64,000 nucleotides of DNA from Clostridiales bacterium (lineage in GTDB: Bacteria > Bacillota > Clostridia > Christensenellales > Aristaeellaceae). The translations under genes and the position numbers were made by a program. Within the stretch, counting starts at the first letter, position 1, and every line of letters starts with the position of its first letter. Positions 1 through 64,000 of the stretch are shown in pieces. The DNA lies in assembly GCA_012729115.1 (NCBI GenBank), contig JAAYDR010000059.1, positions 1-64,000 of the forward strand, in the 5' to 3' direction. Below the pieces are notes generated by a model, which was not told the origin of the DNA, did no database searches, and was given only the letters and a program-made list of their open reading frames with translations.

Positions 1-148
1 CTTTAAAGACCCCTGCCGCCATTCTATTTTCTCTTCTTTTCCTTCCTCTTTCCCATACTAACATCCGGCATTTCTCTATGTATCTTCTACTCCTTTGCCA
101 CTGTGGATGTTACTCTGGGAATTAACCTTTTTCGTCTTAAAATCTGCA

Positions 149-175
149 TAAAAAGACAAGGCCAATCGCCTTGTC
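149..175 (-). terminator. Intrinsic terminator after the AraC-type regulator
   Basis: Read on the minus strand, an 8-bp GC-rich stem (GACAAGGC / GCCTTGTC) with a 5-base loop is followed by a run of five T. It lies about 20 bases after the stop codon of the AraC-type gene and should end the azlC-azlD-araC transcript. Bases 1-148 beyond it are AT-richer and I see no gene there. Confidence 0.8.
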
Positions 176-194
176 CTGTTCCCTGGCCTACTGC

Positions 195-1049
195 TTACTT
201 CTTGATGATGGGAATCCACACCGCGCTTTTGTAGGTGGAGGAGCTGGTGTCTCCGTCGGAATACCACTCGATTTCGGGAGCATCGGCGTGCTCGTAGCCC
301 GAGGTAGGGAACCACTCCGTATAGATACGGCCAAACAACTCCTGAATCGCACCGGGCAGGGGGCCGGTAGCCTCGAAGATCGCCCAGGTGCAGGCGGGAA
401 TCTCCAGGGCCTGGAGCCCCTGGGGGCAGGGCTTGGAGGTGGCTGTTGCAATCCAGTAGTCAAACCGGTCGCCGTCCATGTTCGCGCACACGCCCAGCAG
501 GCCGCTGGGCTCCCGGTCAGACAGCGTCATGATCTTTTCGCAGGTTTCCTTTGAGAGACTGGCCCACATCTGCGGAATCCTTTTCAGGTTTTCCCCATTG
601 ACCGTAGATACGGACTCTTTTATGCCCACTACCTGAAAGCCTTCTCTTTGCTCAACCCTGTAATTCATTCCTACCACTCCTTTGATGGATAAGGTAAAGT
701 GGATCCGCGGATATGCCGTGAGGGTGACACCGTTTTCCCGGGCTTTGGACGGCACAATGCCATGCATGTTTTGGAAGGCGCGGGTGAAGGCATCTGCCGA
801 GTTATAGCCGTACTTTAGCGCAATGTCCAGGATTCTGTCGTTTCCATTCCTCAGTTCGAAGGCTGCCAGGGTGAGCCTTCGCCGCCGGATGTACTCCGAC
901 AGCGGGATCTCCGTTACAAATCCAAACACCCGCTGAAAGTGGTATTGGGAAGTGCAGGCTATCCGCGCGACTTGCGCATAGTCGATCTCCTGGTCGAGGT
1001 TTTCCTCAATGTACTGGATCGCGCGGTTCATTCCCTCCAGCAACGTCAT
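195..1049 (-). CDS. AraC-family transcriptional regulator with GyrI-like effector domain
   Basis: 284-residue regulator. Residues about 5-105 form the double helix-turn-helix of the AraC/XylS family (MNRAIQYIEENLD, then a second helix pair ending in GYNSADAFTRAFQ, the usual signature). Residues about 125-284 match the GyrI-like/SOUL small-molecule binding fold (GFQVVGIKE start, EWFPTSGYE near the end) as in Rob and SoxS-like multidrug sensors. The start was placed at the second of two close ATGs because AAAGGAGG lies 6 bases before it; a longer in-frame extension has no ribosome site. It follows azlD by about 90 bases and may be cotranscribed. Ligand unknown; a lipophilic drug or cation is typical for the fold. 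Confidence 0.9.
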   Translation of the reverse strand: MTLLEGMNRAIQYIEENLDQEIDYAQVARIACTSQYHFQRVFGFVTEIPLSEYIRRRRLTLAAFELRNGNDRILDIALKYGYNSADAFTRAFQNMHGIVPSKARENGVTLTAYPRIHFTLSIKGVVGMNYRVEQREGFQVVGIKESVSTVNGENLKRIPQMWASLSKETCEKIMTLSDREPSGLLGVCANMDGDRFDYWIATATSKPCPQGLQALEIPACTWAIFEATGPLPGAIQELFGRIYTEWFPTSGYEHADAPEIEWYSDGDTSSSTYKSAVWIPIIKK

Positions 1050-1136
1050 ACGCATCCTCCTTTCAAAGGTAGGATAACACAATGCGCTAAGCAAGGTCCG
1101 ACGATTGATGCAAAAAAATGCAGGATCATCCTGCAC

Positions 1137-1445
1137 TTACAAGAGCAGCTGTCCCAGGAAGGCGCAGGCACAGGCGGCCACCGCCACAGTAAGCAGCCCC
1201 TTGCCCATCCACCCCAGAACCAAAGCCGCCGCCAGGCCGCACAGGGAGCCGGTCAGATGGCCCGTACTGCCCAGCACGGCGGGGAAGGTCATGGCCCCCA
1301 GCACCGCGTAGGGTACATAATGAAGGAAGGATTGGACAAACCGGCTGCGGATGCGGCCCCGGACAGCCGCCAGCGGCAGTACACGGATCAGATAGGTTAC
1401 CCCGGCCATCACCAGAAGGTATTGAAAATAGGTGCTGCTGTTCAT
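1137..1445 (-). CDS. azlD: AzlD-type small subunit of branched-chain amino-acid/azaleucine exporter
   Basis: 102-residue protein with about four hydrophobic helices, the size and pattern of AzlD (YLIRVLPLA near the N terminus, then FLHYVPYAVLGAMTFPAVL, a hallmark stretch). AzlD pairs with AzlC to export branched-chain amino acids and analogues such as 4-azaleucine. Its ATG overlaps the azlC stop codon (TGATG), so translation should be coupled. A much longer open frame runs upstream antisense to azlC but is an artefact. The family assignment is firm; the substrate is known only from relatives. Confidence 0.9.
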   Translation of the reverse strand: MNSSTYFQYLLVMAGVTYLIRVLPLAAVRGRIRSRFVQSFLHYVPYAVLGAMTFPAVLGSTGHLTGSLCGLAAALVLGWMGKGLLTVAVAACACAFLGQLLL

Positions 1446-2152
1446 CAGGCCTCGCCTCCTTCCTGGGGGAGAGGCATTGCTACAGCGCCCAGCCCGGCGG
1501 CGATGATTGCGCACAGGATAATCCGAAAGCCGCCTGTCAGGTCGGAAAACCAGGGGACATAGGCAAACAGGCAGCTGAGGGCCACTGCGCTGAGCACCAC
1601 CAGGCGCAGGGAGGCGTCCTGGCGGAAGGGAGGCAGGATGATGGCGATGAACATGCCGTACATGGCGATGCCCAGGGGACCGGTTACGGAAGGGGGCAGG
1701 ACATTGCCCGCCAGGGCTCCCAGGAGCGTCCCCAGGGCCCAGCCCAGATAAGGGCCGTTGATGAGACCGTACAAATAGGCCCGTCCTATGGGCTCCGGCT
1801 GCCCGGAGGCCACAGCGAATATTTCGTCGGTATGGCAGAAGGCAAAGATCATCCGGTGGGGCAGGGTCATGGTGGCGTCCAGCTTTTGGCTGAGGGAAAG
1901 GCTCATCAGGGCATAGCGCAGGTTGATGGTGGCCTGGGTCAGAGCCATCTCCAGCAGCCCGGCTCCTTGGGCCATGAGGGAAAGCCCGGCCATCTGTCCC
2001 GCGCTGGTGACATTGCACAGGGAGACGAGCAGCGCCTGCCAGGGGTAAAGCCCCGCAACGGCAGCCTGGATGCCAAAAGCAAAGGATACGGATACGTAGC
2101 CCAGGGCGATGGGCAAGCCGTGCAGTAGACCCTTGCGGTATGAGTAAACCAA
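1445..2152 (-). CDS. azlC: AzlC-type branched-chain amino-acid exporter large subunit
   Basis: 235 residues, mostly hydrophobic, matching AzlC/YgaZ (GLPIALGYVSVSFAFGI at the N terminus is diagnostic). It forms the exporter with AzlD encoded directly after it. The start is a TTG: no ATG is suitably placed, and GGAGG lies 8 bases before this TTG. Probably the first gene of a small operon azlC-azlD-araC. No leucine-responsive element can be recognised upstream. Confidence 0.88.
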   Translation of the reverse strand: MVYSYRKGLLHGLPIALGYVSVSFAFGIQAAVAGLYPWQALLVSLCNVTSAGQMAGLSLMAQGAGLLEMALTQATINLRYALMSLSLSQKLDATMTLPHRMIFAFCHTDEIFAVASGQPEPIGRAYLYGLINGPYLGWALGTLLGALAGNVLPPSVTGPLGIAMYGMFIAIILPPFRQDASLRLVVLSAVALSCLFAYVPWFSDLTGGFRIILCAIIAAGLGAVAMPLPQEGGEA

Positions 2153-2180
2153 GGGGATAGCCTCCGTTTCAGTAATCTTT

Positions 2181-2209
2181 CCCTGCCTCAGGCACCGGCT
2201 GAGGCAGGG
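2181..2209. terminator. Symmetrical hairpin between the sugar-sensor operon and azlC
   Basis: Perfect 11-bp stem (CCCTGCCTCAG and its complement) with a 7-base loop, nine bases after the last gene of the sensor operon. The T run lies on the plus-strand side (TTTT), so for the minus-strand transcripts it is a hairpin without a good U tract. It probably separates the two minus-strand operons or protects the 3' end of the sensor-operon mRNA. Confidence 0.55.
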
Positions 2210-2217
2210 TTTTGTCT

Positions 2218-3213
2218 TCAGGGCACCCTGTCGGAGATCATGGAGGTGCTCTGGATGTACACCACCTTGTCCTGGATATCATAGGGGAAGGTCTCCGGGA
2301 CCACCGCTTCTCCACGGGCGAGCAGGATCGCCAGGGCCACAGCAGCATTGCCCTGACCTAAGGCATCGTTGAAAACGGTGGCGTACAGGGAACCCTGCGC
2401 CAGGGCTTCCCGGGCAGGGGCCGTGGCATCGATGCCGATTACGGGCATATACTTGTCCCCGGAGAAGTACCCGGCTGCTTTCAGGGCATCGATGGCTCCC
2501 AGGGCCATGTCATCGTTGTTGGAAATCACGCATTCGATGCGTTCCCCAGAGGTGTTCAAGAAGGAGGCCATCTTTTCCTGCCCCAGGCTGCGTTCCCACA
2601 AGGCGGCAGCCTCATCCAGCTTCTCTGTGCGAAGGCCTTCCTGCTGGAGAGCTTTCATGGCGTATTGGGTGCGCAGTTCCGCATCCTGATGGCCCGGTTC
2701 TCCCTTGAGCAGCACCAGCTGCATCACCCCATCGCCGTTGCGGTCTGCCTTGGGGTGGGTGCGAAAATAGTGGGCGGCCAGCTTTCCGGAGAGCAGGCCC
2801 TGTTCCTTTGGGTCAATGCCCACATAATACGCCAGGTGATAGAGCGCCAAATCCTCCCGCAGAGGTTCCCTGTTGATGAATACAATGGGCTTTTGATAGC
2901 GCATGGCCATCTGGATCAGGTAGATGGCGGCGGTGCGGTCCACAGGATTGACGATCAGAGCGTCCACGCCGCTTTTGAGCAGTTCCTCCACCTGATCATT
3001 TTGGAGGTTCTGGTTGTTGTGCCCGTCATAGGTAATGAGGGTGGCTACCTGCTCCGCTTCGCGTCGGATCACCTCCAGAAGGCTGGTGATAAAGGTGTCC
3101 TCATAATTGTAGATGCACACTCCCAGGGTGGGCAGTTGCTGCTGGGCCTGAGCGGCTGGGCATGGGAAAGCCGTCAGCGCCAGGAGGCACCAGATGGCAA
3201 GCAGGCGTTTCAT
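2218..3213 (-). CDS. MglB-like galactose/glucose-binding protein, sensor-operon copy
   Basis: 331 residues, type I periplasmic binding fold, close to MglB. Sec signal peptide at 1-24 ending AQA-Q, with no lipobox cysteine, so it is predicted secreted rather than lipid-anchored. A calcium-binding loop like that of E. coli MglB is present at about residues 157-165 (DRNGDGVMQ). Sugar-contact positions known from MglB are visible: GEPGHQDAE (His and Asp), RTQY (Arg), LWERS (Trp), SNNDDMALG (Asn), GIDAT (Asp) and TVFND (Asn). It is the last gene of the operon yesN-like, yesM-like, anchored binding protein, this protein. Its place beside a two-component system rather than a permease suggests a sensing role. 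The ATG follows AAGGAGGGAGG. Confidence 0.9.
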   Translation of the reverse strand: MKRLLAIWCLLALTAFPCPAAQAQQQLPTLGVCIYNYEDTFITSLLEVIRREAEQVATLITYDGHNNQNLQNDQVEELLKSGVDALIVNPVDRTAAIYLIQMAMRYQKPIVFINREPLREDLALYHLAYYVGIDPKEQGLLSGKLAAHYFRTHPKADRNGDGVMQLVLLKGEPGHQDAELRTQYAMKALQQEGLRTEKLDEAAALWERSLGQEKMASFLNTSGERIECVISNNDDMALGAIDALKAAGYFSGDKYMPVIGIDATAPAREALAQGSLYATVFNDALGQGNAAVALAILLARGEAVVPETFPYDIQDKVVYIQSTSMISDRVP

Positions 3214-3252
3214 TGGATTCCTCCCTCCTTAATGGGACAGCGCATGAGCCCC

Positions 3253-4143
3253 CTATTGCAGCAGCGGAAAGACCAGCTTCACATTTTCTGCCAGGTACAT
3301 GGTGGAAGGGTCCACCAAAGTGATTCGGCACAGATGCAGGGAGGGGGCCAGCTTTTCGGCCACCAGGGACGGGATCAGGCCGATGGCGGTGTAGCCCATG
3401 GCATAGGGGCTGTCCATGGCCATCACCTGAACGTGGCCATCCTCCAGGTCCGCCACGCGGCTGTCCCCGGTATCCATGCCCAGGACGGACACTCCAGGCC
3501 CCAGGGAGCCGGTGCTTTTCAGATTGGCCAGTTCCTGGGTGATTGCCTGGGTGGAGGCAGCCACCGCGCCATAGGAAGCCAGGGTCTGAGGGCTCTGGGG
3601 CCAGGGCAGTATGGCAATGCCCTTTTGTTTCAATTGAGCTATGGCCCCATCGGTGCGTTCCAATCCTCGGGGGTCGGTGTCCTGGGTGAGCCACAGCACC
3701 CGGGAGGGCTCCGCCAGAGCCAGGGCGCGGGATACCAGCGCTTCCCCGCAGGCCCGGTCGTCCCCTGTGACACAGACCTGCCCGCGCACAGTCTGACCGA
3801 TGAGGACGACGGGAAACTTGGCTTCTTCCAGGGCCGATAGCAGAGGTTTTGGGTCGGCAAGCAGCAGTAGGGCCGCGTCCGCTCCCTCCTCCGCCAATGC
3901 CCGGACCTGGGCAAGGGGGTCCGGCAGGGCCTTCTCCACCGTGATTCGTACATCCAGGGCGGAGGCTGCCTCCTGCATGCCCTTGCGCAGCTGCATCAGA
4001 AAGCTGCCGGTGTCGTTTTCAATCAGCAACACCACCTGGCGCTGGGGAGCGGACGAAGGGGATGCCGGGGATTGAAAACCCCAGATCAGCAGTGCCGCAG
4101 AAGCCACCAGACAAATCAGGCCGATGATCAGCGGTTTCTTCAT
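3253..4143 (-). CDS. Membrane-anchored periplasmic-binding-like protein of the sensor operon
   Basis: 296 residues. An uncleaved-looking hydrophobic segment at about 4-26 is followed by a proline/serine linker and a type I periplasmic-binding (LacI/RbsB-like) domain (VVLLIENDTGSF start, then GADAALLLLADPKPL, FPVVLIGQ, SVLGMDTGDSRV). Ligand residues of MglB are not conserved, so the ligand is unknown. Its ATG overlaps the TGA of the histidine kinase (ATGA), with GGGAGG 7 bases before. I infer an accessory subunit presenting or detecting a sugar for the kinase, comparable to XylFII with LytS/YesN in Clostridium, although sequence similarity to XylFII was not tested. Confidence 0.8.
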   Translation of the reverse strand: MKKPLIIGLICLVASAALLIWGFQSPASPSSAPQRQVVLLIENDTGSFLMQLRKGMQEAASALDVRITVEKALPDPLAQVRALAEEGADAALLLLADPKPLLSALEEAKFPVVLIGQTVRGQVCVTGDDRACGEALVSRALALAEPSRVLWLTQDTDPRGLERTDGAIAQLKQKGIAILPWPQSPQTLASYGAVAASTQAITQELANLKSTGSLGPGVSVLGMDTGDSRVADLEDGHVQVMAMDSPYAMGYTAIGLIPSLVAEKLAPSLHLCRITLVDPSTMYLAENVKLVFPLLQ

Positions 4144-5879
4144 GGCTTTTCCTCCCATCCCCGTGGAATGCGGATGGTGATGGTGGTTCCCTGGTCCTCC
4201 ACACTGTGGATGGTGAGGCCGTAAGCAGCGCCGTAGGTGAGCTGAATCCGCTCATGGACGTTCTTCAGGCCAATGCCGTTCTTCCCCGAAGAGGTGGTGA
4301 GCAGCGTGGGCAGCAGGTCCTCCCGGATGCCCACGCCATCATCGGAGACGGTGAACAGCAGGTCCTCCGGGGTGACGCTCACGCGGATCTCAATGTGCAG
4401 TTCCATGCCCTGGGCCTCGTCAATGGCGTGGTTGATGCAATTTTCCACCAGTGGCTGGACAATCAGCTTGACGGTTCGCTCCTCCAGGGCGTCTTCATCC
4501 ACCTCCAAATGGTAAGAAAACTTGTCCTTGAAGCGCATTTTCTGAATGATTAGGTAGTTGCGTACATGCTCCAGCTCTTCACGGACTGTGATAAAGCGCC
4601 GCCCCTTGCTGATGGAAATACGGAACAGTTTGGCCAGGGCCAGAACCATGGTGATGGCCTCCTGGCTGCGGCCCCTTTCCTCCATCCAAACGATGGAATC
4701 CAGCGTGTTGTACAGAAAGTGGGGGTTGATCTGGGCCTGGAGGGCATTGAGCTCGTGAAGGCGCTTGGTTTCCTGCTCTGTCACCACCCGGTCCATCAGC
4801 ACCCGGACCCGCCGGAGCATGTGGTTGAAGGTGGTGGACACGGAACGGATCTCATGGAAGCCCCTCTCCTCGATGGTGACGTTCAAATCCCCCGCTTCCA
4901 CCTTGCGCATCTTGCTTTCCAGCAGCCGGATGGGCCGGGTCACCCAGAAGGCCATCAGGGTGGCCGCTGCCAGGGACAGCAGCGCCGCGATCAGGGACAC
5001 CACCGTGATGATGCGGATGAAGGCGTTTTGAAGGGCCAGGATTTCATCAATGTAGGCCACACCCACCACCCGCCAGCGGGTCTGCTCCACCGTGGTAATC
5101 AGCAGCACCCGCTCCCTGCCGTCCTCCTCATCCCGGGTGATTCCAACCGTTTGGGCAAGGGCTGCCTCCCGGTCTTCCCGGGCCAGGCCCTGGTGGATCA
5201 GCTGAAGTTTGGGGTGGCAGATCAGTTCTCCGGACTCGTCCATCAGGTACACAAAACCGCTCCTGCCCAATGAGACGCCGTCGGTAACGGCGGAAAAAGC
5301 CCCGTAAGCCACGTCCATCAGCAGCACCCCGGTGCGCCAGTTTCCCTCCTGCTGATACTCCAGGCTTCGGGCCATGGAGATCACCAACGTGCGCTGCCCG
5401 TTAAATAGTTGCTGCACATGGGGCCTGGAAAAGTAGGCCACCGTGCCCTGCCATTCTACTGCCTTGCGAAACCACTCGCTTTCCCGCACTTCATGGGGAG
5501 GGACGCGAAGCTTTCCCGCGGTGCTGTAAAACAGCTCGCCGTCCTGGCCAAAGAAGGCGATAGACAGAATATCGTTGCGGCTCTCCTTCATAAAATCCAG
5601 GCCCGTTTGCCACTCGTTCTCTGGCTGGGTGGGGTCGCTGGGGAGCAGGGCCGAGGAGAAATGCAGGGAGGAGAGCAGGTTGTCCACATAGTTGTCCAGG
5701 GTAGCGACGCTTTGCAGCACCGTTTCTTTGGTGCGGTCAATGGCGTTGGTTTCCAGCAGGGAGGACACCCGGGGAACCAGCACCAGCATCACAAAAAGCA
5801 GCAAAGCGCCCATGCTGGTTAAAAAGGCCACCATGATCACATTGTGGAGGCTGTACCCCTGGAAGCCTTCCTTGCGCAT
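4140..5879 (-). CDS. YesM/LytS-type sensor histidine kinase
   Basis: 579 residues. Two membrane helices (about 15-38 and 290-318) flank a large extracellular dCACHE-like sensor (SEWFRKAVEWQGTVAYFS, later SGFVYLMDESGELICHP). A HAMP segment follows, then the His_kinase domain with the phospho-acceptor motif NPHFLYNTLDS, and a HATPase domain with VENCINHAI and DDGVGI. An open frame continues about 200 codons upstream antisense-like, but the ATG at 5879 has GGAAGGAA before it and starts a normal membrane anchor. It follows the response-regulator gene by 38 bases and overlaps the next gene by four bases. Predicted to phosphorylate that regulator in response to a sugar-loaded binding protein or a direct ligand. 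Confidence 0.93.
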   Translation of the reverse strand: MRKEGFQGYSLHNVIMVAFLTSMGALLLFVMLVLVPRVSSLLETNAIDRTKETVLQSVATLDNYVDNLLSSLHFSSALLPSDPTQPENEWQTGLDFMKESRNDILSIAFFGQDGELFYSTAGKLRVPPHEVRESEWFRKAVEWQGTVAYFSRPHVQQLFNGQRTLVISMARSLEYQQEGNWRTGVLLMDVAYGAFSAVTDGVSLGRSGFVYLMDESGELICHPKLQLIHQGLAREDREAALAQTVGITRDEEDGRERVLLITTVEQTRWRVVGVAYIDEILALQNAFIRIITVVSLIAALLSLAAATLMAFWVTRPIRLLESKMRKVEAGDLNVTIEERGFHEIRSVSTTFNHMLRRVRVLMDRVVTEQETKRLHELNALQAQINPHFLYNTLDSIVWMEERGRSQEAITMVLALAKLFRISISKGRRFITVREELEHVRNYLIIQKMRFKDKFSYHLEVDEDALEERTVKLIVQPLVENCINHAIDEAQGMELHIEIRVSVTPEDLLFTVSDDGVGIREDLLPTLLTTSSGKNGIGLKNVHERIQLTYGAAYGLTIHSVEDQGTTITIRIPRGWEEKP

Positions 5880-5917
5880 GCTGTTTCCTTCCTTCCGGGT
5901 GGATTGGGCGTGCTTGT

Positions 5918-7540
5918 TCAGGGGGCCCCTTCCCTGGGCTTTCGTGCCTGGGAGGGGGAGAAACCGAAATGCTTCTTGAAGCAATAGCTGAAATAGCTGG
6001 GATCCGGAATGCCCACCATTTGCGCGATCTGGGCGGTTTTCAGCTCCGTGGAGCTCAGGAGGGTCAGGGCTTTGTCCATGCGAAGCTCGGTAATGTACTG
6101 ATGAAAGGTCTTTTTGGTTTCCTTCTTGAAGATCATGCTGAAATAGGAGGGGGAGATGTGCAAATGCAGGCAAAGCTCCTCCAGGGACAGGCTTTCCTGG
6201 GAAAAGTTGTCCCGCAGGTATTGCTCGGCCGCTGCGGCCAGGCGCAGGCTGGTGCTGCTCCGCTGGCTTTGGATGGCGCTCATCAGCAGCCGCATGAGGC
6301 GCAGCAGCTCCTCCTGGGCTTCCTGAAGGCTGGGGGAGGCGTGGAAAAAGTGCTGCATAACCCGGTTGAGTTCCTGGTCCACATCCTCCCGTTCCAGGGA
6401 GAGATCCGACGCCACCCGTACAAACCCCATCACCAACTCCAGCAGATAGGTTTGATACGCCTTGGGGGTTCCTCGCATGCCCCGGCATGTATCCAGCAAG
6501 ACACTCAGGGATGCTTCCGCCTGACCGGCCTCACCGGCCTTGATGCCGTTGATGAGCTGCCGCAGCTCAATTTCGTCCATCCGCCAGACCTGGGCTCCCA
6601 TCTGCTGGATGTCCGTGATGCGAAGCACCTGCTCCTTGCCGCTTAGGATGCACTGGTCCAGGGCTGTGAGGGCCTGCTGGCCTGCGCCGGGAAGGGAAGC
6701 CGGGCGGTCGCAGGTGTCGCTGACCCCGATGAAAAGCGGGCAAGCCAGGTAATGCCGGATGGTTTTGCGGGCTTCCTCCAGGTGGAGCATCACGTCCGCC
6801 ACCAGGGCTTCCTCCCGGCCCGGCATCAGCAGCAGCAGCGCCAGCATTCCGTTGTACAGAAAAACCAGAAAGGAGTAGCCTTGAGCCCGGCCCTCCAGCA
6901 CCTCGCAGAGGATGTTGCGCAGGGCAAACACCCGCAGCTGATCGTCCTGGATGCCGTCCGGAGTTTCGTTTTCCCCCATCTTCATCAGCGCCACCACATA
7001 GGCGGGGGCACTGAGGGAAATGCCGTACTTTTCCGCATTGGCCGTGGCGGTCTGGGCATCCATCCCCCCCGACAGTAAGGACGAAAGCAGCGTTTCCCTC
7101 AGCAGCGGCAGGCTTTCCCGGAAATGTTCCCTCAAGCGGTTCACATTGCGCCGCTTGGCAAACTCCTCGTCCAGGGACAGCTTGGCGCTTTTCAGCATAT
7201 CAATAAACTCGGCGGAGGAAATAGGCTTAAGCAAATAGCCCATGGTCTTGACTTGGATGGCCTGGCGGGCGTATTCAAAATCGTCGTACCCGCTCAATAT
7301 GATGAACTGGGTGGTTGGCAGCATCGCCCGCACCCTCCGGCACAGGGTGAGCCCGTCCATAATGGGCATGCGGATGTCCGTGATGATCAGATCCGGCTCC
7401 AGGTTTTCGCACAGTGCCAGGGCCTCCATGCCGTTGCCAGCTTCTCCCACCACCGTAAAACCCAGGGACTCAAAGGGCACGATTTCCTTGAGCCCCTGGC
7501 AAATCTCGCTCTCGTCGTCCACCAGGATGAGCTTGTACAT
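5918..7540 (-). CDS. YesN-type response regulator with AraC DNA-binding domain
   Basis: 540 residues. Receiver domain at 3-120 with the acidic pair DDE at 8-10, phospho-acceptor Asp55 in LIITDIRMP and the conserved Lys in GYLLKPIS. A long linker follows, and a C-terminal AraC double helix-turn-helix at about 435-540 (EELCLHLHISPSYFS and a second GIPDPSYFSYCFKKHFG). The ATG at 7540 is preferred over a GTG six bases upstream because GAGGTG is better spaced from it. First gene of the four-gene sugar-sensor operon. The likely targets are its own operon and mglBAC at 12.1 kb; that is inference from function and proximity. Confidence 0.93.
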   Translation of the reverse strand: MYKLILVDDESEICQGLKEIVPFESLGFTVVGEAGNGMEALALCENLEPDLIITDIRMPIMDGLTLCRRVRAMLPTTQFIILSGYDDFEYARQAIQVKTMGYLLKPISSAEFIDMLKSAKLSLDEEFAKRRNVNRLREHFRESLPLLRETLLSSLLSGGMDAQTATANAEKYGISLSAPAYVVALMKMGENETPDGIQDDQLRVFALRNILCEVLEGRAQGYSFLVFLYNGMLALLLLMPGREEALVADVMLHLEEARKTIRHYLACPLFIGVSDTCDRPASLPGAGQQALTALDQCILSGKEQVLRITDIQQMGAQVWRMDEIELRQLINGIKAGEAGQAEASLSVLLDTCRGMRGTPKAYQTYLLELVMGFVRVASDLSLEREDVDQELNRVMQHFFHASPSLQEAQEELLRLMRLLMSAIQSQRSSTSLRLAAAAEQYLRDNFSQESLSLEELCLHLHISPSYFSMIFKKETKKTFHQYITELRMDKALTLLSSTELKTAQIAQMVGIPDPSYFSYCFKKHFGFSPSQARKPREGAP

Positions 7541-7579
7541 GGCCACTCACCTCGACGTTTCTTGCGCTTTTGTCCTCTT

Positions 7580-7607
7580 ATTGTAGCGTTTTTGGCGAGA
7601 GTGTCAA
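7580..7607 (-). promoter_or_regulatory. Sigma-A promoter of the sugar-sensor operon
   Basis: On the minus strand TTGACA (7607-7602), a 16-base spacer and TACAAT (7585-7580) lie about 40 bases before the response-regulator start. Both hexamers are near consensus. The large palindrome at 7610-7641 ends two bases upstream of the -35 box. Confidence 0.75.
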
Positions 7608-7609
7608 CA

Positions 7610-7641
7610 CGCCGATGACAAACCGCGGTTTGTCATCGGCG
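7610..7641. repeat. 32-bp perfect palindrome next to the sensor-operon promoter
   Basis: Positions 7610-7625 (beginning CGCCGATGACAAACC) are exactly reverse-complementary to 7626-7641, centred on CCGCGG. It sits just upstream of the -35 box, where an activator or repressor would bind. As RNA it would form a long hairpin, but no T run follows on either strand, which makes a simple terminator less likely. Confidence 0.85.
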
Positions 7642-7645
7642 GCCG

Positions 7646-7758
7646 CAAGGCCAACGCGGGGAGACCGTGTTGGCCTTGTGCCAACTCGCAAGGACTGTGA
7701 GGCGCTTTACGCACATGTCGTTCAGCGCCTCACCTGATGCGAGAGCTCCGGCACTCGC
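7646..7758. repeat. Cluster of three further inverted repeats
   Basis: Directly after the 32-bp palindrome come three more inverted repeats: 7646-7678 (CAAGGCCAAC with its complement, extended by CGG/CCG), 7697-7733 (GTGAGGCGCT / AGCGCCTCAC, 17-base loop) and 7739-7758 (GCGAG / CTCGC). Together with the palindrome, four hairpins fill almost all of the 245-base gap between the regulator gene and the broken gene at 7786. No gene is seen in this gap. Confidence 0.7.
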
Positions 7759-7785
7759 GCTCTGGGGGCTTACCGTTTCTGGGCT

Positions 7786-8260
7786 TCATGATTGAAAGGC
7801 TCTGATGGCATAGCATTTGTTAGCGTTTGCGATACTCCTGTCAGCCTTCATCGGCCCGATATCTTGTGCCCACTTTTTGTTCAAAAACGTGTGAATCCTT
7901 TCCTCGGGGAAACAGTCCTCAATGTCGGCAATGATAAAGCGCTGAGGGTCCAATTCCTTTTCCCCTGTGATGGACAGGTATTCCGGGATCATCTTCCGGT
8001 CAATGGTGACTTTGCCTTTCCCTGCCCAATGCCGGTCATGGCCGTCCTTCTTGATGCCGGAAATCCAATACCCTTCTCGGGTTTCCACATCTATATGGTT
8101 GGCATAGTTGCCAACATGCTTTTGAAGGGCCTTGTTGTTGAAGAAGTAGGTCCTTCCGCTTTTGTTTTTTGACCCGGCCAATCCATGCCGGGCCATCGTC
8201 ATGATAGCCGGATTTGAGTTCGATGTACTTGATTTCATACTCCGGTGTGTTCTGTGGCAT
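7786..8260 (-). pseudogene. Frameshifted small conserved protein
   Basis: Two overlapping frames carry one protein. The N terminus begins at 8260 (MPQNTPEYEIKYIELKSGYH, then GPAWIGRVKKQK), and the continuation in another frame reads SGRTYFFNNKALQKHVGNY, then EGYWISGIKKDGHDRHWAG and on to 7786. The junction lies in an A6/A4 stretch on the minus strand (T runs at 8160-8170), so one base has been gained or lost there. The reconstructed protein is about 157 residues and resembles a small soluble protein that I remember from many Clostridia, without known function. A sequencing error in the homopolymer is possible. Confidence 0.75.
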
Positions 8261-8321
8261 GGTTTCAGCTGCTTTCTGTGCATTGAGATTTAGTGCTTGA
8301 TGCGTGCTGCCTTCCCGCCCA

Positions 8322-8900
8322 TCACAGCAAATTCTGCAAGACCCTCTCTAAAATAGTATCCCAGGGTCTTGGCTCAATCACCCGGATCCCATCCCCATGA
8401 CAGCTATCTGCAATCCACTTCCCATAGGCGACGCTGATTTCAGCTCTGAAATGCTGTAATGCGTCACCCTCTCTGGCCGCATAATTCCGCACGATTTGAT
8501 GGATGTCTGTTTCATTCACAAAAAGTGATTTTACTTGTGGAGTGTCAAAGGATTTTGCGAGCTCAGGGTGAATAAAATCGCCCTCGATAATGATGGGTAC
8601 ACGATCTTCCACATGCCTGTCCACGAGCTTTTTCAATACCGGCATCATTTCCCTGCTTACATCAATCAGCCACTTGACATTGCCGTCAACACCGGTGTCC
8701 TTCCAGTTGACGCTTGTTTCCCAGTCGTGGATCGCGGGAAAGGTTTCCTTGGTTGTAACCGCTTCTACAGCCAGGTGAACGTCGTCCCCCTCCAGGACAT
8801 TCACGCCGTAGAATCGGGCGATTTCGTAAGCCAGGCTCGATTTGCCTGTCCCGGAAGCTCCGCCGATCAATAGAACGGTCCAATTTAGATCACGGTTCAC
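8322..8900 (-). CDS. P-loop kinase-like protein (2-phosphoglycerate kinase/AAA_33-like)
   Basis: 192 residues with a clear Walker A motif near the N terminus (GGASGTGKSSLA) and a following acidic stretch LEGDDVHLAV. The later IIIEGDFIHPELA could hold Walker B-like function. The overall pattern fits small P-loop kinases such as those annotated as 2-phosphoglycerate kinase; the substrate is not deducible. The start is a GTG at 8900 with GGAGG 7 bases before it; the longer open frame upstream runs through the neighbouring flavin reductase and is not real. It lies in the accessory patch between the sugar sensor and mgl genes. Confidence 0.75.
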   Translation of the reverse strand: MNRDLNWTVLLIGGASGTGKSSLAYEIARFYGVNVLEGDDVHLAVEAVTTKETFPAIHDWETSVNWKDTGVDGNVKWLIDVSREMMPVLKKLVDRHVEDRVPIIIEGDFIHPELAKSFDTPQVKSLFVNETDIHQIVRNYAAREGDALQHFRAEISVAYGKWIADSCHGDGIRVIEPRPWDTILERVLQNLL

Positions 8901-8955
8901 GGATGAACCTCCTTTGCGCATTCCCGCATGTGCCGTCTTCGCGTTTCCGCCAAAC

Positions 8956-9561
8956 CTAGTTTCGTTCACCTTCCACCACGGAATCAATGGTACAATACCG
9001 GTTGCCGCTGAGCCTGCCCAGGGCGTTCGGACCGCGCCAGTCAACCTCCCGGCCCCCAATGACCAAATCATCCTGAACATGCATAAGCTGTACGCGGCCA
9101 AGGACCAGGTTGCCCGCATTAGCGCCCTCGTCCACGCGCACGATCCGCTCAAGCACACATTCAAAGCTGATCTTCGCCTCCTGAATGAGGCGGGGCTTGA
9201 TGGTTTTGGAGGGGATCAGGTGAATGCCCTTCACAACGCGCTCATCCTCCCCATGGGGGATGGGTCTTGCGGACATCTCCATCGGTTCCAGCAACTCCAC
9301 GGAAACCAGGTTGATCACAAACTCCCGGGTCTGCTCGATGTTGACTACGGTGTCCTTTAGGGTTCCGTCCGCACGGTTCACCACCGAGAATGCCAGTACG
9401 GGCGGATTCCACTGTACGCCTGTAAAAAAACTGAAAGGGGCCAGATTCGTTTCTCCGCCGCTGCTGAGGGAGGATACCCACGCGATGGGCCTTGGAATGA
9501 TGCTGCTTGTGAGCAAATCATGGGCATGCCGCACCTCGAGGGACCTCAAATCAATTTCCAT
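8956..9561 (-). CDS. Flavin reductase-like FMN-binding protein
   Basis: 201 residues matching the flavin reductase-like domain: SSIIPRPIAWVSSLS near the start (the FMN phosphate-binding region), NLAPFSFFTGVQWNPP, and later EFVINLVS and GRVQLMHV. Members bind FMN and act as flavin reductases or as electron-transfer partners of other enzymes. ATG with AAGGTG close upstream. No partner oxygenase is visible nearby, so its physiological electron acceptor is unknown. Confidence 0.88.
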   Translation of the reverse strand: MEIDLRSLEVRHAHDLLTSSIIPRPIAWVSSLSSGGETNLAPFSFFTGVQWNPPVLAFSVVNRADGTLKDTVVNIEQTREFVINLVSVELLEPMEMSARPIPHGEDERVVKGIHLIPSKTIKPRLIQEAKISFECVLERIVRVDEGANAGNLVLGRVQLMHVQDDLVIGGREVDWRGPNALGRLSGNRYCTIDSVVEGERN

Positions 9562-9607
9562 TTACTCACCTTCTTACAAAGTTGTGAATCAACCCGGAGC
9601 TTGGCAT

Positions 9608-10204
9608 TCAGCGCCTTGCCGTCGCCATGAACAGGGAGTATTCCACAGGGTCGTCGCCGATCTGCCTGACTCCTTCGTACATGGTACTGATAGATACCTC
9701 CCGGAACCCGCAGCCTTCTAAATCGCGCTGCATTTCGTTCCTGTCAAAGCCGTTGTGCCCGTTGAACCCGGGCTCATTCCTATGGAAAGCGCCGTCGTCC
9801 TTGTCCAGATCAATGAGCATTAAGCGTCCATCCGGCGCGAGCAGCCGCCTGAGATTGAGGAGCTCCGTTCTAATATCCGCGATATGATGAAACACCATGG
9901 AACTGAATATCACATCGAAGGTATGCTCCTTCATTTCCTCCTGGGTGATGAGCCGTACATTCTTTGTCCGGTAAAGGTCCATCTTGGACCGAAAGATCTT
10001 TTGCATTTCTGAGGAGGGATCATAGCCGTAGATTGTGGTGGCATAGGGGCACAGAGCAAAGGTGAGCAAGCCTGTTCCGCAGCCAAAGTCCAGCACTTCA
10101 TTTTGCGCATCACCCCAGGCTTGCCTGATGGCGCGGGATAGCGTTTGTGCTCTTTCGCATCTTCTGGCATCATCCCATGTTCTGGCAACATCGTTAAAAT
10201 ACAT
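9608..10204 (-). CDS. Class I SAM-dependent methyltransferase
   Basis: 198 residues with the methyltransferase motif I LDFGCGTGLLTFAL at about residues 38-51, motif II-like acidic YGYDPS, and a motif IV region FDVIFSSMVFHHI. The C terminus reads EYSLFMATARR. The start at 10204 has AAGGG 8 bases before it; an alternative ATG 33 bases upstream is less well placed. The substrate is not predictable; the fold is shared by small-molecule and quinone methyltransferases. Confidence 0.85.
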   Translation of the reverse strand: MYFNDVARTWDDARRCERAQTLSRAIRQAWGDAQNEVLDFGCGTGLLTFALCPYATTIYGYDPSSEMQKIFRSKMDLYRTKNVRLITQEEMKEHTFDVIFSSMVFHHIADIRTELLNLRRLLAPDGRLMLIDLDKDDGAFHRNEPGFNGHNGFDRNEMQRDLEGCGFREVSISTMYEGVRQIGDDPVEYSLFMATARR

Positions 10205-10256
10205 TCGTTGATCCCTTCTCATTCCCGTTTTGGTCATGGGCTTGATGGCGGGCCTG

Positions 10257-10725
10257 TCATCTGAGTTCTCTGGTGTGCTGTAAATAAATGCCGATGTGTC
10301 CGATCCCCAAAATCACGGTCGAGATCAAAAGCCAGGCCACCTTCCCATATATGCCAAGCAGTAAAAAAGCAAGAACTGGCAGCGTCGCAACGGCTACAGG
10401 AACACAGTAAAAGCAGCTGTAAAAGACCGTCCATGTCGTTTCGCTTTTGAAATATCGAACCCCACCAGACCTCATACCTCAGTATTGGGATCATTGCGGC
10501 AATCAGCCAAAGCGTCCACAGTGACCACGAATGAAAAGTAAAGTCGGAACAAATGAGCACCGTTCAGGTAACAAGAACTTGACCGGCACGCTCAAAGACC
10601 AGCAGGAGCATGTTCTCATTTTGAAAATGAGTTTCCTTCGGTTGACGTCTTGCCCACAGAAAATTGGGAATTATCAGCATGAGCAGGAAAATCAGCCCCA
10701 CATAGGAAAAGCCCAAATGCCCCAT
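10257..10725 (-). pseudogene. Doubly broken small membrane protein
   Basis: Starting at 10725 the minus strand encodes MGHLGFSYVGLIFLLMLIIP, continues as a membrane protein for 53 codons, meets an in-frame TGA at 10566-10564, resumes in the same frame (TVLICSDFTFHSW to WLIAAMIPILRYE), then needs a one-base shift near 10465. Removing one T from GGGGTTCG restores WWGRYFKSE. The last part continues to 10257 (SETTWTVFYSCFY, then LISTVILGIGHIGIYLQHT). About 155 residues with four hydrophobic helices in the intact form. A premature stop plus a frameshift argues for real decay rather than one read error. Function unknown. Confidence 0.8.
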
Positions 10726-10794
10726 TGCTTTATCCCTTTCAAAATGGAGTTTGAGGAATTACTGGCTATATTCATATCGCAAAATTTGTAGCAA

Positions 10795-11280
10795 TTAATC
10801 ATAAAGCCGCAGAACAGCTACAATCTCTTCACCACACATTTCCCCGTTTTCAAAAAAACCCATTGAACTATAAAGTGCTTTTGCCCCCACATTTTTAGGC
10901 TCGTAAGAAAGCCAACAATATGTAGCCCGCCCACATGGTTCACTACGCAAATATTCAATTGCTGCGTGTAACGCTTTTATACCCAGCCCCTGTCTTTGAT
11001 ATGCTTTATCGATCATAAAACGCCATATACAGTAGTTGCCGGCAGCAATGTCAGGTTCATCATCATCACCAGTAGTATCATATCCAAACATAACAAAACC
11101 AACAAGGGTATCCCCATTGTAAATTCCATATGGTAATGCAACACCTCCCGAAGTAATAGTAGTATATGCTTCCAAAAGGCTCTCTGTGTTTGTTGCAACA
11201 CAATCCAATTGCTCGTTGTTTACTGATAACTTCACTATTTCCCAGATATTATTTGAATCGACTTTTCGTAATTCAACCAT
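10795..11280 (-). CDS. GNAT-family N-acetyltransferase, BltD/spermidine acetyltransferase-like
   Basis: 161 residues with the GNAT acetyl-CoA loop YQRQGLGIKALHAAIEYL (Q/R-x-x-G-x-G/A) and the typical C-terminal ENG-containing strand. The order SVNNEQLDCVATNTESL, YGIYNGDTLVGFVMFGYD, WRFMIDKAYQRQG resembles BltD and SpeG-like polyamine acetyltransferases, so a polyamine or amine substrate is plausible. Base composition is clearly more AT-rich than its neighbours, which suggests separate acquisition. A ribosome site is weak (TCCGAATTATT region upstream on the plus strand; GGAGGA just before the ATG on the minus strand). Confidence 0.85.
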   Translation of the reverse strand: MVELRKVDSNNIWEIVKLSVNNEQLDCVATNTESLLEAYTTITSGGVALPYGIYNGDTLVGFVMFGYDTTGDDDEPDIAAGNYCIWRFMIDKAYQRQGLGIKALHAAIEYLRSEPCGRATYCWLSYEPKNVGAKALYSSMGFFENGEMCGEEIVAVLRLYD

Positions 11281-11352
11281 AAAAATCCTCCGAATTATTT
11301 GTAACAGTCGATATAAATAATCTTTAGTTCCATTGTTCCGACAAATTCCTGT

Positions 11353-11778
11353 TTACCGCTCCGTCTGCTCGGTCATCAGCCCCCATCGGAAACCAAACCT
11401 GTCCACAAATACAACAATGCAAGAGCTGTAGGTTGTGCTGTGTATTGGATAGATCGTTTCGCTGCCCTCCCGCAGAAGCTCATAGGCCTGCCGCACCTCT
11501 TCCTTGGTGTCAAAGGTGACGGTCAGTGACAGGGCGGTGCTTTTGCGAAAGGGGACGTCCAGGTTATCGCACATCATGATCCTTTGTCCGTTGATGAAAA
11601 GCTCCGCGTGGTAGACCCAGTTCTCCTGCTCAGGGGTCAGCGGCTTGTCCCAGTCGGCCTTGTCCGCGTCGGAATACCGCAGCAGGCAGCCCACCTCCGC
11701 GCCGAAAGCCTTTTGATAGAGGGTGATCGCTTCTTCGCATTGCCCGGCAAAGTTGAAATTGGGGGTGATGAGGGTCAT
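11353..11778 (-). CDS. VOC-superfamily (PhnB/glyoxalase-like) protein
   Basis: 141 residues, single VOC domain of the PhnB-like type: ITPNFNFAGQCEEAITLYQKAF at the start, HAELFINGQRIMMCDN in the middle and VVFVDRFGFRWGLM at the end. Relatives include dioxygenase-like and antibiotic-resistance folds, and most have no assigned reaction. Monocistronic, transcribed away from mglB. The following 318 bases (11779-12096) contain no gene; they hold the mgl promoter region. Confidence 0.85.
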   Translation of the reverse strand: MTLITPNFNFAGQCEEAITLYQKAFGAEVGCLLRYSDADKADWDKPLTPEQENWVYHAELFINGQRIMMCDNLDVPFRKSTALSLTVTFDTKEEVRQAYELLREGSETIYPIHSTTYSSCIVVFVDRFGFRWGLMTEQTER

Positions 11779-11992
11779 GCTTTGTCGCCGCCTTTCTCAA
11801 GAGAGTCCTGCAGCGGCCCGTGGCCGCCGGTTAAATGATGGTATGTTCCTTATGCCATGCTGAAGAGCTCTCGTATTGCTTCACCGACAGTATATCAGCC
11901 CTCCAGTTCCCCGTAAAGGAAAACACTGCATTCAAACGGCCGCCTTCCCGGCCTGTTGGGCCGGCCTTATCCAGTTGTAGAGGAATTTCACA

Positions 11993-12040
11993 TATTTTCG
12001 GAGGATTTACTATTCTTATTTTTCCAGGCCCGACTATAAT
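11993..12040 (+). promoter_or_regulatory. Promoter and possible YesN operator upstream of mglB
   Basis: A perfect -10 box TATAAT at 12035-12040 lies 57 bases before the mglB ATG. No good -35 is present at the right distance, as expected for an activator-dependent promoter. A direct repeat, TATTTTCGGAGG at 11993-12004 and TATTTTTCCAGG at 12017-12028 (9 of 12 identical, 24 bases apart), covers the -35 region and is a candidate binding site for the AraC-type response regulator. The -10 is solid; the operator is a guess. Confidence 0.5.
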
Positions 12041-12096
12041 GAAAGCAATGGACGGACAGGCTTGCCCTGGCCCGAAAACAAAAAGGAGAGGATACC

Positions 12097-13035
12097 ATGA
12101 AAAAGTTACTGGCTCTCGTTCTGGTCGCCATCATGGCGCTGGGCATGGTTCAATTGGCGGTTGCCGAAGCACCCATCAAGGTGGGCGTGTGCATCTACAA
12201 GTATGACGACAACTTTATGACCCTCTATCGCACCGAGCTTGAGAGATACCTCAAGGAAAAGGGATGCGAAGTGACCGTCGTGGACGGCAAGGGTGACCAG
12301 AATGAGCAGACCAATCAGGTCAACGCTTTCATCGCCGAGGGCGTGGATGTTCTGATTGTGAACCTGGTGCAGTCCACCTCCGCCAACGCCATCACCGATT
12401 TGGCCAAGGCTGCCAACATCCCCGTTGTGTACATCAACCGCGAGCCTTCCGCTGAAGATATGCAGGCCTGGGAAAAGATCTGCTACGTGGGCGCCGATGC
12501 CCGTCAGAGCGGCACCATGCAGGGCAACCTGATCCTTGACACCCCCAACAAGGGCGATTTCAAGGGCGACGGCGTGGTGGACTATGTGATGATCATGGGC
12601 GATCCCGAGAACATCGATGCCCAGTACCGCACCGAGTACTCCATCAAGGCGCTGACCGATGCCGGCATCAAGGTAAACAAGCTCTTTGAGCAGCGCGGCG
12701 ACTGGGCCCAGGAAAAGGGCCAGGAGTTGGCCGCTACCGCTCTTGCGCAGTTTGGCGATCAGATCGATGTAATCTTCTGCAACAACGACGGCATGGCTCT
12801 GGGCGCTCTGCAGTCCATCAAGGCTGCCGGCCGCACCGTGGGCAAGGACATCTACCTGGTGGGCGTGGACGCGCTGGACGAAGTGGTTGAGCTGGTTCAT
12901 GCCGGTGAAATGACCGGCACCGTGCTCAATGACCACATTGGCCAGTCCCACAAGGCTGCCGATGTCGCCATCGAAGTGGCCGGCGGCGCCATCCCCGAGA
13001 AGAACTACACCGTGGACTACGTGATGGTGAAGTAA
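12097..13035 (+). CDS. mglB: Galactose/glucose ABC transporter substrate-binding protein
   Basis: 312 residues. Signal peptide at 1-23 (ends AVA-E) without a lipobox cysteine. Residues 34-41 YKYDDNFM are identical to the sugar-pocket segment of E. coli MglB, and a calcium loop DFKGDGVVD is at about 154-162. Other conserved contacts are QYRTEY, CNNDGMALG, GVDALDE and TVLND; the MglB pocket histidine appears replaced (GDPENIDAQ). AAAGGAGAGG precedes the ATG. First gene of mglB-mglA-mglC; it should deliver galactose or glucose to the permease. Confidence 0.93.
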   Translation: MKKLLALVLVAIMALGMVQLAVAEAPIKVGVCIYKYDDNFMTLYRTELERYLKEKGCEVTVVDGKGDQNEQTNQVNAFIAEGVDVLIVNLVQSTSANAITDLAKAANIPVVYINREPSAEDMQAWEKICYVGADARQSGTMQGNLILDTPNKGDFKGDGVVDYVMIMGDPENIDAQYRTEYSIKALTDAGIKVNKLFEQRGDWAQEKGQELAATALAQFGDQIDVIFCNNDGMALGALQSIKAAGRTVGKDIYLVGVDALDEVVELVHAGEMTGTVLNDHIGQSHKAADVAIEVAGGAIPEKNYTVDYVMVK

Positions 13036-13059
13036 TTCCTGGAAGATTATGGTACAATG

Positions 13060-13089
13060 GTGGTGCGTGTGCGAAAGCGCACGCACCAC
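13060..13089 (+). other. Intercistronic GNRA-capped hairpin between mglB and mglA
   Basis: A 13-bp stem (GTGGTGCGTGTGC paired with GCGCACGCACCAC, one G-U pair) closed by a GAAA tetraloop lies 24 bases after the mglB stop codon. No T run follows and the ribosome site of mglA comes directly after it, so it is not a full terminator. Such hairpins usually protect the 3' end of the abundant binding-protein mRNA and lower expression of the downstream ATPase. Confidence 0.75.
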
Positions 13090-13113
13090 TTCTTAGTGGC
13101 AAGGAGGCCTTTT

Positions 13114-14658
13114 ATGTCGGAGTATCGCTTAGAGATGATCGACGTGAGCAAGTCCTTTCCCGGAGTCAAGGCACTGGATCACGCGCAGCTCAAACTGCGA
13201 CCCGGAACAGTGCATGCTCTGATGGGCGAAAACGGTGCCGGGAAGTCCACCCTGATGAAGTGCATGTTTGGCATTTACAAGATGGATCAGGGGCAAATCC
13301 TCTATGAGGGAGAAAAAGTCAACATAACGGATCCTCTGACTGCCTTGAGGCTTGGCATCGCCATGGTGCACCAGGAACTGCAGCCCATTCCCGAGCGCAG
13401 CGTGGCGGAAAACATCTTCGTGGGACGTTACCCCATCAAAAAGGTTCTGGGCTTTATCCCTGTGGTGGACCATAAAAAAATGTATCAGGAAACGGCCCGG
13501 GTGCTGGAAGAAGTGCGTATGAGCTTTGACCCGGAGCAAAAGCTGGGGTCACTGAGCGTTTCCCAGATGCAGTCCGTGGAAATCGCCAAGGCTGTGTCCA
13601 ACGAATGCAAGGTGCTGATTTTGGACGAACCCACTTCCTCATTGACCTCCCATGAGGTGGAAGCTCTCTTCCGCATCATTGAGGACCTGAAGGCCAAGAA
13701 TGTGGCCATCGTCTACATCAGCCACAAGATGGATGAAATTCTTCGCATCTCCGATGAGGTCACCATCATGCGGGATGGAAAGTACATCGGCACCTGGGAC
13801 GCGAAAGATCTGACCACGGATAAAATCATCACCCACATGGTGGGCCGGGAACTGACCAACCTGTATCCCCCTCGTCACAATGAGCCGGGGGAAGTGGTTT
13901 TTCAGGTGAACAACTATACCTCCATCCATCCGCGCTCCTTCCGCAATGTGAGTTTCCAGCTGCGCAAGGGGGAGATTCTTGGGGTGGGTGGCCTGGTGGG
14001 CGCGCAGCGCACCGAACTGATGGAGGGGTTGTTTGGCATCCGGGCCCATAAGGCGGGAGATATGGAATATATGGGCCGAAAGCTTTCTGTGAAGCGGCCC
14101 AGGGATGCCATTAAAAAGAACATCGCCCTGCTGACGGAAGACAGGCGGGCCACCGGAATCATGGGCGTGCTGTCCGTGGAGGACAATGTGGCCATCGCCA
14201 GCCTGGACAAATACGTGATCTGGCCGTTCCTGCTGCATCGCAAGAAGATCGCGGCCCTGGTCAGGGATAACGTTCAGAAGCTGTCCATCAAGACTCCCTC
14301 CGGCAAGACGCTGATCCAGTCCCTCTCCGGCGGCAACCAGCAGAAGGTGCTGATTTCCCGCTGGCTGGCCAATGACCCGGATGTGTTTATTCTGGACGAA
14401 CCCACCCGGGGAATTGACGTGGGCGCGAAGTATGAAATATACTGTATCATCGCGGAACTTGCCAAACAGGGCAAAAGCATCATCATGATCAGCTCTGAAA
14501 TGGGTGAACTGATTGGCATGTCCGATCGGATCATGGTGATGTGCGACGGGCGCATGACGGGGATCCTGGAGGGAAAGGAAGCCACCCAGGAGAAGATTAT
14601 GGAGCTGGCAACGCAGTTTGAGGCAAAAGACCCCACTGCCCGGCTCCAAGCGGTATAG
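13114..14658 (+). CDS. mglA: Galactose/methylgalactoside ABC transporter ATP-binding protein
   Basis: 514 residues with two ABC cassettes as in MglA/RbsA/XylG. First cassette: Walker A GENGAGKST near residue 37, signature-like LSVSQMQS, Walker B LILDEPTSSL. Second cassette: degenerate Walker A region GGLVGAQRTEL, normal for the family, signature LSGGNQQKVLISRW, Walker B FILDEPTRGIDVG. The start ATG at 13114 follows AAGGAGG; the open frame extends 19 codons upstream into the hairpin. Energises sugar uptake with MglB and MglC. Confidence 0.96.
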   Translation: MSEYRLEMIDVSKSFPGVKALDHAQLKLRPGTVHALMGENGAGKSTLMKCMFGIYKMDQGQILYEGEKVNITDPLTALRLGIAMVHQELQPIPERSVAENIFVGRYPIKKVLGFIPVVDHKKMYQETARVLEEVRMSFDPEQKLGSLSVSQMQSVEIAKAVSNECKVLILDEPTSSLTSHEVEALFRIIEDLKAKNVAIVYISHKMDEILRISDEVTIMRDGKYIGTWDAKDLTTDKIITHMVGRELTNLYPPRHNEPGEVVFQVNNYTSIHPRSFRNVSFQLRKGEILGVGGLVGAQRTELMEGLFGIRAHKAGDMEYMGRKLSVKRPRDAIKKNIALLTEDRRATGIMGVLSVEDNVAIASLDKYVIWPFLLHRKKIAALVRDNVQKLSIKTPSGKTLIQSLSGGNQQKVLISRWLANDPDVFILDEPTRGIDVGAKYEIYCIIAELAKQGKSIIMISSEMGELIGMSDRIMVMCDGRMTGILEGKEATQEKIMELATQFEAKDPTARLQAV

Positions 14659-14669
14659 GAGGACTCACC

Positions 14670-15680
14670 ATGCAACTGGAGACGCAAAAAAGATCCGCCA
14701 TCTCAACCATTGGAACCATTCTGCTCAACAACGCCATCATTGTGGGTATCATCCTGATCGCCATCGGCGTGAGCATCGCCCGGCCCAACTTCATCTCTGA
14801 GGCCAATCTGCGCAATCTTCTGAGCAACACGGCGGTGCGCTTTATCATTGCCGTGGGCGTGTCCGGATGCCTGATTACCAAGGGCACCGATCTTTCCGCA
14901 GGCCGCACGGCGGGCCTGGCGGCATGCGTGTCCGCCATCCTGCTGCAAAAGGTGGGCTACTCCCAGAAAATCTACCCGGAGATGGGTGATCTCCCCATTC
15001 TGCTGGTGGTAGCCATCGTGGTGGTTCTGGGCGGAATCGTGGGTACCGTCAACGGCAGTGTGATCTCCTTTTTCAAAGTGCCGCCCTTCATCGCAACCCT
15101 GGGCATGCAGACCCTGGTATACGGAATCTGCCTGGTCTACACCGGAGCCGCTCCCATTGGCGGCCTGAGATCGGACTATACCCGGCTGGCCACAGGCTAT
15201 ATCTTTAATCCCATCTTCAGCTATGTGGCCATCATCGCCCTGGCGGTGGGCCTGGGGATGGCGTTTCTCTACTATAAAACCCGCCACGGCAAGTACATGT
15301 ACGCCATCGGCGGCAATGAAAACGCCGCCGAGGTGGCAGGGGTAAACGTCACCAAGACCAAGATCAAGATCTACATGCTGGCAGGCATGCTCTACGGCCT
15401 TTGCGGTTTCCTGATCGGATGCCGGGCAGGCGGCGCATCGGTGAACACCGCCATGGGTTATGAGCTGGAGGCCATCGCGGGCTGCACCATTGGCGGTGTA
15501 TCCGTCAACGGCGGCGTGGGCAAGATCAGCAGCATACTGATCGGCGTGCTGGTTTTTGAACTGCTGAAGATCGCCATGCAGTTTATGGGCATTGAGACCA
15601 GCTACACCTACATCGTGCAAGGCCTGGTGATCATCGTTGCAGTGGCGCTTGACTTGCGCAAGTACCTGGCCAAGAAGTAA
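14670..15680 (+). CDS. mglC: Galactose/methylgalactoside ABC transporter permease
   Basis: 336 residues with eight to ten hydrophobic helices, branched-chain/ribose-type permease (BPD_transp_2). Diagnostic segments are GCLITKGTDLSAGRTAGL, FIATLGMQTLVYGICLVYTG, and KYMYAIGGNENAAEVAGVNV, the cytoplasmic coupling loop. Starts 11 bases after mglA with GGAGG upstream. Completes the MglBAC sugar importer. Confidence 0.95.
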   Translation: MQLETQKRSAISTIGTILLNNAIIVGIILIAIGVSIARPNFISEANLRNLLSNTAVRFIIAVGVSGCLITKGTDLSAGRTAGLAACVSAILLQKVGYSQKIYPEMGDLPILLVVAIVVVLGGIVGTVNGSVISFFKVPPFIATLGMQTLVYGICLVYTGAAPIGGLRSDYTRLATGYIFNPIFSYVAIIALAVGLGMAFLYYKTRHGKYMYAIGGNENAAEVAGVNVTKTKIKIYMLAGMLYGLCGFLIGCRAGGASVNTAMGYELEAIAGCTIGGVSVNGGVGKISSILIGVLVFELLKIAMQFMGIETSYTYIVQGLVIIVAVALDLRKYLAKK

Positions 15681-15730
15681 GCAGGATTGCCTGACAAACG
15701 GTCCGGTGCCGCGGGAGAGGAGGGCTTGCC

Positions 15731-15928
15731 TTGAAGGAACGGTATGAACAGGACGAGGTCATCACCCGGGGCGAGTCCTCCGTCCCCAGCGGACCTGCCA
15801 ATATCAAAGAGCGGATCTATGAAAAGCTGCGCATGCCCTTGTGGCTGCTGGACATCATTCTGGTGCTGCTGGGGATTGGGATTATCGTGACCCTGGTGCT
15901 GGGCATGATCCGGGGCCGGGCAGGATAA
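15731..15928 (+). CDS. Small single-span membrane protein downstream of mglC
   Basis: 65 residues: a charged N-terminal half (KERYEQDEVITRGE, then KERIYEKLR) and one membrane helix at about 37-60 (MPLWLLDIILVLLGIGIIV). The start is a TTG with GGAGGG about 6 bases upstream. It begins 50 bases after mglC and is followed by an aldo/keto reductase, so it is probably in the mgl transcript. No known family recognised; an accessory to the sugar permease is possible but unproved. Confidence 0.6.
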   Translation: MKERYEQDEVITRGESSVPSGPANIKERIYEKLRMPLWLLDIILVLLGIGIIVTLVLGMIRGRAG

Positions 15929-15971
15929 GGGAAACCGCTTTTGTGAAACCATCCGGGGCAGGAGGTTGCTT

Positions 15972-16790
15972 ATGAAAACCATACAACTGAATCAGGGAAT
16001 CGGGATTCCCCAGTTGGGACTGGGCGTTTTCCAGACCAGGGACGGGGAGGAAACAGCCAATGCGGTACGGTGGGCCCTGGAGGCGGAATACCGCCATATC
16101 GACACGGCCAGGATTTACGGCAATGAAGCAGGCGTAGGCCAGGGCATAAGAGCCAGCGGAGTGCCGCGGGAGGAGATCTTCCTTACCACCAAGCTGTGGA
16201 ATGAGGACATACGCAGGGGACGGGCCAGGGAAGCCTTTGCGGAAAGCCTGGCGGCTCTTGGGACGGATTATGTGGATTTGTATCTCATCCACTGGCCTGT
16301 TCAGGGATTTGAACAGGCTTGGAACCACATGGAGGAACTCCATAAGGCCGGGAAGATCCGTGCCATCGGCGTGAGCAACTTCCACAGCCACCATCTGGAC
16401 AGCCTGGAAAAGACGGCCAGGATTCAGCCCGCCGTGAACCAGATCGAGTCCCATCCCTATTTCAACAATCAGGAACTCATCGATGAATGCCACAGGAGAG
16501 GCATCGCCGTGCAGGTTTGGAGCCCTCTGGGCGGTACGGGCGGAACCCTGCTGAAGGATCCTCTCCTCCAGGAATTGGCACAGAAGTACGGCAGAACGCC
16601 GGCCCAGATCGTTCTGCGCTGGGATATCCAGCGCAATGTGATCGTCCTTCCCAAGTCCACCCATCGGGACAGGATCTTCTCCAACCGGGACATGTTCGAT
16701 TTTGAGCTGTCAGGAGAGGACATGGAGCGTATCCGGGGCCTCCAGCGCAACCGGCGGGTGGGCCCCGATCCGGACCACTTCAATTTCTAA
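15972..16790 (+). CDS. Aldo/keto reductase
   Basis: 272-residue NADPH-dependent aldo/keto reductase. The catalytic tetrad is visible: Asp and Tyr in HIDTARIYGNE, Lys in FLTTKLW, His in LYLIHWP. Other family marks are IGVSNFHSHHL, NQIESHPYF and the NADP-binding VLPKSTHRDRI. GGAGG lies 7 bases before the ATG at 15972. It follows the mgl genes on the same strand and may reduce a sugar or sugar-derived aldehyde, but the substrate cannot be read from sequence. Confidence 0.93.
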   Translation: MKTIQLNQGIGIPQLGLGVFQTRDGEETANAVRWALEAEYRHIDTARIYGNEAGVGQGIRASGVPREEIFLTTKLWNEDIRRGRAREAFAESLAALGTDYVDLYLIHWPVQGFEQAWNHMEELHKAGKIRAIGVSNFHSHHLDSLEKTARIQPAVNQIESHPYFNNQELIDECHRRGIAVQVWSPLGGTGGTLLKDPLLQELAQKYGRTPAQIVLRWDIQRNVIVLPKSTHRDRIFSNRDMFDFELSGEDMERIRGLQRNRRVGPDPDHFNF

Positions 16791-16812
16791 GGGAAGGCAG
16801 CTTCAGATGGCT

Positions 16813-17406
16813 TTATGAATGGGGGGCTTCGGCTCCCTTTTCCTTTTCTGCTGCAGCATACACTCTGGGGGACAGAATGCCCACCTCGGGGAGGTTGCGA
16901 TACTTCTCGTCAAAGTCCAGACCGTAACCCACCACAAAGGCGTCCGGAACTTCAAAGCAGATGTAGTCCACCGTCAAAGGGGCTACCCGACGGGAGGGCT
17001 TGTCCAGCAGCGTCACGATGCGCAGGCTGGCAGCGCCCCGGCCCATCAAAATCTTTTTCAGATAGTTCAGGGTCATGCCCGTGTCCACAATGTCCTCCAC
17101 CAGCAGCACGTCCCGGCCATGGATGCTTCTGTCCAGGTCCTTGATAAGTTTGACCTCACCGCTGCTGATGGTGCTGGAGCCGTAGCTGGAGGTGGCCATA
17201 AAATCAATTTCCAGGGGCAAATCAATTTCCCGGATCAGGTCGCAGAAGAACAGGCTTGCGCCCTTGAGGATGCAGACCATCACAGGAGACTTGCCCTGGT
17301 AATCCCTGGTGATGCGTTTGCCCATTTCGGCAATGGAGGTTTGCAGTTGTTCGCGGGTGTACAGGACGCTTTCCAGGTCTTGGAAGAGAAGGGCATCATG
17401 ATTCAT
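16813..17406 (-). CDS. hpt: Hypoxanthine phosphoribosyltransferase
   Basis: 197 residues, slightly long for the family through a C-terminal extension (AAEKEKGAEAPHS). The PRPP-binding signature VLLVEDIVDTGMTLNYL is perfect, and VCILKGASLFF and FMATSSYGSST match the hood and flexible loop. It converts hypoxanthine or guanine and PRPP to IMP or GMP. Its start overlaps the end of tilS, the conserved tilS-hpt arrangement of Bacillota. Convergent with the aldo/keto reductase. Confidence 0.96.
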   Translation of the reverse strand: MNHDALLFQDLESVLYTREQLQTSIAEMGKRITRDYQGKSPVMVCILKGASLFFCDLIREIDLPLEIDFMATSSYGSSTISSGEVKLIKDLDRSIHGRDVLLVEDIVDTGMTLNYLKKILMGRGAASLRIVTLLDKPSRRVAPLTVDYICFEVPDAFVVGYGLDFDEKYRNLPEVGILSPRVYAAAEKEKGAEAPHS

Positions 17407-18907
17407 GGGGAGACACTCCTTTGGTTGATGTGGGGATCGGGGGATGGGGCAGAGGGGTTTGCAGGGTGAGAAGCCAGAGCTTTCCCGGCTGGGGGGGAAG
17501 GCGGGTTTCCTCGCCGCATGCCACCCAGGGAACCCAGAGTACGCGGCTTCCCTGGACCAGCACCGGCCACATGGGCCGGAAGGGCAGGGGTACCTTCCGG
17601 TCGGTCAGAAAACGACGGAGAGGCTTTCTCCCGGGAGCGCCGAAGGGGCGGATTTCATCTCCGCTCTGGGGATAGCGAAGCATAAGGCTCTGGGCCAGCT
17701 GTTCTTCCCGGAGCAGGACCTGCCGGGGAGAATGGGAGAAGGGGGGTCCCGCTGCCAGGGGACTAAGGTGGAAGATGTGGGAGGCCAGGGAGTAGATACC
17801 CTGTTCCCAGGAAAGGGGAACAGGCTCTGCCCGGGGCAGGGGAAGCAGAGGGGAGCCATCCTGCCGCAGCAAATGCAGATAACCTGCGGTGCGAAGCGCT
17901 TTCAGCCCCCAAGGCAGGTTGATGCTTTCCTGAAGCGGGCTTTGAATGAGCGCCAGCACGCGGAGGGTGTCCTCGTGGGAGAGGGAGCGCTCGCCTGTGG
18001 CCCACAGGTCCTCTGGAAGCGAAGGGTCTTCCGTTGATGCATTCTGCCCGGCCAGGCATGTCCCATCGCCGGCCCACATCCGCAATACCCGCGTCAGAAG
18101 GGCTGTGGGCTTCCCATGCAAGGGGGCCAGGTCCAGCGCGTGACAGCCAGGCATTGGAACCAGGGCTTCGTGAAGGAGAGCCTGTGCCAGGGTGGCAAGG
18201 CAGTCCTCATCCCAGCCCAGCCGCTGGGCTGCCTGGGCCATGTGGAGGGCGGCCTGGCTTTGGTATGCCGAAAGCATGGGCATCACCTCCAGCCGCAGCC
18301 GGTTCCGCAGGCAGCAGGGCAAGGCGTTGCTTTCGTCCTCCCGCCACGGTTTTCCGGCCTTCAGCATCGCGGAGCGGAGGCTGTCCCTGGAAAGGCCCAG
18401 GAAGGGCCGCACAAGAAGGCCGCGGCCAAAGGGAATCACAGGCCGCATGCCCCCAAGGCCCTGGGCGCCGGCGCCCCTTAACAGCCGCATCAGCACGGTT
18501 TCAGCCTGATCGTCCTGATGATGAGCCAGAAGCACCGCGTCCGCCTGCACTTCCTCCATGGCAGAAAGGAAGAAGGCCCGGCGGGTTCGCCGGGCAAGGT
18601 CCTCCATGCCGGGGCTATCCATATCACCGGGGAGATGGGCATGGCGCAGGAGCAGAGGCACATCCAGTTCCCGGCAGAGGGCCTGCACAAAGGCGGCGTC
18701 CTCACCCGATGCCGCGCCCCGCAGCCCATGGTCCAGATGGGCGGCCCAAAGACGAAATCCGGCCTCCTGGCGCAGGAGCACCAAGGCATGCAAAAGTGCT
18801 GCAGAATCCACCCCGCCGCTGACCCCAGCCAGTAGCGTGGCTCCCTGCCCAAGCAGGGAGGCCGATTCCAATGCGCCCCTCAGCGCGGAAAGAAGCATGT
18901 CTTGCAT
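17396..18907 (-). CDS. tilS: tRNA(Ile)-lysidine synthase
   Basis: 503 residues. PP-loop motif GVSGGVDSAAL at about 28-38, then LWAAHLDHGLRG and LAHHQDDQAETVLMRLLRG, all hallmarks of TilS. The C-terminal part (SLMLRYPQSGDEIRPFG, then FLTDRKVP) is the TilS C-terminal tRNA-recognition domain. It converts the wobble C of tRNA-Ile(CAU) to lysidine, an essential step. The ATG at 18907 has no recognisable ribosome site. A TATAAT at 18919-18914 lies only about six bases before it, so the mRNA could be leaderless or the start slightly downstream. Confidence 0.94.
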   Translation of the reverse strand: MQDMLLSALRGALESASLLGQGATLLAGVSGGVDSAALLHALVLLRQEAGFRLWAAHLDHGLRGAASGEDAAFVQALCRELDVPLLLRHAHLPGDMDSPGMEDLARRTRRAFFLSAMEEVQADAVLLAHHQDDQAETVLMRLLRGAGAQGLGGMRPVIPFGRGLLVRPFLGLSRDSLRSAMLKAGKPWREDESNALPCCLRNRLRLEVMPMLSAYQSQAALHMAQAAQRLGWDEDCLATLAQALLHEALVPMPGCHALDLAPLHGKPTALLTRVLRMWAGDGTCLAGQNASTEDPSLPEDLWATGERSLSHEDTLRVLALIQSPLQESINLPWGLKALRTAGYLHLLRQDGSPLLPLPRAEPVPLSWEQGIYSLASHIFHLSPLAAGPPFSHSPRQVLLREEQLAQSLMLRYPQSGDEIRPFGAPGRKPLRRFLTDRKVPLPFRPMWPVLVQGSRVLWVPWVACGEETRLPPQPGKLWLLTLQTPLPHPPIPTSTKGVSPHES

Positions 18908-18955
18908 GGCTTGATTATAGCACAAGGGGTCGAGGGAGAAAAGTGGCAGTTTCCT

Positions 18956-19414
18956 TCATGGCAGGATCTCCACCCGGGTGATGCTTCCCGCCAGGGCGAA
19001 CAGACGAGCCATATCCGCTTCCTCCAGGGCAATGCAGCCCTGGGTCCAATCCCGCGCGGTTCCTCCGGCGTGGATGTAGATTTCCCCGCCCAGAGGGCTG
19101 CCCCAGGGGGGACGGATCCCCTGCCGGTGGGCTGCCTGAATGGCCTGGTGAGTGGAGGGGTCAATGCGCCCCTCCGCCAGAGCGAGATCCGCATCGGATA
19201 CCCCAGGATAGGAAAGGCCCAGGCTCTGGCCGTGCCGCCCGTTCGCCTTTGTCAGGCAGAGGGTATAGACGCCCTCCGGGGTTTTGCCATCTCCTTCCCT
19301 CCGCTTGGGTCCCTCTGGCGCCCACCCCAGGGCGATGGCCGCCTTCATCACCGCACTGCCGTCCTCACCAAGCACGGTCAGCTGCCGTTTTTTCTTCTCA
19401 ATGCGAATCACCAA
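18956..19414 (-). CDS. L,D-transpeptidase (YkuD-like) domain protein
   Basis: 152 residues, almost only the YkuD catalytic domain. The active-site pattern is YIHAGGTARDWTQGCIALEEADM, with the histidine and cysteine in place. GDGKTPEGVYTL is the other conserved block. No signal peptide or membrane helix is visible, so it may act in the cytosol-facing export by another route or be mis-started. The start is a TTG or a GTG one codon later, with only a weak G-rich ribosome site. Possible roles are peptidoglycan cross-linking or modification. Confidence 0.85.
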   Translation of the reverse strand: MVIRIEKKKRQLTVLGEDGSAVMKAAIALGWAPEGPKRREGDGKTPEGVYTLCLTKANGRHGQSLGLSYPGVSDADLALAEGRIDPSTHQAIQAAHRQGIRPPWGSPLGGEIYIHAGGTARDWTQGCIALEEADMARLFALAGSITRVEILP

Positions 19415-19516
19415 AAGGCATTTCCCCCCCTGCTTTGTACCTCATGGAATCCCAATATCCAGAATAAACCGGAATGTGAATAGACTGTAACTTTCTAGAA
19501 ATCCGTACCAAAACCC

Positions 19517-19545
19517 TTGCACCCATTTGCGCGCTGTGTCATAAT
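19517..19545 (+). promoter_or_regulatory. Sigma-A promoter of the foldase gene
   Basis: TTGCAC at 19517-19522, a 17-base spacer and CATAAT at 19540-19545. The predicted transcript has an untranslated leader of about 90 bases before the foldase ATG at 19644; no obvious regulatory fold is seen in it. Confidence 0.65.
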
Positions 19546-19643
19546 AACCAAGACACAGGAATTGACGTGGTGCCCGGCGATGTGTAAGGGCTCCGCCCGG
19601 ACCCCATCCCGATTTTGAATGGGATCGAAAGGAATGCAAAACA

Positions 19644-21146
19644 ATGAGAAAAACCACCCGCTGGCTCTGTTTACTGCTCTGCCTATGCCTGACGATTGGC
19701 ATTGCCGCACTGGCGGAAGCCCCCGCAGCCGATGCCGCCGACCCCGTATCGGTGCCCCCCACAACCGCCGCCGAGGAATATGAAGGCTCCACCCTTGTGG
19801 CTAAGCTGAACGAACGGGAGATCACCTGGGCGGATCTGAAGGTTGACTATGAAAACCTGGTCAACAACTTTTCCAGCCAATATGATTTTTCCGACCCCTC
19901 TGTGAAGGCCATGTTCCAGACCTATGTACTGGACAGCTTTATCCGTGAAACCGTGATTTTCCAGCAGGTCAAGACCGCCGGTCTGGAGCTTACCGCCGAG
20001 GAAAAAGCCGCCAGTGACGCCGAGGCGGATCAGATGTGGAGCGACGCCATCGCCAGCTACATCAGCAATGAATATGCCGATCTTACAGATGAGAGCCCTG
20101 AGGAGAAGAAAGCGGAAGCCAACGCCGCCGCCGAAGCCTATTTTAACGAGATGGGCTATTCCCCTGAGATCCTGCGGGAGCAGATGGCCCAGTCCAAGAT
20201 GTATGATCGCCTGTATGCTCAGGTGACCCAGGACATCGTGGTTACGGATGCGGACGTGGAGGCCGACTACCAGGCCAAGGTGGCCGCGGATAAGGCCCTC
20301 TACGAGAATGATATTGCCGGATACATCAACTACAACAGCTATGTGGACCAGTCCGCTTACTACGCCATGATGACCGGCAGCAGCGCCGCAGACATGGAGT
20401 ACGCCTGGTACAAGCCCGCTGGCTTTCGGGCGGTGAAGCACATTCTGCTTCCTGTGGACGAGGAACTGATGAGCAAGTACAAGGACCTCCAGGCCCGTCT
20501 GGAGGAGCAGATGGATGCTGAAGCGGCCAAGGAGCAGGGAACCGCTGAAGATGCCGCCGCTGCCGACGCCACCCAGGAACCTGCCCAGAATCCGGTGACC
20601 CAGGCGGATGTGGATCTGGCCAAGGCCGACATCCTCAACTCCCTGTCTGCGAAGGTGGACGAAATCAACCAGAAGATCAACGAGGGCGTGTCCTTTGACG
20701 AGCTGATCGCCACCTATGGCGTGAAGGCCGACGGCACCACAACCGACCCCGGTATGACCAATGAGCCCACCAAGACCACCGGGTACGAAGTTGCCAAAGA
20801 GTCTGTGAACTATGTGCCTGAGTTTGTGGAAGCGGCCTTCTCCGTGGATAACATTGGCGATGTGTCGGCCCCCTACCTGAGCGATTATGGCGTACATATT
20901 GTGAAGTACATCGGGGATGTGGCTGCGGGCCCCGTTGCCATGACCGATGCACAGCGCCAGGCCAAGATGGCCTCAATGCTGGAGGATCGCAAAGCCGAAG
21001 CTTTCTCGGCCAAGCTGGATGAGTGGATTGCAGCGTCCAACATCACCTACACCGGTGTGATCCTTTCCTATGAGGAGCTGGAAGCCGCCTATGCCGCCGA
21101 GGCAGAGGAAGCGGAGGAGATGAGCGTAGAGGGCCTGGAGCCCTGA
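19644..21146 (+). CDS. Secreted parvulin-type peptidyl-prolyl isomerase (PrsA/SurA-like foldase)
   Basis: 500 residues. Signal peptide at 1-25 with cleavage after LAEA or nearby and no lipobox cysteine. A SurA-like N-terminal chaperone region follows (VAKLNEREITWADLK, FVLDSFIRETVIFQQ-type helices). The parvulin domain starts at FRAVKHILLP, is interrupted by a low-complexity Ala/Glu/Gln insert at about 285-320, and resumes with KINEGVSFDELIATYG and ends with SDYGVHIVKYIG. It should help extracytoplasmic folding. In Bacillota the homologous PrsA is normally lipid-anchored, so a soluble form is odd. AAAGGA lies 10 bases before the ATG. Confidence 0.88.
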   Translation: MRKTTRWLCLLLCLCLTIGIAALAEAPAADAADPVSVPPTTAAEEYEGSTLVAKLNEREITWADLKVDYENLVNNFSSQYDFSDPSVKAMFQTYVLDSFIRETVIFQQVKTAGLELTAEEKAASDAEADQMWSDAIASYISNEYADLTDESPEEKKAEANAAAEAYFNEMGYSPEILREQMAQSKMYDRLYAQVTQDIVVTDADVEADYQAKVAADKALYENDIAGYINYNSYVDQSAYYAMMTGSSAADMEYAWYKPAGFRAVKHILLPVDEELMSKYKDLQARLEEQMDAEAAKEQGTAEDAAAADATQEPAQNPVTQADVDLAKADILNSLSAKVDEINQKINEGVSFDELIATYGVKADGTTTDPGMTNEPTKTTGYEVAKESVNYVPEFVEAAFSVDNIGDVSAPYLSDYGVHIVKYIGDVAAGPVAMTDAQRQAKMASMLEDRKAEAFSAKLDEWIAASNITYTGVILSYEELEAAYAAEAEEAEEMSVEGLEP

Positions 21147-21193
21147 GGCGACCCGGATCCCCGCTGCGTAAGAATTGATATTAAATCCATGAA

Positions 21194-21226
21194 CAGCAGC
21201 CCCCGGCCGTGTGCCGGGGGCTGCTG
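21194..21226. terminator. Bidirectional terminator hairpin
   Basis: A 14-bp perfect stem (CAGCAGCCCCCGGC and its complement) with a 5-base loop lies between the convergent foldase and Wzy-like genes. On the plus strand it is followed by CTTTGCTTTC; on the minus strand by TTCATGGATTTAATATC. It probably serves both transcripts. Confidence 0.75.
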
Positions 21227-21242
21227 CTTTGCTTTCATGGAG

Positions 21243-22562
21243 TCACTTTGCCTTGGAGGATGCACCGGTCTGGGGAGCAGCCGCCATCATGGACAGCGTC
21301 GCTCCCAGGCAAAGCAGCAGGGGAATCTCCCGGCTGTAAACGACGGTGGAGACCACTGTCAGGGCCAGGAGCACGGCCCATTGCAACAGCAGGTGAGGCC
21401 TGGCTTCACTGTGAAAAGCACCTCGCAGACTTCCCTGGCCCAACAACCAAACCAGAGCAATGAAGGCCAGCCCGCCCAGGATGCCCAGGGCGGAGAGCAG
21501 GTCCAGCAGGTCGCTGTGCTGGCTGAGAAGGGCACCGGTTCCAGGGAGAGCTCCCAGCAGGGGTGAGGCGGCAATGCCCTGCAGGGGCAGGCGGTAATAG
21601 TCCAATCGGGTGGCTGAATCCGTGATTGTGCCGCTCATGGCGTCAAGAAGCTGGTGAAGGCTGATGGAAAAGTTTTCCATGCCCAAGTGCCGGCAAAGGG
21701 AGGCAGCCCAGGAGACCAGGGGCACCCGGGCCAGAAAGACGGCCAGAAACAGGGGGAGAGTCCAAAGCAAAGAGGCAAGGACACTCATGGGACGCTTAAA
21801 AAGCCGCAGGGACAGGCGGCGAAGCAGTGCGGCCAGGCCCTCCATGACCAGCAGGGCCGTGGCGAAGATCAGCGCGTAGGTATACTGGGACAGGGCGATC
21901 ATCCCGTATTGGAGGATGCAAAAAACCGAAAAGCCAAGCCGCTTCCAGCCACGGTATTGTTGCATGGCAAAGCAGGTAAGAGGCAAGGACAGCACGGAAG
22001 CGTAAATGAAGTCATACCCGCCGATGTTGCGAAGCATGAGTTCTGTCAGATAGGCCTCCCGCCCCGGCTCCCCCGAGCCCAGGGAACGGGCATAGGCATA
22101 AATGCGCCCTCCCCGCAGCATGCCCTGAATGAGCCAGCCCAGGGTGGTGAGGGTGGTGAGGGCAAAGGCGCACAGAAGCGTTTCCTTCACCCAGCGCCAC
22201 AGGCGGGGGTCTTCCCGGTCCCTGGCATATCCGCAAAACAGCAGCGGGAACCAGAACATGACCTGCTGCGCGTAATAGCCCAGAAAATGATCCGTGCCCC
22301 GACGTAGAAAAAAACGAAGCACCAGAGGCAGCGCCGCCATCAGGAGAAGGCGAAGCAAAACCCGGGGCCAGCGGGATTTAAGATAGGGGAAGTCCAGGAG
22401 CAGACCCACCCCGAACACAGCCACCGTCGCACCGCCTGCCAGGGCGCCGCCGATGGTTTGTACAGCCGGGAGAAGAAGCCACAGGATGTACAGGAGCAGG
22501 GAAGCATTGCACAGCCCGGCGGACAGGGCCGAGGCTTTGGGCATCGGTGAGGAAGGGGACAT
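21243..22562 (-). CDS. Polytopic membrane protein, O-antigen ligase/Wzy-like
   Basis: 439 residues with about ten to twelve membrane helices. The stretch SQHSDLLDLLSALGILGGLAFIAL fits the conserved H-x-x-x-L-x-x-x-x-x-x-G motif of the Wzy_C/O-antigen ligase family, and the preceding large extracellular loop contains conserved-looking charged residues (DSATRLDYYRLPLQG). Members join lipid-linked oligosaccharides or ligate glycans. Start chosen at 22562 with AAGGAG 8 bases before; longer open frames upstream lack a ribosome site. The substrate is unknown, but LCP and the glycan operon in this window make a surface-polymer role reasonable. Confidence 0.7.
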   Translation of the reverse strand: MSPSSPMPKASALSAGLCNASLLLYILWLLLPAVQTIGGALAGGATVAVFGVGLLLDFPYLKSRWPRVLLRLLLMAALPLVLRFFLRRGTDHFLGYYAQQVMFWFPLLFCGYARDREDPRLWRWVKETLLCAFALTTLTTLGWLIQGMLRGGRIYAYARSLGSGEPGREAYLTELMLRNIGGYDFIYASVLSLPLTCFAMQQYRGWKRLGFSVFCILQYGMIALSQYTYALIFATALLVMEGLAALLRRLSLRLFKRPMSVLASLLWTLPLFLAVFLARVPLVSWAASLCRHLGMENFSISLHQLLDAMSGTITDSATRLDYYRLPLQGIAASPLLGALPGTGALLSQHSDLLDLLSALGILGGLAFIALVWLLGQGSLRGAFHSEARPHLLLQWAVLLALTVVSTVVYSREIPLLLCLGATLSMMAAAPQTGASSKAK

Positions 22563-22650
22563 GGCAGTCACTCCTTGGCAGTTGGATCGTGGAAGGATTG
22601 CATTGTGCCGGATTTTTATTATATCATAAAGCAGACAGGTGCTCCAGTGC

Positions 22651-22696
22651 GGGAAAGCGGGCGGCATCCTGCAGGGAAAGCGGGCGGCATCCTGCC
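22651..22696. repeat. Tandem duplication of a 23-bp unit
   Basis: Positions 22651-22673 (starting GGGAAAGCGGGCGG) are repeated at 22674-22696 with only the last base changed. The pair lies just upstream of the promoter at 22703 and between divergent genes. Each unit has 16 G or C bases out of 23, and nothing suggests a coding origin. Confidence 0.9.
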
Positions 22697-22702
22697 GTTT
22701 TC

Positions 22703-22731
22703 TTGCAGAACCTGGGATCCTGTGGTATATT
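22703..22731 (+). promoter_or_regulatory. Sigma-A promoter before a tiny membrane ORF and the VanZ-like gene
   Basis: TTGCAG at 22703-22708, 17-base spacer, TATATT at 22726-22731. It starts seven bases after the tandem 23-bp repeat and would drive the small ORF at 22773 and then the VanZ-like gene. Confidence 0.6.
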
Positions 22732-22772
22732 TTTCCATGATGAGCATCGTTTTTCGAACAAAGGAGAAGATC

Positions 22773-22871
22773 ATGCCCAAAGTAAAAATTGCTGTATCCG
22801 CCCTTCGCCGTGCCCTGGTGGCTGCAATGGCGGCAGCGCTCCTATTGTTTCTGGCGCTCGGCGATTCATGA
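22773..22871 (+). CDS. Possible 32-residue hydrophobic peptide
   Basis: A short frame beginning MPKVKIAVSALRRALV and ending in a hydrophobic helix (AAMAAALLLFLAL). AAGGAG sits 6 bases before its ATG, and a good promoter lies 40 bases further upstream, so translation is plausible. It has a basic N terminus and a single membrane helix. It could be a leader peptide, a membrane toxin-like peptide or a genuine small protein; no homologue is recognised. Confidence 0.45.
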   Translation: MPKVKIAVSALRRALVAAMAAALLLFLALGDS

Positions 22872-22935
22872 ATGTATGTGAACTTTCACTGACCCGTGGC
22901 GTTGCGGGGTGTACAACTGAGGAAAGGGCTATGCG

Positions 22936-23511
22936 ATGGATGAGGTAACCGCGATCTCTTTTGTGGTGCTGGCTGCGGCGCTTGCCCTGCCCGTGATAAC
23001 CGGGGCCTTGGAGGAGCGGCACCAACTTTTGCAATGGATTCGCTATGTAATTTTTACGGTCTATGTTTTTGCCAATCTCTATGAAACCCTCCTCTTTCGG
23101 GTGGTGACGCCAGAGCCCAGGTATGAGCTGGGACTGCTATGGTCCTATCGGGAGGCCCTGAGTATCCACCGGGATGGGGGCAGCGGGATCCGCCTTCTGA
23201 TCACGGATTACGGGCTGCTGAAGGAGATCATTCTCAACATCCTGCTTTACATTCCTCTGGGCTATCTGCTCCCCTTTACCTGGCCTGCGCTGGCCCGGGG
23301 GAGGGGAGATACCTCCCCGGAGAGCGGGCTTTCGTGGCTTGTGGCTATATCCCACAGGATCGTGCCCATTGGGCTTATTTGTAGCGTGCTCACGGAGCTT
23401 AGCCAGCTGCTTTTCCATCTGGGACTCTTTGAGTTTGACGACATCATCAACAATACGCTGGGCTGTTTCTTGGGCGTGGGGCTGTACTGGCTGCTGATGA
23501 GACGGCCGTAG
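22936..23511 (+). CDS. VanZ-like family membrane protein
   Basis: 191 residues with four to five membrane helices. The VanZ domain is marked by NILLYIPLGYLLPF, VLTELSQLLFHLGLFEFDDIINNT and the following LGCFLG. VanZ proteins give modest glycopeptide (teicoplanin) tolerance in some hosts, and the wider family is of uncertain biochemical function in the envelope. GAGGAAAGGG precedes the ATG. Located directly before a cation-efflux gene that has its own promoter. Confidence 0.85.
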   Translation: MDEVTAISFVVLAAALALPVITGALEERHQLLQWIRYVIFTVYVFANLYETLLFRVVTPEPRYELGLLWSYREALSIHRDGGSGIRLLITDYGLLKEIILNILLYIPLGYLLPFTWPALARGRGDTSPESGLSWLVAISHRIVPIGLICSVLTELSQLLFHLGLFEFDDIINNTLGCFLGVGLYWLLMRRP

Positions 23512-23516
23512 CCGCC

Positions 23517-23545
23517 TTGTTTCGACCATGCCGCTGTGGTATAAT
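23517..23545 (+). promoter_or_regulatory. Sigma-A promoter of the cation-efflux gene
   Basis: TTGTTT at 23517-23522, 17-base spacer and a perfect TATAAT at 23540-23545. It starts a few bases after the VanZ-like stop codon, 53 bases before the GTG start of the transporter. Confidence 0.65.
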
Positions 23546-23597
23546 CGAATCTCCAAACATAAATACACTTCAGCGGAACAGGATGGGAGGGGTGCGG

Positions 23598-24767
23598 GTG
23601 ACAGGCTGGCTGATCCGGCGCTTTATCTCAAACCCGGGGCAGGCGGAGGACCCCCAGGTGCGCAAGGCCTATGGAACCCTGGGCAGCAGCGTTGGCATTG
23701 GGCTGAACCTGCTTTTGGCCCTGGGCAAGTTGGTGCTGGGGCTCATCACGGGCTCGTTGGCTATCATCGCCGACGCCGCCAACAACCTCTCCGATGCGTT
23801 TGGAAGCATTGTATCCCTGGTGAGCATCCGGCTGGCGCAAAAGCCCATGGACAGGGAGCATCCCTTTGGCCATGGCCGTTTGGAATACATTGGGGCGCTG
23901 GGCGTAGGTGTGCTGATTCTGACGATGGGCGTCAACCTGCTGAAAAACGGCATTCAGGCGATGTTTCAGCCTGTTCCCCTGACCCTGTCCCTGCCTGTGC
24001 TGCTGCTGCTTTTGGTTGCTGCGCTGGTGAAGCTGTGGCTCTTTTTCTTTTACCGCACCCTGGGAAAAAAGGTGGGAAGCGCTACCCTTCTGGCCGCTTC
24101 CAAGGACAGCCTCAGCGACGTGCTGGCCACCGGCGGTGTACTGGTGAGCATCGGGCTGCATTACGCCTTTGGCTGGCAGACAGACGGGATCATGGGCGTG
24201 CTGGTGGCCCTGGTGGTGCTGCGGGCGGGCTATGGCGTGTGCAAGGACACGGTGGGGCAGCTGCTGGGGGAGAAACCGGACCCGGAAAAGGTCAGGAAGA
24301 TACGGGAGATGCTGCTGGCATTCCCTGGCATACTGGGCATTCATGACCTGGTGCTCCACGATTACGGGCCGGGACGCTGCATAGCCTCCGTCCACGCGGA
24401 GGTAAGCGCCCAGGGCGACATCGTGGAGATCCATGAGGTGATTGACCAGGCCGAGCGGGAGATCGGAAGGGAACTCAACATCGTCATCTGCATCCACACG
24501 GACCCCATTATCACCGAAGATGAGACGGCAAACCAGGTGCGGGAGAAGCTGGAGAGCTTTTTGCAGGATATGGACAAAAGGCTGACCCTGCATGATTTTC
24601 GTATGGTGCCGGGGCAGCAGCAGGTGAATCTGATTTTTGACTGCGTGCTGCCTGGCGCTTACGGGGACAGGGAGGCGCTGCTGCGCTCCCTTGCCGCCTA
24701 TGCCAAGTCCATTGACCCTCGCTATGAGGTGATTGTGCAGTTTGATACCGATTATCTCTCCTGTTAA
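23598..24767 (+). CDS. Cation diffusion facilitator (CDF) transporter
   Basis: 389 residues. Six-helix CDF domain with the metal-site motifs IIADAANNLSDAFGSI (helix 2) and SKDSLSDVLATGG (helix 5), plus HPFGHGRLEYIG. The C-terminal cytoplasmic ferredoxin-like domain begins near VRKIREMLLAFPGILGIHDL; an extra C-terminal stretch of about 90 residues follows (LTLHDFRMVPGQQQVNLIFD), as in the longer Bacillota members. It exports divalent cations such as zinc, manganese or iron in exchange for protons; the specific ion is not certain. The GTG at 23598 is preferred because GGGAGGGG precedes it. Confidence 0.92.
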   Translation: MTGWLIRRFISNPGQAEDPQVRKAYGTLGSSVGIGLNLLLALGKLVLGLITGSLAIIADAANNLSDAFGSIVSLVSIRLAQKPMDREHPFGHGRLEYIGALGVGVLILTMGVNLLKNGIQAMFQPVPLTLSLPVLLLLLVAALVKLWLFFFYRTLGKKVGSATLLAASKDSLSDVLATGGVLVSIGLHYAFGWQTDGIMGVLVALVVLRAGYGVCKDTVGQLLGEKPDPEKVRKIREMLLAFPGILGIHDLVLHDYGPGRCIASVHAEVSAQGDIVEIHEVIDQAEREIGRELNIVICIHTDPIITEDETANQVREKLESFLQDMDKRLTLHDFRMVPGQQQVNLIFDCVLPGAYGDREALLRSLAAYAKSIDPRYEVIVQFDTDYLSC

Positions 24768-24850
24768 TCATTGACAAGTGAAACAAACCAGCCGCCAGAG
24801 CCGTTCCATAATGGATACGGTTCTGATTTTTGATGTGGGGGGAACACCGC

Positions 24851-25888
24851 GTGAAAGCTGGAAAGTGGATAAAAACCCTGGGTGGGTGCGCCCTGGCGCT
24901 GATCTTTTTGCTGGGCAGCGGGGCGCCGGCGTCTGCAACGTCCATACCCTGGGCCATCTTTGGCACTCCCACGGGTAAGCCCTGGGAGCTTCCCCTGCCA
25001 ACCCCCCGGCCTACACCGGCCCCCTCCCCAGAGATAATGGACGACGAAACACCGCTGCCCACGGATACTCCCCAGCCGGAGGAAACCCTGGCCATCCCCA
25101 CCCAGGAGGAAGGGGTGCTGTCTCTGCTGCTCATCGGCGTGGACGCCCATGGCAGCGACAACCATGGCCGCAGTGACACGATGATCCTGGCCCGGCTGAA
25201 CACGAACACCGGGGAGATCAAGCTGGTTTCCTTTCTTCGGGATCTGTATGTGAAGATCCCCGGCAAGGGAAAGACCCGCTTGAACGCGGCCTATTACTAC
25301 GGCGGGGCTGAGCTGCTGAAGAAAACCCTGAGCAGCAATTTCGCAGTCAACGTGGACGGCGCGGTTGCCGTGGATTTTCGCTCCATGGTGGCGGTGATCG
25401 ATCAGATTGGCGGCGTTCCGGTGACTTTCAATGAGAAGGAGCGGCTTGCGCTGAACAAGCTGCTGAAGGAATACAACCGGGATTATGGTTTTGATCGCAA
25501 CGACGGGCTTGTGGAAAAGGCCGGAGAGCAGGTACTCACCGGAAAGCAGGCCCTGTGCTTCAGCCGCATCCGCAAGCTGGACAGTGATTTTGTGCGCACC
25601 GACCGGCAACGGCGGGTGCTGGAAGGCATGCTGAGCAAGATCCGTACCCTGAGCCTGCCAAAACTGCTGGGGGTGGCTGCGAAGGTCTGGGGCAGCCTGG
25701 AGACCGACCTGAAGCTCTCAGACGCCATGGCGCTGCTGCCCCTGCTGAGGAGCGACAAGGAGCTGACCCTTTCCGGCATGCAGATTCCCACTGATAACGG
25801 ATACCAGAATGACGTGATCAACGGGATGATGGTGCTTGTGCCCAACTTGAAAAAGAACACCCAGGCAATACGGAACTTCTTTCAGTAG
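24851..25888 (+). CDS. LytR-CpsA-Psr (LCP) family protein
   Basis: 345 residues. An N-terminal signal or anchor (ALALIFLLGSG) and a proline-rich spacer with PTPRPTPAPSP come before the LCP domain. Domain marks: LLLIGVDAHGSDNHGRSDTMIL, VSFLRDLYVKIPG with the catalytic arginine region, RLNAAYYYGGA, and FSRIRKLDSDFVRTDRQ with the second arginine pair. LCP enzymes transfer undecaprenyl-linked polymers such as teichoic acids or capsule to peptidoglycan. GTG start at 24851 with a G-rich ribosome site 7 bases before. It is the likely last step for a surface polymer in this organism. Confidence 0.93.
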   Translation: MKAGKWIKTLGGCALALIFLLGSGAPASATSIPWAIFGTPTGKPWELPLPTPRPTPAPSPEIMDDETPLPTDTPQPEETLAIPTQEEGVLSLLLIGVDAHGSDNHGRSDTMILARLNTNTGEIKLVSFLRDLYVKIPGKGKTRLNAAYYYGGAELLKKTLSSNFAVNVDGAVAVDFRSMVAVIDQIGGVPVTFNEKERLALNKLLKEYNRDYGFDRNDGLVEKAGEQVLTGKQALCFSRIRKLDSDFVRTDRQRRVLEGMLSKIRTLSLPKLLGVAAKVWGSLETDLKLSDAMALLPLLRSDKELTLSGMQIPTDNGYQNDVINGMMVLVPNLKKNTQAIRNFFQ

Positions 25889-26460
25889 CCGCCGACCCCG
25901 ATGACCAGGTACACGACCAGGCCGATCAGGCCGGATCCGCCCATGACCAGCAGAGGACTGACCTTCCATCTCTTCAAAGCAAACAACCCCAGGGCGAAAA
26001 TGCCGATGGAGAGAAAACGGACATCATGGAGGGTGTGAGGGAGTACACCCTTTGTAAAAAACGCCAGCATAACGATGGAAACGCCGGCGGAAGCGATCAT
26101 GGCAACAACGGCAGGGCGCAGCCCTGAGAGTATATATTGTATGGCATTGAGATTGCGGTATTTGTAGTAGAGCTTTGCCAGCAGCAGGACGATGATGCAG
26201 GGGGCCAGGATACAGCCCAGGGTGGCAATCAATGCCCCCGGGATCCCCGCCATGCGCATACCCACAAAGGTGGCGGCATTTAAGGCAATGGGGCCCGGCG
26301 TCATTTCCGCGATGGTGATGATGTCGGTGAACTCTGTCAGGGACAGCCAGCCATGCAGCGTGACGATCTGCTCCTGGATGAGGGGGATTGCCACATAGCC
26401 GCCGCCAATGCTCAGCAGGCCGATTTGGATCATGCTCCACAGCAGCTGCCAATAGATCAT
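25882..26460 (-). CDS. CHR-family chromate transporter half, second gene
   Basis: 192 residues, a single CHR domain (short-chain type). The conserved block IGLLSIGGGYVAIPLIQ and the EMTPGPIALNAATFVG segment (CHR motif PGP) are clear. About six hydrophobic helices. The ATG overlaps the stop of the first half gene (ATGA), so the two are coupled and probably form a heterodimer. Substrate could be chromate or sulfate; many Bacillota pairs have never been tested. Confidence 0.9.
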   Translation of the reverse strand: MIYWQLLWSMIQIGLLSIGGGYVAIPLIQEQIVTLHGWLSLTEFTDIITIAEMTPGPIALNAATFVGMRMAGIPGALIATLGCILAPCIIVLLLAKLYYKYRNLNAIQYILSGLRPAVVAMIASAGVSIVMLAFFTKGVLPHTLHDVRFLSIGIFALGLFALKRWKVSPLLVMGGSGLIGLVVYLVIGVGGY

Positions 26461-27047
26461 TCTTCCTCCTCCTTCGGTCCCGCGGCTTTCGTGCCGCGGG
26501 CGCGGAACATGCCACCTACCAGGCCCAGCAGCGCGCACAGAAGGATGACCCAAAAGATGTTCACCCGGAAGAAATAGACGGCCACGAACACTCCTGCCAT
26601 CACTGCGATGGATAGGAGGTTTTTGCTTTTCAGGACCCCATTTCCCAGGTCCAGCACCACATTGCTAATCACCGCCGCCACACCTGCCTGCATTCCGCCC
26701 ATCACCGCGCTCACATAGGCATTGTCACGGAATTGCCGGTAAAAAAACGATAGGACGGATATGATCAGCAAGGGAGGGAGCGCGGTGCCGAGTACAGCCA
26801 GGAGAGCCCCTGGAATGCCGGCCATGCGGTAGCCCACCATCAAAGCGGCGTTTACGGCCAGGGGTCCCGGGGCGGATTGGGATACGGATATAAGGTCCAG
26901 CATTTCCTGCTCGTCAATCCAGTTCAGCTCCTCCACAAAGCGCTTGCGCATCAAGGGCACAATCACATAGCCCCCGCCGAAGGTAAAGGCGCTGATTTTC
27001 AAGGTGGAGAGGAACAGCTCTCCCATCATCCTTTGATGCTGTTTCAT
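26457..27047 (-). CDS. CHR-family chromate transporter half, first gene
   Basis: 196 residues, the partner of the following gene. ISAFTFGGGYVIVPLM and VSQSAPGPLAVNAALMVGYRMAG are the matching CHR motifs. The start was taken at the second ATG (27047) because AGGGA is 6 bases upstream. The C terminus is short and charged (KAAGPKEEEE). It follows a COG2509 flavoprotein by 19 bases on the same strand. Confidence 0.9.
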   Translation of the reverse strand: MKQHQRMMGELFLSTLKISAFTFGGGYVIVPLMRKRFVEELNWIDEQEMLDLISVSQSAPGPLAVNAALMVGYRMAGIPGALLAVLGTALPPLLIISVLSFFYRQFRDNAYVSAVMGGMQAGVAAVISNVVLDLGNGVLKSKNLLSIAVMAGVFVAVYFFRVNIFWVILLCALLGLVGGMFRARGTKAAGPKEEEE

Positions 27048-27065
27048 GGTCATTCCCTGCTGTGC

Positions 27066-28475
27066 TTATCCCTTCGTCGCGATGTCGTCCGCCACGGCCA
27101 TGCCGGTAACGCTGGCCTGCATGAGGCCGCGGGTGATTCCCGCGCCGTCGCCGATGGCGTACAGACCCTTGATAGCGGTTTCAAAGCGGTTGTCCACCAG
27201 AATCTTGCTGGAGTAAAACTTGACTTCCACACCGTACAGGAGGGTGTTGCGGCTGTACAGGCCCGGCGCCAGATGATCAAAGGCCTTCAGGGCCTCCACA
27301 ATGCTGGTGAGGTGACGGGGCGGGAGCACAAAGCTCAAATCTCCGGGCACGGCGGTGGAGAGGGTGGGGATGGTGGTGGACTTTTTCAGCCGGTCCGCAT
27401 CGGTGCGCCGGCCCATGAGCAGGTCGCCCAGGCGCTGAACCATGATGGGCCCGCCGGTGAGCATATTGCCCAGTTGGGCGATGTATCGGCCGTACTCGAT
27501 GGGCTGGTTGAAGGGCTCGGTGAAGCGGGTGGATACCAGGAGGGCAAAGTTGGTGTTGCCCGTATGCTTTGCCGGGTCGGAGTAGCTGTGGCCATTGACC
27601 ACGGCAATGCCGCCCTCGTAATATTCCTGGCTGACCTCGCCGCCGGGATTCATGCAGAAGGTGCGCACCTTGTTTTCATAGGTGTCGCTGTAATAGACCA
27701 GCTTGGCCTCGTAGAGGTCGCCTGTGAGGCGGTCCATGATGGCGTTGGGCACTTCCACGCGCACACCGATGTCCACCTCGTTGTTCTGGGTGCGCAGGCC
27801 CAGCTTGGCCGCCTGCTGGGTGAGCCACTTGGCCCCGCCGCGGCCGGGGGCCACGATTACATAGGGGGCCTTGGCCACAAAGGGCTCCTGGCCGCGCTGG
27901 TGAAGCCGCACGCCCACAACGGAGTCTCCCTCGCAGAGGATGTCTTCGGCGGTAGTGAGCTCCAGAAAGGTGGTATGGGTTTTTTCCACCAGGAAGTCGT
28001 GCATGGCCCCCAGCACAGGGCCTGCGTTTTCCGTGCCCAGGTGACGCACGGGGCAGGGCACCAGGCGGATGTTGTGGCGGCTGGCCTCGTAGGCGATTTC
28101 CTCCACCCGGCGGTCATTGAGGCCATGGACGGTTTCATTGGCCCCAAAGCGCAGGTAGATCTGGTCCGCTTTGCCGATGTATTCCATGGCGCGTTTGTGG
28201 CCCAGGTAGTCGCTGACCTGGCCTCCCACCTCATCGGAGAGGGAAAGCTTGCCGTCGCTGAAAGCCCCTGCGCCGGCCCAGCCGTGGACGATGCTGCAGG
28301 GGTCGCAATGGACGCATTGGCCGTTGATGCGGGCGGGGCAGGTGCGCCTTCGAATGGCACGTCCTGCATCCACGATGAGAATGCTGGCCTGGGGCTTCCT
28401 GTCGGCAAGTTCCAAGGCGGCAAAGATGCCTGCCGGGCCTGCGCCGATGATGATCGCGTCATATGAATGTTCCAT
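27066..28475 (-). CDS. FAD-dependent dehydrogenase, COG2509 family
   Basis: 469 residues. N-terminal FAD-binding motif YDAIIIGAGPAGIFAALEL and C-terminal FAD motif GLYAIGDGAGITRGLMQAS. A cysteine-rich insert at about 45-60 (RRTCPARINGQCVHCDPC) may bind a metal or form disulfides. GGAKWLTQQ and CMNPGGEV are typical of the uncharacterised family COG2509. Reaction unknown; it is conserved widely in anaerobic Bacillota. The ribosome site is GGAGAAGG. Confidence 0.88.
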   Translation of the reverse strand: MEHSYDAIIIGAGPAGIFAALELADRKPQASILIVDAGRAIRRRTCPARINGQCVHCDPCSIVHGWAGAGAFSDGKLSLSDEVGGQVSDYLGHKRAMEYIGKADQIYLRFGANETVHGLNDRRVEEIAYEASRHNIRLVPCPVRHLGTENAGPVLGAMHDFLVEKTHTTFLELTTAEDILCEGDSVVGVRLHQRGQEPFVAKAPYVIVAPGRGGAKWLTQQAAKLGLRTQNNEVDIGVRVEVPNAIMDRLTGDLYEAKLVYYSDTYENKVRTFCMNPGGEVSQEYYEGGIAVVNGHSYSDPAKHTGNTNFALLVSTRFTEPFNQPIEYGRYIAQLGNMLTGGPIMVQRLGDLLMGRRTDADRLKKSTTIPTLSTAVPGDLSFVLPPRHLTSIVEALKAFDHLAPGLYSRNTLLYGVEVKFYSSKILVDNRFETAIKGLYAIGDGAGITRGLMQASVTGMAVADDIATKG

Positions 28476-28496
28476 GATCCTTCTCCTTTACAGTCT

Positions 28497-29522
28497 TTAG
28501 CGGCTGTCTTTGCCTCTGGCCGCCAGGCCGATTTTGCGCTTCACCTTGTCCAGGGTGCGGGATGCCAGGGCAGATGCCCGCTCGGCACCCTGATCCAGTA
28601 CCCCCTGTAGATAGGCCTTGTCGGCCATCAGCCGGGCATACTCCGCCTGGATGGGCTCCAGGGCTGCGGTCACGGCATCGCAGGCCCGCTCCTTCAGCTT
28701 GCCGTAGCCCTGTCCGGACAGGGAGTCGGCCACGGCTTGCGGGGTTTCCCCGGTAAGGGCGGCGATGATGGCCAGCAGGTTGCTGACGCCTGGCTTTTGC
28801 TCCACGTCATAGCGGATTTCTGCGTCACTGTCGGTGACGGCACGCTTGAGCTTGCGGCGGATGACCTCCGGAGGATCGAGTAGGGAGATGTAGGTGTCCT
28901 CCGGATCGGATTTGCTCATCTTCCGGGTGGGCTCCTGGAGGCTCATCACCTTGCCGCCCACCTTGCCGATGTAGACCTCGGGAATGGTGAACACATTGCC
29001 GTACAGGTTGTTGAAACGCTGGGCGATGTCCCGGGTCAGTTCCAGGTGCTGTTTCTGGTCCACGCCCACAGGCACCAGGTCGGCCTGATACAGGAGGATG
29101 TCCGCGGCCATAAGCACCGGGTAGGTGAACAGGCCCGCGTTGATGTTGTCCTCGTGGCGGGCGCTCTTGTCCTTGAACTGGGTCATGCGGGAGAGCTCGC
29201 CCATGTAGGTGTAGCAATTGAGGATCCAGGACAGCTCCGCATGGGCGGGCACATGGCTCTGACAGTAAATCAGGCTTTTTTGCGGATCCAGGCCCACGGC
29301 CAGATAGATGGCGGCCAGGTCCAGGCAGCGCTTTCGCAGGGCTGCCGCGTCCTGGCGCAGTGTGATGGCGTGCAAATCCACCACGCAGTACAGGCAGAGA
29401 TAATCATCCTCCAGCAGCTTAAAATTGCGCAGGGCGCCGATGTAGTTGCCCAGGGTCAGGGTGCCGGTGGGCTGGATGCCGGAAAAGATGACTTTTTGGC
29501 GGGCCGGGGTTTGCTGTTCCAT
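28497..29522 (-). CDS. trpS: Tryptophanyl-tRNA synthetase
   Basis: 341 residues, class I synthetase of normal bacterial length. HIGH-like motif [11 protein letters not shown] and KMSKS motif [12 protein letters not shown] are both present, with [20 protein letters not shown] between them. It charges tRNA-Trp. It follows the glycan operon on the same strand 43 bases after the last half-transporter; no T-box leader can be seen in that short gap. Confidence 0.97.
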
Positions 29523-29565
29523 AGGGGTACCTCCGTTGGGTCGCGGCAGGGCGCGGAATGGGGGA

Positions 29566-29907
29566 CTATTTCCAGGTGAGGGTGAGCACGATCCCCGCGA
29601 TGATCAGGGCATTGCCGATGAGCTTGCGGCGGGTGATCTTCTCCCCCAAAAAGAGATGAGACAGAAACAGGACATATAGATATCCGGACGCCTCCAGCAC
29701 CCCCGCCACGGACAGGTCCAGCTCGCCCAGGGCCAGGATGTTGAGCAGCATGCAGCCAAAGAACAGGGCATAGGCGAGGATGGCGGGAAGGTTCAGGTAG
29801 AAGCGCAGGCCCTTGTGGGCAGGATTGCTGGCCGCCTTTTTGAGGATCACCTGGGAGAGGGCGGCCACCAGGGGGGTGATGAGGTAAATAAGCACACTAA
29901 CGGTCAT
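29566..29907 (-). CDS. SMR/EamA-like half-transporter, second of a pair
   Basis: 113 residues with four membrane helices, small multidrug resistance-like ([18 protein letters not shown] start, [33 protein letters not shown] region at the end, with the conserved E-K motif). It overlaps the first half gene by 11 bases. In ArnE/ArnF and related systems such pairs flip undecaprenyl-phosphate sugars, and the neighbouring GtrB-like and GT-C genes make that role likely here. A multidrug exporter is the alternative. Confidence 0.78.
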
Positions 29908-30301
29908 GATCCGTCACCACGAGCACCACTCCCGCCAGCACCACCAGGATGCCGACGGCCTTTCCCCAGGTTATCTCCTCGCCAAAAAACAGAAGACCAA
30001 ACAGGATGGTCCACAGGGTGCATACCGCCCGGTTGCTGTAGGCAAAGGAGAGGTCTACCCGCCGGAGGATGAGCTGCCATAGCAAAGTATAGACCAAAAG
30101 GGCTAAAAACTCCAGCCCTACGAACACAAGGGTGGTTTCCCACAGGCCCGCCAGGCGGTACAGCCCCGCGTACTTGGCAAAGACGCTGGCCAGGCTGTAC
30201 AGTAGCAGCGTCAGATGGAGAAAGAGATAGGAACGGATGTCCGGCCGGGGAGATTCGATCCGGTGGGAGGGTTGAAACCTGCCGGATTTTCTGGGTGTCA
30301 C
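29897..30301 (-). CDS. SMR/EamA-like half-transporter, first of a pair
   Basis: 134 residues. A 22-residue charged N-terminal stretch precedes four membrane helices (LHLTLLLYSLASVFAKYA, then DLSFAYSNRAVCTLWTILFGLLFFGEEI, EamA/SMR signature with the GEE motif, and VGILVVLAGVVLVV). Presumed heterodimer partner of the next gene. Together they would supply the flippase step of the glycan operon. Direct proof from sequence is lacking because SMR proteins have few diagnostic residues. Confidence 0.75.
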   Translation of the reverse strand: MTPRKSGRFQPSHRIESPRPDIRSYLFLHLTLLLYSLASVFAKYAGLYRLAGLWETTLVFVGLEFLALLVYTLLWQLILRRVDLSFAYSNRAVCTLWTILFGLLFFGEEITWGKAVGILVVLAGVVLVVTDHDR

Positions 30302-30314
30302 AGGCTCGCCTCCC

Positions 30315-31052
30315 TCATCCTACATGCTTCACATAGGTGTACAGGGTGCTGGAGAGGGTCGCTCCGGCATTCATGTAGACCCGCAGCACTTTCCAGTTGT
30401 TGCTGACAATTGTGCTGGAAAGCTGCTTGCAATCCCAGGCAAAGCAGGTATCCAGGGTCTTTTTGTGGAGCAGGGCCCCCATGCCCCGGTCGCGGGACTC
30501 GTCATACAGCCCCATGAGCACCGGGTCCACGGTATCCTCATCCACCCGGCTGACCACAAAAAAACCAAAGGGCCGTGCACCCTGCAAAACCTCATACAAC
30601 TTTCCGCCGGAGGCAATGATCCTGTCCACCCAGTTGGCAAAGCGGTTACCGGACTGGGCATGGGAAAAGAAAGGGTCGATGGACACCCGGTCCGAGGTAA
30701 AAATTCCATCCCGAATCAAGCGGCCAATCCGTTCCCGATCATCGGGCAAGGTCCGTTCCGCTACGGTCAGCCCCCGATCAAAGCGGGCGATGGTGGCGGG
30801 CATGGCATAGTCTCCCCGCTTGATCGTTACATGAAACACGGTTTCAACGAAGGTATATCCCAGGGATGGCAAGCCGAAAAGCAACTGGGAGCAGTTCACC
30901 GGGGTTTTGACCACCAGATACCGGGCCCCCTTTTGGATGCAGTCCTGCTCCACCTGGGACAGATCCTGGAGGGTATCCCGGGGCTCCAGCAGGAGTTCAC
31001 AGGTGTCAATGCCCAGGTTTTCAAGTTCCCAGGTGGCGTGTATAGTCTTCAT
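30315..31052 (-). CDS. GNAT-superfamily acyltransferase, WecD-like
   Basis: 245 residues in two halves. The C-terminal half shows a GNAT core (FGFFVVSRVDEDTV, then SRDRGMGALLHKKTLDTCF as the acyl-CoA loop, and SNNWKVLRVYMNAGATL). This layout resembles WecD/FdtC-type sugar N-acyltransferases and FemAB-like proteins. It overlaps the glycosyltransferase gene before it by 32 bases. With a dedicated acyl carrier protein in the same operon, it may move an acyl group from ACP or CoA to an amino sugar. That substrate is inference. Confidence 0.72.
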   Translation of the reverse strand: MKTIHATWELENLGIDTCELLLEPRDTLQDLSQVEQDCIQKGARYLVVKTPVNCSQLLFGLPSLGYTFVETVFHVTIKRGDYAMPATIARFDRGLTVAERTLPDDRERIGRLIRDGIFTSDRVSIDPFFSHAQSGNRFANWVDRIIASGGKLYEVLQGARPFGFFVVSRVDEDTVDPVLMGLYDESRDRGMGALLHKKTLDTCFAWDCKQLSSTIVSNNWKVLRVYMNAGATLSSTLYTYVKHVG

Positions 31053-32004
31053 GGCGACCCTCCTTCCCTCTGGGGTCGATGATGCTGCGCACCACGTACT
31101 GGGGGCTGCGGTTGATACTCAGATAGATGCGGCCCACATACTCCCCGACAATGCCGATCAGCGCGATAATGACGCCGCCCAGGGTGAGCATCACTGCCAG
31201 CGTGCTGGCCCAGCCTGCCTGAATGGATGGATCGATGAGCTTTCGAATGATGGTGACCAGAGCAAACAGGAAACCAAAGATCGCGGTGAACCAGCCGATG
31301 TAATTGGCCAGGCGGAGAGGCTTGATGGAAAAAGCGGTTACGCCGTTGGACCACAGCGAGATGAGCTTGCGCAGGGTATAACCGCTTTCTCCCTGCAGCC
31401 GGGCTTTGTGGGTAACAGGCACATTGGTGCAGGTGCTGACGCTTTGAAACAGCAGTCCCGTAATGTAGGGGAAGGGGTTTGGATAGCGCAGGGCGCTGTC
31501 CACCACAAAGCGCTGGCAGGCAAAGTAGCTGTTGGGGGTGATGTCCTTGGGCTGGCCAAAGAAGAAATGGTTGCAAGCGGCATTGAAGCGGCTGCCCAGG
31601 TTGCGGAAGAGGCTTTGCTTGCGCTGGGCATACTGGGCGAAGACAATGTCATAGCCCTCCCGAACCTTGTCGATGAGCTTGAAGCATTCCAGGGCAGGGG
31701 TCTGGCCGTCGTCGTCCAGACAGATGATGATGTCGCCCCGCACCTGCCCAAAGCCCGCCATCAGGGCGCTGTGCTGGCCGAAGTTGCGGGACAGGTTGAC
31801 AAAGACCAGCCGGGGATCGGCAGCGCACAAGGCGGCGATGGCGCTTGCCGTATCGTCCGGGCTGCCGTCGTTGACCAGAATGATTTCATAATCAAACTCC
31901 GCCAGGCGGGGGTCCACCGTGGCATGGATTTCCGCCACCACCTGACCGATGGTGTTCTGGGAGCGATAACAGGGGATCACGAAGGAGAGAAGGGTCTTGT
32001 CCAT
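31021..32004 (-). CDS. Polyprenyl-phosphate glycosyltransferase, GtrB/ArnC type
   Basis: 327 residues. GT2 catalytic domain (LLSFVIPCYRSQNTIGQVV, DYEIILVNDGSPDDTA, CLDDDGQTP with the DxD-type metal site) followed by two C-terminal membrane helices (YIGWFTAIFGFLFALV and MLTLGGVIIALIGIVGEYVGRIYL). This is the classic GtrB/ArnC/DPM1-like architecture that loads one sugar from a nucleotide donor onto undecaprenyl phosphate at the cytoplasmic face. Located 38 bases after the LuxC-like gene. It provides the lipid-linked sugar for the flippase and GT-C proteins of this operon. Confidence 0.92.
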   Translation of the reverse strand: MDKTLLSFVIPCYRSQNTIGQVVAEIHATVDPRLAEFDYEIILVNDGSPDDTASAIAALCAADPRLVFVNLSRNFGQHSALMAGFGQVRGDIIICLDDDGQTPALECFKLIDKVREGYDIVFAQYAQRKQSLFRNLGSRFNAACNHFFFGQPKDITPNSYFACQRFVVDSALRYPNPFPYITGLLFQSVSTCTNVPVTHKARLQGESGYTLRKLISLWSNGVTAFSIKPLRLANYIGWFTAIFGFLFALVTIIRKLIDPSIQAGWASTLAVMLTLGGVIIALIGIVGEYVGRIYLSINRSPQYVVRSIIDPRGKEGRHEDYTRHLGT

Positions 32005-32041
32005 GGGGGAATCACCTCAAATGAGTATAGGCCGGGATGCG

Positions 32042-33274
32042 TTACCAGGTTTCCACCTGGCGGGATAGGATGTTGATCAGGTCGTATCCGTCCCAGGCAA
32101 GGGAAAAGTCCAGGCTATGGCCCAGCGGCACAATGCGGTCGATGCCCTTGAGCCCATGGGACAGGATCAGTTGCCGGAGTTCCTGAGGGTCAATGCCCAG
32201 ATACGTCACCGTCTGAAACTTCGGGCTTACGAGGGCCAGGAGAGCGCTCAGGTCGGTGTCGATGTATTCCACAAAAAGGCCTCCGGGGCAGCGGATGCTT
32301 TCCACCTGAGGGCTGAGTTCCTTCACACCGATGCGGGCAATCAGGTTGTCCCCGCCGGCCGGGCGGTAGACCTCCCCAAGCCGGAGGGCAGCCTCATAGA
32401 AAGCTGTGAGCTTGTCCACAGACACCACGGGCTGGAGCGTATAGCGAGGCGCGGCGTAGCTATGGACAGCCTTCCAGAAGCGGTCCTGGGCAGCACGGGT
32501 CTTGTGAAGGGAGGGAGTATCCTCATTCTCCGCCAGCCAGTACAAAAGCCTGGGAGAGGTGCAGGCATTCTGGTCCAGAAGATAAGTGTCGTTGTAAAAG
32601 CCCTGTGCTGCGGCCTGAAGCTGCTTGTCCTCCAGGGCAAGCACCGCCGAGGCTCGCAGAACCAATAGGGAATAGCGGTCCGGAAAGGTGATGTCAAAGG
32701 CCCGGGGAGACAGGGGGATCCGGCGGATATGGGTCACGGTTTCGTCCCCGCCCCAGATGATCCTTACATCGCAGAGGGTGCTGAGTTCCTGGGTGATCTC
32801 CTGCCGCTCCCGGGGATAGGAAATCACATTCACATAGGGCCGAAGGGTTTGAAAGGAGGAAGCAAGCAGGCCCTCCATCACCTGGCAGACAAGGCGGGTC
32901 TGGGGGAAGTCCCGGCTTGGGGCCTTCACCAGGGAAGCATTGCCCGCCAGCAGAGCGGCAACCAGGGAATAAGCAAAGTTGAGGGGAACATTTCCTGGGG
33001 CGATGTGGAAGACCAGCCCCCGTCCAACGCGGTTGCCTTTGCTCCAGGTTTCGTAATCCCGGCGGTGTTTTTCCAGATTGCCCCTGCGGCAGAAAAAGGC
33101 CAGAGCGGTCAGGTCCGGATACTCCCGGAGCGCTTTGTCTTCAAGCAGTGCGGCGGAAAGAGCCTCTAAAAACGCCATCACGGGAGGGGCAAAGGGCGTC
33201 AGGGGAGGAGCTGCCGCGGCCAGGGTGAAATCTCCCGCGCCGCACAGCCAGGCGCAGCTCTCATGTGTGCTCAT
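32042..33274 (-). CDS. LuxC-like acyl-CoA/acyl-protein reductase
   Basis: 410 residues of the LuxC family. NADPH-binding region FHIAPGNVPLNFAYSLVAAL with GNASLVKAPSRDF, then the catalytic cysteine in LLDQNACTSPRLLYW, equivalent to the LuxC active-site cysteine. C-terminal block PLGHSLDFSLAWDGYDLI is also typical. LuxC reduces a thioester-bound acyl group to an aldehyde. It overlaps the LuxE-like gene by 14 bases. No luciferase or LuxD is present, so the aldehyde must serve another purpose, presumably the glycan made by this operon. Ribosome site is weak because the start lies inside the preceding gene. Confidence 0.9.
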   Translation of the reverse strand: MSTHESCAWLCGAGDFTLAAAAPPLTPFAPPVMAFLEALSAALLEDKALREYPDLTALAFFCRRGNLEKHRRDYETWSKGNRVGRGLVFHIAPGNVPLNFAYSLVAALLAGNASLVKAPSRDFPQTRLVCQVMEGLLASSFQTLRPYVNVISYPRERQEITQELSTLCDVRIIWGGDETVTHIRRIPLSPRAFDITFPDRYSLLVLRASAVLALEDKQLQAAAQGFYNDTYLLDQNACTSPRLLYWLAENEDTPSLHKTRAAQDRFWKAVHSYAAPRYTLQPVVSVDKLTAFYEAALRLGEVYRPAGGDNLIARIGVKELSPQVESIRCPGGLFVEYIDTDLSALLALVSPKFQTVTYLGIDPQELRQLILSHGLKGIDRIVPLGHSLDFSLAWDGYDLINILSRQVETW

Positions 33275-34340
33275 AGGTATCGCTGCACCCCCTTACCTCC
33301 GCCCGGGCGACCCGCCCGAACACGGTGAAATACTTGCCCTTGCGGCCGCAGGGGCAGTCGTCCTCCCCCAGAAGGGAGCCTTCGTCCTCGGTGAGGAGGA
33401 TGTGCCCGGGATAGCTGCGGGGCAGGAGGCTGCTGACCTGGATCAGACCACGCTGGCCCATGGGAGCAACCGAGAAATCCCAGGGGTCCCGGATGGTCAC
33501 ATCGGACCAGACCGGGGCATGAAGATGCCCCTGTTCGCATTCCAGATAGATGGTACCGGTCTGCTCCACCATACCATAGTAATCATGGATTTGGGTGATA
33601 CCGCAGACCTCGCCCAAGGCGGCCTTGAACCCCTGGGGGGACACAGCCTGGGAGGTCAGCTTTTTCCAGCCGCCCCCATGGATGAGGATGCCGGCGGATA
33701 AATCCGGCTTTTCTCCAAGACGCAGAAGCTCTTGATAGAAATGCTGCCAGATGATAAACGTGAAGCCAAACAGGAAGATGGGACTCCCCCGATGCCTGGA
33801 GAGAAAGGCCTTCAGGCCCTCCACATCCAGGGCCATGGACTCATCCAGGGCGAAAAACCTGTCCCTGGCAAAGATGCTGAAGCCCAGGATGCCCGCCCCG
33901 CGAGCGGAGAATTGGGTCCGGCTGGACACCAGGGCGCTGCTGTCCAGGATGATCATGGGCAGGCGGCTGTTCCCCAGAAAGCTGGCCACGATCTTTGACA
34001 GAGCCTTGCTCTGGGCTGTGCTGGTTTCCCGGTCCAGGTAAATACGGCTGACTTGCTGACCCGTCGTGCCGCTGCTGGTCATGGTCCTGTAGAGCTGCTC
34101 CTGGGGCACGCTTTTCAGGGAAAACTCCTTGAAAAGCCGCACAGGCAGAAAGGGGATCTCCTCATGGCTTTGGATCCGGTCCAGATCCGTTCCCCAGGCG
34201 GAGAGCATCCGGGCATACTCCGGGCAGCCGGCCGCATGATGGCGGCTTAAGGCCAGGAGTTCCCGGGTGAGAAGAGCCTGCTTGGCTTCCCTGTCCAGAC
34301 CATAGGGAGCCAGGGCCAGCAGGGCGTCCATGTCAGTCAT
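33261..34340 (-). CDS. LuxE-like acyl-protein synthetase
   Basis: 359 residues of the LuxE/PaaK-like ANL family. The AMP-forming motif is MTSSGTTGQQVS, with FLPVRLFKEFSLKSV before it and HDYYGMVEQTGTIYLEC later. CPCGRKGKYFTVFGRVARAE carries the ANL hinge and possible metal cysteines, and a cysteine close to the C terminus (RGCSD) could be the acyl-carrying residue as in LuxE. It would activate a carboxylic acid with ATP and pass it to the LuxC-like reductase. The ATG at 34340 overlaps the preceding ligase gene by 8 bases. Acid substrate unknown. Confidence 0.88.
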   Translation of the reverse strand: MTDMDALLALAPYGLDREAKQALLTRELLALSRHHAAGCPEYARMLSAWGTDLDRIQSHEEIPFLPVRLFKEFSLKSVPQEQLYRTMTSSGTTGQQVSRIYLDRETSTAQSKALSKIVASFLGNSRLPMIILDSSALVSSRTQFSARGAGILGFSIFARDRFFALDESMALDVEGLKAFLSRHRGSPIFLFGFTFIIWQHFYQELLRLGEKPDLSAGILIHGGGWKKLTSQAVSPQGFKAALGEVCGITQIHDYYGMVEQTGTIYLECEQGHLHAPVWSDVTIRDPWDFSVAPMGQRGLIQVSSLLPRSYPGHILLTEDEGSLLGEDDCPCGRKGKYFTVFGRVARAEVRGCSDTYEHT

Positions 34341-35739
34341 AGTACTGCTCCAGCTCCTTATAGAGCGTTTTGCCCGCATCGTTGTGGGGGATTTCCGGGA
34401 TGACCTTGGCATGGAAGGCCACCGGGTTAAGGCCGGTTTTTTCAATCAGGTAGCGGCGCAATTCCGGCAGGAGATCCTCCCTGGTGGCAAAGAGGTAGAG
34501 ATGGTCGTCCTTGCCTCCGCAGACCAGATCCACATCAGGAAAGGCGGCTTTCAGCAGCCCTTCGGCTTCGTCCAGGTTCACCCGGTTCCCGAAGATCTTC
34601 AGAAAGCGCTTCTGACGGCCTACGATGGTGAAATAGCCGTCGGCGTCCATTTTGGCCATGTCCCCGGTATCCAGCACGCCGCCCCGCTCATCCCCCAGGA
34701 CCAAATCGGCGGCGCTTTGGGCATATCCCAAAGTGACGTTGTCCCCATGGTAGCGCAGCTCGCCGGTGATTTCCGGCTGGGTAATCACTGTTCCATCCCC
34801 GTCCAGGAGTTCAAAGCGCCCTCCTGGAATGGCGATGCCTATGGTACCAGCCTTCTCCAGGCTCCGTGTCCAGGGCAGGTAGGACATGCGGGCAGTGGCC
34901 TCGCACTGGCCGTACATGACGTAAAACTTCCGCCCGGTTTCCAGGCACCAGCGGGCCAGCTTCTCATGGAGAGCAAGGGACAGTTTGCCCCCGGCCTGGG
35001 TCATGACCTTAAGACTGGGCAAATCCATGCGGGTAAAGCGCATCCGGTCCAGCATTTCGTAGGTGTAGGGAACGCCGCCGAAGCTGGTTGCCTCCCGGGC
35101 CTTGAAAAAGCTCCAGAAGTCCTTCTGGGCAATGCCTTTATCCGTAAGCAGGATGGCAGCCCCCACGTCCAGATGGCTGTTGATGATACTCAGCCCATAG
35201 GTGTAGTGCATGGGCAGGGTGGTGATGGGCCGCTCCCCTGCGGTCAGCTCCAGGTATTCCACAATGCTGTCTGTGTTGGAGCGGATGTTGCGGTAACTCT
35301 GCCGCACAAACTTGGGGCTGCCTGTGGAACCGCTTGTGGTGAGCAGGAGCGCCAGATCCGCATGCAGCTGTGTTCTGTCCTCAAAGGGCGTTGCCAGAAG
35401 CTGGTAGCCAAAACGTTTGTACACCGGCATGCACTTTTTTACGCGCATGCCCTCCGGCACCCACAGAAACTTGGGAGCATAGGCCTGGTACAGGGCTTCC
35501 AGTGTTTCCGGATTTGTGTCTGCCCCCAGCATGGCAGGAACAATGTTCCCTTCCAGAAAGGAGGCATACCCCAGGAAGCTGCCCAGGGTATTCTGGCAGA
35601 CCTGCAGGACCAGGCAGCGGCTCCCGACAGCCTGGCACAGAGCGCGGCCCTCCCGGGCCAGCTCTGCGTAGGAAAGGCGCTGACCAAATTCGTCGACAAC
35701 GGCAACCTGGCTGCCGAAACGATCAAATGTCCACATCAT
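34333..35739 (-). CDS. ANL-superfamily acyl/aminoacyl ligase
   Basis: 468 residues. AMP-binding motif LLLTTSGSTGSPKFVRQ, A5-like MYGQCEATARMSYLP, A7 GVLDTGDMAKMDADGYFTIVGR, hinge KRFLKIFGNRVNLDEAE and C-terminal catalytic lysine region NDAGKTLYKEL. The layout fits a stand-alone adenylation enzyme that loads a carrier protein, like DltA. It starts inside the end of the acyl carrier protein gene, so the two are translationally coupled and are the natural pair. Substrate not readable without modelling of the pocket. Confidence 0.88.
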   Translation of the reverse strand: MMWTFDRFGSQVAVVDEFGQRLSYAELAREGRALCQAVGSRCLVLQVCQNTLGSFLGYASFLEGNIVPAMLGADTNPETLEALYQAYAPKFLWVPEGMRVKKCMPVYKRFGYQLLATPFEDRTQLHADLALLLTTSGSTGSPKFVRQSYRNIRSNTDSIVEYLELTAGERPITTLPMHYTYGLSIINSHLDVGAAILLTDKGIAQKDFWSFFKAREATSFGGVPYTYEMLDRMRFTRMDLPSLKVMTQAGGKLSLALHEKLARWCLETGRKFYVMYGQCEATARMSYLPWTRSLEKAGTIGIAIPGGRFELLDGDGTVITQPEITGELRYHGDNVTLGYAQSAADLVLGDERGGVLDTGDMAKMDADGYFTIVGRQKRFLKIFGNRVNLDEAEGLLKAAFPDVDLVCGGKDDHLYLFATREDLLPELRRYLIEKTGLNPVAFHAKVIPEIPHNDAGKTLYKELEQYYD

Positions 35740-35959
35740 ACTTCCGCAGAATCTCCTTGCCCTTTTCAAAAGAACTCAAATCGATGATATCATCCATCTC
35801 CATCATGATATCAAAGGCATCCTCCAGCCTGGCCACCAAAGTCATATGGCCTACGCTGTCCCAGGAAGGGCTTTCGCCGTAGACCAGAGAAGGTACCTGG
35901 TCCGGCGCCACTTCCAGGGCGGCTGCAAAGGCGTCTACGTATTTATTCAGATTGCTCAT
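35723..35959 (-). CDS. Acyl carrier protein of the glycan operon
   Basis: 78 residues. The phosphopantetheine site is the serine in SPSWDSVGHMTLVARLEDAF, with the typical following helix and acidic surface (DIMMEMDDIIDLSS). AAGGAGG lies before the ATG. It is too divergent to be the housekeeping AcpP (DSL replaced by DSV), and its position next to the ANL ligase suggests that it carries one particular acyl or aminoacyl group. Confidence 0.92.
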   Translation of the reverse strand: MSNLNKYVDAFAAALEVAPDQVPSLVYGESPSWDSVGHMTLVARLEDAFDIMMEMDDIIDLSSFEKGKEILRKYDVDI

Positions 35960-35990
35960 GGGATTTCCTCCTTGCTGTTGATAAGCGCTG

Positions 35991-36734
35991 CTACAGGATG
36001 CCGCCGTCCACCCGCCAGGTCTGGCCGGTAACGTAACTGGCTCTGTCGCTGGCCAGAAATGCCGCCACCTGGGCAATTTCCATGGGATCGGCCGGGCGTC
36101 CCAGGAGAATCCTGGCCAGGGTTTCCTGGCGAACCTTTTGGGAAAGACCGCTGACCAGATCCGTATCTGTGTAACCGGGGGCAAGGGCGTTGACCCGGAT
36201 GCCCTGGCCCGCATACTCCCGCGCCAGCTTTTGGGTGGCGGCGATGACAGCTGCCTTGCTGGCCGAGTAGTCGATCCGGCTGTCCCCATCCAGGCCAGCC
36301 ACACTGGCGATGTTTACCACCGCTCCCCGGCTGCGGCGGGCCATCAGGCGGGTCGCAAAGCGGGTGACCTCCAGAAGGGCGAAGAAATTGACATCAAAGA
36401 TGCTGCGCATTTCCGCTTCGGATGTCATCTGGAAGAGCCTGTCCTCTCCCATGATTCCCGCGTTGTTCACCAGAATGTCCAAAGGCTGCTTGTCCGCCAG
36501 CACCTGGGCAAAGGCCGCCTTGCGTGCGGCCTCGTTGGTGAGTTCGGTATACACAGGCCGCACCCAGACCCCGTGCCGCTGGGACAGAGCTTGGCAATCT
36601 TCCATAAAGCTCGCGCTTTCCTTGCGCGCAAAGGCCCATACATTGGCGCCCTCCCGGGCGAAAGCCGTCATCAGGGCATGGCCGATGCCCCGGGCGCATC
36701 CGGTAATGAGTGCGTTCTTTCCTTCCAGCAACAT
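35991..36734 (-). CDS. Short-chain dehydrogenase/reductase, FabG-like
   Basis: 247 residues. Cofactor motif ALITGCARGIGHALM, NNAGIM, catalytic Ser in NIASVAGLDG, Tyr and Lys in DYSASKAAVI, and the C-terminal GQTWRVDGGIL. It is a classical SDR that resembles 3-oxoacyl-ACP reductases. In this operon it could reduce an ACP-bound beta-keto group, or a keto-sugar. The start at 36734 has AAAGGAG 7 bases before. It begins just before the stop codon of the preceding GT-C gene. Confidence 0.92.
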   Translation of the reverse strand: MLLEGKNALITGCARGIGHALMTAFAREGANVWAFARKESASFMEDCQALSQRHGVWVRPVYTELTNEAARKAAFAQVLADKQPLDILVNNAGIMGEDRLFQMTSEAEMRSIFDVNFFALLEVTRFATRLMARRSRGAVVNIASVAGLDGDSRIDYSASKAAVIAATQKLAREYAGQGIRVNALAPGYTDTDLVSGLSQKVRQETLARILLGRPADPMEIAQVAAFLASDRASYVTGQTWRVDGGIL

Positions 36735-36738
36735 CGCG

Positions 36739-38211
36739 TTACTCCTTTGGGACAAGGGTTACGGACTCCTTGCGGTAATACTCCGCATAGAGGCTTAGCA
36801 CATAATCGATGGCCTGGCTGTCTGCCGCGTCGCCCATAAACACCTTGGGAACCGGGTCCACGGGGCGGAGGGCAACGGTTGTCTGGGCGGGGTCGTTCAT
36901 GGCTGCATCCCGCGTATCCATTTGCCGGTCATAGGCCTGGGCTTCCCCCTTGAGGAGAGAGAAAACGGCCGTACCGGCGGTGGAGTTCTGAGGGCCATAG
37001 CTTTCCCGGCCCTGGGGGCGATAGGCTGCCATGCCCACCACCAGGAGCACGGCGGCTAAAGCCAGCACAGGAAGGGAAACCCGGGGCGAGGGCTCCGGCT
37101 GGATGCCGGTGTTCCTTGACAGGAGAAAACCTGCCCAGTAGGTGGCAAGGCCGCAGACCATCAGGCAATAGGAGTAGTAATAGGTGTTCATCACCCGGCC
37201 ATCCCCCAGAAAGTTGCCTGTATAGAGGGTGGGGGCAAGCTGGGCGCAGAACAGGCATAGGGCAGCCAGGGTGACCCACAGGGGATGGGCAAAGGCTGCG
37301 CTGTTCCGGCGCAGGGTGGGCAGCAGGAGCCAGGTTAAAATCAGAGCTACCGCCAACAGGGGCAGGGAGAACCAATGGCCCATGAGGGCCAGGCCAAAAT
37401 AGAGGGCCTGGGCCACGGCCATGGGGGCGCTCAGACCGCCCTGCAGAGTCTTGGCCCGGACGGCATTGCCGGGGGCGGATGCGCTGAAGGCCAGGCACAG
37501 GAGGAGGACCAGGGTCAGCATAGCAAAGGCAAGGCGCTTTGGATGCCGCCGTACAAAAGCCAGGAGGGTAAAGGCGAGGGCCAGGAGCAGCGCCACAAGA
37601 ACCATGGAATATTTGCCTCCGCCCAGGAGCACGGCGAGTACCAGAAGCAAAGCAAAGAGAGCGGCGGACTTGCCCCTGGTTTTTAAGCGGGCATAGGCCA
37701 GCCAGCATCCGGCGGTCAACAGCAGCAGGCTCCACAGAAAGGTATAAGCCACGCCCCCATTGAACCAGAAGAAGGCCTCCGATGGGCTGGGGGCCAGCTG
37801 CACCATCAAAAAGGCCAGCCCGCAAAAGGCGATGATAACCGTGGGGGCATCCGCGTGCAGGGTTTTCCCCAGCACCTGCCACAGGAAGAAGCCCAGGGCC
37901 AACAGCAGCCCCGTAACCAGCACAAAGGTACCGATCCAGTAATGATCTTCTCCCCAGACACCGGGCTGGAGACCGCTGAGAAAAGTGGTGGTATAGGTAC
38001 CCTCCCAGGTATTGCGGGTACCCAGGGTGTTCTCCCAGGCGGCGCGCAGGACGGCCATGTGGCTGCCGGTGTTCCGCCAGGCAGCGTGGGGCTTGATGGA
38101 AAAACCAAAATCGTCATAAAAGGGATGGTTGAAAAAGGAGAGGCCATAGACGGGGAGCAGGCTTAACAGCAGCAAAATCACGCAGAGAAAGGCCAGGATT
38201 TTTTTGCTCAC
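36739..38211 (-). CDS. GT-C-like membrane glycosyltransferase (DUF6056), copy 2
   Basis: 490 residues with about eleven membrane helices. The first extracellular loop carries NHPFYDDFGFS; the paired aspartates are where GT-C enzymes keep their catalytic acid. Other shared marks with copy 1 are WEGTYTTTFLSGLQPG, SPSEAFFWFNGGVAYTFLW and SAPGNAVRAKTLQGG. A C-terminal soluble tail of about 80 residues is extracytoplasmic. It overlaps copy 1 by four bases (ATGA). Predicted to transfer a sugar from an undecaprenyl-phosphate donor outside the membrane; DUF6056 has no proven function known to me. Confidence 0.8.
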   Translation of the reverse strand: MSKKILAFLCVILLLLSLLPVYGLSFFNHPFYDDFGFSIKPHAAWRNTGSHMAVLRAAWENTLGTRNTWEGTYTTTFLSGLQPGVWGEDHYWIGTFVLVTGLLLALGFFLWQVLGKTLHADAPTVIIAFCGLAFLMVQLAPSPSEAFFWFNGGVAYTFLWSLLLLTAGCWLAYARLKTRGKSAALFALLLVLAVLLGGGKYSMVLVALLLALAFTLLAFVRRHPKRLAFAMLTLVLLLCLAFSASAPGNAVRAKTLQGGLSAPMAVAQALYFGLALMGHWFSLPLLAVALILTWLLLPTLRRNSAAFAHPLWVTLAALCLFCAQLAPTLYTGNFLGDGRVMNTYYYSYCLMVCGLATYWAGFLLSRNTGIQPEPSPRVSLPVLALAAVLLVVGMAAYRPQGRESYGPQNSTAGTAVFSLLKGEAQAYDRQMDTRDAAMNDPAQTTVALRPVDPVPKVFMGDAADSQAIDYVLSLYAEYYRKESVTLVPKE

Positions 38212-39749
38212 GGGGCAGCCTCCTCTCCCGCCAGGTGGATGGCGGTTTTTCCATAGTACTTCTGAAGCATAAGCCGCACGGTTTCCCCTGCGTCCAGGGT
38301 CAGCTGGTCCTTCATAAACAGTTCCGGAACCACCGAAAGGGGGCTCAGGGTAATCTCGGGCTGGGAGGCATCGTTCAGCAGGACCTCTCTGGCCGTCATC
38401 TCCCGGTCATACTGCCGGGCCTCCCCGGTTACAATGGACAGGGCCGCGCTCATCCCCGCCAGGTTGGGCAGGCCGTAGGTTTTGTCCGCGGGGCGTTTGT
38501 AGCCAAGGCAACCCACCACCAGCACGAGGGCAGAAGCCAGAACCAGACCCTGCTTGACGGGTGCGGGGAAGGAGGCCGGCAGGTGGGCGCGCCCGGCTTT
38601 CTCCAGCCGGCGCAGGGCAAAGCCCGTCAGATAAAAGGCATACAGAAGCCACAGCACCACAAAGCTTAGCCAGTAGGTATCCACAATGCGGCCCCCGCCG
38701 ATAAACACGCCGCCATAGAGGGGCGGGACCAGCTGGGTGCAGAACAGGCCCAGGCCGCCCAGAAGCCATAACCAGGGATGGGAGAAGGAGAAGGGGCTGG
38801 CCTTGGCGGCGGTATATAAGAAGGGGAGGACCAGGGCCGTCACCCCCAGCAGGGGAAGTGACAGGAAGCTGCCTGCCAGGGCCGTGCCATAGTACAGGGC
38901 CTGGGCAACGGCTTTCACAGGGGATATGCTGCTGGCAATCACACCGGCCCGGACCGCATTCCCCGGCGCCGACATGTTGTACAGGAAGCAGCCCAGGAAA
39001 ACCAGCGTGAACATAAGAAGCAGCGGAGCCTTTGGCCACCTGCGGACAAAGGCCCAGGCGGTGAGCCCCAGGTACAGGCACAGGCCAAACAACCCGCCCC
39101 CATAGCTTCCGCCGCCCAGCAGCACCATGAGAATCAGCAGGGCGAGAGTGAGGAAGATAGGCGCTCCGCGGGAGGCGGTGCGGAGCAGTCGGGCACACAG
39201 CCCCAGGCTTAGCACCAGCAGGGAATAGATGAAAGTGTTGCCGATGCCTCCGTTAAACCAGAAGAAGGCTTCATCCGGATCGGGCATGAGCTGCACCAGC
39301 AGGGTGAGGGTAAGGCTGATCAATATCACCAGGGAAGGCCTGTCAAGACCCAGCAGATCCCCAAAAAGAACCTTCAGAAAAAAGCCGAAGCAGAGCACAA
39401 AGGCTGTGAGGAGCACAAAGGTGGTGAGGAAGTACAGGCTTTCCGAAAAAACTCCGGGCTGGAGATTGCTTAAAATGGTGCCGGTATAGGTTCCCTGCCA
39501 GGAGGCACGGATGCTGGCCGCGCTTTTTAGAGCAGCCTGAAGCACCGCTTGCAGGCTGCGGGTCTCACTCCAGGCGGCATGTACGTCTGCGGAGAACTGG
39601 TAATCGTCATAGTAGGGGTGATTGTACAAGGACAGGACATACAGCGGCAGGGTGCTTGCCGCCAGCAGCAGGGCGCACAACCAGGCAAGCAGCCTTTTGG
39701 AAGGCAGGGGAAGGCTGCGCTTTTTGCGAGCGGTGGGGGAATGATCCAT
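38208..39749 (-). CDS. GT-C-like membrane glycosyltransferase (DUF6056), copy 1
   Basis: 513 residues, about eleven membrane helices, first gene of the glycan operon. NHPYYDDYQFSADVHAAW after the first helix holds the DD pair; WQGTYTGTILSNLQPGVF, DPDEAFFWFNGGIGNTF and NMSAPGNAVRAGVI align with the next gene, so the two arose by duplication. The ATG at 39749 is chosen because the upstream GTG sits directly on the ribosome site AAAGGAG. It starts about 54 bases after the predicted transcription start. Acceptor and sugar unknown. Confidence 0.8.
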   Translation of the reverse strand: MDHSPTARKKRSLPLPSKRLLAWLCALLLAASTLPLYVLSLYNHPYYDDYQFSADVHAAWSETRSLQAVLQAALKSAASIRASWQGTYTGTILSNLQPGVFSESLYFLTTFVLLTAFVLCFGFFLKVLFGDLLGLDRPSLVILISLTLTLLVQLMPDPDEAFFWFNGGIGNTFIYSLLVLSLGLCARLLRTASRGAPIFLTLALLILMVLLGGGSYGGGLFGLCLYLGLTAWAFVRRWPKAPLLLMFTLVFLGCFLYNMSAPGNAVRAGVIASSISPVKAVAQALYYGTALAGSFLSLPLLGVTALVLPFLYTAAKASPFSFSHPWLWLLGGLGLFCTQLVPPLYGGVFIGGGRIVDTYWLSFVVLWLLYAFYLTGFALRRLEKAGRAHLPASFPAPVKQGLVLASALVLVVGCLGYKRPADKTYGLPNLAGMSAALSIVTGEARQYDREMTAREVLLNDASQPEITLSPLSVVPELFMKDQLTLDAGETVRLMLQKYYGKTAIHLAGEEAAP

Positions 39750-39810
39750 TGCGGCTCGCACTCCTTTGCTTCAGTATGGGCCGGAGGGATGGGGGAGCCA
39801 CCAAAACCAT

Positions 39811-39839
39811 AGTATATCATTTTCTTTAAGGAATGGAAA
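39811..39839 (-). promoter_or_regulatory. Promoter of the glycan/LuxC-LuxE operon
   Basis: On the minus strand TTTCCA (39839-39834), 17-base spacer, TATACT (39816-39811). The -35 matches 4 of 6 and the -10 five of six consensus bases. It lies about 62 bases before the first GT-C gene. No other good promoter is seen down to trpS. Confidence 0.55.
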
Positions 39840-39900
39840 GCGCTGCCGGCATATGGGAGGGAGTTTTGCAAGTTTGCGCCGGGTTTGAATGGGTTTTGCC

Positions 39901-39929
39901 TTGACAAGCTGCGGATCATCCGCTACAAT
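39901..39929 (+). promoter_or_regulatory. Strong promoter of tRNA-Arg with a dyad in the spacer
   Basis: TTGACA at 39901-39906, 17-base spacer, TACAAT at 39924-39929, 22 bases before the mature tRNA end. The spacer contains a perfect 13-base inverted repeat GCGGATCATCCGC at 39911-39923. Confidence 0.85.
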
Positions 39930-39950
39930 ACATAAGCGCATAAAGCGTAT

Positions 39951-40027
39951 GTGCCCGTAGCTCAGCTGGATAGAGTGTCAGACTCCGACTCTGAAGGTCG
40001 CTGGTTCGAACCCAGTCGGGCATACCA
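39951..40027 (+). tRNA. tRNA-Arg (anticodon CCG)
   Basis: Full cloverleaf: acceptor GTGCCCG pairs with CGGGCAT, D arm GCTC/GAGT, anticodon stem TCAGA/TCTGA with loop CTCCGAC giving anticodon CCG, T arm with TTCGAAC loop. Discriminator A at 40024 and an encoded CCA at 40025-40027. It reads CGG arginine codons. Own promoter upstream and terminator downstream, so it is a single-gene unit. Confidence 0.95.
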
Positions 40028-40029
40028 CA

Positions 40030-40069
40030 AACCCCCGTGAATTAACAGATTCTCGGGGGTTGTCTTTTT
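40030..40069 (+). terminator. Terminator of tRNA-Arg
   Basis: Stem AACCCCCG / CGGGGGTT with a 16-base loop followed by GTCTTTTTC. It begins three bases after the tRNA CCA. Confidence 0.8.
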
Positions 40070-40138
40070 CATCATGCTCATAATATTCACAACTTTGACC
40101 CCCAAAGGGTTCAAAATTGGGTCAAATTTCTCCCCAAG

Positions 40139-40174
40139 AAAGCTCCCGCCAACGTTCACGCCGGCGGGAGCTTT
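40139..40174 (-). terminator. Terminator of the nucleoside-type ABC transporter operon
   Basis: A 12-bp stem (AAAGCTCCCGCC and its complement) with a 12-base loop lies 24 bases after the last permease gene on the minus strand. The T-rich flank is on the plus strand (GCTTTTAC), so it may stop both this operon and leftover plus-strand transcription. Bases 40070-40138 hold no gene. Confidence 0.65.
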
Positions 40175-40197
40175 TACAGTCCACTGATTCGAAAGGT

Positions 40198-41184
40198 TTA
40201 TCTGCCGCCCTTGTCGTAGGGGATGCCCTCGGCCTTGGGGGCGCGGCTGCGCTTGCTGGTGAGGATTAAAAGGATCATGGTGACGATGTAGGGGAGCATG
40301 AGATAGATATACTCGCTGGATTTCACGTTGGTGAATTTGGGCAGGAAGGGGATGGAGCCTGCATATGAGCCAACGATTTTAAACAGCGCGAAGAACAGGG
40401 AAGCGCCCAGAATATTCAGGGGCTTCCAGTTGCCAAAGATCATTACGGCCAAGGCAAGGAAGCCATAGCCCGCCACGGTGCTCTGATAGCCGCTGCCCGC
40501 CGCCAGGGAGTAGGCCAGGCCGCCGATGCCGCCCAGGAAGCCGGAGATGGCAACCCCCAGGTAGCGCATGTGGTATACATTGATGCCCACGCTGTCCGCG
40601 GCCTGGGGATGCTCGCCGCAGGCACGCAGCCGGAGGCCTGTTTTGGTTTTGTACAGGATGATGACGGACGCCACAAGGATCAGGATGGCGATGGGGGTGG
40701 TGAGGTAGAGGGACTTGAAGATCAGGCGGGAGAAGAAGTCCTGGCTGGTGGCCATGCCCAGGCTCTCCTGGGTGATGCGCACCCAGCCGGGGATCAGAAT
40801 GGTGGTCTGGCCCTGGCCCTGGATGGCCCAGGTGACCACGATGGCCACGGCGGGAGCCAGCATGTTCAGGGCTGTTCCGCCGATGGTCTGGTCCGCCTTC
40901 AGTTTGATGGCGGCAAAGGCCAGAAGCATGCTGAACAGCATGCCGGTAACCGCAGCAATCAGGATGGCCAGGAAGGCCAGAAGCTGTGGATGCATTCCGT
41001 GAAGGCCTGCCTTTTCCATCAGGCTGAGGAACAGGCAGGAGGTGAGGGCACCCACCAGCATGATGCCTTCCAGGGCGATGTTGACCACGCCGCTGCGCTC
41101 GGAGAACATGCCTCCCAGAGCCACCAGCAGCAGGGGAATGGCGAAGAGGATTGTTCCGCTCAAAATATCGGCCAGTATGTTCAT
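40198..41184 (-). CDS. Nucleoside-type ABC transporter permease 2
   Basis: 328 residues, BPD_transp_2 permease of the YufQ/NupQ kind. MFSERSGVVNIALEGIMLVGAL near residue 27 is the signature of this subfamily, and GLRLRACGEHPQAADSVGINVYHMRY is the coupling loop. Nine or so membrane helices. Its ATG overlaps the stop of permease 1 (ATGA). Last gene of the BMP operon; the partner ATPase and binding protein suggest uptake of purine nucleosides. Confidence 0.92.
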   Translation of the reverse strand: MNILADILSGTILFAIPLLLVALGGMFSERSGVVNIALEGIMLVGALTSCLFLSLMEKAGLHGMHPQLLAFLAILIAAVTGMLFSMLLAFAAIKLKADQTIGGTALNMLAPAVAIVVTWAIQGQGQTTILIPGWVRITQESLGMATSQDFFSRLIFKSLYLTTPIAILILVASVIILYKTKTGLRLRACGEHPQAADSVGINVYHMRYLGVAISGFLGGIGGLAYSLAAGSGYQSTVAGYGFLALAVMIFGNWKPLNILGASLFFALFKIVGSYAGSIPFLPKFTNVKSSEYIYLMLPYIVTMILLILTSKRSRAPKAEGIPYDKGGR

Positions 41185-42371
41185 TGGGCAGCCTCCTCTT
41201 GTTCAGATGCCGCATCCTGAGGGAGGGCGGATGTGTCGGGCAGGTCGGCGAGCTCCCGGTTGGAGTTTTCCTTTTGCTTGCGGATGAACAGCTTGCCAAT
41301 CCAGCCCCGCAGGAGCAGGGCAAAGGCGCTCAGGTAGATGATGGCGGCGATGATGATGTCGATGATCTCCTTGGCGTACTCAGGCTGGAGTGCGTCGCCG
41401 CCCACCTGAATGTAGCTGATGAACAGGGCGCTGAAGATGGTGCCGATGGGGTTGCTGCCCGCCAGCAGGGCCACCGGGATGCCGTTGAAGCCCGTGGCGA
41501 GCAGGGCCTTTACCAGCGTGTACTGGGCTGTGCCGCTGAGGAAGTACAATCCGCCGCCAATTCCGGCCAGGGCTCCGGCGATGGTCATGGACAGGATGAT
41601 GCTGCGCTTGGCGTTAATCCCGGCATAGTCGCTGGCATGGCGGTTGTAACCGCAGGCTTTCAGCTCGTAGCCGAAGGTGGTGCGATTCATGACCACCCAG
41701 ATGACCAATGCAATCCCAATGGCAATGAATACCGCGATGTTCATGTACTGGGAGTTCATGAGCTTATCCAGGCCTGCCCTGGGGATGATGGCATTGGGAT
41801 TGTACTCCATAAAAGGCGCTCCGATCAGGGAAACGGTGCGCTCCTTGTTGGTGGCACCCCAGGCATTGGCCAGCATCAGGGGCATGTTGTTGATGCACAG
41901 GTTAACTGCGAATAGGGAGATCCAGTTGAACATGATGGAGGTGATGACCTCATTGACGTTGAACAGCGCTTTGCAGATTCCGGGGATGGAGCCCAGCAGG
42001 GCGCCGCCCACCATGGCAAGAATCAGCGCCGCCCACCAGGGCAGCCTCCACTGGATCACGCCCACCAGGGCGAAAAACGCTCCCAGGGTATACTGGCCGG
42101 TGGCGCCAATGTTGAACAGGCCTGTCTTGAAGGCAAAGGCCACGGAAAGGCCGGTGAGCAGTATCGGGGCGCTCTGGTACATCACCTTGCCCAGCTTGTC
42201 CAGATTGGCAATGCCGGTGGTGAGGATCTTGTTGAGCCCATACATGGCGTTGCCGGGATTAAACAGGATGAGCAGCAAAAAGCCAAAGAGCAATCCGCCC
42301 AAGATGGAGAGCAAAGATGCCAGGATGTTGATGAGACCCTGACGGTTGGTCCTGCGGCTGGGGGCTTTCAC
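41181..42371 (-). CDS. Nucleoside-type ABC transporter permease 1
   Basis: 396 residues, NupP/YufP-like. KTGLFNIGATGQYTLGAFFAL and TFGYELKACGYNRHASDYAGIN are the family marks, with a charged C-terminal tail (SALPQDAASEQEEAAQ). The start is GTG, overlapping the TGA of the ATPase gene (GTGA). Forms a heterodimeric permease with the next gene. Confidence 0.92.
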   Translation of the reverse strand: MKAPSRRTNRQGLINILASLLSILGGLLFGFLLLILFNPGNAMYGLNKILTTGIANLDKLGKVMYQSAPILLTGLSVAFAFKTGLFNIGATGQYTLGAFFALVGVIQWRLPWWAALILAMVGGALLGSIPGICKALFNVNEVITSIMFNWISLFAVNLCINNMPLMLANAWGATNKERTVSLIGAPFMEYNPNAIIPRAGLDKLMNSQYMNIAVFIAIGIALVIWVVMNRTTFGYELKACGYNRHASDYAGINAKRSIILSMTIAGALAGIGGGLYFLSGTAQYTLVKALLATGFNGIPVALLAGSNPIGTIFSALFISYIQVGGDALQPEYAKEIIDIIIAAIIYLSAFALLLRGWIGKLFIRKQKENSNRELADLPDTSALPQDAASEQEEAAQ

Positions 42372-43921
42372 GCTTGTGCCACCTCCTCAAGATGCTGCTG
42401 GTCCTGTCTGCTGGCCCCGGACATGTACAGGCCCAGCTCCTGGGCGGTTGCCGAGGCGGCCTGCACTTCCGCCACGATTTCGCCCTCATACATCACCGCG
42501 ATGCGGTCGCTGACATTCATGATCTCGTCCAGTTCAAGACTGACCAGCAGCACCGCCTTGCCGCTGTCCCGGGCCGCGATGATCTGCTTGTGGATGTACT
42601 CGATGGCCCCAACATCCAAACCGCGGGTGGGCTGCACGGCGATGAGCACTTCCGGGGCCAGGCTCAGTTCCCGGGCCACGATGGCTTTTTGCTGGTTGCC
42701 GCCGCTCATGCTGCGGGTAATGGTGGCCCCCCCCTGTCCGGAACGGATGTCATAACGGTCAATGAGCGTCTGGGCGTGGTCATACATCGCGTCAAACCGC
42801 AGGAAGCCTCCCCGCTGGAACTCGGGGGTATGATAGCTTTTGAGGATCAGGTTTTCGGCCAGGGTATAATCCAGCACCAGGCCGTGCTTGTGCCGGTCCT
42901 CAGGGATGTGGCTCATCCCATGATCGTTGCGGGCTCGGATGCTGGCATGGGTGATATCCTGATCGCCCAAAAAGATGGATCCGCTTTCCGGCTTCACCAG
43001 CCCGGTGAGGGCGTAGACCAGTTCGGTCTGCCCATTGCCGTCGATGCCGGCAATGCCCAGAATCTCGCCCCTGCGCACGGTGAAGGAAACATTGTTGACC
43101 TTTTTTTTGTCGTGACGCTTGGAGCCTACCGTGAGATTCTGTACTCTCAGGGCTGGGGCTCCGGCCTGGCTGGCGCTCTTATCTACGGCAAAGCTTACCT
43201 TGCGCCCCACCATCATCTCCGCCAACTCGTCCTTGGTGGTTTTGGCCACCTCAACCGTGCCGATGCACTTGCCCTTGCGCAGCACCGTGCAGCGGTCCGC
43301 CACGGCCATGATCTCATTGAGCTTGTGGGTGATGAACAGAATGGACTTGCCTTCCTTGGCAAAGCCCCGCATGGTGTTCATCAGCTCCTCGATCTCCTGG
43401 GGAGTAAGTACGGCGGTGGGCTCGTCAAAGATGAGGATCTCATTTTCACGGAAAAGCATTTTGAGGATTTCCGTGCGCTGCTGCATGCCCACGCTGATAT
43501 TTTCAATCAGGGCGTCCGGATCTACCGGCAGCCCGTATTTCTTGCTGAGTTGAAGGACCTGCTCCCGGGCTTTCTGCTTTTGAAGAAAACCGTTTTTGGT
43601 CTCCTCCGCCCCCAGGATGATGTTGTCCAGCACGGAAAACACTTCCACCAGCTTGAAATGCTGATGGACCATGCCGATGCGCAGGCGGTTGGCGTCATTG
43701 GGGTTGTTGATTGTCACAACCTCCCCGTCCTTTTTGATAACGCCTTCCTCAGGGTGGTAGAGGCCGAACAGGACGCTCATCAGCGTGCTTTTCCCAGCCC
43801 CGTTTTCCCCCAGCAGGGCATGAATCTCGCCCTTTTTCAGCTGGAGGGTGATGTTGTCATTGGCCACAATGCCGGGAAAGATTTTGGTGATCCCCAGCAT
43901 TTCGATGACGTATTCGCTCAT
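42368..43921 (-). CDS. Nucleoside-type ABC transporter ATP-binding protein (two cassettes)
   Basis: 517 residues, YufO/NupO type. First cassette: Walker A GENGAGKSTLMSVLFG, Walker B ILIFDEPTAVLTPQE. Second cassette: degenerate Walker A region GIDGNGQTEL and signature MSGGNQQKAIVARELS, Walker B-like VLIAVQPTRGLDVGA in which the usual DEP is replaced by QPT as in this subfamily. Start at 43921 with GAAGGGG 8 bases before. Energises uptake with the two permeases that follow. Confidence 0.95.
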   Translation of the reverse strand: MSEYVIEMLGITKIFPGIVANDNITLQLKKGEIHALLGENGAGKSTLMSVLFGLYHPEEGVIKKDGEVVTINNPNDANRLRIGMVHQHFKLVEVFSVLDNIILGAEETKNGFLQKQKAREQVLQLSKKYGLPVDPDALIENISVGMQQRTEILKMLFRENEILIFDEPTAVLTPQEIEELMNTMRGFAKEGKSILFITHKLNEIMAVADRCTVLRKGKCIGTVEVAKTTKDELAEMMVGRKVSFAVDKSASQAGAPALRVQNLTVGSKRHDKKKVNNVSFTVRRGEILGIAGIDGNGQTELVYALTGLVKPESGSIFLGDQDITHASIRARNDHGMSHIPEDRHKHGLVLDYTLAENLILKSYHTPEFQRGGFLRFDAMYDHAQTLIDRYDIRSGQGGATITRSMSGGNQQKAIVARELSLAPEVLIAVQPTRGLDVGAIEYIHKQIIAARDSGKAVLLVSLELDEIMNVSDRIAVMYEGEIVAEVQAASATAQELGLYMSGASRQDQQHLEEVAQA

Positions 43922-44028
43922 GATGCTTGCCCCTTCTATCCAGATCGGCCCCCGCAGGCCACAAGGAAAAGCCATATGGAAGGAAAGGCCGGGCGGCTGC
44001 CCGGCCTTTCCAAAGGCACAAGGAGGAA

Positions 44029-45084
44029 TTACTCCTGATAGTCCACGGTCACGTTGGTGGCGGCGGGAGCCACATCGGTGGCGTTGGAGATTTCGATTTC
44101 ACCGCTGAGCACCTTGTCAAACAGGGCGTTGTACTCTTCCACAGTGAAGGTGTTCATCCGCCAGGAGGTTTCGGCAGTGGGCAGACCCACGCACTTGTCC
44201 GCCGCCCCGAGGTTGGCCACGGTGCCGCCCAGCTCGCCCCAGGTGCCGTTGTTTTCATACAGGGCGGTCAGGGCCAGAACCACGGAGTTCTTCAGTTCCT
44301 TCATAGCGGAGGTGATGATGCGCTCGCTGACATAGTACTGGTCAACGTCTACGCCGATCACCTTGGTGTCGGCCTCATCGGCAGCCGCCAGGGCGCTCAG
44401 GTAGATGCCGCCGCCGCAGGCAAACACGACCTCGGTGCCTTCAGTGGCCCAGCCGCTCATCTTGGTCTTGATATCATCGGTGGGGCCGAAGCCGCCGCAA
44501 TACCAGTACTTGATTTCCACATCGGTGAGGCCCATTTCCTTGGCAGCCAGATCGGCGCCCTGGACGAAGCCATAGCCGTAACGGACCACAGCGGGAACCG
44601 CCATGCCGCCCAGGAAGCCCAGCTTCTTATAGCCATCCTTCACGGCTGCGTAGCCGGCGAAGAAGCCGCTCTGCTCTTCCTGATACAGGATGGAGTAGGT
44701 GTTGGTCAGGCCTTCTTCGGAGGGAGCGGTGTCCAGCAGCAGCAGTTGCACGTCGGGATACTGCTTGGCAATCGCGGAAGCGGAAGCGGCAAACAGATAG
44801 CCGGGCAGCACGATCACCTTGGCGCCCTTCTCGATGGCGGCCTTCATGGCCTCTTCACGGGCGGCGTCGCTGTCCTCGGAGGGACGGTAATAGGCATGGG
44901 TGATGCCGTTCGCCTCGGCATAGGCTACACAGCCTTCCCAAGAGGATTGGTTGAAGCTCTGGTCATCGATGTTGCCAACGTCGGTTACCAACGCGATTTC
45001 GTAGGTGTTGTCGCCGGCCAGCGCCAGGGAGCTCATGCCCAGGGTGAGAACCAGCACCAAAAGAAGAGCAAGACCCTTTTTCAT
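44029..45084 (-). CDS. BMP-family substrate-binding protein
   Basis: 351 residues. Signal peptide at 1-24 (LALAGDN cleavage region) without a lipobox cysteine. BMP/Med-domain marks: YEIALVTDVGNIDDQSFNQS, FFAGYAAVKDGYKKLGFLGG and KVIGVDVDQYYVSERI. Such proteins bind purine nucleosides in Bacillota and spirochaetes. AAGGAGG precedes the ATG at 45084; an in-frame upstream GTG is less likely. First gene of the four-gene ABC operon, about 108 bases before the ATPase. Confidence 0.93.
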   Translation of the reverse strand: MKKGLALLLVLVLTLGMSSLALAGDNTYEIALVTDVGNIDDQSFNQSSWEGCVAYAEANGITHAYYRPSEDSDAAREEAMKAAIEKGAKVIVLPGYLFAASASAIAKQYPDVQLLLLDTAPSEEGLTNTYSILYQEEQSGFFAGYAAVKDGYKKLGFLGGMAVPAVVRYGYGFVQGADLAAKEMGLTDVEIKYWYCGGFGPTDDIKTKMSGWATEGTEVVFACGGGIYLSALAAADEADTKVIGVDVDQYYVSERIITSAMKELKNSVVLALTALYENNGTWGELGGTVANLGAADKCVGLPTAETSWRMNTFTVEEYNALFDKVLSGEIEISNATDVAPAATNVTVDYQE

Positions 45085-45141
45085 AAATGGTTTCCTCCTT
45101 GAATTTTTCGTGCATTGCTGCACAACGGATTAATCCAATTC

Positions 45142-45147
45142 ATTATA
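45142..45147 (-). promoter_or_regulatory. -10 box of the BMP operon
   Basis: TATAAT on the minus strand about 58 bases before the BMP ATG; the -35 region is poor (TTTCAT at 17 bases), suggesting an activated promoter or a missing extended element. A GCAA-capped five-bp hairpin (GTGCA/TGCAC) lies in the leader. Confidence 0.4.
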
Positions 45148-45257
45148 ACAGAAAAAAAAGAACTATGAAAGTACATTTATGCAACTTCATAATCTTCCCA
45201 TGAATGAGAAACCTTTTTGTAATAGATGGGGTGGCGGGAAACGAAATCAGAAAGCCG

Positions 45258-45286
45258 TGGACAGGATGAAAATAATACGATATAAT
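45258..45286 (+). promoter_or_regulatory. Promoter of the ROK-like kinase
   Basis: TGGACA at 45258-45263, 17-base spacer, TATAAT at 45281-45286. Five of six bases match the -35 consensus. It drives the divergent kinase gene 69 bases downstream. Confidence 0.7.
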
Positions 45287-45354
45287 GGAAAACGCAAATT
45301 ACAAAGCGTTTTCCATAAATACGATTCTATTGAATCCCGAAGGAGTTGCAGCCC

Positions 45355-46722
45355 ATGGAATCCCTCCCCATCAAGGCTCCCCTGGATGCCGATTTTTTGC
45401 CCATGATCACGGAGCTTCGGTGTTTCGCCAGGGATGCGGCCCCTGCAGGCGGCCCGGTCCTTACCCTGGCGGTGGAGCGCAACGATGGCCTGGTAGAGGT
45501 CCAGGAACTGCAGATCCTGCCTGACGGGCGCGACGACCCCCGGAATCTTTTGATGGCGGAGCGGATGGTCAAAAGCATGCTTTGGATCTATGGTGGCTTT
45601 CGGGTTACGGTGGCAGGAAGCCGGCTGGTGTATGAGGGCATCCGGGACCAATACCGCACAGGTGGAAAAAGGGAATTTGACGCCCATTTTATGGCCGATG
45701 TGTATGAAAGCCCTTTTGAGGTCCGCTATGTGGAAAGCCGGGAGCACGCGCCCCGTCGCAGGGCGGCACCCCAGGCCATCGGCCGCCACCTGGACGGTTG
45801 CCGCATCGGCTTTGATGCGGGCGGCAGCGATCGCAAGGTCAGCGCTGTGGTGAACGGCCAGAGCGTGTACAGCGAGGAAGTGGTCTGGTTCCCCAAGACC
45901 CATAGCGATCCAGCCTATCATTACCAGGGGATTGTGGAAGCGCTGAAAATCGCTGCCTCCCATATGCCCAGGGTGGACGCCATCGGCGTGAGCAGCGCGG
46001 GAATCTATGTGGACAACCGCACCATGAAAGCCTCCCTCTTCTTGCAGGTACCCCAGGAGGCCTTCCACCGGGAGGTCAGGGATATCTATATCCGGGCTGC
46101 CAAGGAACTGGGGGATGTGCCTCTTGTGGTCTGCAATGACGGTGACGTGACCGCTCTGGCCGGAGCCATGAGCCTGGGGGAGAACGGAATCCTGGGCATC
46201 GCCATGGGTACCAGCGAGGCAGGGGGCTATGTGGATCCCCATGGGAACATCACCGGCTGGCTTAACGAGCTGGCCTTCGTGCCCTGCGACCTGGCTGTCA
46301 CAGCCATGAGGGACGAGTGGAGTGGGGATCTGGGATGCGGCGTCAAGTATTTCTCCCAGGATGCGGTGATCAAGTTGGCGCCCGCCGCGGGGATTGTGCT
46401 CCAGGAGTCTCTGAGCCCTGCGGAAAAGCTGAGGAGGGTGCAGGAGGAGATGGAGCAGGGAAACCCCCATGCAAGGAAAATCTTTGAGACCATCGGGGTA
46501 TATTTGGGATATACATTGGCGTATTACAGTCTGTTTTACGATATTCGCCATGTGCTGCTCATGGGCCGCGTCACCAGCGGCCAGGGCGGCGAGCTGGTGC
46601 TGGCCAAGGCCCAGGAGGTGCTGCGGGCAGAGTTTCCGGAGCTTTCCCTGCCGATCAATCTGCCGGATGAAAAAAGCCGCAGAGTGGGCCAGAGCGTGGC
46701 AGCGGCCAGTTTGCCGGAGTGA
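45355..46722 (+). CDS. ROK/ASKHA-type sugar kinase-like protein with N-terminal extension
   Basis: 455 residues. The second part is an ASKHA kinase fold: phosphate-1 motif RIGFDAGGSDRKVSAV near residue 147, adenosine region GILGIAMGTSEAGGYVD, and GVSSAGIYVDNR. The ROK zinc motif is not visible. The first 140 residues are an extra domain of unknown role (ITELRCFARDAAPAGG, MVKSMLWIYGGFRVTV). AAGGAG is 9 bases before the ATG. It is divergent from the BMP transporter, so its substrate may be a sugar or nucleoside brought in by that system, but this is only context. Confidence 0.7.
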   Translation: MESLPIKAPLDADFLPMITELRCFARDAAPAGGPVLTLAVERNDGLVEVQELQILPDGRDDPRNLLMAERMVKSMLWIYGGFRVTVAGSRLVYEGIRDQYRTGGKREFDAHFMADVYESPFEVRYVESREHAPRRRAAPQAIGRHLDGCRIGFDAGGSDRKVSAVVNGQSVYSEEVVWFPKTHSDPAYHYQGIVEALKIAASHMPRVDAIGVSSAGIYVDNRTMKASLFLQVPQEAFHREVRDIYIRAAKELGDVPLVVCNDGDVTALAGAMSLGENGILGIAMGTSEAGGYVDPHGNITGWLNELAFVPCDLAVTAMRDEWSGDLGCGVKYFSQDAVIKLAPAAGIVLQESLSPAEKLRRVQEEMEQGNPHARKIFETIGVYLGYTLAYYSLFYDIRHVLLMGRVTSGQGGELVLAKAQEVLRAEFPELSLPINLPDEKSRRVGQSVAAASLPE

Positions 46723-46747
46723 AAGCGATAAAACACACCCGTAAAAA

Positions 46748-46774
46748 CGGCTCCAAAGCATCGCTTTGGAGCCG
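46748..46774. terminator. Convergent terminator between the kinase and tag
   Basis: An 11-bp perfect stem (CGGCTCCAAAG and its complement) with a 5-base loop, flanked by AAAAA on the left and by GGCATTTCTTT on the right, so it can stop transcripts from both sides. A further copy of CTTTGGAGCC lies at 46782-46791. Confidence 0.75.
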
Positions 46775-46812
46775 GGCATTTCTTTGGAGCCCTTTACCCT
46801 CTGCTTGCGCTT

Positions 46813-47385
46813 CTACCAGCCCGGTTCCCTGGGCTGCTGATAGCAAAAGCACGTGGTTTCGTGGTCATTGACCACGCCCACGGCCTGCAGATAGCTGTAC
46901 AGCGTCACCGAGCCCATATAGCGCATGCCGCGCTTTTTCAGGTCTTTGGACATGGTGTCGCTGAGCGGCGTGGTGGTGGAAAACCGGTCCGTGGTATTGG
47001 TGACGGGATGGCCCCCTGTAAAGCTGTACAGGTACTTGGCAAAGGAGCCGAACTCCTTTTGGATGGCAAGGAAGCAGCGGGCGTTCTGGATGGCCCCCAA
47101 AATCTTGCTCCGGGAGCGGATGATGCCCGCGTCCTGGAGGAGCTGCTGAACCTTGTCCTCGCCGTATTCGGCGATCTTCTCGGGGTCAAAGCCGTCAAAG
47201 GCCTTGCGGAAGTTTTCCCGCTTTTTGAGGATGATTGCCCAGGAAAGCCCGGCCTGGAAAGCTTCCAGCAGCAAAAACTCATAAAGCAGCGCATCGTCGG
47301 TAGTGGGCACGCCCCAGAGGGTATCGTGATAATGCTCCATGTCAGGGCCTTTGGCCCAGGTGCAGCGGGGCTTATTCTCCGGCAT
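46813..47385 (-). CDS. tag: DNA-3-methyladenine glycosylase I
   Basis: 190 residues, the usual size of Tag. Zinc ligands and pocket residues appear in RCTWAKGPDMEHYHDTLWG at the N terminus and NDHETTCFC at the C terminus; LLEAFQAGLSWAIILKKRENFRKAF is the conserved helix with the catalytic-site residues. It removes 3-methyladenine from alkylated DNA in base-excision repair. It overlaps the permease gene upstream by 14 bases. Confidence 0.95.
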   Translation of the reverse strand: MPENKPRCTWAKGPDMEHYHDTLWGVPTTDDALLYEFLLLEAFQAGLSWAIILKKRENFRKAFDGFDPEKIAEYGEDKVQQLLQDAGIIRSRSKILGAIQNARCFLAIQKEFGSFAKYLYSFTGGHPVTNTTDRFSTTTPLSDTMSKDLKKRGMRYMGSVTLYSYLQAVGVVNDHETTCFCYQQPREPGW

Positions 47386-48535
47386 GGGCAGCCCCCTCTC
47401 TGCCGCGCTTCCAGCGGCGTGTCATATACCGGGACAGGGTGCGGCAATCCGCCACAATGCCGTCAAACAGACGGGCGCGAACCGCGCTCACCAGGATCAC
47501 CATGGCCACAGGACCCAGAATGAGCCCCATCACCCCGGCCAGCTGCATGCCCGCGAACATGCCCATCAGGGAGAGCAGGGGGGACACCCCCAGGTTGCTG
47601 CCCAGAAGCAGGGGCTCGGTGCCCCGGCGGATCAGCTGGTACACCAGGTACAGCCCCAGTACGATCCAGCCGTTGCGGCTTTGGCCAACAATGAAGCTGA
47701 TAACGGCCCAGGGGAGATAGAGGGTGCCGCAGCCGAACTGGGGAATCAGCTCCAGCAGGGCCGCAATCACGCCGATAAGCATGGCGTACTCAAAGCCAAA
47801 GGACTGGAAGCATATCCAGGACAGGAGCAAGGTGATGAGGGAATAGAGGAGCTGCACCCGCATATAGCCCAGCAGGCCTTTCATGGCGGACTTGCGCAGC
47901 AGGGAAATTTGCTTGTTCTCCTTGTTGTCCGTGCCTGTGGTTAAGAATTTGTGGATCTGCGGGTAGCGGGAGGTGATGAAGAAGATTCCCGGCACCAGAA
48001 AGCTGGTGTAGATCAGGGCGTAGGGGAGGCTCGCCGCAAAGGAGAGGGCCCAGTTGCCCAGGCCGGTAACCAGGGCCATGCCCGCCTCGCTCAAGGTCTT
48101 GATGGCACTGTCCAGGGAAGTGCGAATGGCGCTCCCCACCTCGTTGGGCATGGCCTGGGCGGCATCCAGCACCCGATTGACGGCGGTTTGCAGCACCCCG
48201 GTGACGCTGCCCACGATGCTGGGGGCATTTTGGACCACCGTGCTGATCTGTACCACCAAAAAGGAAACAAACCAATACAGCAGGATGAAAGCCGCGATAC
48301 AAACCACCAGCACCCAGAGGGTGACTGCCAGGCCGGGCTTCAGGCGAAGCCGGTCCCGGAAAAAGCGGATGGCGGGCTGCAGGGAGGCAGCCACAGGAAT
48401 GGCAATCAGAAAGGGGGAGAACAGCCGCCAAACCTGCGGCACCACGGCCAGCAGGCAGAAAACCGCAAGCACGGCTCCGGCCAGCCGGAGGGCAAGCCGT
48501 TCCGCCGCGTAGAGTACGGGAAGCTCGGATTTCAT
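47372..48535 (-). CDS. AI-2E/YtvI-family membrane permease
   Basis: 387 residues with seven to eight membrane helices arranged as in the AI-2E transporter family (FLIAIPVAASLQPAIRFF; ALLELIPQFGCGTLYLPWAV with the conserved E-x-I-P; GSNLGVSPLLSLMGMFAGMQLAG). It is closest in layout to YtvI, a sporulation-associated member in Bacillus; transport substrate is unproved. It shares a transcript with tag. Confidence 0.85.
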   Translation of the reverse strand: MKSELPVLYAAERLALRLAGAVLAVFCLLAVVPQVWRLFSPFLIAIPVAASLQPAIRFFRDRLRLKPGLAVTLWVLVVCIAAFILLYWFVSFLVVQISTVVQNAPSIVGSVTGVLQTAVNRVLDAAQAMPNEVGSAIRTSLDSAIKTLSEAGMALVTGLGNWALSFAASLPYALIYTSFLVPGIFFITSRYPQIHKFLTTGTDNKENKQISLLRKSAMKGLLGYMRVQLLYSLITLLLSWICFQSFGFEYAMLIGVIAALLELIPQFGCGTLYLPWAVISFIVGQSRNGWIVLGLYLVYQLIRRGTEPLLLGSNLGVSPLLSLMGMFAGMQLAGVMGLILGPVAMVILVSAVRARLFDGIVADCRTLSRYMTRRWKRGREGAAHAGE

Positions 48536-48577
48536 CTGGGGCCTCCTTTGGCGGGATGGGTGCGCTTTGCGCAGGCG

Positions 48578-49432
48578 CTAGAACTTGCCGCCGCCACCGC
48601 CATGGCTGGTGCCGCTGCTGCCGATGTGGACGCCGCTGCCTCCGCCGCCAAAGCCGCCGCCCCCTATGCCGCCTCCGGAACGGGGGTCAGGCTTGCGGGC
48701 CTGGGTGGTGGCCGAACGCAGGAACTGGTCCTGGGTGTCGGTCAGTTCCATGGCAGTGTTGCCTTCCAGCTGATACCGGTAGGTGGAACCCTTGAGCTGA
48801 TAGCGGCGGCTGACAATCAGGGCGAAAACCCCACCCACGGCCGCGGCGATCAGCAGGCTGATCCAGATTTCGTTCATGGTCAGGGCCTTGTGCCGGCGGG
48901 TAAGCTGCTTCCCGGTGAGGATGTCGTACTGGTACTGGCCTTCGGGAATGCCCTTTTTGATATTCTGCCGCAAAATGGACAGCATGGAGGATACCGCATC
49001 GGGATAGTCCCCTGCGGTCAGGTCCGGCTGTACGGAGTTGATGGCGCTGTCGATCCGCTGGTCCGTCATGATATCGATCATCTTGCCGGTGGTGGACAGG
49101 TAATGCTCCCGCTCGTACATATCAATGTAATACAGAACGCCGCTGTGCTCCTCGTCCATGCCAAAGCCGTACTTGTCATAATAGTCGTCGGCAATGGTTT
49201 GCACCGAAACACCTTCATGGGGCTTGTTGGTGGTGACCAGCACAAAATCCATGCCGGTGTCCTGCTGGAACTGGGCAATTGCAGTTTCCAGGCTGTCCTC
49301 CTGGGCAGGGGTGAGCAGGTTCGCCTGGTCAAAGATGCGCTGGCTGGTGGTTCCGCCGGCCAGGGCGCAGGCAGCCATCACGCAAAGGATGCAGCAAAGG
49401 AATGCAGCCAGGGATTTCCTCATCTTCTTCAT
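48578..49432 (-). CDS. TPM-domain secreted membrane protein with Gly-rich tail
   Basis: 284 residues. Signal peptide at about 1-25, then a TPM (YgcG) domain at 30-160 (IFDQANLLTPAQEDSLETA, FVLVTTNKP, YGFGMDEEHSGVLYYIDM), a membrane helix near 190 (WISLLIAAAVGGVFALIV), and a cytosolic tail ending in a Gly/Ser-rich stretch (GGGGFGGGG). The TPM domain was first linked to photosystem II repair, but in bacteria its role is open. It forms a pair with the zinc-ribbon gene upstream. Confidence 0.85.
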   Translation of the reverse strand: MKKMRKSLAAFLCCILCVMAACALAGGTTSQRIFDQANLLTPAQEDSLETAIAQFQQDTGMDFVLVTTNKPHEGVSVQTIADDYYDKYGFGMDEEHSGVLYYIDMYEREHYLSTTGKMIDIMTDQRIDSAINSVQPDLTAGDYPDAVSSMLSILRQNIKKGIPEGQYQYDILTGKQLTRRHKALTMNEIWISLLIAAAVGGVFALIVSRRYQLKGSTYRYQLEGNTAMELTDTQDQFLRSATTQARKPDPRSGGGIGGGGFGGGGSGVHIGSSGTSHGGGGGKF

Positions 49433-49445
49433 CCTCTCCACCCTC

Positions 49446-50564
49446 CTAGTACAAGAAGTATCCGGCCACGCACAGCCCCGCGAAAACCAGGGCTGCGATC
49501 AGGGCGCTGACAACAAGCAGCTTCCCCTTGTTGATGGGCAGCTTGCCGCACACGGTTCCGGTGCGGCCGTTCATGACGTAGTAATAGGGCTTTTTGTCAG
49601 GACCGCCCCGGCGGGCGTAGGTAAGCACCCAGGTAGGCAAAAGGGTATATCGGGTTTTCTGCCCGGTCACATTGGCCGATACGGAACCGCTGAAGGAGTG
49701 GTAATGGACGGTAGGGGACAGCATGGGCTGCACATAGCCCTTGAGCTCTTCCTGAACATCCTGGGTGATGTCCGCCGCGTTGATGTCGCGGCGCTCTGCC
49801 AGAAAGCCGGAAAGATAGGCGCTGGAGAAGGGCTTTACCTCCTCCAGGGGAAAGGGATGGATGCCGTCGGAGAGCTTGCGGTCGATACTGCGCAGTGCCG
49901 GGCGCATCACATTGCGGAAGGTCAGCTTTCCCCGTCGCAGGAAGGAGTAATAGTCGGTTTTGGTAATCACATACTTGGGGGTGTCCATGGTGGACACATT
50001 CTGGCCCTGGCCGGAGTAGGTGGCGTCCAGCTCGCACTCGGTGATGAAATGGGGGTAGTAGACCCCGGACATGTTTTGAATTTCCTGCTTGGAGAAGAAG
50101 CCCTTGGGGATGAATTTTTTGGTTTTTACCCAACTGAGAAAGCTTTCCACAGCGGCGTCCTTGCTGATGGCAAAGGGCAGCACCGCGTCCGGCGTCATGT
50201 CGCTGGTCAGCTTGCCCTGAAGTACCACAGGGTTGTGGCAGTAGTAGCAGTGGGTGGCCACGGTGGTGGCGTCGGTCATGACCTGGCTGCCGCAGCTGGG
50301 ACAATGATAGGCGACCTGGTCCTGCTGGGCTGCCCCGGCATCCTCCCGGCCTTGGGAGGTTTGGGCATCGCCGGGCCTGCCGTCGGCATCCCCGGCGGCG
50401 GACCGGGCTTCCTGGGCCGCCTCCTGGGCGTAGGCGTCGGCCTTGGGCAGAAGGTCCTTTTCGGTAAACTGGGACTTGCAAAAAGCGCAGCTCCATTTTT
50501 GAAGATCCGGCGCAAAGGACACGGGACCGCCGCAGTTGGTGCATTTATAGGTCACGCCTGCCAT
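49446..50564 (-). CDS. Double zinc-ribbon membrane protein
   Basis: 372 residues. Two zinc ribbons: CTNCGGPVSFAPDLQKWSCAFC at 8-29 and CPSCGSQVMTDATTVATHCYYC at about 88-109, separated by an Ala/Gly-rich charged linker. A conserved middle region follows (GVYYPHFITECELDATYSG, later TLLPTWVLTYAR) and a C-terminal membrane helix. Related to the TFIIB-type zinc-ribbon proteins found next to TPM and SPFH genes. Biochemical role unknown. The pair is transcribed from a promoter at 50639-50611. Confidence 0.8.
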   Translation of the reverse strand: MAGVTYKCTNCGGPVSFAPDLQKWSCAFCKSQFTEKDLLPKADAYAQEAAQEARSAAGDADGRPGDAQTSQGREDAGAAQQDQVAYHCPSCGSQVMTDATTVATHCYYCHNPVVLQGKLTSDMTPDAVLPFAISKDAAVESFLSWVKTKKFIPKGFFSKQEIQNMSGVYYPHFITECELDATYSGQGQNVSTMDTPKYVITKTDYYSFLRRGKLTFRNVMRPALRSIDRKLSDGIHPFPLEEVKPFSSAYLSGFLAERRDINAADITQDVQEELKGYVQPMLSPTVHYHSFSGSVSANVTGQKTRYTLLPTWVLTYARRGGPDKKPYYYVMNGRTGTVCGKLPINKGKLLVVSALIAALVFAGLCVAGYFLY

Positions 50565-50610
50565 GGGATCACCTCACGACTTGTTTTGGTGCTTCTTTCC
50601 AGATGCACTC

Positions 50611-50639
50611 ATTATACATGCCCCTTCCTTAAAAATCAA
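50611..50639 (-). promoter_or_regulatory. Promoter of the zinc-ribbon/TPM pair
   Basis: On the minus strand TTGATT (50639-50634), 17-base spacer and perfect TATAAT (50616-50611), 47 bases before the zinc-ribbon start. Confidence 0.65.
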
Positions 50640-50704
50640 CGGAAGGAGGGGTTTACATTTTCAGGCCCGGTGTGATACCCTTCAAGGAAAAAGGAGGGTT
50701 CGTT

Positions 50705-51097
50705 ATGAAGCTGGGAGCAACGCTTTATATCCGCGACACGGTGCAGGCAGTGGAGTTTTACAAGGAAGCCTTTGGGCTGACCCTGGGATACCATGAAAAA
50801 TATCCGGACGGAAGCTTTCTGCATGGGGCGCTGCTCAGGGACGGGCAGGAGGTATTTGCCGTCAGCGAATCCCGCAACGACGCCTTTGTGCAAACCATGC
50901 TGGCATCCAATTTGAAGGACGCCCGCCCCACGATGAGCTATAGCATCGATTTTGGAAGCAAGGAAGAAGTGGAGAAAGCCTATGCCCTGCTGGCGAAGGA
51001 GGGAACGGTTTTGCTGCCGCTGGGATCCCTTCCCTGGTGCTCCTGCTGCGCCGAGGTGGTGGACCGTTTTGGGGTGTACTGGTATCTGTGGACATAA
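50705..51097 (+). CDS. VOC-superfamily glyoxalase-like protein
   Basis: 130 residues, one VOC domain: LYIRDTVQAVEFYKEAFGLT at the start, the middle strand ARPTMSYSIDFGSKEEVEKAYALL and the end VVDRFGVYWYLW. Two adjacent cysteines (WCSCCAE) may matter for metal or redox chemistry. AAGGAGG is 7 bases before the ATG. Reaction unknown. Same superfamily as the gene at 11353 but only distantly similar. Confidence 0.85.
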   Translation: MKLGATLYIRDTVQAVEFYKEAFGLTLGYHEKYPDGSFLHGALLRDGQEVFAVSESRNDAFVQTMLASNLKDARPTMSYSIDFGSKEEVEKAYALLAKEGTVLLPLGSLPWCSCCAEVVDRFGVYWYLWT

Positions 51098-51117
51098 GCC
51101 TGGGCGCATTGACAATA

Positions 51118-51158
51118 AAGACCCCCTCCTTGGCTATACCAACGGAGGGAGTCTTTTT
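51118..51158 (+). terminator. Terminator after the VOC gene
   Basis: Stem AAAGACCCCCTCC / GGAGGGAGTCTTT with one mismatch and a 14-base loop, followed by further T residues (CTTTTTGC). It lies 20 bases after the stop codon. Confidence 0.8.
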
Positions 51159-51206
51159 GCATAGGCCGTTCCTTGAGGGTGCATGACGATCTGAGAGACC
51201 GCCCGG

Positions 51207-52103
51207 TTACTCCGGCTTGTACTTTTTCTCCAGGACGCCCATGAAGTAGCCCAGGGCGATGCCCGCGATACACGCAGCCAGGGAGATCCACAGAAAAGGA
51301 GCGGGATAGGCGGCGATGGCACCGGTTTCCAAAACCTTGCCGGGCCAGGGGATGATCATGATGGTGGAGGCCACCACCAGGCCGATGATAAAATGGTAGA
51401 TGCCGCCGTAGGCTTTGGCAAAGAGGCGGTCAAAGGCCTTGGAGAGCAGAAGGAAGCACAGCAGCGCGCCCAGGACCACAGGAATGAGGACACCAAAGTC
51501 CAAAGCGCCGATGCGCTCCATCATGACGCCGTAAATGCCCATGTACAGGAGGAAGTTGGAGGGGCTCAGTCCTGGCACGATGGCCCCCAGACCCATAAGG
51601 GCCCCGGCCATGAGCCAGACCCACAGGCTGCCGGTGGGAATGGAAACACCGGAAAGCCAGCCCTTGATGAAATAGAGGAACAGGGAGACAAGGATGACGG
51701 TGAGAAGCAAAATGGCATAATGATGGGATTGGCGGCCTTCCCTGCCCGCCTGCTGATACAGCATGGGAAGGGTGCCCAGCACGCAGCCGATGAAGAACCA
51801 TAGCAGGGGAACCTCAAAGCGTTCAAAGGCTTCACCCAGAACCTTGGAGCAGATCACCATGCTGATGAGAACACCTATGCCGATGGGCAGGAAGAAGAAC
51901 AGATTGGGCAGGAAGTTTTTGCGGATGTTGGCGAAAAAGCGGATCAGGGGCTCGTAGACGCCAAAGATGGCGGCAAATACGCCGCCGCTTACACCGGGAA
52001 TGATGAAGCCGGTGCCGATCACCACACCCTTGATCAGCCGAAAGAGCCAGGAGAACAGGGTATCGGAGCGGTGGTTGGGTTCGCCGGTCTGATGGGTTTG
52101 CAT
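51207..52103 (-). CDS. DUF368 membrane protein, PopT-like undecaprenyl-phosphate translocase
   Basis: 298 residues with eight or so membrane helices. KGVVIGTGFIIPGVSGGVFAAIFGVYEPLI and GAIVPGLSPSNFLLYMGIYGVMM are the inverted-repeat motifs (PGVSGG, PGLSPS) of DUF368. In recent work the DUF368 protein PopT was shown to return undecaprenyl phosphate to the cytoplasmic face. This would support peptidoglycan and the glycan operon in this window. It lies downstream of rny after a terminator. Confidence 0.9.
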   Translation of the reverse strand: MQTHQTGEPNHRSDTLFSWLFRLIKGVVIGTGFIIPGVSGGVFAAIFGVYEPLIRFFANIRKNFLPNLFFFLPIGIGVLISMVICSKVLGEAFERFEVPLLWFFIGCVLGTLPMLYQQAGREGRQSHHYAILLLTVILVSLFLYFIKGWLSGVSIPTGSLWVWLMAGALMGLGAIVPGLSPSNFLLYMGIYGVMMERIGALDFGVLIPVVLGALLCFLLLSKAFDRLFAKAYGGIYHFIIGLVVASTIMIIPWPGKVLETGAIAAYPAPFLWISLAACIAGIALGYFMGVLEKKYKPE

Positions 52104-52153
52104 AGGTGCTGCCTCCCTGATGATAACAAGCCGCCGGGGCGGCCTAAATAATC

Positions 52154-52193
52154 CATGACCCTATCCATGGGGCACGCCCCGGATAGGGTCATG
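52154..52193 (-). terminator. Terminator hairpin after rny
   Basis: A 13-bp perfect stem (CATGACCCTATCC and its complement) with a loop that can itself pair (GGGGC/GCCCC). On the minus strand it is followed by GATTATTTAGG, only moderately T-rich. It lies 14 bases after the rny stop codon. Confidence 0.7.
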
Positions 52194-52206
52194 GGATGGG
52201 GCGAAG

Positions 52207-53748
52207 TTATTTGGCGAATTCGGTGCTGCGGGTTTCCCGGATCACATTGACACGGATTTGACCGGGATACTCCAGTTCCTTTTCGATGCGCTTGGCAATT
52301 TCCTTGGCCAGCACCCGGGTACCGTCGTCGGTGACATCCTCGGGCTTGACCATGATGCGGACCTCGCGGCCGCTCTGGATGGCAAAGCTCTTGTCTACCC
52401 CGATAAAGGAGTTGGCGATTTCCTCCAGCTTCTCCAGGCGCTTGATGTAGTTCTCCAGGGACTCGCGGCGCGCGCCGGGGCGGGCGGCGGAGATCGCATC
52501 GGCTGCCTGCACCAGCACAGCCTCGATGGTCTGGGGCTCCACATCGTTGTGATGGGCCAGAATGGCGTGGATGACGTCCGGGCTTTCCCGGTATTTGCGG
52601 GCCAGCTCTCCGCCCAAAGTTACGTGGGTGCCCTCGGCCTCGTGGTCAACGCCCTTGCCGATGTCGTGAAGCAGCCCGGCCCGCTTTGCCAGAGCTACGT
52701 CGGCCCCCAGCTCGGCGGCCATGAGGCCGGCCAGATGGCTGACTTCGATGGAGTGCTTGAGCACGTTCTGGCCGTAGCTGGTGCGGTAGCGCAGGCGGCC
52801 CAGAATCTTGATCAGTTCGTGGTGGATACCGTGCTGATGGGTTTCAAAGACCGCCTGTTCACCGGCTTCACGGATCTGGGTGTCCACTTCCTTGCGGGCT
52901 TTCTCCACCATTTCCTCGATGCGGGCAGGGTGAATGCGGCCGTCCATAATGAGCTTTTCCACAGCCAGCCGGGCGATTTCCCGACGGACCGGGTCAAAAG
53001 CGCTGACGATGACAGCCTCGGGGGTGTCGTCAATGATGAGGTCCACGCCGGTGGCGGTTTCCAGGGCGCGGATGTTGCGGCCCTCCCGGCCAATGATGCG
53101 GCCCTTCATGTCGTCGTTAGGCAGGCTGATGACAGAGACGGTGCTTTCGGCCACGTGGTCGGCAGCGCATTTCTGGATGGCCAGGGCGATGATGTTGCGG
53201 GCCTTTTTCTCGCCTTCTTCTTTGGCCTTGGTTTCGATGTCCCGCACCATGGCTGCGGCATCATGGAAGGCGTCCTTTTGGATGCGGCCGACCAACACCT
53301 GGCGGGCTTCATCCTGGGTCATAGCGGCAATGCGCTCAAGCTCCTGCAGCTGCTTCTGCTGGCCTTGAACCAGCTCCGCCTGCCAATGCTGAAGTTCGGC
53401 GGCCTTTTGATTGAGGGACTCCTCTCTGGCCTCTATGTTATCCTGTTTCTTGTCCAGGGTTTCCTCCCGCTGAATGATGCGGCGCTCGCTGCGCTGCACC
53501 TCGGCCCGGCGGTCCCGGCATTCGCGGTCCAGCTCGGTTTTAAGCCGCAGGACCTCCTCTTTGGCCTCCAGAATGGTTTCCTTTTTCTTTTCATCCGCCT
53601 TGCGCATGGCGTCTTCCAGCAAATTTTTAGCGTATTCCTCAGTCCGGCCGATCTTCTTTTCTCCGGATTGCTTACGGTAAAGATACCCCCCGACTACGCC
53701 CAGGGCTGCGGTGACGAGGGCAATAAGTATCGCAACGATTGGATGCAT
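52207..53748 (-). CDS. rny: Ribonuclease Y
   Basis: 513 residues, the standard size. N-terminal membrane anchor ([18 protein letters not shown]), a long charged coiled coil at about 30-200, a KH domain ([20 protein letters not shown]), and an HD domain with the metal motif [10 protein letters not shown]. It is the main endoribonuclease starting mRNA decay in many Bacillota. It is preceded by a possible structured RNA with its own terminator; AAAGGAGAGG precedes the ATG. Confidence 0.97.
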
Positions 53749-53818
53749 AGGTCCTCTCCTTTCTCAGTTTTCAAATTTTCTTGTTATTTCTAGGGGGAAG
53801 GGCACTTTCTGACAACAG

Positions 53819-54135
53819 AAAAAGCCGACGGGAATTTCCCGCGCGGCTGCTGTTCCCTTTGCTACGGCTTTGCACATATGAAAAAAGTACTTTGCCGTTG
53901 CATCCGCACCATCAGGCGTTTTGTTTTCTACAAGAAAACATGGTCCGCCTCACCATGCAGATCCATATACCCAGCCAAACGCCAGAGGCGTTGCACTTTC
54001 GCAAAACCCGCCAACCCGGTTTCCTATGGAAGGTGAAACCTTCACAACGGTGGAGGGAAAGCCGATCCGTGGGAATATATCCGAAAAACAGCGAAGATTC
54101 TACCTTGGTTGCAAAGTGGAACCTTTTGAGCCGAC
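53819..54135 (-). ncRNA. Candidate structured non-coding RNA upstream of rny
   Basis: The 473 bases between rny and the glycosyltransferase contain no credible gene. On the minus strand a perfect consensus promoter predicts a start near 54135, and an intrinsic terminator (stem AGCCG..CGGG / CCCG.CGGCT, then TTTTT) ends near 53819. The predicted RNA of about 315 bases is full of local hairpins: GAAGGTTTCACCTTC, AACGCCTCTGGCGTT, CATGGT-GAGGCGG-ACCATG and GTTTTCTTGTAGAAAAC. The GAGGCG loop can pair with CGCCTC or CGCCTG elsewhere, which hints at pseudoknots. I do not recognise RNase P, tmRNA, 6S or SRP RNA. It could also act as a cis-leader of rny if the terminator is read through. Confidence 0.65.
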
Positions 54136-54141
54136 TCCCAT

Positions 54142-54170
54142 ATTATAGAGGCCGGTAGACAATCTGTCAA
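54142..54170 (-). promoter_or_regulatory. Perfect consensus promoter of the candidate RNA
   Basis: TTGACA (54170-54165), exactly 17 bases, TATAAT (54147-54142) on the minus strand. It is one of the two strongest promoters in the window, with no start codon behind it for almost 400 bases. Confidence 0.85.
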
Positions 54171-54221
54171 GTGCCGGGCCCGGGGAGGCATGGTGCGGCA
54201 GGGCCCATCCTTGGGCCCTTA

Positions 54222-55634
54222 TCAGGCTGTTTTTTCGCTGTGTTCGGCCACCAGTTCCAGCAATCCTTCTGTTTCTTTTGTGTCTTTTGCCATTGCCACT
54301 TTGGCCTGGGAGATGTCCTCCTGACCGATCAGCCCCGTATCTTCCAGACACTTGATGCTGTGCTCGGTCTTGTCCCAGTTGCTTTGCTGCCTGTGCTTGA
54401 TGAGGCCCAGCACCTGGGCGATGGTCACCAGGACGGTATTGAGCAGCACGCTGACGATCATGGGAATCAAGGTGCGCAGGGTAAAGCGGTTGCCGTTGTC
54501 CAGGCGGTCGCCCACATAGAACAGAAAAATGAAGGAATACAGGAACAGGAGGATGTTGGGCAGGTTGACGGCAACCCAGTTGTCCAGCGGGACGACGCCG
54601 CCGGAGGAAGGCATGACACCTGTCCATTCCAGGATCATGAGAATGGAGCTCAAGAGAAACTGAATCATCAAGAAGATATAGGGCACCAGGGAATACATGT
54701 ACAGCAGCGTAGAGAGAAACTCCTTGGCCGACACCTGTTTGTGTTTCAGGGCGCGAAAAAGACGGCCTGTGTTTTTAAAGGCCACAAACCAGTGGCCCTG
54801 GGCCCAGCGGGTCCGCTGGCGCAGGCTGGCAAACACCTTGACGGGCTTCTCGTCGTAGATGCGCACATTATGGTTCCAAAGAATGCGCTGGCCGTCGCAG
54901 GTGGCCTCAATCTGCAGCTCAAAATCCTCGGTGAGGGACATGGAGTTCCAGCCGCCCCGCTGATGGAGGTACCGGGTATCCACGGCAAAGCCCGTGCCCC
55001 CCACCACGCTGTTGAGGCCCAGGTTGCTTTTGGCGTACTGAAAAAAACGGTTGGTGATGGTATAGGTCATGTAATAAAAAAGCGCGATCAGCCCCTGCTT
55101 GTTCTTGCTGCCCAAATAGCACTGAATGATGTCCACCTTGCCCTCGTTGCTGAGGAACTGGCTGTTGACTTCCTGGAACATGTTGGGGTCAATCAGGTTG
55201 TCCGCATCAAAGAACATCACCAGGTCGTACTGCTCCTGATACCCCTCCAGCACCTGCAATGCCTTTTGAAGCACAATGGGCTTGCCGGTGGGGGAGTCCG
55301 GGTGTTCCTTTTGGGTTTCAATTACCTTCGCGCCCAATTCCCGGGCTACTGTGGCGGTCTGGTCCGTGCAGTTGTCGGCCAGGATGTAGAAATCATAGAG
55401 TTCCGGAGGATATTCCATGTGCTTGAGGTTATTGATGATATCCCCAATCACAGCTTCTTCATTATGGGCGGGAACCAATACCAAAAAGCGAAGCTTGGGA
55501 TCAAAGTCCTGATAATCCTTCGTATCGCGCTTAAATCCAAAAAAGCTGATCACGAGCTGATAAATAAGCATGAAGACGATCCATGCACTCATCACGCTCA
55601 TGAGAGAACGGATCACCACCGTAACGGTTTCCAC
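54222..55634 (-). CDS. Processive GT2 membrane glycosyltransferase
   Basis: 470 residues. One N-terminal helix, a GT2 domain with FLVLVPAHNEEAVIGDI, FFDADNLIDP (DxD), SLTEDFELQI (TED) and QRTRWAQGHWF (QxxRW), then three to four C-terminal helices and a soluble tail. The D, DxD, TED and QxxRW set is that of cellulose/hyaluronan/poly-GlcNAc-type synthases. No polymer-specific partner gene is adjacent, so the product is unknown. GTG start with GGAGG 11 bases upstream. It has its own strong promoter. Confidence 0.9.
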   Translation of the reverse strand: METVTVVIRSLMSVMSAWIVFMLIYQLVISFFGFKRDTKDYQDFDPKLRFLVLVPAHNEEAVIGDIINNLKHMEYPPELYDFYILADNCTDQTATVARELGAKVIETQKEHPDSPTGKPIVLQKALQVLEGYQEQYDLVMFFDADNLIDPNMFQEVNSQFLSNEGKVDIIQCYLGSKNKQGLIALFYYMTYTITNRFFQYAKSNLGLNSVVGGTGFAVDTRYLHQRGGWNSMSLTEDFELQIEATCDGQRILWNHNVRIYDEKPVKVFASLRQRTRWAQGHWFVAFKNTGRLFRALKHKQVSAKEFLSTLLYMYSLVPYIFLMIQFLLSSILMILEWTGVMPSSGGVVPLDNWVAVNLPNILLFLYSFIFLFYVGDRLDNGNRFTLRTLIPMIVSVLLNTVLVTIAQVLGLIKHRQQSNWDKTEHSIKCLEDTGLIGQEDISQAKVAMAKDTKETEGLLELVAEHSEKTA

Positions 55635-55683
55635 GTCCCCTGAAGCCTCCCATCGACATGGCCCTTACGTAGGGCAACAGTTA

Positions 55684-55712
55684 TTTATACAATATTCTGA
55701 TAGGCCTGTCAA
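55684..55712 (-). promoter_or_regulatory. Promoter of the GT2 synthase
   Basis: TTGACA (55712-55707), 17-base spacer, TATAAA (55689-55684) on the minus strand. The -35 box overlaps the stop codon of the gene before it. A small GCCCT/AGGGC hairpin sits in the leader just upstream of the GTG. Confidence 0.75.
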
Positions 55713-57394
55713 TGTCTGTCATAAAAGGAGCACTCCCCGATGAACTCGCGCAGGATGGAGGAGGGCGGGATCTCCTGGAGCACATCCTCCCCCACAGGCA
55801 GGAGATAGTGAAGGATTTTAATCAGCCTGCGGGCGGTAAGATATTCCGGCGCGGTTTTGGGGATCGACAGCAGAAGGTCGTAGGCCTTGGCTTTCAGAAT
55901 GGGCAATTCATAGTGCAGGGAGGTGTTGAACATCACATCCGCTTTCTCCTGGTTGGGGAAGATCCACTTCTCCTCCCCGGCACGGACGCTGGGCCACATC
56001 GCGATGGTCTCCTCGGGGGAGGTGGCCCGGACGCGGATGTCCCGCACGATGCGCCGCAGAAGGCGCACATCCGTTGTGCGGATGCGGTTGTGATTGTCCA
56101 GATTGATACAGGGCAGGGCGCTCACATAAACGCCGTAGGTGAGCTGCTCGGGGAGTTGGCTGGTGATGCGGTCGTTCATGCCGTGAATGCCCTCCACCAG
56201 CAGGGGCTGACCGCCGGTGAGCTGCAGGGGGTAGCTTTCCTTGGCACGGGCGGCGGTTTTGAAGTCAAAGAGGGGCATCTCCACTTTCTGGCCTGCCAGG
56301 AGCCACTCCAGGCAATTGCACAGATGGGGGATATCCAGGGCGTCCACGCTTTCCAGATCCGGCAAGCCATCCCTCTCCAGGGGAATGTCCGCCCGGTCCC
56401 GGTAGAAATCGTCCAGAGAGATCAGTTGGGGAGACTGGCCCAACACGCGCAGATGCACCGCCAGACGGTTGGCAAAGGTGGTCTTGCCGCTGGCGGAGGG
56501 TCCGAAGATCATGACGATGCGCGCCTGACGGGCCATGATATCATCGGCGATGGCGGCGATGGACTTGTCGTGGAGGGCCTCATTCACCCGGATGAACTCC
56601 CTCAGGCGGCCTGTGGAGATCAGTTCGTTCACGTCCGCCACATTGTCCGCCCCCAGGATGTTGCACCAGCGCTGGGACTGGGTAAAAACCCGCAGGTGCT
56701 TGGGCCTGGGCAGGTAGGGGGCAGGCCGGGTTGGGTCCTCCGGGGAGGGGAATTGCACCACCATGCCCGGGAAATGGGGCTTCAGGGCAAAGGTCCTGAT
56801 ATAGCCTGTGGAGGGGAGCATGGCCCCATAGAAATACTCGCACAACTCGCCGATGCGGTACATGGTGATGGTCTCCTGGGGCCGGTAGGCCAAAATACGG
56901 GCCTTGTCCGGCCAGCCCACGCTTTCAAAGTAGCGGATGGCCTTTTCCCTGGACCAGGTTTCCTTCTCAAAGGGCAGGTCCTGGGCAACCAGGTTCCGCA
57001 TGTCCTCCTCCAGAGCGCGGACCATTTCATGGGTCATCTCCGCCTCCAGGAGGCGCAGATAAACCCCGTAGCCCACGGAGTTGAGGATGCGTACATTTTT
57101 GTCCGGGTAAAGGCGGCGCATGGAGAGCAGCAGCAAAAAGCGCAGGGAACGCTCGTAGATGCGGCGGCCCTCCTCGTCCAGATAGGTGAGGGATGTAAGG
57201 CAGCAGTCACGGTCGATGGGCTGGCCCAGCTCCACGCACAGGCCGCCGCACAGGCAGCAGAGCACCTGGGGGGCCCGCTTGGGAAGAAGCCGCTTCAGGA
57301 TCTCCAGCAGCGGCATACCCTTGGGAAAGAAATCCTCCTGGCCGTCAAGGCTGACCCGCACCAGGGACTCCGCAGGTTTTGCTTGATCCATCAT
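55709..57394 (-). CDS. TGS/ThrRS-like domain fused to uridine-kinase-like nucleoside kinase
   Basis: 561 residues. The first 65 residues look like a TGS domain (VRVSLDGQEDFFPKGMPLLEIL), the next 200 resemble the editing/SAD part of threonyl-tRNA synthetase, and the C-terminal part is a uridine kinase/phosphoribulokinase-type P-loop domain: Walker A IFGPSASGKTTFANRL, SLDDFYRDR, LLVEGIHGMND. Such fusions are common in Bacillota but their substrate is not firmly established; a nucleoside is usual. It is 14 bases after the exonuclease gene on the same strand. Confidence 0.88.
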   Translation of the reverse strand: MMDQAKPAESLVRVSLDGQEDFFPKGMPLLEILKRLLPKRAPQVLCCLCGGLCVELGQPIDRDCCLTSLTYLDEEGRRIYERSLRFLLLLSMRRLYPDKNVRILNSVGYGVYLRLLEAEMTHEMVRALEEDMRNLVAQDLPFEKETWSREKAIRYFESVGWPDKARILAYRPQETITMYRIGELCEYFYGAMLPSTGYIRTFALKPHFPGMVVQFPSPEDPTRPAPYLPRPKHLRVFTQSQRWCNILGADNVADVNELISTGRLREFIRVNEALHDKSIAAIADDIMARQARIVMIFGPSASGKTTFANRLAVHLRVLGQSPQLISLDDFYRDRADIPLERDGLPDLESVDALDIPHLCNCLEWLLAGQKVEMPLFDFKTAARAKESYPLQLTGGQPLLVEGIHGMNDRITSQLPEQLTYGVYVSALPCINLDNHNRIRTTDVRLLRRIVRDIRVRATSPEETIAMWPSVRAGEEKWIFPNQEKADVMFNTSLHYELPILKAKAYDLLLSIPKTAPEYLTARRLIKILHYLLPVGEDVLQEIPPSSILREFIGECSFYDRH

Positions 57395-57408
57395 AGGTTC
57401 CGCCTTTC

Positions 57409-58404
57409 TCAGGCATCCTCAAAGGGCATGTTGCTGCCAAAGGATGCTCCGATGTCCTCCACGTCAACGTGGTCAAAGTCACCGCGCTTGCGTCTGTATT
57501 GATACTGCAGCTCTTTGGTGTGGACGTAGGCCTTGCTTTGGTGGGTGGCGGGCAGCACGCTCATGTGCAAACCTTTTTGGCCGTCGGGAAGAAGGGCAAA
57601 GATGATCTTGACCAGCATCAGCCCGTGCTGAGGGCATTTGCTTAAGGCAGTATACTTCCCCACAGCCTGGGGAATGACTTCCGTTTGCAAAAGGGTGGGC
57701 TTTTTGCAGGTGGGGCATTCCGGGGTCTGGATGGCCGGGCTTGCCAGGGCTGCCGCAACGGAGGGAACCGTCTGGTTGATGCGCACCCTGCTGCGCTTGG
57801 GGTTGTGGCAGAACTTGCGGGGCTGTTCCTCAAAGGCCAGCACGGCAGAGGGATCGGGCAGCTTTTTCAGCACGAGGGCGGTATAGTAGGCGTCGTGCAT
57901 GGCGTTGTGAAAGCTGCGGTCCTCGTCCTCCTGGATTTCCAGCTGTTCCATGGCGCTTTTCAGGCCCTTCTGCTGGTTGGCCTTCAGCCCCTGCACCTGG
58001 GCATAGAGCCGCTGAATGTCGTACATCTTGGGCAGGGGGCGCTGAAATTGAAAGAAATCGACGTTCTGCTGAAGCACGCTCACATCGTCGCAGCCCCAGG
58101 TGAGAAAGACGTAATCCTCTCCGCACCAGTCCGTGAAACGGTCCATGGCCTCCAGAAACTCCGGGGCATCGCAGAGCTCCTCCTGTCCCAGGCGGGTCAT
58201 GCGCCGTACCCGGGGATGGATGGTAAGGTAATGGGTGGGGCGCACGGGGATGCTGATGGCGTCCAGGATGTCAAAGCGGTCGTTCAGCTTCACGGCCCCG
58301 ATCTGAATGACCTCAAAGAGAAGGCTGTCTCCGATCCTGCGGTACACTGCGCTGTGATAGCTGGTGGGCTGGTTCCACTCCAAATCCAATACAATAAACT
58401 GCAT
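57409..58404 (-). CDS. DEDDh 3'-5' exonuclease with C-terminal zinc ribbon
   Basis: 331 residues. Exonuclease motifs: FIVLDLEWNQ (Exo I with the D-x-E), TWGCDDVSVLQQN (Exo II region), and SFHNAMHDAYYTALVL (Exo III with H-x4-D). The C-terminal third has CPTCKK and a later CPQHG, fitting a small zinc-binding module. Likely acts on RNA or DNA 3' ends like KapD. The ATG at 58404 is preferred over one 15 bases upstream because GGAG is well spaced from it. Confidence 0.88.
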   Translation of the reverse strand: MQFIVLDLEWNQPTSYHSAVYRRIGDSLLFEVIQIGAVKLNDRFDILDAISIPVRPTHYLTIHPRVRRMTRLGQEELCDAPEFLEAMDRFTDWCGEDYVFLTWGCDDVSVLQQNVDFFQFQRPLPKMYDIQRLYAQVQGLKANQQKGLKSAMEQLEIQEDEDRSFHNAMHDAYYTALVLKKLPDPSAVLAFEEQPRKFCHNPKRSRVRINQTVPSVAAALASPAIQTPECPTCKKPTLLQTEVIPQAVGKYTALSKCPQHGLMLVKIIFALLPDGQKGLHMSVLPATHQSKAYVHTKELQYQYRRKRGDFDHVDVEDIGASFGSNMPFEDA

Positions 58405-58471
58405 GCTGCTTAGCTCCAAACAAAAGCCGGGGAAGGGACTTCACCCAGCCGGGATTTTCATCGGTAGATTC

Positions 58472-59719
58472 CTAGTTTGCCCCCGCCGCGCTTCTTCCAG
58501 CCACATAGCCGGTGGAAAAGGCGATGTGCAGGTTGAAGCCCCCCGTGAGGGCATCCACATCCAGCAGCTCCCCGGCAATGTACAGGCCCGGTATGCGCTT
58601 GCTTTCCATGGTGGCGGGGTTCACCTCCCGTACATCCAGGCCGCCCCTGGTGATGATGGCCTCGCCCAGGGGACGGGTGCCTGTGACAGGCAGGGGAAGG
58701 GCTTTGGTGATGCGGACCAGGGCAAGACGTTCCTCCCGGGAGATCTCACAGGCGGGCTTGCGGCCGTCCAGCCCGCACAGGGCCGGAACGGTTTCCGCCA
58801 GACGGATGGGATACAGGCCGCACAGCAGGGTCTGGAGCTGCTTTTTCCCGGCAGCGCCGATGTCACGCAGCAGCCGGTCCTCCAGTTGGGCCTGGGTGAG
58901 GCCGGGCTTCAGGTCCAGGGTCAGTTCCAGATCCCTCAGGTCCTCCCCGGCCATGTAGCTGGAAGCGGAGAGCACCAGGGGCCCGGAGATGCCAAAGTGG
59001 GTAAACAGCATCTCCCCCAGATCCGTAAACAGGATCTTTTTGCCCCGGGTCAGGGTGAGCCGCACATTTTTCAGGGACAGCCCCTGCAGGGCGCTTACCC
59101 AGGGCTCCGCGCAGGCAAGGGGTACCAGGGCAGGCAGGGTGGGGAGCAGGCGGTGGCCCAGCCTGCTCAGAAGGGCATGCCCGTCTCCGGTGGAACCGGT
59201 GGAAGCATAGCTCTTGCCCCCGGTGCACAGGATCACTGCGTCGGCGGGGATGCGCTCCCCATTTTCGGTAAGCACGGCCTGAAGGGAGACGCTGCCTTCC
59301 TCGTCGGCCGTCAGGATGCTGCGAACCCTTTGGTTCAGCCGCACGTCAACCCCCAGATTCTCCATCTGCCGCTCAAAGGCCCTGGTCACATCGCTGGCCT
59401 TCTCGCTTTGGGGAAAAACCCGCTCTCCCCGCTCCACCATCACCGGGCAGCCCCAGGAGGTCAGCAGCGCCATCAGATCCGCCGGGGAGAGGGCACTGAG
59501 CGCGCTGAACAGGAACCGGGGATTATGGGGCACCTGCTTTTGGAAGTCCTCCGGGGGGACGGCGTTGGTTACGTTGCAGCGGCCCTTGCCTGTGATGTAG
59601 AGCTTTTTGCCCAGCTTTTCGTTCCGTTCCAGCAGGATAACCCGGGCTCCGGCCTGGGCTGCCGCCACGGCGGCCATCATTCCGGCGGCTCCGCCGCCAA
59701 TGACCACGACTTTATTCAT
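58472..59719 (-). CDS. HI0933/BaiN-like flavoprotein
   Basis: 415 residues. N-terminal FAD motif KVVVIGGGAAGMMAAVAAA, LGKKLYITGKGRCNVTN (a family hallmark), CTGGKSYASTGSTGDGH, and a C-terminal GLYIAGELLDVDALTGGFNL. BaiN in bile-acid-transforming Clostridium is a member, but most relatives have no proven substrate. Start at 59719 overlaps the end of the RpiR gene by 8 bases, so they are coupled. Confidence 0.9.
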   Translation of the reverse strand: MNKVVVIGGGAAGMMAAVAAAQAGARVILLERNEKLGKKLYITGKGRCNVTNAVPPEDFQKQVPHNPRFLFSALSALSPADLMALLTSWGCPVMVERGERVFPQSEKASDVTRAFERQMENLGVDVRLNQRVRSILTADEEGSVSLQAVLTENGERIPADAVILCTGGKSYASTGSTGDGHALLSRLGHRLLPTLPALVPLACAEPWVSALQGLSLKNVRLTLTRGKKILFTDLGEMLFTHFGISGPLVLSASSYMAGEDLRDLELTLDLKPGLTQAQLEDRLLRDIGAAGKKQLQTLLCGLYPIRLAETVPALCGLDGRKPACEISREERLALVRITKALPLPVTGTRPLGEAIITRGGLDVREVNPATMESKRIPGLYIAGELLDVDALTGGFNLHIAFSTGYVAGRSAAGAN

Positions 59720-60578
59720 TTTCCTTGTCGATATAGACGCGCTGGGCGTTCCATATCCCCTCCAGGCGGCTGAAATGACGGCTGAGTTCCTCCCGCCGGC
59801 GGAGGCCCAGGCTGACGATGAGGGCATTGATGAGGGACAGGGGCGCAGCCAGGGAATCCACAAAGGAGGCCATGTCGGTGCGGGCGCACAGGCTCACATG
59901 GGCCACCTTGCACAGGGGCGACATGAGGCCGTCGGTGATGCCCACCACCTGGGCGTCGTGCTCCCTGGCAAAGCGCATGCACTCCAGCGTCCGGGTGGAA
60001 TAGCGGGGAAAGCTGATCCCCACCAGCAGGTCCCCGGAGCTGATGCGGGCGATTTCCTCAAAGACATCCCCGATGGAGTTTTGCACCAGCACCACCTCAT
60101 CAAAGATCAGGTGGAGGTAGTGGTACAAAAACAGAGCCAAAGGGGCTGCCGAGCGCAGGCCCATGACATAGATGCGCTTGGCTGTCAGCATGCGGTTGGT
60201 CACGTCGTTAAAGTCCTCCTGGGAGAGGGCTTCGATGGTGTCGCGGATGTTCTGGGCGTCGTTTTTCAGCACGGTGCGCAGGATGTCATCCTCGTGGATT
60301 TCCGAAGCGATGGCAAAGCGCTGCTCCGCCGTAAGGCGCTGGCGGACCAGCTCCCGCAGGGCTGTTTGCAGCTGGGGGTATCCCTCATACCCCAGGGCGG
60401 CGGCAAAGCGCACCACCGTGGACTCGCTGACCCCGCACTGCTTGCCAAGGGTGACGGCGGTCATGAAGATGGCCTTGTCATAATGCCCGGCGATGTATTC
60501 CGCGATGCGGCGGTGACCCTTGGACAGGCTTTCGCCCCGCAGATTCAGCCGCTGGATGAGCTCTGATGATTCCTTCAC
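59712..60578 (-). CDS. RpiR/MurR-family transcriptional regulator
   Basis: 288 residues. N-terminal HTH_6 domain (KGHRRIAEYIAGHY, TLGKQCGVSESTVVRFAAALGYEGYPQLQ) and a C-terminal SIS phosphosugar domain (RIYVMGLRSAAPLALFL, GDLLVGISFPRYSTRTLE). These respond to sugar phosphates or N-acetylmuramate 6-phosphate. AAGGAGGAG precedes the ATG. It is followed by the flavoprotein gene. Targets not visible. Confidence 0.93.
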   Translation of the reverse strand: MKESSELIQRLNLRGESLSKGHRRIAEYIAGHYDKAIFMTAVTLGKQCGVSESTVVRFAAALGYEGYPQLQTALRELVRQRLTAEQRFAIASEIHEDDILRTVLKNDAQNIRDTIEALSQEDFNDVTNRMLTAKRIYVMGLRSAAPLALFLYHYLHLIFDEVVLVQNSIGDVFEEIARISSGDLLVGISFPRYSTRTLECMRFAREHDAQVVGITDGLMSPLCKVAHVSLCARTDMASFVDSLAAPLSLINALIVSLGLRRREELSRHFSRLEGIWNAQRVYIDKENE

Positions 60579-60612
60579 AATACTCCTCCTTGGGTGGTTG
60601 CGTTTCCTGCAG

Positions 60613-61392
60613 TTATCGCGGCTTGAGGGGGTTTTGGCAGGCGGTCACGAAGTCGCAGAAGGCCGCCCCATGATCGGAAGGATTGCCCATGAAGGTCATG
60701 GTGATGTGCCCCTTGGACAGCAGATCCTGATCCGCTCCGGGAGTGGGGGGCTCGGTGGAGGAAGAGCCGTCCAGCCAGTAGTAAACACCGGCTCTGGGGC
60801 TTTTGCGGCGCAGATAGCCATCGGTGAAGTTGGAGGTGCACAGGGGAGCCAGGACGGGCTCCTTCCAGGGGCCCTGTGAGTCATCCGGGGCATTGATGTT
60901 GAGAATCACGCCGCGGGGCAGGGAGAGAGAGACAAAGCTCTCCGCAGTATCCACCACAAAGGCGGCAAAGCGGTCGATGAGTTCCTGGGATGCCTGGTAG
61001 TGAATGGAGCAGGCGATGGCATGGAGGCCATTAAGCGCGCCCTCCTGGGCAGCGGCCACGGTTCCGCTGTAATGGACGGCCATGCCGCTGTTGTAGCCGT
61101 TGTTGATGCCGCTGATCAGCACGTCCACAGGATCCTTGACCAGGTCCTGGAGGCCCAGGCGCACGCAGTCCGTAGGAGTGCCGGTGATGGCGTAGGCGGT
61201 GACCAGGGGACTGTCCGCAGGGTAAGGGGCCACATAGATGGGCTCCGCCAGGGTAATCCGCTGGCTGGCCGCGCTCTGCTGGGTGGCGGGAGCGCACATG
61301 GTGACCCGATGCCCTTTTGCAGTAGCAGCGCGAACAAGGGCCTGGATGCCCTTGGCCTGGATCCCGTCGTCGTTGACCAGAAAGATATGCAT
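60613..61392 (-). CDS. surE: 5'/3'-nucleotidase SurE
   Basis: 259 residues. MHIFLVNDDGIQAKGIQAL carries the metal-binding DD, ITGTPTDCVRLGL and LISGINNGYNSGMAVHYSGTVAAAQEG the remaining metal-site Asn and conserved loops. SurE dephosphorylates nucleoside monophosphates and may act in stationary phase. GGAGG 7 bases before the ATG. Downstream of a small membrane-protein gene by 17 bases. Confidence 0.95.
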   Translation of the reverse strand: MHIFLVNDDGIQAKGIQALVRAATAKGHRVTMCAPATQQSAASQRITLAEPIYVAPYPADSPLVTAYAITGTPTDCVRLGLQDLVKDPVDVLISGINNGYNSGMAVHYSGTVAAAQEGALNGLHAIACSIHYQASQELIDRFAAFVVDTAESFVSLSLPRGVILNINAPDDSQGPWKEPVLAPLCTSNFTDGYLRRKSPRAGVYYWLDGSSSTEPPTPGADQDLLSKGHITMTFMGNPSDHGAAFCDFVTACQNPLKPR

Positions 61393-61409
61393 GGAATGAC
61401 CTCCGATTC

Positions 61410-61763
61410 TTAATGTTTCAGCTTGCCTGTCAGCAGGTCGATCATAAAGCGTAGCAGGTTGATGGCCGCAGCTACGGCCAGAGCCCACCAAAAGTTGTCC
61501 AGTTTGACGCCGGGCTGGAAAAATCCGGCGGCGGTCCAAACGAGAAAGGCGTCCAGCGCGATGTTCATAAGCCCAAGGGTGCAGAAGCTGAACACCGCCA
61601 GCACCAGCTTGGCCAGAGGCCGCAACAGCAGGTACAGGACCCCCAGGGCCGCGCCCATGAGCAGGCCCTGGCCCAGATCTGATACGTGCACGCCCTCCAT
61701 GTACTCCCCGCACAGGGGAATGGCGGCTACCGTAACCAAAAAGCGAAGAATGGCTCCTCCCAT
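61410..61763 (-). CDS. Four-helix membrane protein, YvlD/phage-holin-4 superfamily
   Basis: 117 residues, four hydrophobic helices (ILRFLVTVAAIPLCGEYM; LLMGAALGVLYLLLRPLAKLVLAVFSF; LGLMNIALDAFLVWTAAGFF; NFWWALAVAAAINLLRFMIDLL). The RPL-x-x-x-L and NALD-like blocks match the family PF04020. Start at 61763, where GGGGGG is six bases upstream. A TATAAT at 61808-61803 may be its -10 box. Precise role unknown. Confidence 0.82.
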   Translation of the reverse strand: MGGAILRFLVTVAAIPLCGEYMEGVHVSDLGQGLLMGAALGVLYLLLRPLAKLVLAVFSFCTLGLMNIALDAFLVWTAAGFFQPGVKLDNFWWALAVAAAINLLRFMIDLLTGKLKH

Positions 61764-61929
61764 TCCCTTCCCCCCTTTCATGACTTTGGAGGCATTGGGA
61801 ACATTATAGCATGAAAGGCGGATTTGTGTATCACCCATGGGGGCCGGGGGCAGGATGAAAGGGACGCCATCCGCCTGAAAGAATGAACTCCATGGGTCGC
61901 CTCACATAAGATGGTGAGGAGGGAGCGAC

Positions 61930-62136
61930 ATGAAAAGCAAGTTCTTCAAGGATACCCATGAACTGGAGTCGGCCTTTGACGCCTGCGCTCCCGACAAAAT
62001 GAGTATTTGCCTGAGGCTCAACAAGCAGGCGTATGAGCGGATGATTGCCCAGGCCCAGCGGCTGGGTCTGAGCAGCGGGGAATATATGGAGCGGTTGCTG
62101 AGCCGGGAGGAGGAGATGGAGCATCGGCTGCATTAA
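61930..62136 (+). CDS. Small ribbon-helix-helix-like protein
   Basis: 68 residues. The segment MSICLRLNKQAYERMIAQAQ followed by LGLSSGEYMERLLSREE has the beta strand-helix-helix pattern of CopG/RHH DNA-binding proteins. GGAGG lies 7 bases before the ATG, supporting translation. Single gene, divergent from the YvlD-like gene and convergent with a small membrane-protein gene. DNA target and any toxin partner are not visible. Confidence 0.6.
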   Translation: MKSKFFKDTHELESAFDACAPDKMSICLRLNKQAYERMIAQAQRLGLSSGEYMERLLSREEEMEHRLH

Positions 62137-62147
62137 GGGGTGTGAGG

Positions 62148-62531
62148 TTACCGCCTTCGGCCCAGAAAGCCGGTAAGCAGCAAAAACCCTGTTACGGCCC
62201 CCTCCGCCAGCACCACCTGGCCGTTGATGGAGATCAGCGCCTTCAGGACAGGCCAGCTCAGTACCCCAAGGGTCTCCAGGTATTGGTAGCAAAGCAGCAG
62301 AGCCAGGAGCCCGGCAGCCACGAAGAGCCATGGCATCAGGCCGTTGCTGTGGGTGGTAATCCCCGCCACAGGCAGCAGCAGGGCCACGCACAGGCCCAAC
62401 AGCAGCCCTTTGAGAAGAAAGAGCAAAAAGTTGCCCTCTTTCATCAGTCCATCCAGCCACCGGAACAGGATGCAGGTGAGCAGGCACAGGATCAAGGGGC
62501 AGAGGGCGGCCACCAGTTTTCTCAGCAGCAT
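62148..62531 (-). CDS. Small membrane protein after trmD
   Basis: 127 residues with four hydrophobic stretches (LVAALCPLILCLLTCILF, FLLFLLKGLLLGLCVALLLPVAG, WLFVAAGLLALLLCY, AEGAVTGFLLLTGFL) and a basic end (GRRR). It begins 12 bases after trmD and is probably cotranscribed, in the position where rplS often stands. GGAGGA precedes its ATG. No family recognised. Confidence 0.7.
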   Translation of the reverse strand: MLLRKLVAALCPLILCLLTCILFRWLDGLMKEGNFLLFLLKGLLLGLCVALLLPVAGITTHSNGLMPWLFVAAGLLALLLCYQYLETLGVLSWPVLKALISINGQVVLAEGAVTGFLLLTGFLGRRR

Positions 62532-62543
62532 GGGCGATCCTCC

Positions 62544-63317
62544 TTATTCACAGGCGGGGGGCTGCTCCGGATCCGCCGGCTCCGCATGCCGGGGCTGTTC
62601 CATTTCACCCAGGAAGCGGCGTTCCTTTTCTGTGAGCTCCGCGTTGTGGAGCAGATCCGGGCGAAGCCTCGCGGTCATCAGCAGGGACTGTTCCCGCCGC
62701 CAGGCGCTGATCTTCGCATGATCCCCGCTCAGCAATACGTCGGGCACCTCCAGGCCCTCATAGACCCTGGGCCGGGTGTAGTGAGGGTATTCCAGCAACC
62801 CCTCGGAAAAGCTTTCTTCCTGGGCACTTTCGCCGCTGCCCAGGACACCGGGAATGTAGCGGGCCACCGCATCGGTGAGCACCATGGCGGCCAGTTCGCC
62901 CCCGGTGAGGACAAAGTCCCCCAGGGAGATCTCCCGGTCCACCATCAGGTCTATGACCCGCTGGTCCACTCCTTCGTAATGGCCGCATAGCAGCACCAGG
63001 CTTTCCTCCCCGGCCAGTTCCCGCACGATATCCTGGGTCAGAGGACGGCCCTTGGGGCTCAGATAGACACAGGGGCCGGCGACCCCCCTGGAGCGGACAT
63101 GCCTGAGTGCGTCACCAATGGGCTGCGCCGTCATCACCATGCCCGCGCCGCCCCCAAAGGGATAGTCGTCGGTGTTCTTGTGCTTCTTGTCGCTGAAGGG
63201 GCGGATGTCTACCGTCTCCACATCAAGCAATCCCTGGGCTCTGGCGCGGCCCAGGATGCTTGCGGTGAAGACGCTTTCAAACATCTGGGGAAACAGCGTC
63301 AGAATTGCGATCTTCAT
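62544..63317 (-). CDS. trmD: tRNA (guanine-N1-)-methyltransferase
   Basis: 257 residues. KIAILTLFPQMFESVFTASI at the start, DDYPFGGGAGMVM, LCGHYEGVDQRVID and LGDFVLTGGELAAMVL form the knotted SAM site. It makes m1G37 in tRNAs with G at 36. Its ATG lies 41 bases inside the end of rimM. Confidence 0.97.
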   Translation of the reverse strand: MKIAILTLFPQMFESVFTASILGRARAQGLLDVETVDIRPFSDKKHKNTDDYPFGGGAGMVMTAQPIGDALRHVRSRGVAGPCVYLSPKGRPLTQDIVRELAGEESLVLLCGHYEGVDQRVIDLMVDREISLGDFVLTGGELAAMVLTDAVARYIPGVLGSGESAQEESFSEGLLEYPHYTRPRVYEGLEVPDVLLSGDHAKISAWRREQSLLMTARLRPDLLHNAELTEKERRFLGEMEQPRHAEPADPEQPPACE

Positions 63318-63831
63318 ACAAACCTACTTCTTCCAGCCGGGTCTCGTCCATTACAATTTTGCCCTGGGCCGGGTCGATGTCCAGCAGCACGGTCTTGAGG
63401 GCGGGGACCATCAGGGTGCCACGGGGCGTATCCAGCACGAACACGTCCACGCTGCCCGGGGTGAGCACCTCCCGAAGGGTACCGATGGGGTTTCCCTGGG
63501 TATCAAAGGCTTTCGCTCCCAGGATGTCTGCGATGAACACCTCATCCTCGGTCAGTTCTCTGGCGTTGGCCCGATCCACATACAGCTTCAGCCCCCGCAG
63601 CTTTTCGGCCCCATCCCGGTCGGCCACCCCTTGCAGGGATAAAAAAACGTCGTCCTTGTGGACCCGGCATCCGGTGATGACAAGGGGAGCGTAGCCCCCG
63701 TCCTTTTCCACAAAGACTTGTTCGAGCGTTTCAAAGCGGCTGGGGTCGTCGGTATAGTGGCGCAGTTTGACCTCCCCCCGGATGCCCTGGGGGCGGGTGA
63801 TTTCACCGATGAGCAGATAGGGGGCGAGCAT
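63277..63831 (-). CDS. rimM: Ribosome maturation factor RimM
   Basis: 184 residues. LLIGEITRPQGIRGEVKLRHYTD, then LQGVADRDGAEKLRGLKLYVDR and the PRC-barrel part DVFVLDTPRGTLMVPAL are clear RimM marks. The last residues (YEDRNSDAVSPDV) extend over the trmD start, giving a 41-base overlap. It assists 30S subunit maturation. Preceded by a strong terminator that separates it from khpA. Confidence 0.95.
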   Translation of the reverse strand: MLAPYLLIGEITRPQGIRGEVKLRHYTDDPSRFETLEQVFVEKDGGYAPLVITGCRVHKDDVFLSLQGVADRDGAEKLRGLKLYVDRANARELTEDEVFIADILGAKAFDTQGNPIGTLREVLTPGSVDVFVLDTPRGTLMVPALKTVLLDIDPAQGKIVMDETRLEEVGLYEDRNSDAVSPDV

Positions 63832-63873
63832 GACAAAACTCCTTTGCGGGCCGTGAATGGGGGGAAGAGGGTG

Positions 63874-63920
63874 AAAAAACAGCTTGCCAACGGCCCCGCC
63901 TGAGGCGGGCCATTGGCAAG
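63874..63920 (-). terminator. Strong terminator between khpA and rimM
   Basis: On the minus strand a stem of about 16 bp (CTTGCCAA-GGCCCGCC and complement, one bulge) with a tiny loop is followed by CTGTTTTTT. It lies about 11 bases after the khpA stop and 43 before the rimM start. Confidence 0.85.
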
Positions 63921-63930
63921 ACCGGAGCCA

Positions 63931-64000
63931 TTACTGAATCTCCACAAAAACGGGCTTCTGATCCTTGGCGGTGGCGGCCCGCACCACGGCGCGGAGCGCC
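63931..64000 (-). CDS. khpA: KH-domain RNA-binding protein KhpA, C-terminal end only
   Basis: The last 22 codons before the window edge read ALRAVVRAATAKDQKPVFVEI plus one residue and a TAA stop. This matches the conserved end of KhpA (the short KH protein usually next to rpsP, rimM and trmD). The rest lies outside the window. Confidence 0.8.
   Translation of the reverse strand, partial: ALRAVVRAATAKDQKPVFVEIQ

What the first reader, a model, noticed from the sequence alone, without database searches (positions are those of the whole stretch)
29566..39749. Glycan operon with a built-in carboxylate-reduction module
Seen: eleven minus-strand genes, mostly overlapping or within 40 bases, from one promoter at 39.8 kb: two GT-C/DUF6056 proteins, SDR, ACP, ANL ligase, LuxE-like, LuxC-like, GtrB-like glycosyltransferase, GNAT, two SMR halves. 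Known: GtrB/ArnC proteins load undecaprenyl phosphate, SMR pairs such as ArnE/F flip it, GT-C enzymes use it outside; LuxE activates and LuxC reduces carboxylic acids. Inferred: the operon makes an undecaprenyl-phosphate sugar carrying an acyl-, amino-alcohol- or aldehyde-derived group and attaches it to a surface polymer. I do not know a described system with exactly this set.
Basis: partly seen in the sequence, partly recalled or inferred. Interest (0 to 1): 0.88.

Follow-up and report, generated by a model that had tools for sequence, protein, structure and literature searches.

The report
Acyl-amino-sugar operon with carboxylate reductase
This Gram-positive bacterium carries one conserved operon that appears to build a small reduced acid, attach it to an amino sugar, put that sugar on a membrane lipid and move it outside to decorate the cell surface; the acid-making part is an under-recognised cassette also found in flagellin-sugar islands and resembling a cholera O-antigen pathway.

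Summary
In detail: eleven tightly packed minus-strand genes (29566-39749). The single-system idea is supported. The nine-gene core keeps its order in seven other genomes of the genus and, as far as contigs reach, in five of a sister genus. SMR1 is absent from the three operon-negative genus genomes examined and present in all nine operon-positive genomes tested, often on another contig. New here: a curated dTDP-4-amino-4,6-dideoxygalactose transaminase (WecE, elsewhere in the genome) follows the operon in the same way (8/8 versus 0/3 in the genus), and the operon's GNAT has WecD, the acyltransferase for that sugar, as its best structural match. DUF6056 proteins are GT-C folds and GtrB is ArnC-like. 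Best reading: LuxE/LuxC and the SDR reduce a short acid to a hydroxy acid, ANL loads it on the ACP, GNAT puts it on dTDP-Fuc4N, GtrB moves the sugar to undecaprenyl phosphate, SMR flips it, and DUF6056 transfers it. The five-gene acid cassette is not new: it is listed in Aeromonas and enterobacterial flagellin glycosylation islands (called fatty-acid genes) and functionally resembles the V. cholerae O1 tetronate pathway. Chain length and acceptor remain inferred. Verdict: new variant of a known kind.

The parts
38208..39749 (-). DUF6056a, 513 aa membrane protein, GT-C-like transferase; tandem paralogue of DUF6056b; no Pfam hit of its own
   Evidence: 43% identical to DUF6056b with shared N-terminal YDD motif
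36739..38211 (-). DUF6056b, 490 aa, GT-C glycosyltransferase
   Evidence: PF19528 36.3 bits; model pLDDT 85.7; the top 44 VIA rows are all GT-C enzymes, Z 12.0 (AftB) down to 6.8, ArnT 10.8, next row 2.9
35991..36734 (-). SDR (FabG-like), 247 aa; proposed reductase of the LuxC aldehyde (alternatively 3-oxoacyl-ACP reductase)
   Evidence: adh_short_C2 191.6 bits; TGxxxGIG and YxxxK present in the translation
35723..35959 (-). Acyl carrier protein, 78 aa; phosphopantetheine Ser35 invariant in 11 cassette ACPs
   Evidence: PP-binding 19.4 bits, just under cut-off; alignment
34333..35739 (-). ANL adenylating ligase, 468 aa, proposed to load a short hydroxy acid on the ACP; nearest solved chains are oxalate- and malonate-CoA ligases
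   Evidence: AMP-binding 119 bits; PDB matches
33261..34340 (-). LuxE-type acyl-protein synthetase, 359 aa, Cys352 in GCSDT aligned with GCS of Photobacterium LuxE
   Evidence: (163 bits), alignment, PDB 7xc6_E
32042..33274 (-). LuxC-type acyl reductase, 410 aa, Cys238 in DQNACTSP aligned with DQQACFS of Photobacterium LuxC
   Evidence: (99.6 bits), alignment, PDB 7xc6_A
31021..32004 (-). GtrB/ArnC-type GT2 polyprenyl-phosphate sugar transferase, 327 aa
   Evidence: NCBIfam ArnC model 181.9 bits; nearest PDB chains ArnC 165 bits and GtrB sll0501 142 bits
30315..31052 (-). GNAT acyltransferase, 245 aa, WecD-like
   Evidence: NCBIfam WecD below cut-off; model pLDDT 84.8; WecD 2fs5 top of PDB, Foldseek E 1.4e-13, VIA Z 18.6, rmsd 3.4 over 213, next row 15.0
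29897..30301 (-). SMR1, 134 aa, ArnF/EamA-like flippase half
   Evidence: co-occurrence
29566..29907 (-). SMR2, 113 aa, proposed second flippase half
   Evidence: conserved directly after SMR1 in relatives; family by reading and position, not tested with a family library
39811..39839 (-). Promoter-like site TTTCCA-17-TATACT, about 62 bases before the first ATG
   Evidence: not above chance in number

Best explanation
The operon makes and exports an N-acylated 4-amino-4,6-dideoxyhexose. (1) LuxE activates a carboxyl group of a small acid (most likely a C4 acid such as malate), LuxC reduces it to an aldehyde and the SDR reduces that to an alcohol. (2) The ANL ligase adenylates the resulting hydroxy acid and loads it on the ACP. 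(3) The WecD-like GNAT transfers it to the 4-amino group of dTDP-Fuc4N, which the unlinked RmlB and WecE of the same genome provide. (4) The ArnC/GtrB-like enzyme moves the acylated sugar to undecaprenyl phosphate, the SMR pair flips it, and the two DUF6056 GT-C enzymes attach it to a surface polymer. Shown here: gene set, conserved order, co-occurrence with SMR1 and WecE, conserved key residues, WecD and GT-C folds. Inferred: order of the steps, identity of the acid (C4 dihydroxybutyryl or 4-hydroxybutyryl as first guess), acceptor.
For: Core gene order kept in 12 related genomes as far as contigs reach and in several chromosomal contexts. SMR1 in 9/9 operon-positive and 0/3 operon-negative genomes, mostly unlinked. 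WecE scores 590 bits (cut-off 375), present 8/8 against 0/3 in the genus and in all three sister-genus genomes that are at least 90% complete; RmlB 490.7 bits (cut-off 365). GNAT fold best = WecD; DUF6056b fold = GT-C; GtrB nearest ArnC. Parallel locus L088 in a Paenibacillus-type genome joins RmlABC, WecE (647 bits), an ArnF-like SMR, GtrB, ANL-LuxE-LuxC, GNAT, SDR, ACP. Elsewhere the cassette lies beside transaminase plus PseH-type GNAT. Literature: V. cholerae RfbN has a LuxE domain and RfbL activates 2,4-dihydroxybutanoate for carrier RfbK (PMC4772473, PMC12208996). Aeromonas AH-3, with this cassette, has an unknown 102 Da glycan moiety; dihydroxybutyryl adds 102.032.
Against: No enzyme activity is known for any of these proteins. 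Malate/dihydroxybutyrate rests on analogy and on nominal masses; 102 Da also fits other formulae (C5H10O2, C3H6N2O2). The GNAT keeps an acetyl-CoA-type RGMGA loop and could use plain acetyl-CoA. The three operon-negative genomes may share a single loss, so the co-occurrence counts are not independent; two genomes of another genus have WecE without this operon. The SDR could instead act on an acyl-ACP. Two sister-genus genomes lack WecE but are only 60-66% complete.
Confidence: 0.6

Rival explanations
1. The cassette makes a long-chain acyl or fatty-aldehyde derivative, giving a lipid-bearing sugar, as authors suggested for the flagellin islands.
For: LuxC/LuxE are named after long-chain enzymes; Aeromonas and enterobacterial papers propose a liposugar.
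Against: Nearest solved ligases are for oxalate and malonate; the Aeromonas glycan contains a 102 Da unit and no fatty chain was reported; the V. cholerae analogue uses a C4 acid.
Confidence: 0.13
2. LuxC aldehyde is joined to the sugar amine as such (imine then N-alkyl sugar) or is turned into an amino alcohol; the GNAT acetylates separately.
Against: No dedicated amine-forming or imine-reducing enzyme in the conserved core; ANL, ACP and a WecD-like acyltransferase fit amide formation better.
Confidence: 0.1
3. LuxE/LuxC products serve a transketolase-type two-carbon extension, so the acyl group is a longer sugar-like acid.
For: Transketolase halves lie by the cassette in four distant loci: L020, L023, L032, L088.
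Against: No transketolase gene in or beside the window operon or in the relatives' stretches inspected.
Confidence: 0.07
4. Two units share one transcript: a three-component glycosylation system and an unrelated acid-reducing pathway.
For: The cassette occurs without GtrB/SMR/DUF6056 in most other loci.
Against: The order with DUF6056 in front and GtrB-GNAT behind is kept in the window and its 12 relatives as far as contigs reach, and unlinked WecE and SMR follow it; elsewhere the cassette still sits with aminosugar genes.
Confidence: 0.08

Closest known systems
Vibrio cholerae O1 tetronate pathway (rfbKLMNO / wbeKLMNO, VC0248-VC0252)
   Same: Carrier protein RfbK, ligase RfbL/WbeL (471 aa) activating 2,4-dihydroxybutanoate, LuxE-domain protein RfbN; the acid is linked to the amino group of a 4-amino-4,6-dideoxyhexose.
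   Different: Here LuxE and LuxC are separate proteins, the alcohol-forming enzyme would be an SDR and the transferase a WecD-like GNAT (the different V. cholerae enzyme types are recalled, not tested); the sugar is dTDP-Fuc4N type rather than perosamine and leaves via Und-P, SMR and GT-C.
Aeromonas Group II flagellin glycosylation island (orf1 ACP, orf2 reductase, orf3 AMP synthetase, luxE, luxC) and enterobacterial FGIs
   Same: The same five gene types together.
   Different: There they lie with pseudaminic acid genes and flagellin glycosyltransferases; here with GtrB, SMR and GT-C, no pse genes, and SDR before ACP.
Three-component (GtrB / flippase / GT-C) glycosylation systems, the subject of PMC8035078 and PMC11127046 (found, abstracts only)
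   Same: Polyprenyl-phosphate sugar synthase, small flippase, GT-C transferase.
   Different: Built-in acyl-making cassette and sugar-specific acyltransferase; paired DUF6056 as the GT-C.
ArnBCDEF-T (4-amino-arabinose) and WecE/WecD (ECA Fuc4NAc)
   Same: ArnC-like GtrB, ArnF-like SMR, ArnT-like fold; WecE and WecD-like steps.
   Different: Deoxyhexose instead of arabinose, and a non-acetyl acyl group proposed.

Membership tests
V. cholerae O1-type tetronate pathway | Dedicated acyl carrier protein | tested here: met
   ACP with invariant Ser35
V. cholerae O1-type tetronate pathway | AMP-forming ligase for 2,4-dihydroxybutanoate | tested here: inconclusive
   ANL of matching length (468 against 471 aa) and short-acid relatives; RfbL sequence and substrate not testable
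V. cholerae O1-type tetronate pathway | LuxE-type (with LuxC-type) reductase | tested here: met
   Both present with aligned cysteines, as separate genes
V. cholerae O1-type tetronate pathway | Dedicated alcohol dehydrogenase RfbM | tested here: inconclusive
   An SDR occupies the place; RfbM family recalled from memory
V. cholerae O1-type tetronate pathway | Acyl acceptor is a 4-amino-4,6-dideoxyhexose | tested here: inconclusive
   WecE and RmlB present and WecE co-occurs; GNAT is WecD-like; transfer not shown
V. cholerae O1-type tetronate pathway | Product is 3-deoxy-L-glycero-tetronate | not testable with these tools
   needs chemistry
Aeromonas Group II FGI cassette | ACP, 3-oxoacyl-ACP reductase, AMP synthetase, luxE, luxC together | tested here: met
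   against the gene list in PMC7874193
Aeromonas Group II FGI cassette | Linked pse genes | tested here: not met
   none in or beside the window operon; so not filed as an FGI
Three-component glycosylation system | GtrB-type polyprenyl-phosphate sugar transferase | tested here: met
Three-component glycosylation system | Small flippase | tested here: inconclusive
   SMR1 is near ArnF but below the curated cut-offs; it co-occurs with the operon; flipping not tested
Three-component glycosylation system | GT-C transferase | tested here: met
   DUF6056b model, 44 GT-C rows with Z 6.8-12.0 then a drop to 2.9
Three-component glycosylation system | Transfer on the outer face to a known polymer | not testable with these tools
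   acceptor unknown
WecD (dTDP-fucosamine acetyltransferase) | Curated WecD model score | tested here: not met
   28.5 bits against 195; similar fold only, so not filed as WecD itself
WecE (unlinked gene of the same genome) | Curated WecE model score | tested here: met
   590 bits, cut-off 375

The most novel reading that the evidence does not exclude
The SDR-ACP-ANL-LuxE-LuxC set is a general, mobile cassette, spread over several phyla, that makes reduced C4 hydroxyacyl groups for amino sugars. It would explain the unidentified 102 Da moiety of Aeromonas flagellin glycans (and, by formula, the 376.148 Da pseudaminic acid derivative), and in this Gram-positive genus it has been wired into an undecaprenyl-phosphate three-component glycosylation system.
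Probability: 0.4. Interest if true: 0.75.

Novelty: new variant of a known kind. Interest (0 to 1): 0.58.

Why it matters
It would turn genes annotated as fatty-acid or luminescence genes into a defined sugar-acylation cassette, give a concrete identity to test for an unsolved flagellin glycan mass, assign DUF6056 proteins to a donor sugar, and show how a Gram-positive bacterium puts an acylated amino sugar on its surface.

Tried and rejected
Counting the short LuxE-LuxC pairs of the same order (L025-L029) as the same system: rejected, about 94-103 bits for LuxE and no ACP, ANL, SDR, transaminase or acyltransferase nearby. Amino acid activation by the ANL: the A4-type stretch LPMHYTYG lacks the aspartate of amino-acid domains (sequence; motif knowledge recalled), and the best solved relatives are oxalate/malonate ligases. 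Phage relatives: a single 25% hit. Flagellin as acceptor: not supported, since GT-C enzymes act outside and no pse genes are linked; flagellin genes were not searched. V. cholerae proteins could not be fetched from the held collections. GNAT had no match in solved-chain sequences, only by fold. The Salmonella plasmid LuxE cluster (L160) has no annotated ACP or LuxC and was set aside. Counts used several GNAT and PglD queries taken from the same loci, and many of the loci are from related Paenibacillus-type genomes, so they describe the loci and are not an independent test. No paper in the library mentions DUF6056.
Full report
Observation. Eleven minus-strand genes lie between 29566 and 39749, mostly overlapping or within 40 bases. 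SMR2 was not put to a family library; it is identified by its constant place after SMR1. The two DUF6056 proteins are tandem paralogues, 43% identical, sharing an N-terminal YDD motif. The only minus-strand sigma-70-like site in 14 kb lies 62 bases before the first start codon, but such hits are near chance in number. trpS follows after 43 bases, so the transcript may continue.

Is it one system? Searching 200 genomes of the family with a LuxE profile (A1) found the cassette type in 15 genomes, including the window's own, seven others of the same genus and five of a sister genus. In all of these the order DUF6056a-DUF6056b-SDR-ACP-ANL-LuxE-LuxC-GtrB-GNAT is kept as far as the contigs reach, while the flanks differ. 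The SMR pair is adjacent only in some; in others it sits on another contig between a recJ-like gene and trpS. Yet SMR1 is found in all nine operon-positive genomes tested and in none of the three operon-negative genomes of the genus (chance of such a split 1 in 220 if genomes were independent, which they are not). The unit therefore behaves as one system with a detachable flippase.

What sugar? The window genome has a true WecE, the dTDP-4-amino-4,6-dideoxygalactose transaminase, on another contig (590 bits, cut-off 375), and RmlB (490.7 bits, cut-off 365). WecE is in all eight operon-positive genus genomes and none of the three negative ones; in the sister genus it is in the three genomes of at least 90% completeness and missing from two that are 60-66% complete; two genomes of a third genus have it without the operon. 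The operon's GNAT model (pLDDT 84.8) has WecD, the next enzyme on that sugar, as its top match: Foldseek E 1.4e-13, VIA Z 18.6, rmsd 3.4 over 213 residues, next row 15.0. By sequence it is far below the curated WecD score (28.5 against 195), so it is a WecD-like enzyme, not WecD.

Export and transfer. GtrB is nearest to ArnC among solved chains (165 bits). The DUF6056b model (pLDDT 85.7) matches GT-C enzymes in each of the first 44 VIA rows, including AftB, oligosaccharyltransferases and ArnT (Z 12.0 to 6.8), with a drop to 2.9 after them. Foldseek alone gave only E 6e-3 for the same class.

The acid-making cassette. LuxE and LuxC align with the Photobacterium-type LuxC-LuxE complex (7xc6), including the cysteines in GCS and DQxAC; both are invariant in nine cassette members. 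The ACP serine is invariant. The ANL ligase is nearest to oxalate- and malonate-CoA ligases among solved chains. A Deinococcus copy has its own phosphopantetheinyl transferase next door.

Where else is it? The cassette occurs in Paenibacillus-type genomes with pseudaminic-type genes, in loci from the phylum of a Cytophagaceae genome, and in Deinococcus, Rhizobium, Ponticoccus and Nonomuraea records. Of 31 loci outside this operon's clade, 25 have a GNAT or hexapeptide acyltransferase and 20 a DegT-type transaminase within the fetched stretch; five loci of a different LuxE-LuxC family have neither. L088 is an independent parallel of the window: RmlABC, WecE (647 bits), an ArnF-like SMR, GtrB, ANL-LuxE-LuxC, PseH-like GNAT, SDR, ACP (RmlABC read from the sequence).

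Comparison with the literature. The same five gene types are listed in Aeromonas Group II flagellin glycosylation islands and in enterobacterial islands, where they are called fatty-acid genes (PMC7874193, PMC4875605). The V. cholerae O1 tetronate genes contain a LuxE domain (RfbN) and a ligase (RfbL/WbeL) for 2,4-dihydroxybutanoate with carrier RfbK (PMC4772473, PMC12208996); deletion of wbeL abolishes O1 antigen (PMC3441752). That gives the simplest role for every enzyme: reduce one carboxyl of a short acid to an alcohol (LuxE, LuxC, SDR), activate the other (ANL, ACP), and acylate an amino sugar (GNAT). From chemistry, L-malate would give 2,4-dihydroxybutyrate in this way; that step is inference. 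In Aeromonas AH-3 the flagellin heptasaccharide carries an unknown 102 Da moiety. A dihydroxybutyryl group adds 102.032 Da, the published total of 1491.5 is reproduced with it (1491.490), and the 376.14 Da pseudaminic derivative fits the replacement of one acetyl by the same group (376.148). These masses fit other formulae too and are a lead, not proof.

Verdict. A real, conserved operon; interpretation partly supported and sharpened. New variant of a known kind: a tetronate-like acylation cassette combined with a three-component glycosylation system in a Gram-positive genus. Confidence about 0.75 that the product is an N-acylated 4-amino-deoxyhexose on undecaprenyl phosphate, about 0.4 that the acyl group is a C4 hydroxy acid; acceptor polymer unknown.

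Noticed in passing
L020:5433-7262, L023:12573-14376, L032:5230-7054, L088:12925-14786: Transketolase N- and C-terminal halves lie beside the LuxE-LuxC cassette in four distantly related bacteria, suggesting a subtype that extends the aldehyde by two carbons.
   Followed up: partly
L023:5446-6120, L045:5296-5976, L046:11912-12652, L047:11413-12147: A metallo-beta-lactamase-fold hydrolase recurs next to the cassette; it could act as an acyl-ACP thioesterase in place of LuxD.
   Followed up: partly
L025-L029: A second, distant LuxE-LuxC pair without ACP, ligase or SDR is common in the same order; its role is unknown.
   Followed up: no
L078:5150-7006, L079:12926-14830, L082:5032-6888: Some genus members have a 619-635 aa protein directly after the GNAT in place of the SMR pair; the L078 copy has no Pfam match.
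   Followed up: partly
L092, L158, L159: A divergent version of the cassette (LuxE 241-255 bits, LuxC 66-75 bits) with extra genes sits in pseudaminic-type loci of Paenibacillus-like genomes.
   Followed up: no
L046 and L047: Cassette copies with LuxE, LuxC, ligase, MBL protein and ACP lie outside obvious glycan loci; L047 has an HpaB-family gene about 2.5 kb away, and the LuxE match carries one in-frame TAA in each genome.
   Followed up: partly
L160 (Salmonella plasmid CP054717.1 105717-111475): Plasmid cluster of LuxE-like acyl-protein synthase, AMP-binding protein, PaaK-like ligase and GNAT, near recombinase genes.
   Followed up: partly
L112:5406-9738 (own genome, contig C123): The genome also encodes RfbH (692 bits) with RfbF- and RfbG-like neighbours, so it probably makes CDP-3,6-dideoxyhexoses as well.
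   Followed up: partly
window 39951-40027 (+): A tRNA-Arg(CCG) gene lies divergently about 200 bases upstream of the operon's first gene.
   Followed up: no

Follow-up and report, generated by a model that had tools for sequence, protein, structure and literature searches.

A structured leader RNA upstream of the RNase Y gene rny, a likely conserved on/off switch in uncultured gut Clostridia

A structured RNA of about 320 bases located ahead of rny looks like a conserved on/off switch of this gene, and is common in uncultured gut Clostridia. Most mRNA decay in Bacillus subtilis, and probably in numerous other Gram-positives, is initiated by RNase Y. In our favoured reading, which has moderate confidence, the rny transcript begins with this element as its 5′ leader, which acts as a transcription attenuator, most likely through a feedback presumably exerted by RNase Y itself. 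In B. subtilis, the supply of the enzyme is adjusted to demand through the decay of its own mRNA (PMC10303841). A conserved attenuator would represent a different answer to the problem that B. subtilis solves by mRNA decay, one that comparative analysis brings to light in lineages lacking cultured models and that yields short, defined sequences.

The window, i.e., the whole stretch of 64,000 nucleotides that was analysed, comes from a Clostridiales bacterium (GCA_012729115.1, contig JAAYDR010000059.1), and the nearest named records of its lineage are MAGs, many of them from gut and rumen samples. On the minus strand are found, in this order, a 12/12 sigma-70 promoter, a structured RNA of about 310 nt, an intrinsic terminator and, after 70 nt, rny (Table 1). 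The latter is an open reading frame that probably encodes RNase Y, the name given to it in the initial annotation; its protein is 62–88% identical to that of the best 80 loci in the genome contigs searched. In the scanned region, two promoter sites scored at least 9/12, vs. 0.9 expected in shuffles, and the single 12/12 site is the leader promoter. The initial annotation had already pointed to this TTGACA-17-TATAAT promoter, which proved exact and to which the strand can now be added, and to an intrinsic terminator, here located with its T-run at 53848–53819. The strong local structure that it described is also borne out, as the RNA from 54136 to 53818 (319 nt) folds with –122.8 kcal/mol (z = –4.1), none of 100 shuffles folds equally well, and hairpin P1 is accompanied by several more hairpins. 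Likewise, in agreement with the reported lack of an open frame with a ribosome site, no start codon with such a site stands out, and a Shine-Dalgarno uORF occurs in 7 of 59 homologous leaders vs. 12% of the shuffled ones (one leader without an automatically picked terminator being left out, here and in the GCCG and CAGY counts below); attenuation by a leader peptide was rejected on these grounds.

Table 1. Features of the rny leader region in the window.
Feature	Position	Strand	Basis or remark
Sigma-70 promoter TTGACA-17-TATAAT	54142..54170	-	12/12; expected start about 54136-54134
Promoter boxes	TTGACA 54170-54165, 17-nt spacer, TATAAT 54147-54142	-	12/12
Invariant CGGC	54130..54133	-	5′ strand of the long-range helix P0, or of a local stem with GCUG
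Hairpin P1	54094..54125	-	Pairing kept despite sequence change; compensatory pairs
Conserved linker GCTGTTTTTCGGATATA (GCUG + U-rich + GAUA)	54076..54092	-	Alignments of 15 and 45 sequences
Genus-level helix P3 (54080-54071 with 53972-53963, hairpins in between)	53963..54080	-	Own vs. swapped pairing energy
CAGC, partner of GCUG (helix P2)	53849..53852	-	CAGY frequency in leaders; paired in MFE
Intrinsic terminator AGCCGCGCGGGAAATTCCCGTCGGCT + T-run	53819..53848	-	5′ arm with GCCG (53847-53844), partner of CGGC
rny leader past the terminator	53749..53818	-	Shine-Dalgarno AGGAG 53760-53756; without promoter
rny, RNase Y (513 aa)	52207..53748	-	ORF

Within the genus of the window, a rny match was obtained in 14 of 17 genomes, all 14 of which carry the element ahead of rny, while the genes on its far side differ among them, as judged by eye. 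The other three genomes (G003, G004, and G015) contain neither a rny match nor a leader RNA, due to assembly gaps or to a real loss. The 14 genomes, together with one genome of another genus (L002), share the promoter, GTCGGC, a hairpin, GCTG with a T-run, GATATA or a variant of it, and the terminator, the latter being 70–105 nt ahead of rny in these 15 genomes; some of the terminators were reset or read by eye after mis-picks of the script. The promoter is TTGACA-17-TATAAT in 13 of the 14 genus homologues, with an 18-nt spacer in the remaining one, and a one-base variant (TACAAT) is present in L002. In 13 genus sequences, RNAalifold revealed both-sided changes in 10 of 22 pairs, in P1 and in the terminator, and the P3 helix, within which GAUAUA is possibly paired in this genus, had a pairing energy of –7.6 kcal/mol with its own strands, vs. 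–6.2 with swapped and –5.3 with shuffled ones.

To extend the comparison to the family, 98 upstream regions from 97 genomes and 38 genera were collected: rny was found in 114 family genomes, 89 of which provided 90 regions (25 were omitted because of short contigs or broken or weak matches), and eight genus genomes were added. The RNA is present in 60 of the 98 regions and in 17 of the 38 genera, with the same architecture (promoter, CGGC, hairpin, GCUG(U)n with GAUA, CAGY, and a terminator with GCCG in its 5′ arm), in which the sequence of the hairpin is wholly different between genera. Fifty of these leaders fit a strict 5′ motif, for which 14,600 shuffled leader starts gave 13 matches, and the other 10 were accepted on visual inspection; CGGC belongs to the motif used for picking, and its invariance is therefore partly the result of selection. 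Over 53 domains, P1 folds with –11.7 kcal/mol, vs. –5.3 kcal/mol both for shuffled sequences and for cross-genus chimeras, with z < –2 in 44 of the 53. The conserved part consists of the compact 5′ domain and the terminator region, while the middle is highly variable, and the likeness to large ornate RNAs such as OLE and ROOL suggested by the initial annotation is not sustained. Outside the family, the core motif is absent from the rny upstream regions of 40 genomes belonging to 26 other families of the order, all scanned and sampled from 105 genomes with rny.

The invariant segments are complementary at long range, CGGC at the 5′ end to the GCCG of the terminator 5′ arm (helix P0, five pairs in the window), and GCUG after P1 to the CAGY just upstream of the terminator, a pairing (P2) that is seen in the MFE structure of the window; in the consensus fold, CGGC also closes locally on GCUG around P1. 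Short invariant segments beside diverging stems suggest two partners for each of them, and in the modelled folds a CGGC–GCCG helix can preclude the terminator. In leaders chosen by the 5′ motif, and thus independently of both segments, GCCG is found in the terminator 5′ arm in 56 of 59 cases vs. 13% of shuffled windows (52 of 55 without four windows set by hand), and CAGY at no more than 14 nt upstream of this GCCG in 45 of 59 vs. 7%; CAGY is missing in 14 leaders, including 6 of the 14 of the window's genus. Folding was performed on 58 of the 60 leaders: when cut after the terminator 5′ arm, 52 have an MFE structure in which CGGC is joined to the GCCG region, 43 form the terminator at full length, and 38 show both folds. 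The long-range pairing is supported, at the sequence level, by this invariance, without clear covariation. When the own pair was compared with those of other genera, shuffles were as good with frequencies of 0.17 and 0.04, in permutation tests that are weak and, for the value of 0.04, run with some wrong GCCG sites; swapping the ends between genera had little energy cost, as expected for invariant segments, and this is not covariation. The pair was kept in 234 of 290 folds in which the middle had been shuffled and therefore depends on the ends alone. Longer end helices with other letters were noticed by eye in G181 (CGGCAUUC/GAAUGCCG) and in G034 (CGGCUUUG/CAAAGCCG), and the G150 leader (L181) keeps a UCGGCAG/CUGCCGA end complementarity in the absence of a clear terminator.

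As a transcription attenuator, the leader would be made by a polymerase starting at the strong promoter and could then adopt either of two predicted folds. In the antiterminating one, the pairing of CGGC with the terminator-arm GCCG, aided by that of GCUG with CAGC, would block the terminator and allow transcription of rny; in the terminating one, with the 5′ domain freed or closed locally (CGGC-P1-GCUG), the terminator would form and transcription would stop. The RNase Y level would be set by the winning fold, presumably in this direction, and the most likely trigger is RNase Y itself, which may bind or cut the U-rich GAUA linker, so that the 5′ strand is parted, the terminator becomes free and a negative feedback results. 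RNase Y is membrane-bound, and its action on nascent RNA is therefore not obvious. The linker, lying beside a hairpin, would by analogy have the features of B. subtilis RNase Y sites, in which GA is favoured and the RNA is AU-rich and unpaired (PMC11780869). The B. subtilis enzyme acts as its own repressor by cleaving the rny mRNA, whose leader is 164 nt long and is cut mainly in the first 50 nt (PMC10303841).

A different trigger is assumed if the element is a riboswitch: a small molecule or an ion, recognized by the 5′ domain or by the variable middle, would then set RNase Y. Invariant nucleotides surrounding a variable hairpin, and a terminator in competition with a 5′-strand helix, correspond to the usual riboswitch layout, but the element occurs only before rny, in one copy per genome where found, whereas riboswitches usually act on several genes of one pathway; moreover, its conserved nucleotides are few and mostly explained by pairing, which makes this reading rather unlikely. 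Tentatively, the element could define a novel class of RNA switches responding to a signal, be it a small molecule, an ion or the RNA-degradation load, and setting RNase Y by attenuation; if true, an RNA sensor would tune the global rate of mRNA decay throughout a large gut-Clostridia lineage.

The initial annotation had left the choice between a free RNA and a cis-acting control of rny, and it is the latter, in the form of an attenuator, that fits much better. A free, perhaps trans-acting, ncRNA with its own promoter and terminator, placed beside rny by descent, would account for the complete promoter–terminator unit and for the pairing of the 5′ and 3′ ends, as in many stable RNAs. However, the RNA is always linked to rny while the far-side genes change, and the gap between terminator and rny holds no other promoter for the gene: in 57 of 60 regions the best site in the gap reaches at most 8/12, as in shuffles, and the leader promoter scores 9.5–12 in 60 of 60. 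Since no gap promoter exceeds chance, rny would have to be reached by readthrough of the terminator. In addition, many genera without the RNA have a similar promoter directly ahead of rny (24 of the 38 regions lacking it, with a score of 10–12 within 190 nt of the gene). A free ncRNA is, on the whole, improbable, and the order of the parts, with promoter, leader, intrinsic terminator and then a gene without its own promoter, is the one expected of an attenuator leader. The highly variable middle and the weak covariation of P0 would also agree with an unremarkable long 5′ UTR, folded only to shield the mRNA or to delay its decay; in such a leader, however, an intrinsic terminator, here picked automatically in 57 of 60 leaders with a few wrong picks, would be harmful without regulated readthrough, and we regard this explanation as very improbable.

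The novelty of the structured RNA upstream of rny, claimed in the initial annotation, is upheld both by a structure strongly conserved across genera, with compensatory pairs, and by the search of all 4227 Rfam families, which at the gathering cut-off gave one tRNA in the whole window and nothing in the element. No credible match to the window element appeared at E ≤ 10, and the leaders of 12 (E ≤ 0.5) and 15 (gathering cut-off) further rny loci gave solely weak matches far below the cut-off; a match to Clostridiales-2 at E 0.006 (L008:3076-3182) lies outside the element. The 6S RNA (RF00013) does not match the element and is found above cut-off elsewhere in 16 of the 17 genus genomes. It was not found in the window's own MAG (G000, whole genome), probably because of a missing contig. 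Identity with a known family was thus rejected, and even a diverged member of one (6S, raiA, OLE, ROOL or T-box), to which size and structure density might point, has a negligible probability given the empty Rfam results and the separate 6S gene.

The element had no match by nucleotide search in 50,697 phage records, and BLASTN against 100 relatives returned only the element itself and one 36-bp terminator match, due to sequence divergence, as anchoring on rny recovers it in 14 of 14 genus genomes with a rny match. A covariance model of the 5′ domain (R1) matched 19 of 300 family genomes, with one match each, all 19 beside rny according to their coordinates (four checked by tblastn). A second model (R2, 45 sequences) had matches in 14 of 120 family genomes and missed the window itself; it is too weak for whole-genome use, and its yield within the order, 1 of 247, therefore says little. 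The pattern CGGC..GCTGTTTTCGATA matched 20 places, spread over 17 of 120 genomes, vs. 2 for the reversed control; 10 places, in eight genomes, are rny leaders, and of the 10 located elsewhere the one that was read (G025:C83) is a terminator behind another gene. Another pattern, badly chosen, matched 0 of 120 genomes. Apart from such chance pattern matches (ten places, one read), the R1, R2 and pattern searches yielded no copy of the element away from rny. In the literature searched on RNase Y leaders, autoregulation, riboswitches and structured RNAs, no leader-associated RNA for RNase Y control is reported, and neither rny nor RNase Y is mentioned in the main texts of PMC8632094, PMC2864571, and PMC8040213, one of which has thousands of supplementary candidates. 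An attenuator RNA for RNase Y appears to be new, while RNase Y autoregulation as such is already known in B. subtilis.

Among the known systems, T-box, riboswitch and ribosomal protein leaders would be alike in that mutually exclusive helices, predicted for the element, decide on readthrough into the gene, but the element has no Rfam match to them and is found only ahead of rny. It shares length and structure density with the raiA motif, OLE and ROOL, from which it differs by the lack of an Rfam match, the small conserved core and the tie to rny. The control exerted by the E. coli rne 5′ UTR is decay-based and without a terminator, in an unrelated gene and unrelated bacteria. This 5′ UTR is nevertheless the leader of a functionally equivalent RNase and has a conserved structure, with a stem-loop that RNase E binds in its feedback (PMC10303841). 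A further comparison, made by description, is with the B. subtilis rny leader, which is also long, partly controls the same gene from the 5′ UTR, and is cut close to the 5′ end, where the RNA is AU-rich and has a stem-loop; by contrast, it measures 164 nt and acts by mRNA decay, and its source text makes no use of the word “terminator” (PMC10303841).

Other types of rny leader were also observed. In L137, L138, and L052, from genera that lack the long RNA, short rny leaders have a small hairpin in common (CATGTAAACTGC..ATA.GTATGTGTGCATG), which may be a minimal regulatory element. In the rny leaders of L047, L048, and L051, pairing is possible between a 5′ GTCAAAGTG and a 3′ segment resembling CACACTTTT(T)GAC, and also between the CACACT of that segment and the Shine-Dalgarno region GGAGTGTGA, in what looks like a translational counterpart. 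Rny leaders with 5′–3′ complementarity or with hairpins near the Shine-Dalgarno sequence are also present in another family of the order (L206, L209, and L210). Finally, the rny leaders of L061, L064, and L215 share GAGTAATCCTGCACTGCC and GCCGGGCAGTTT.GCTCGGTTATATT, and represent a further conserved leader type in another lineage.
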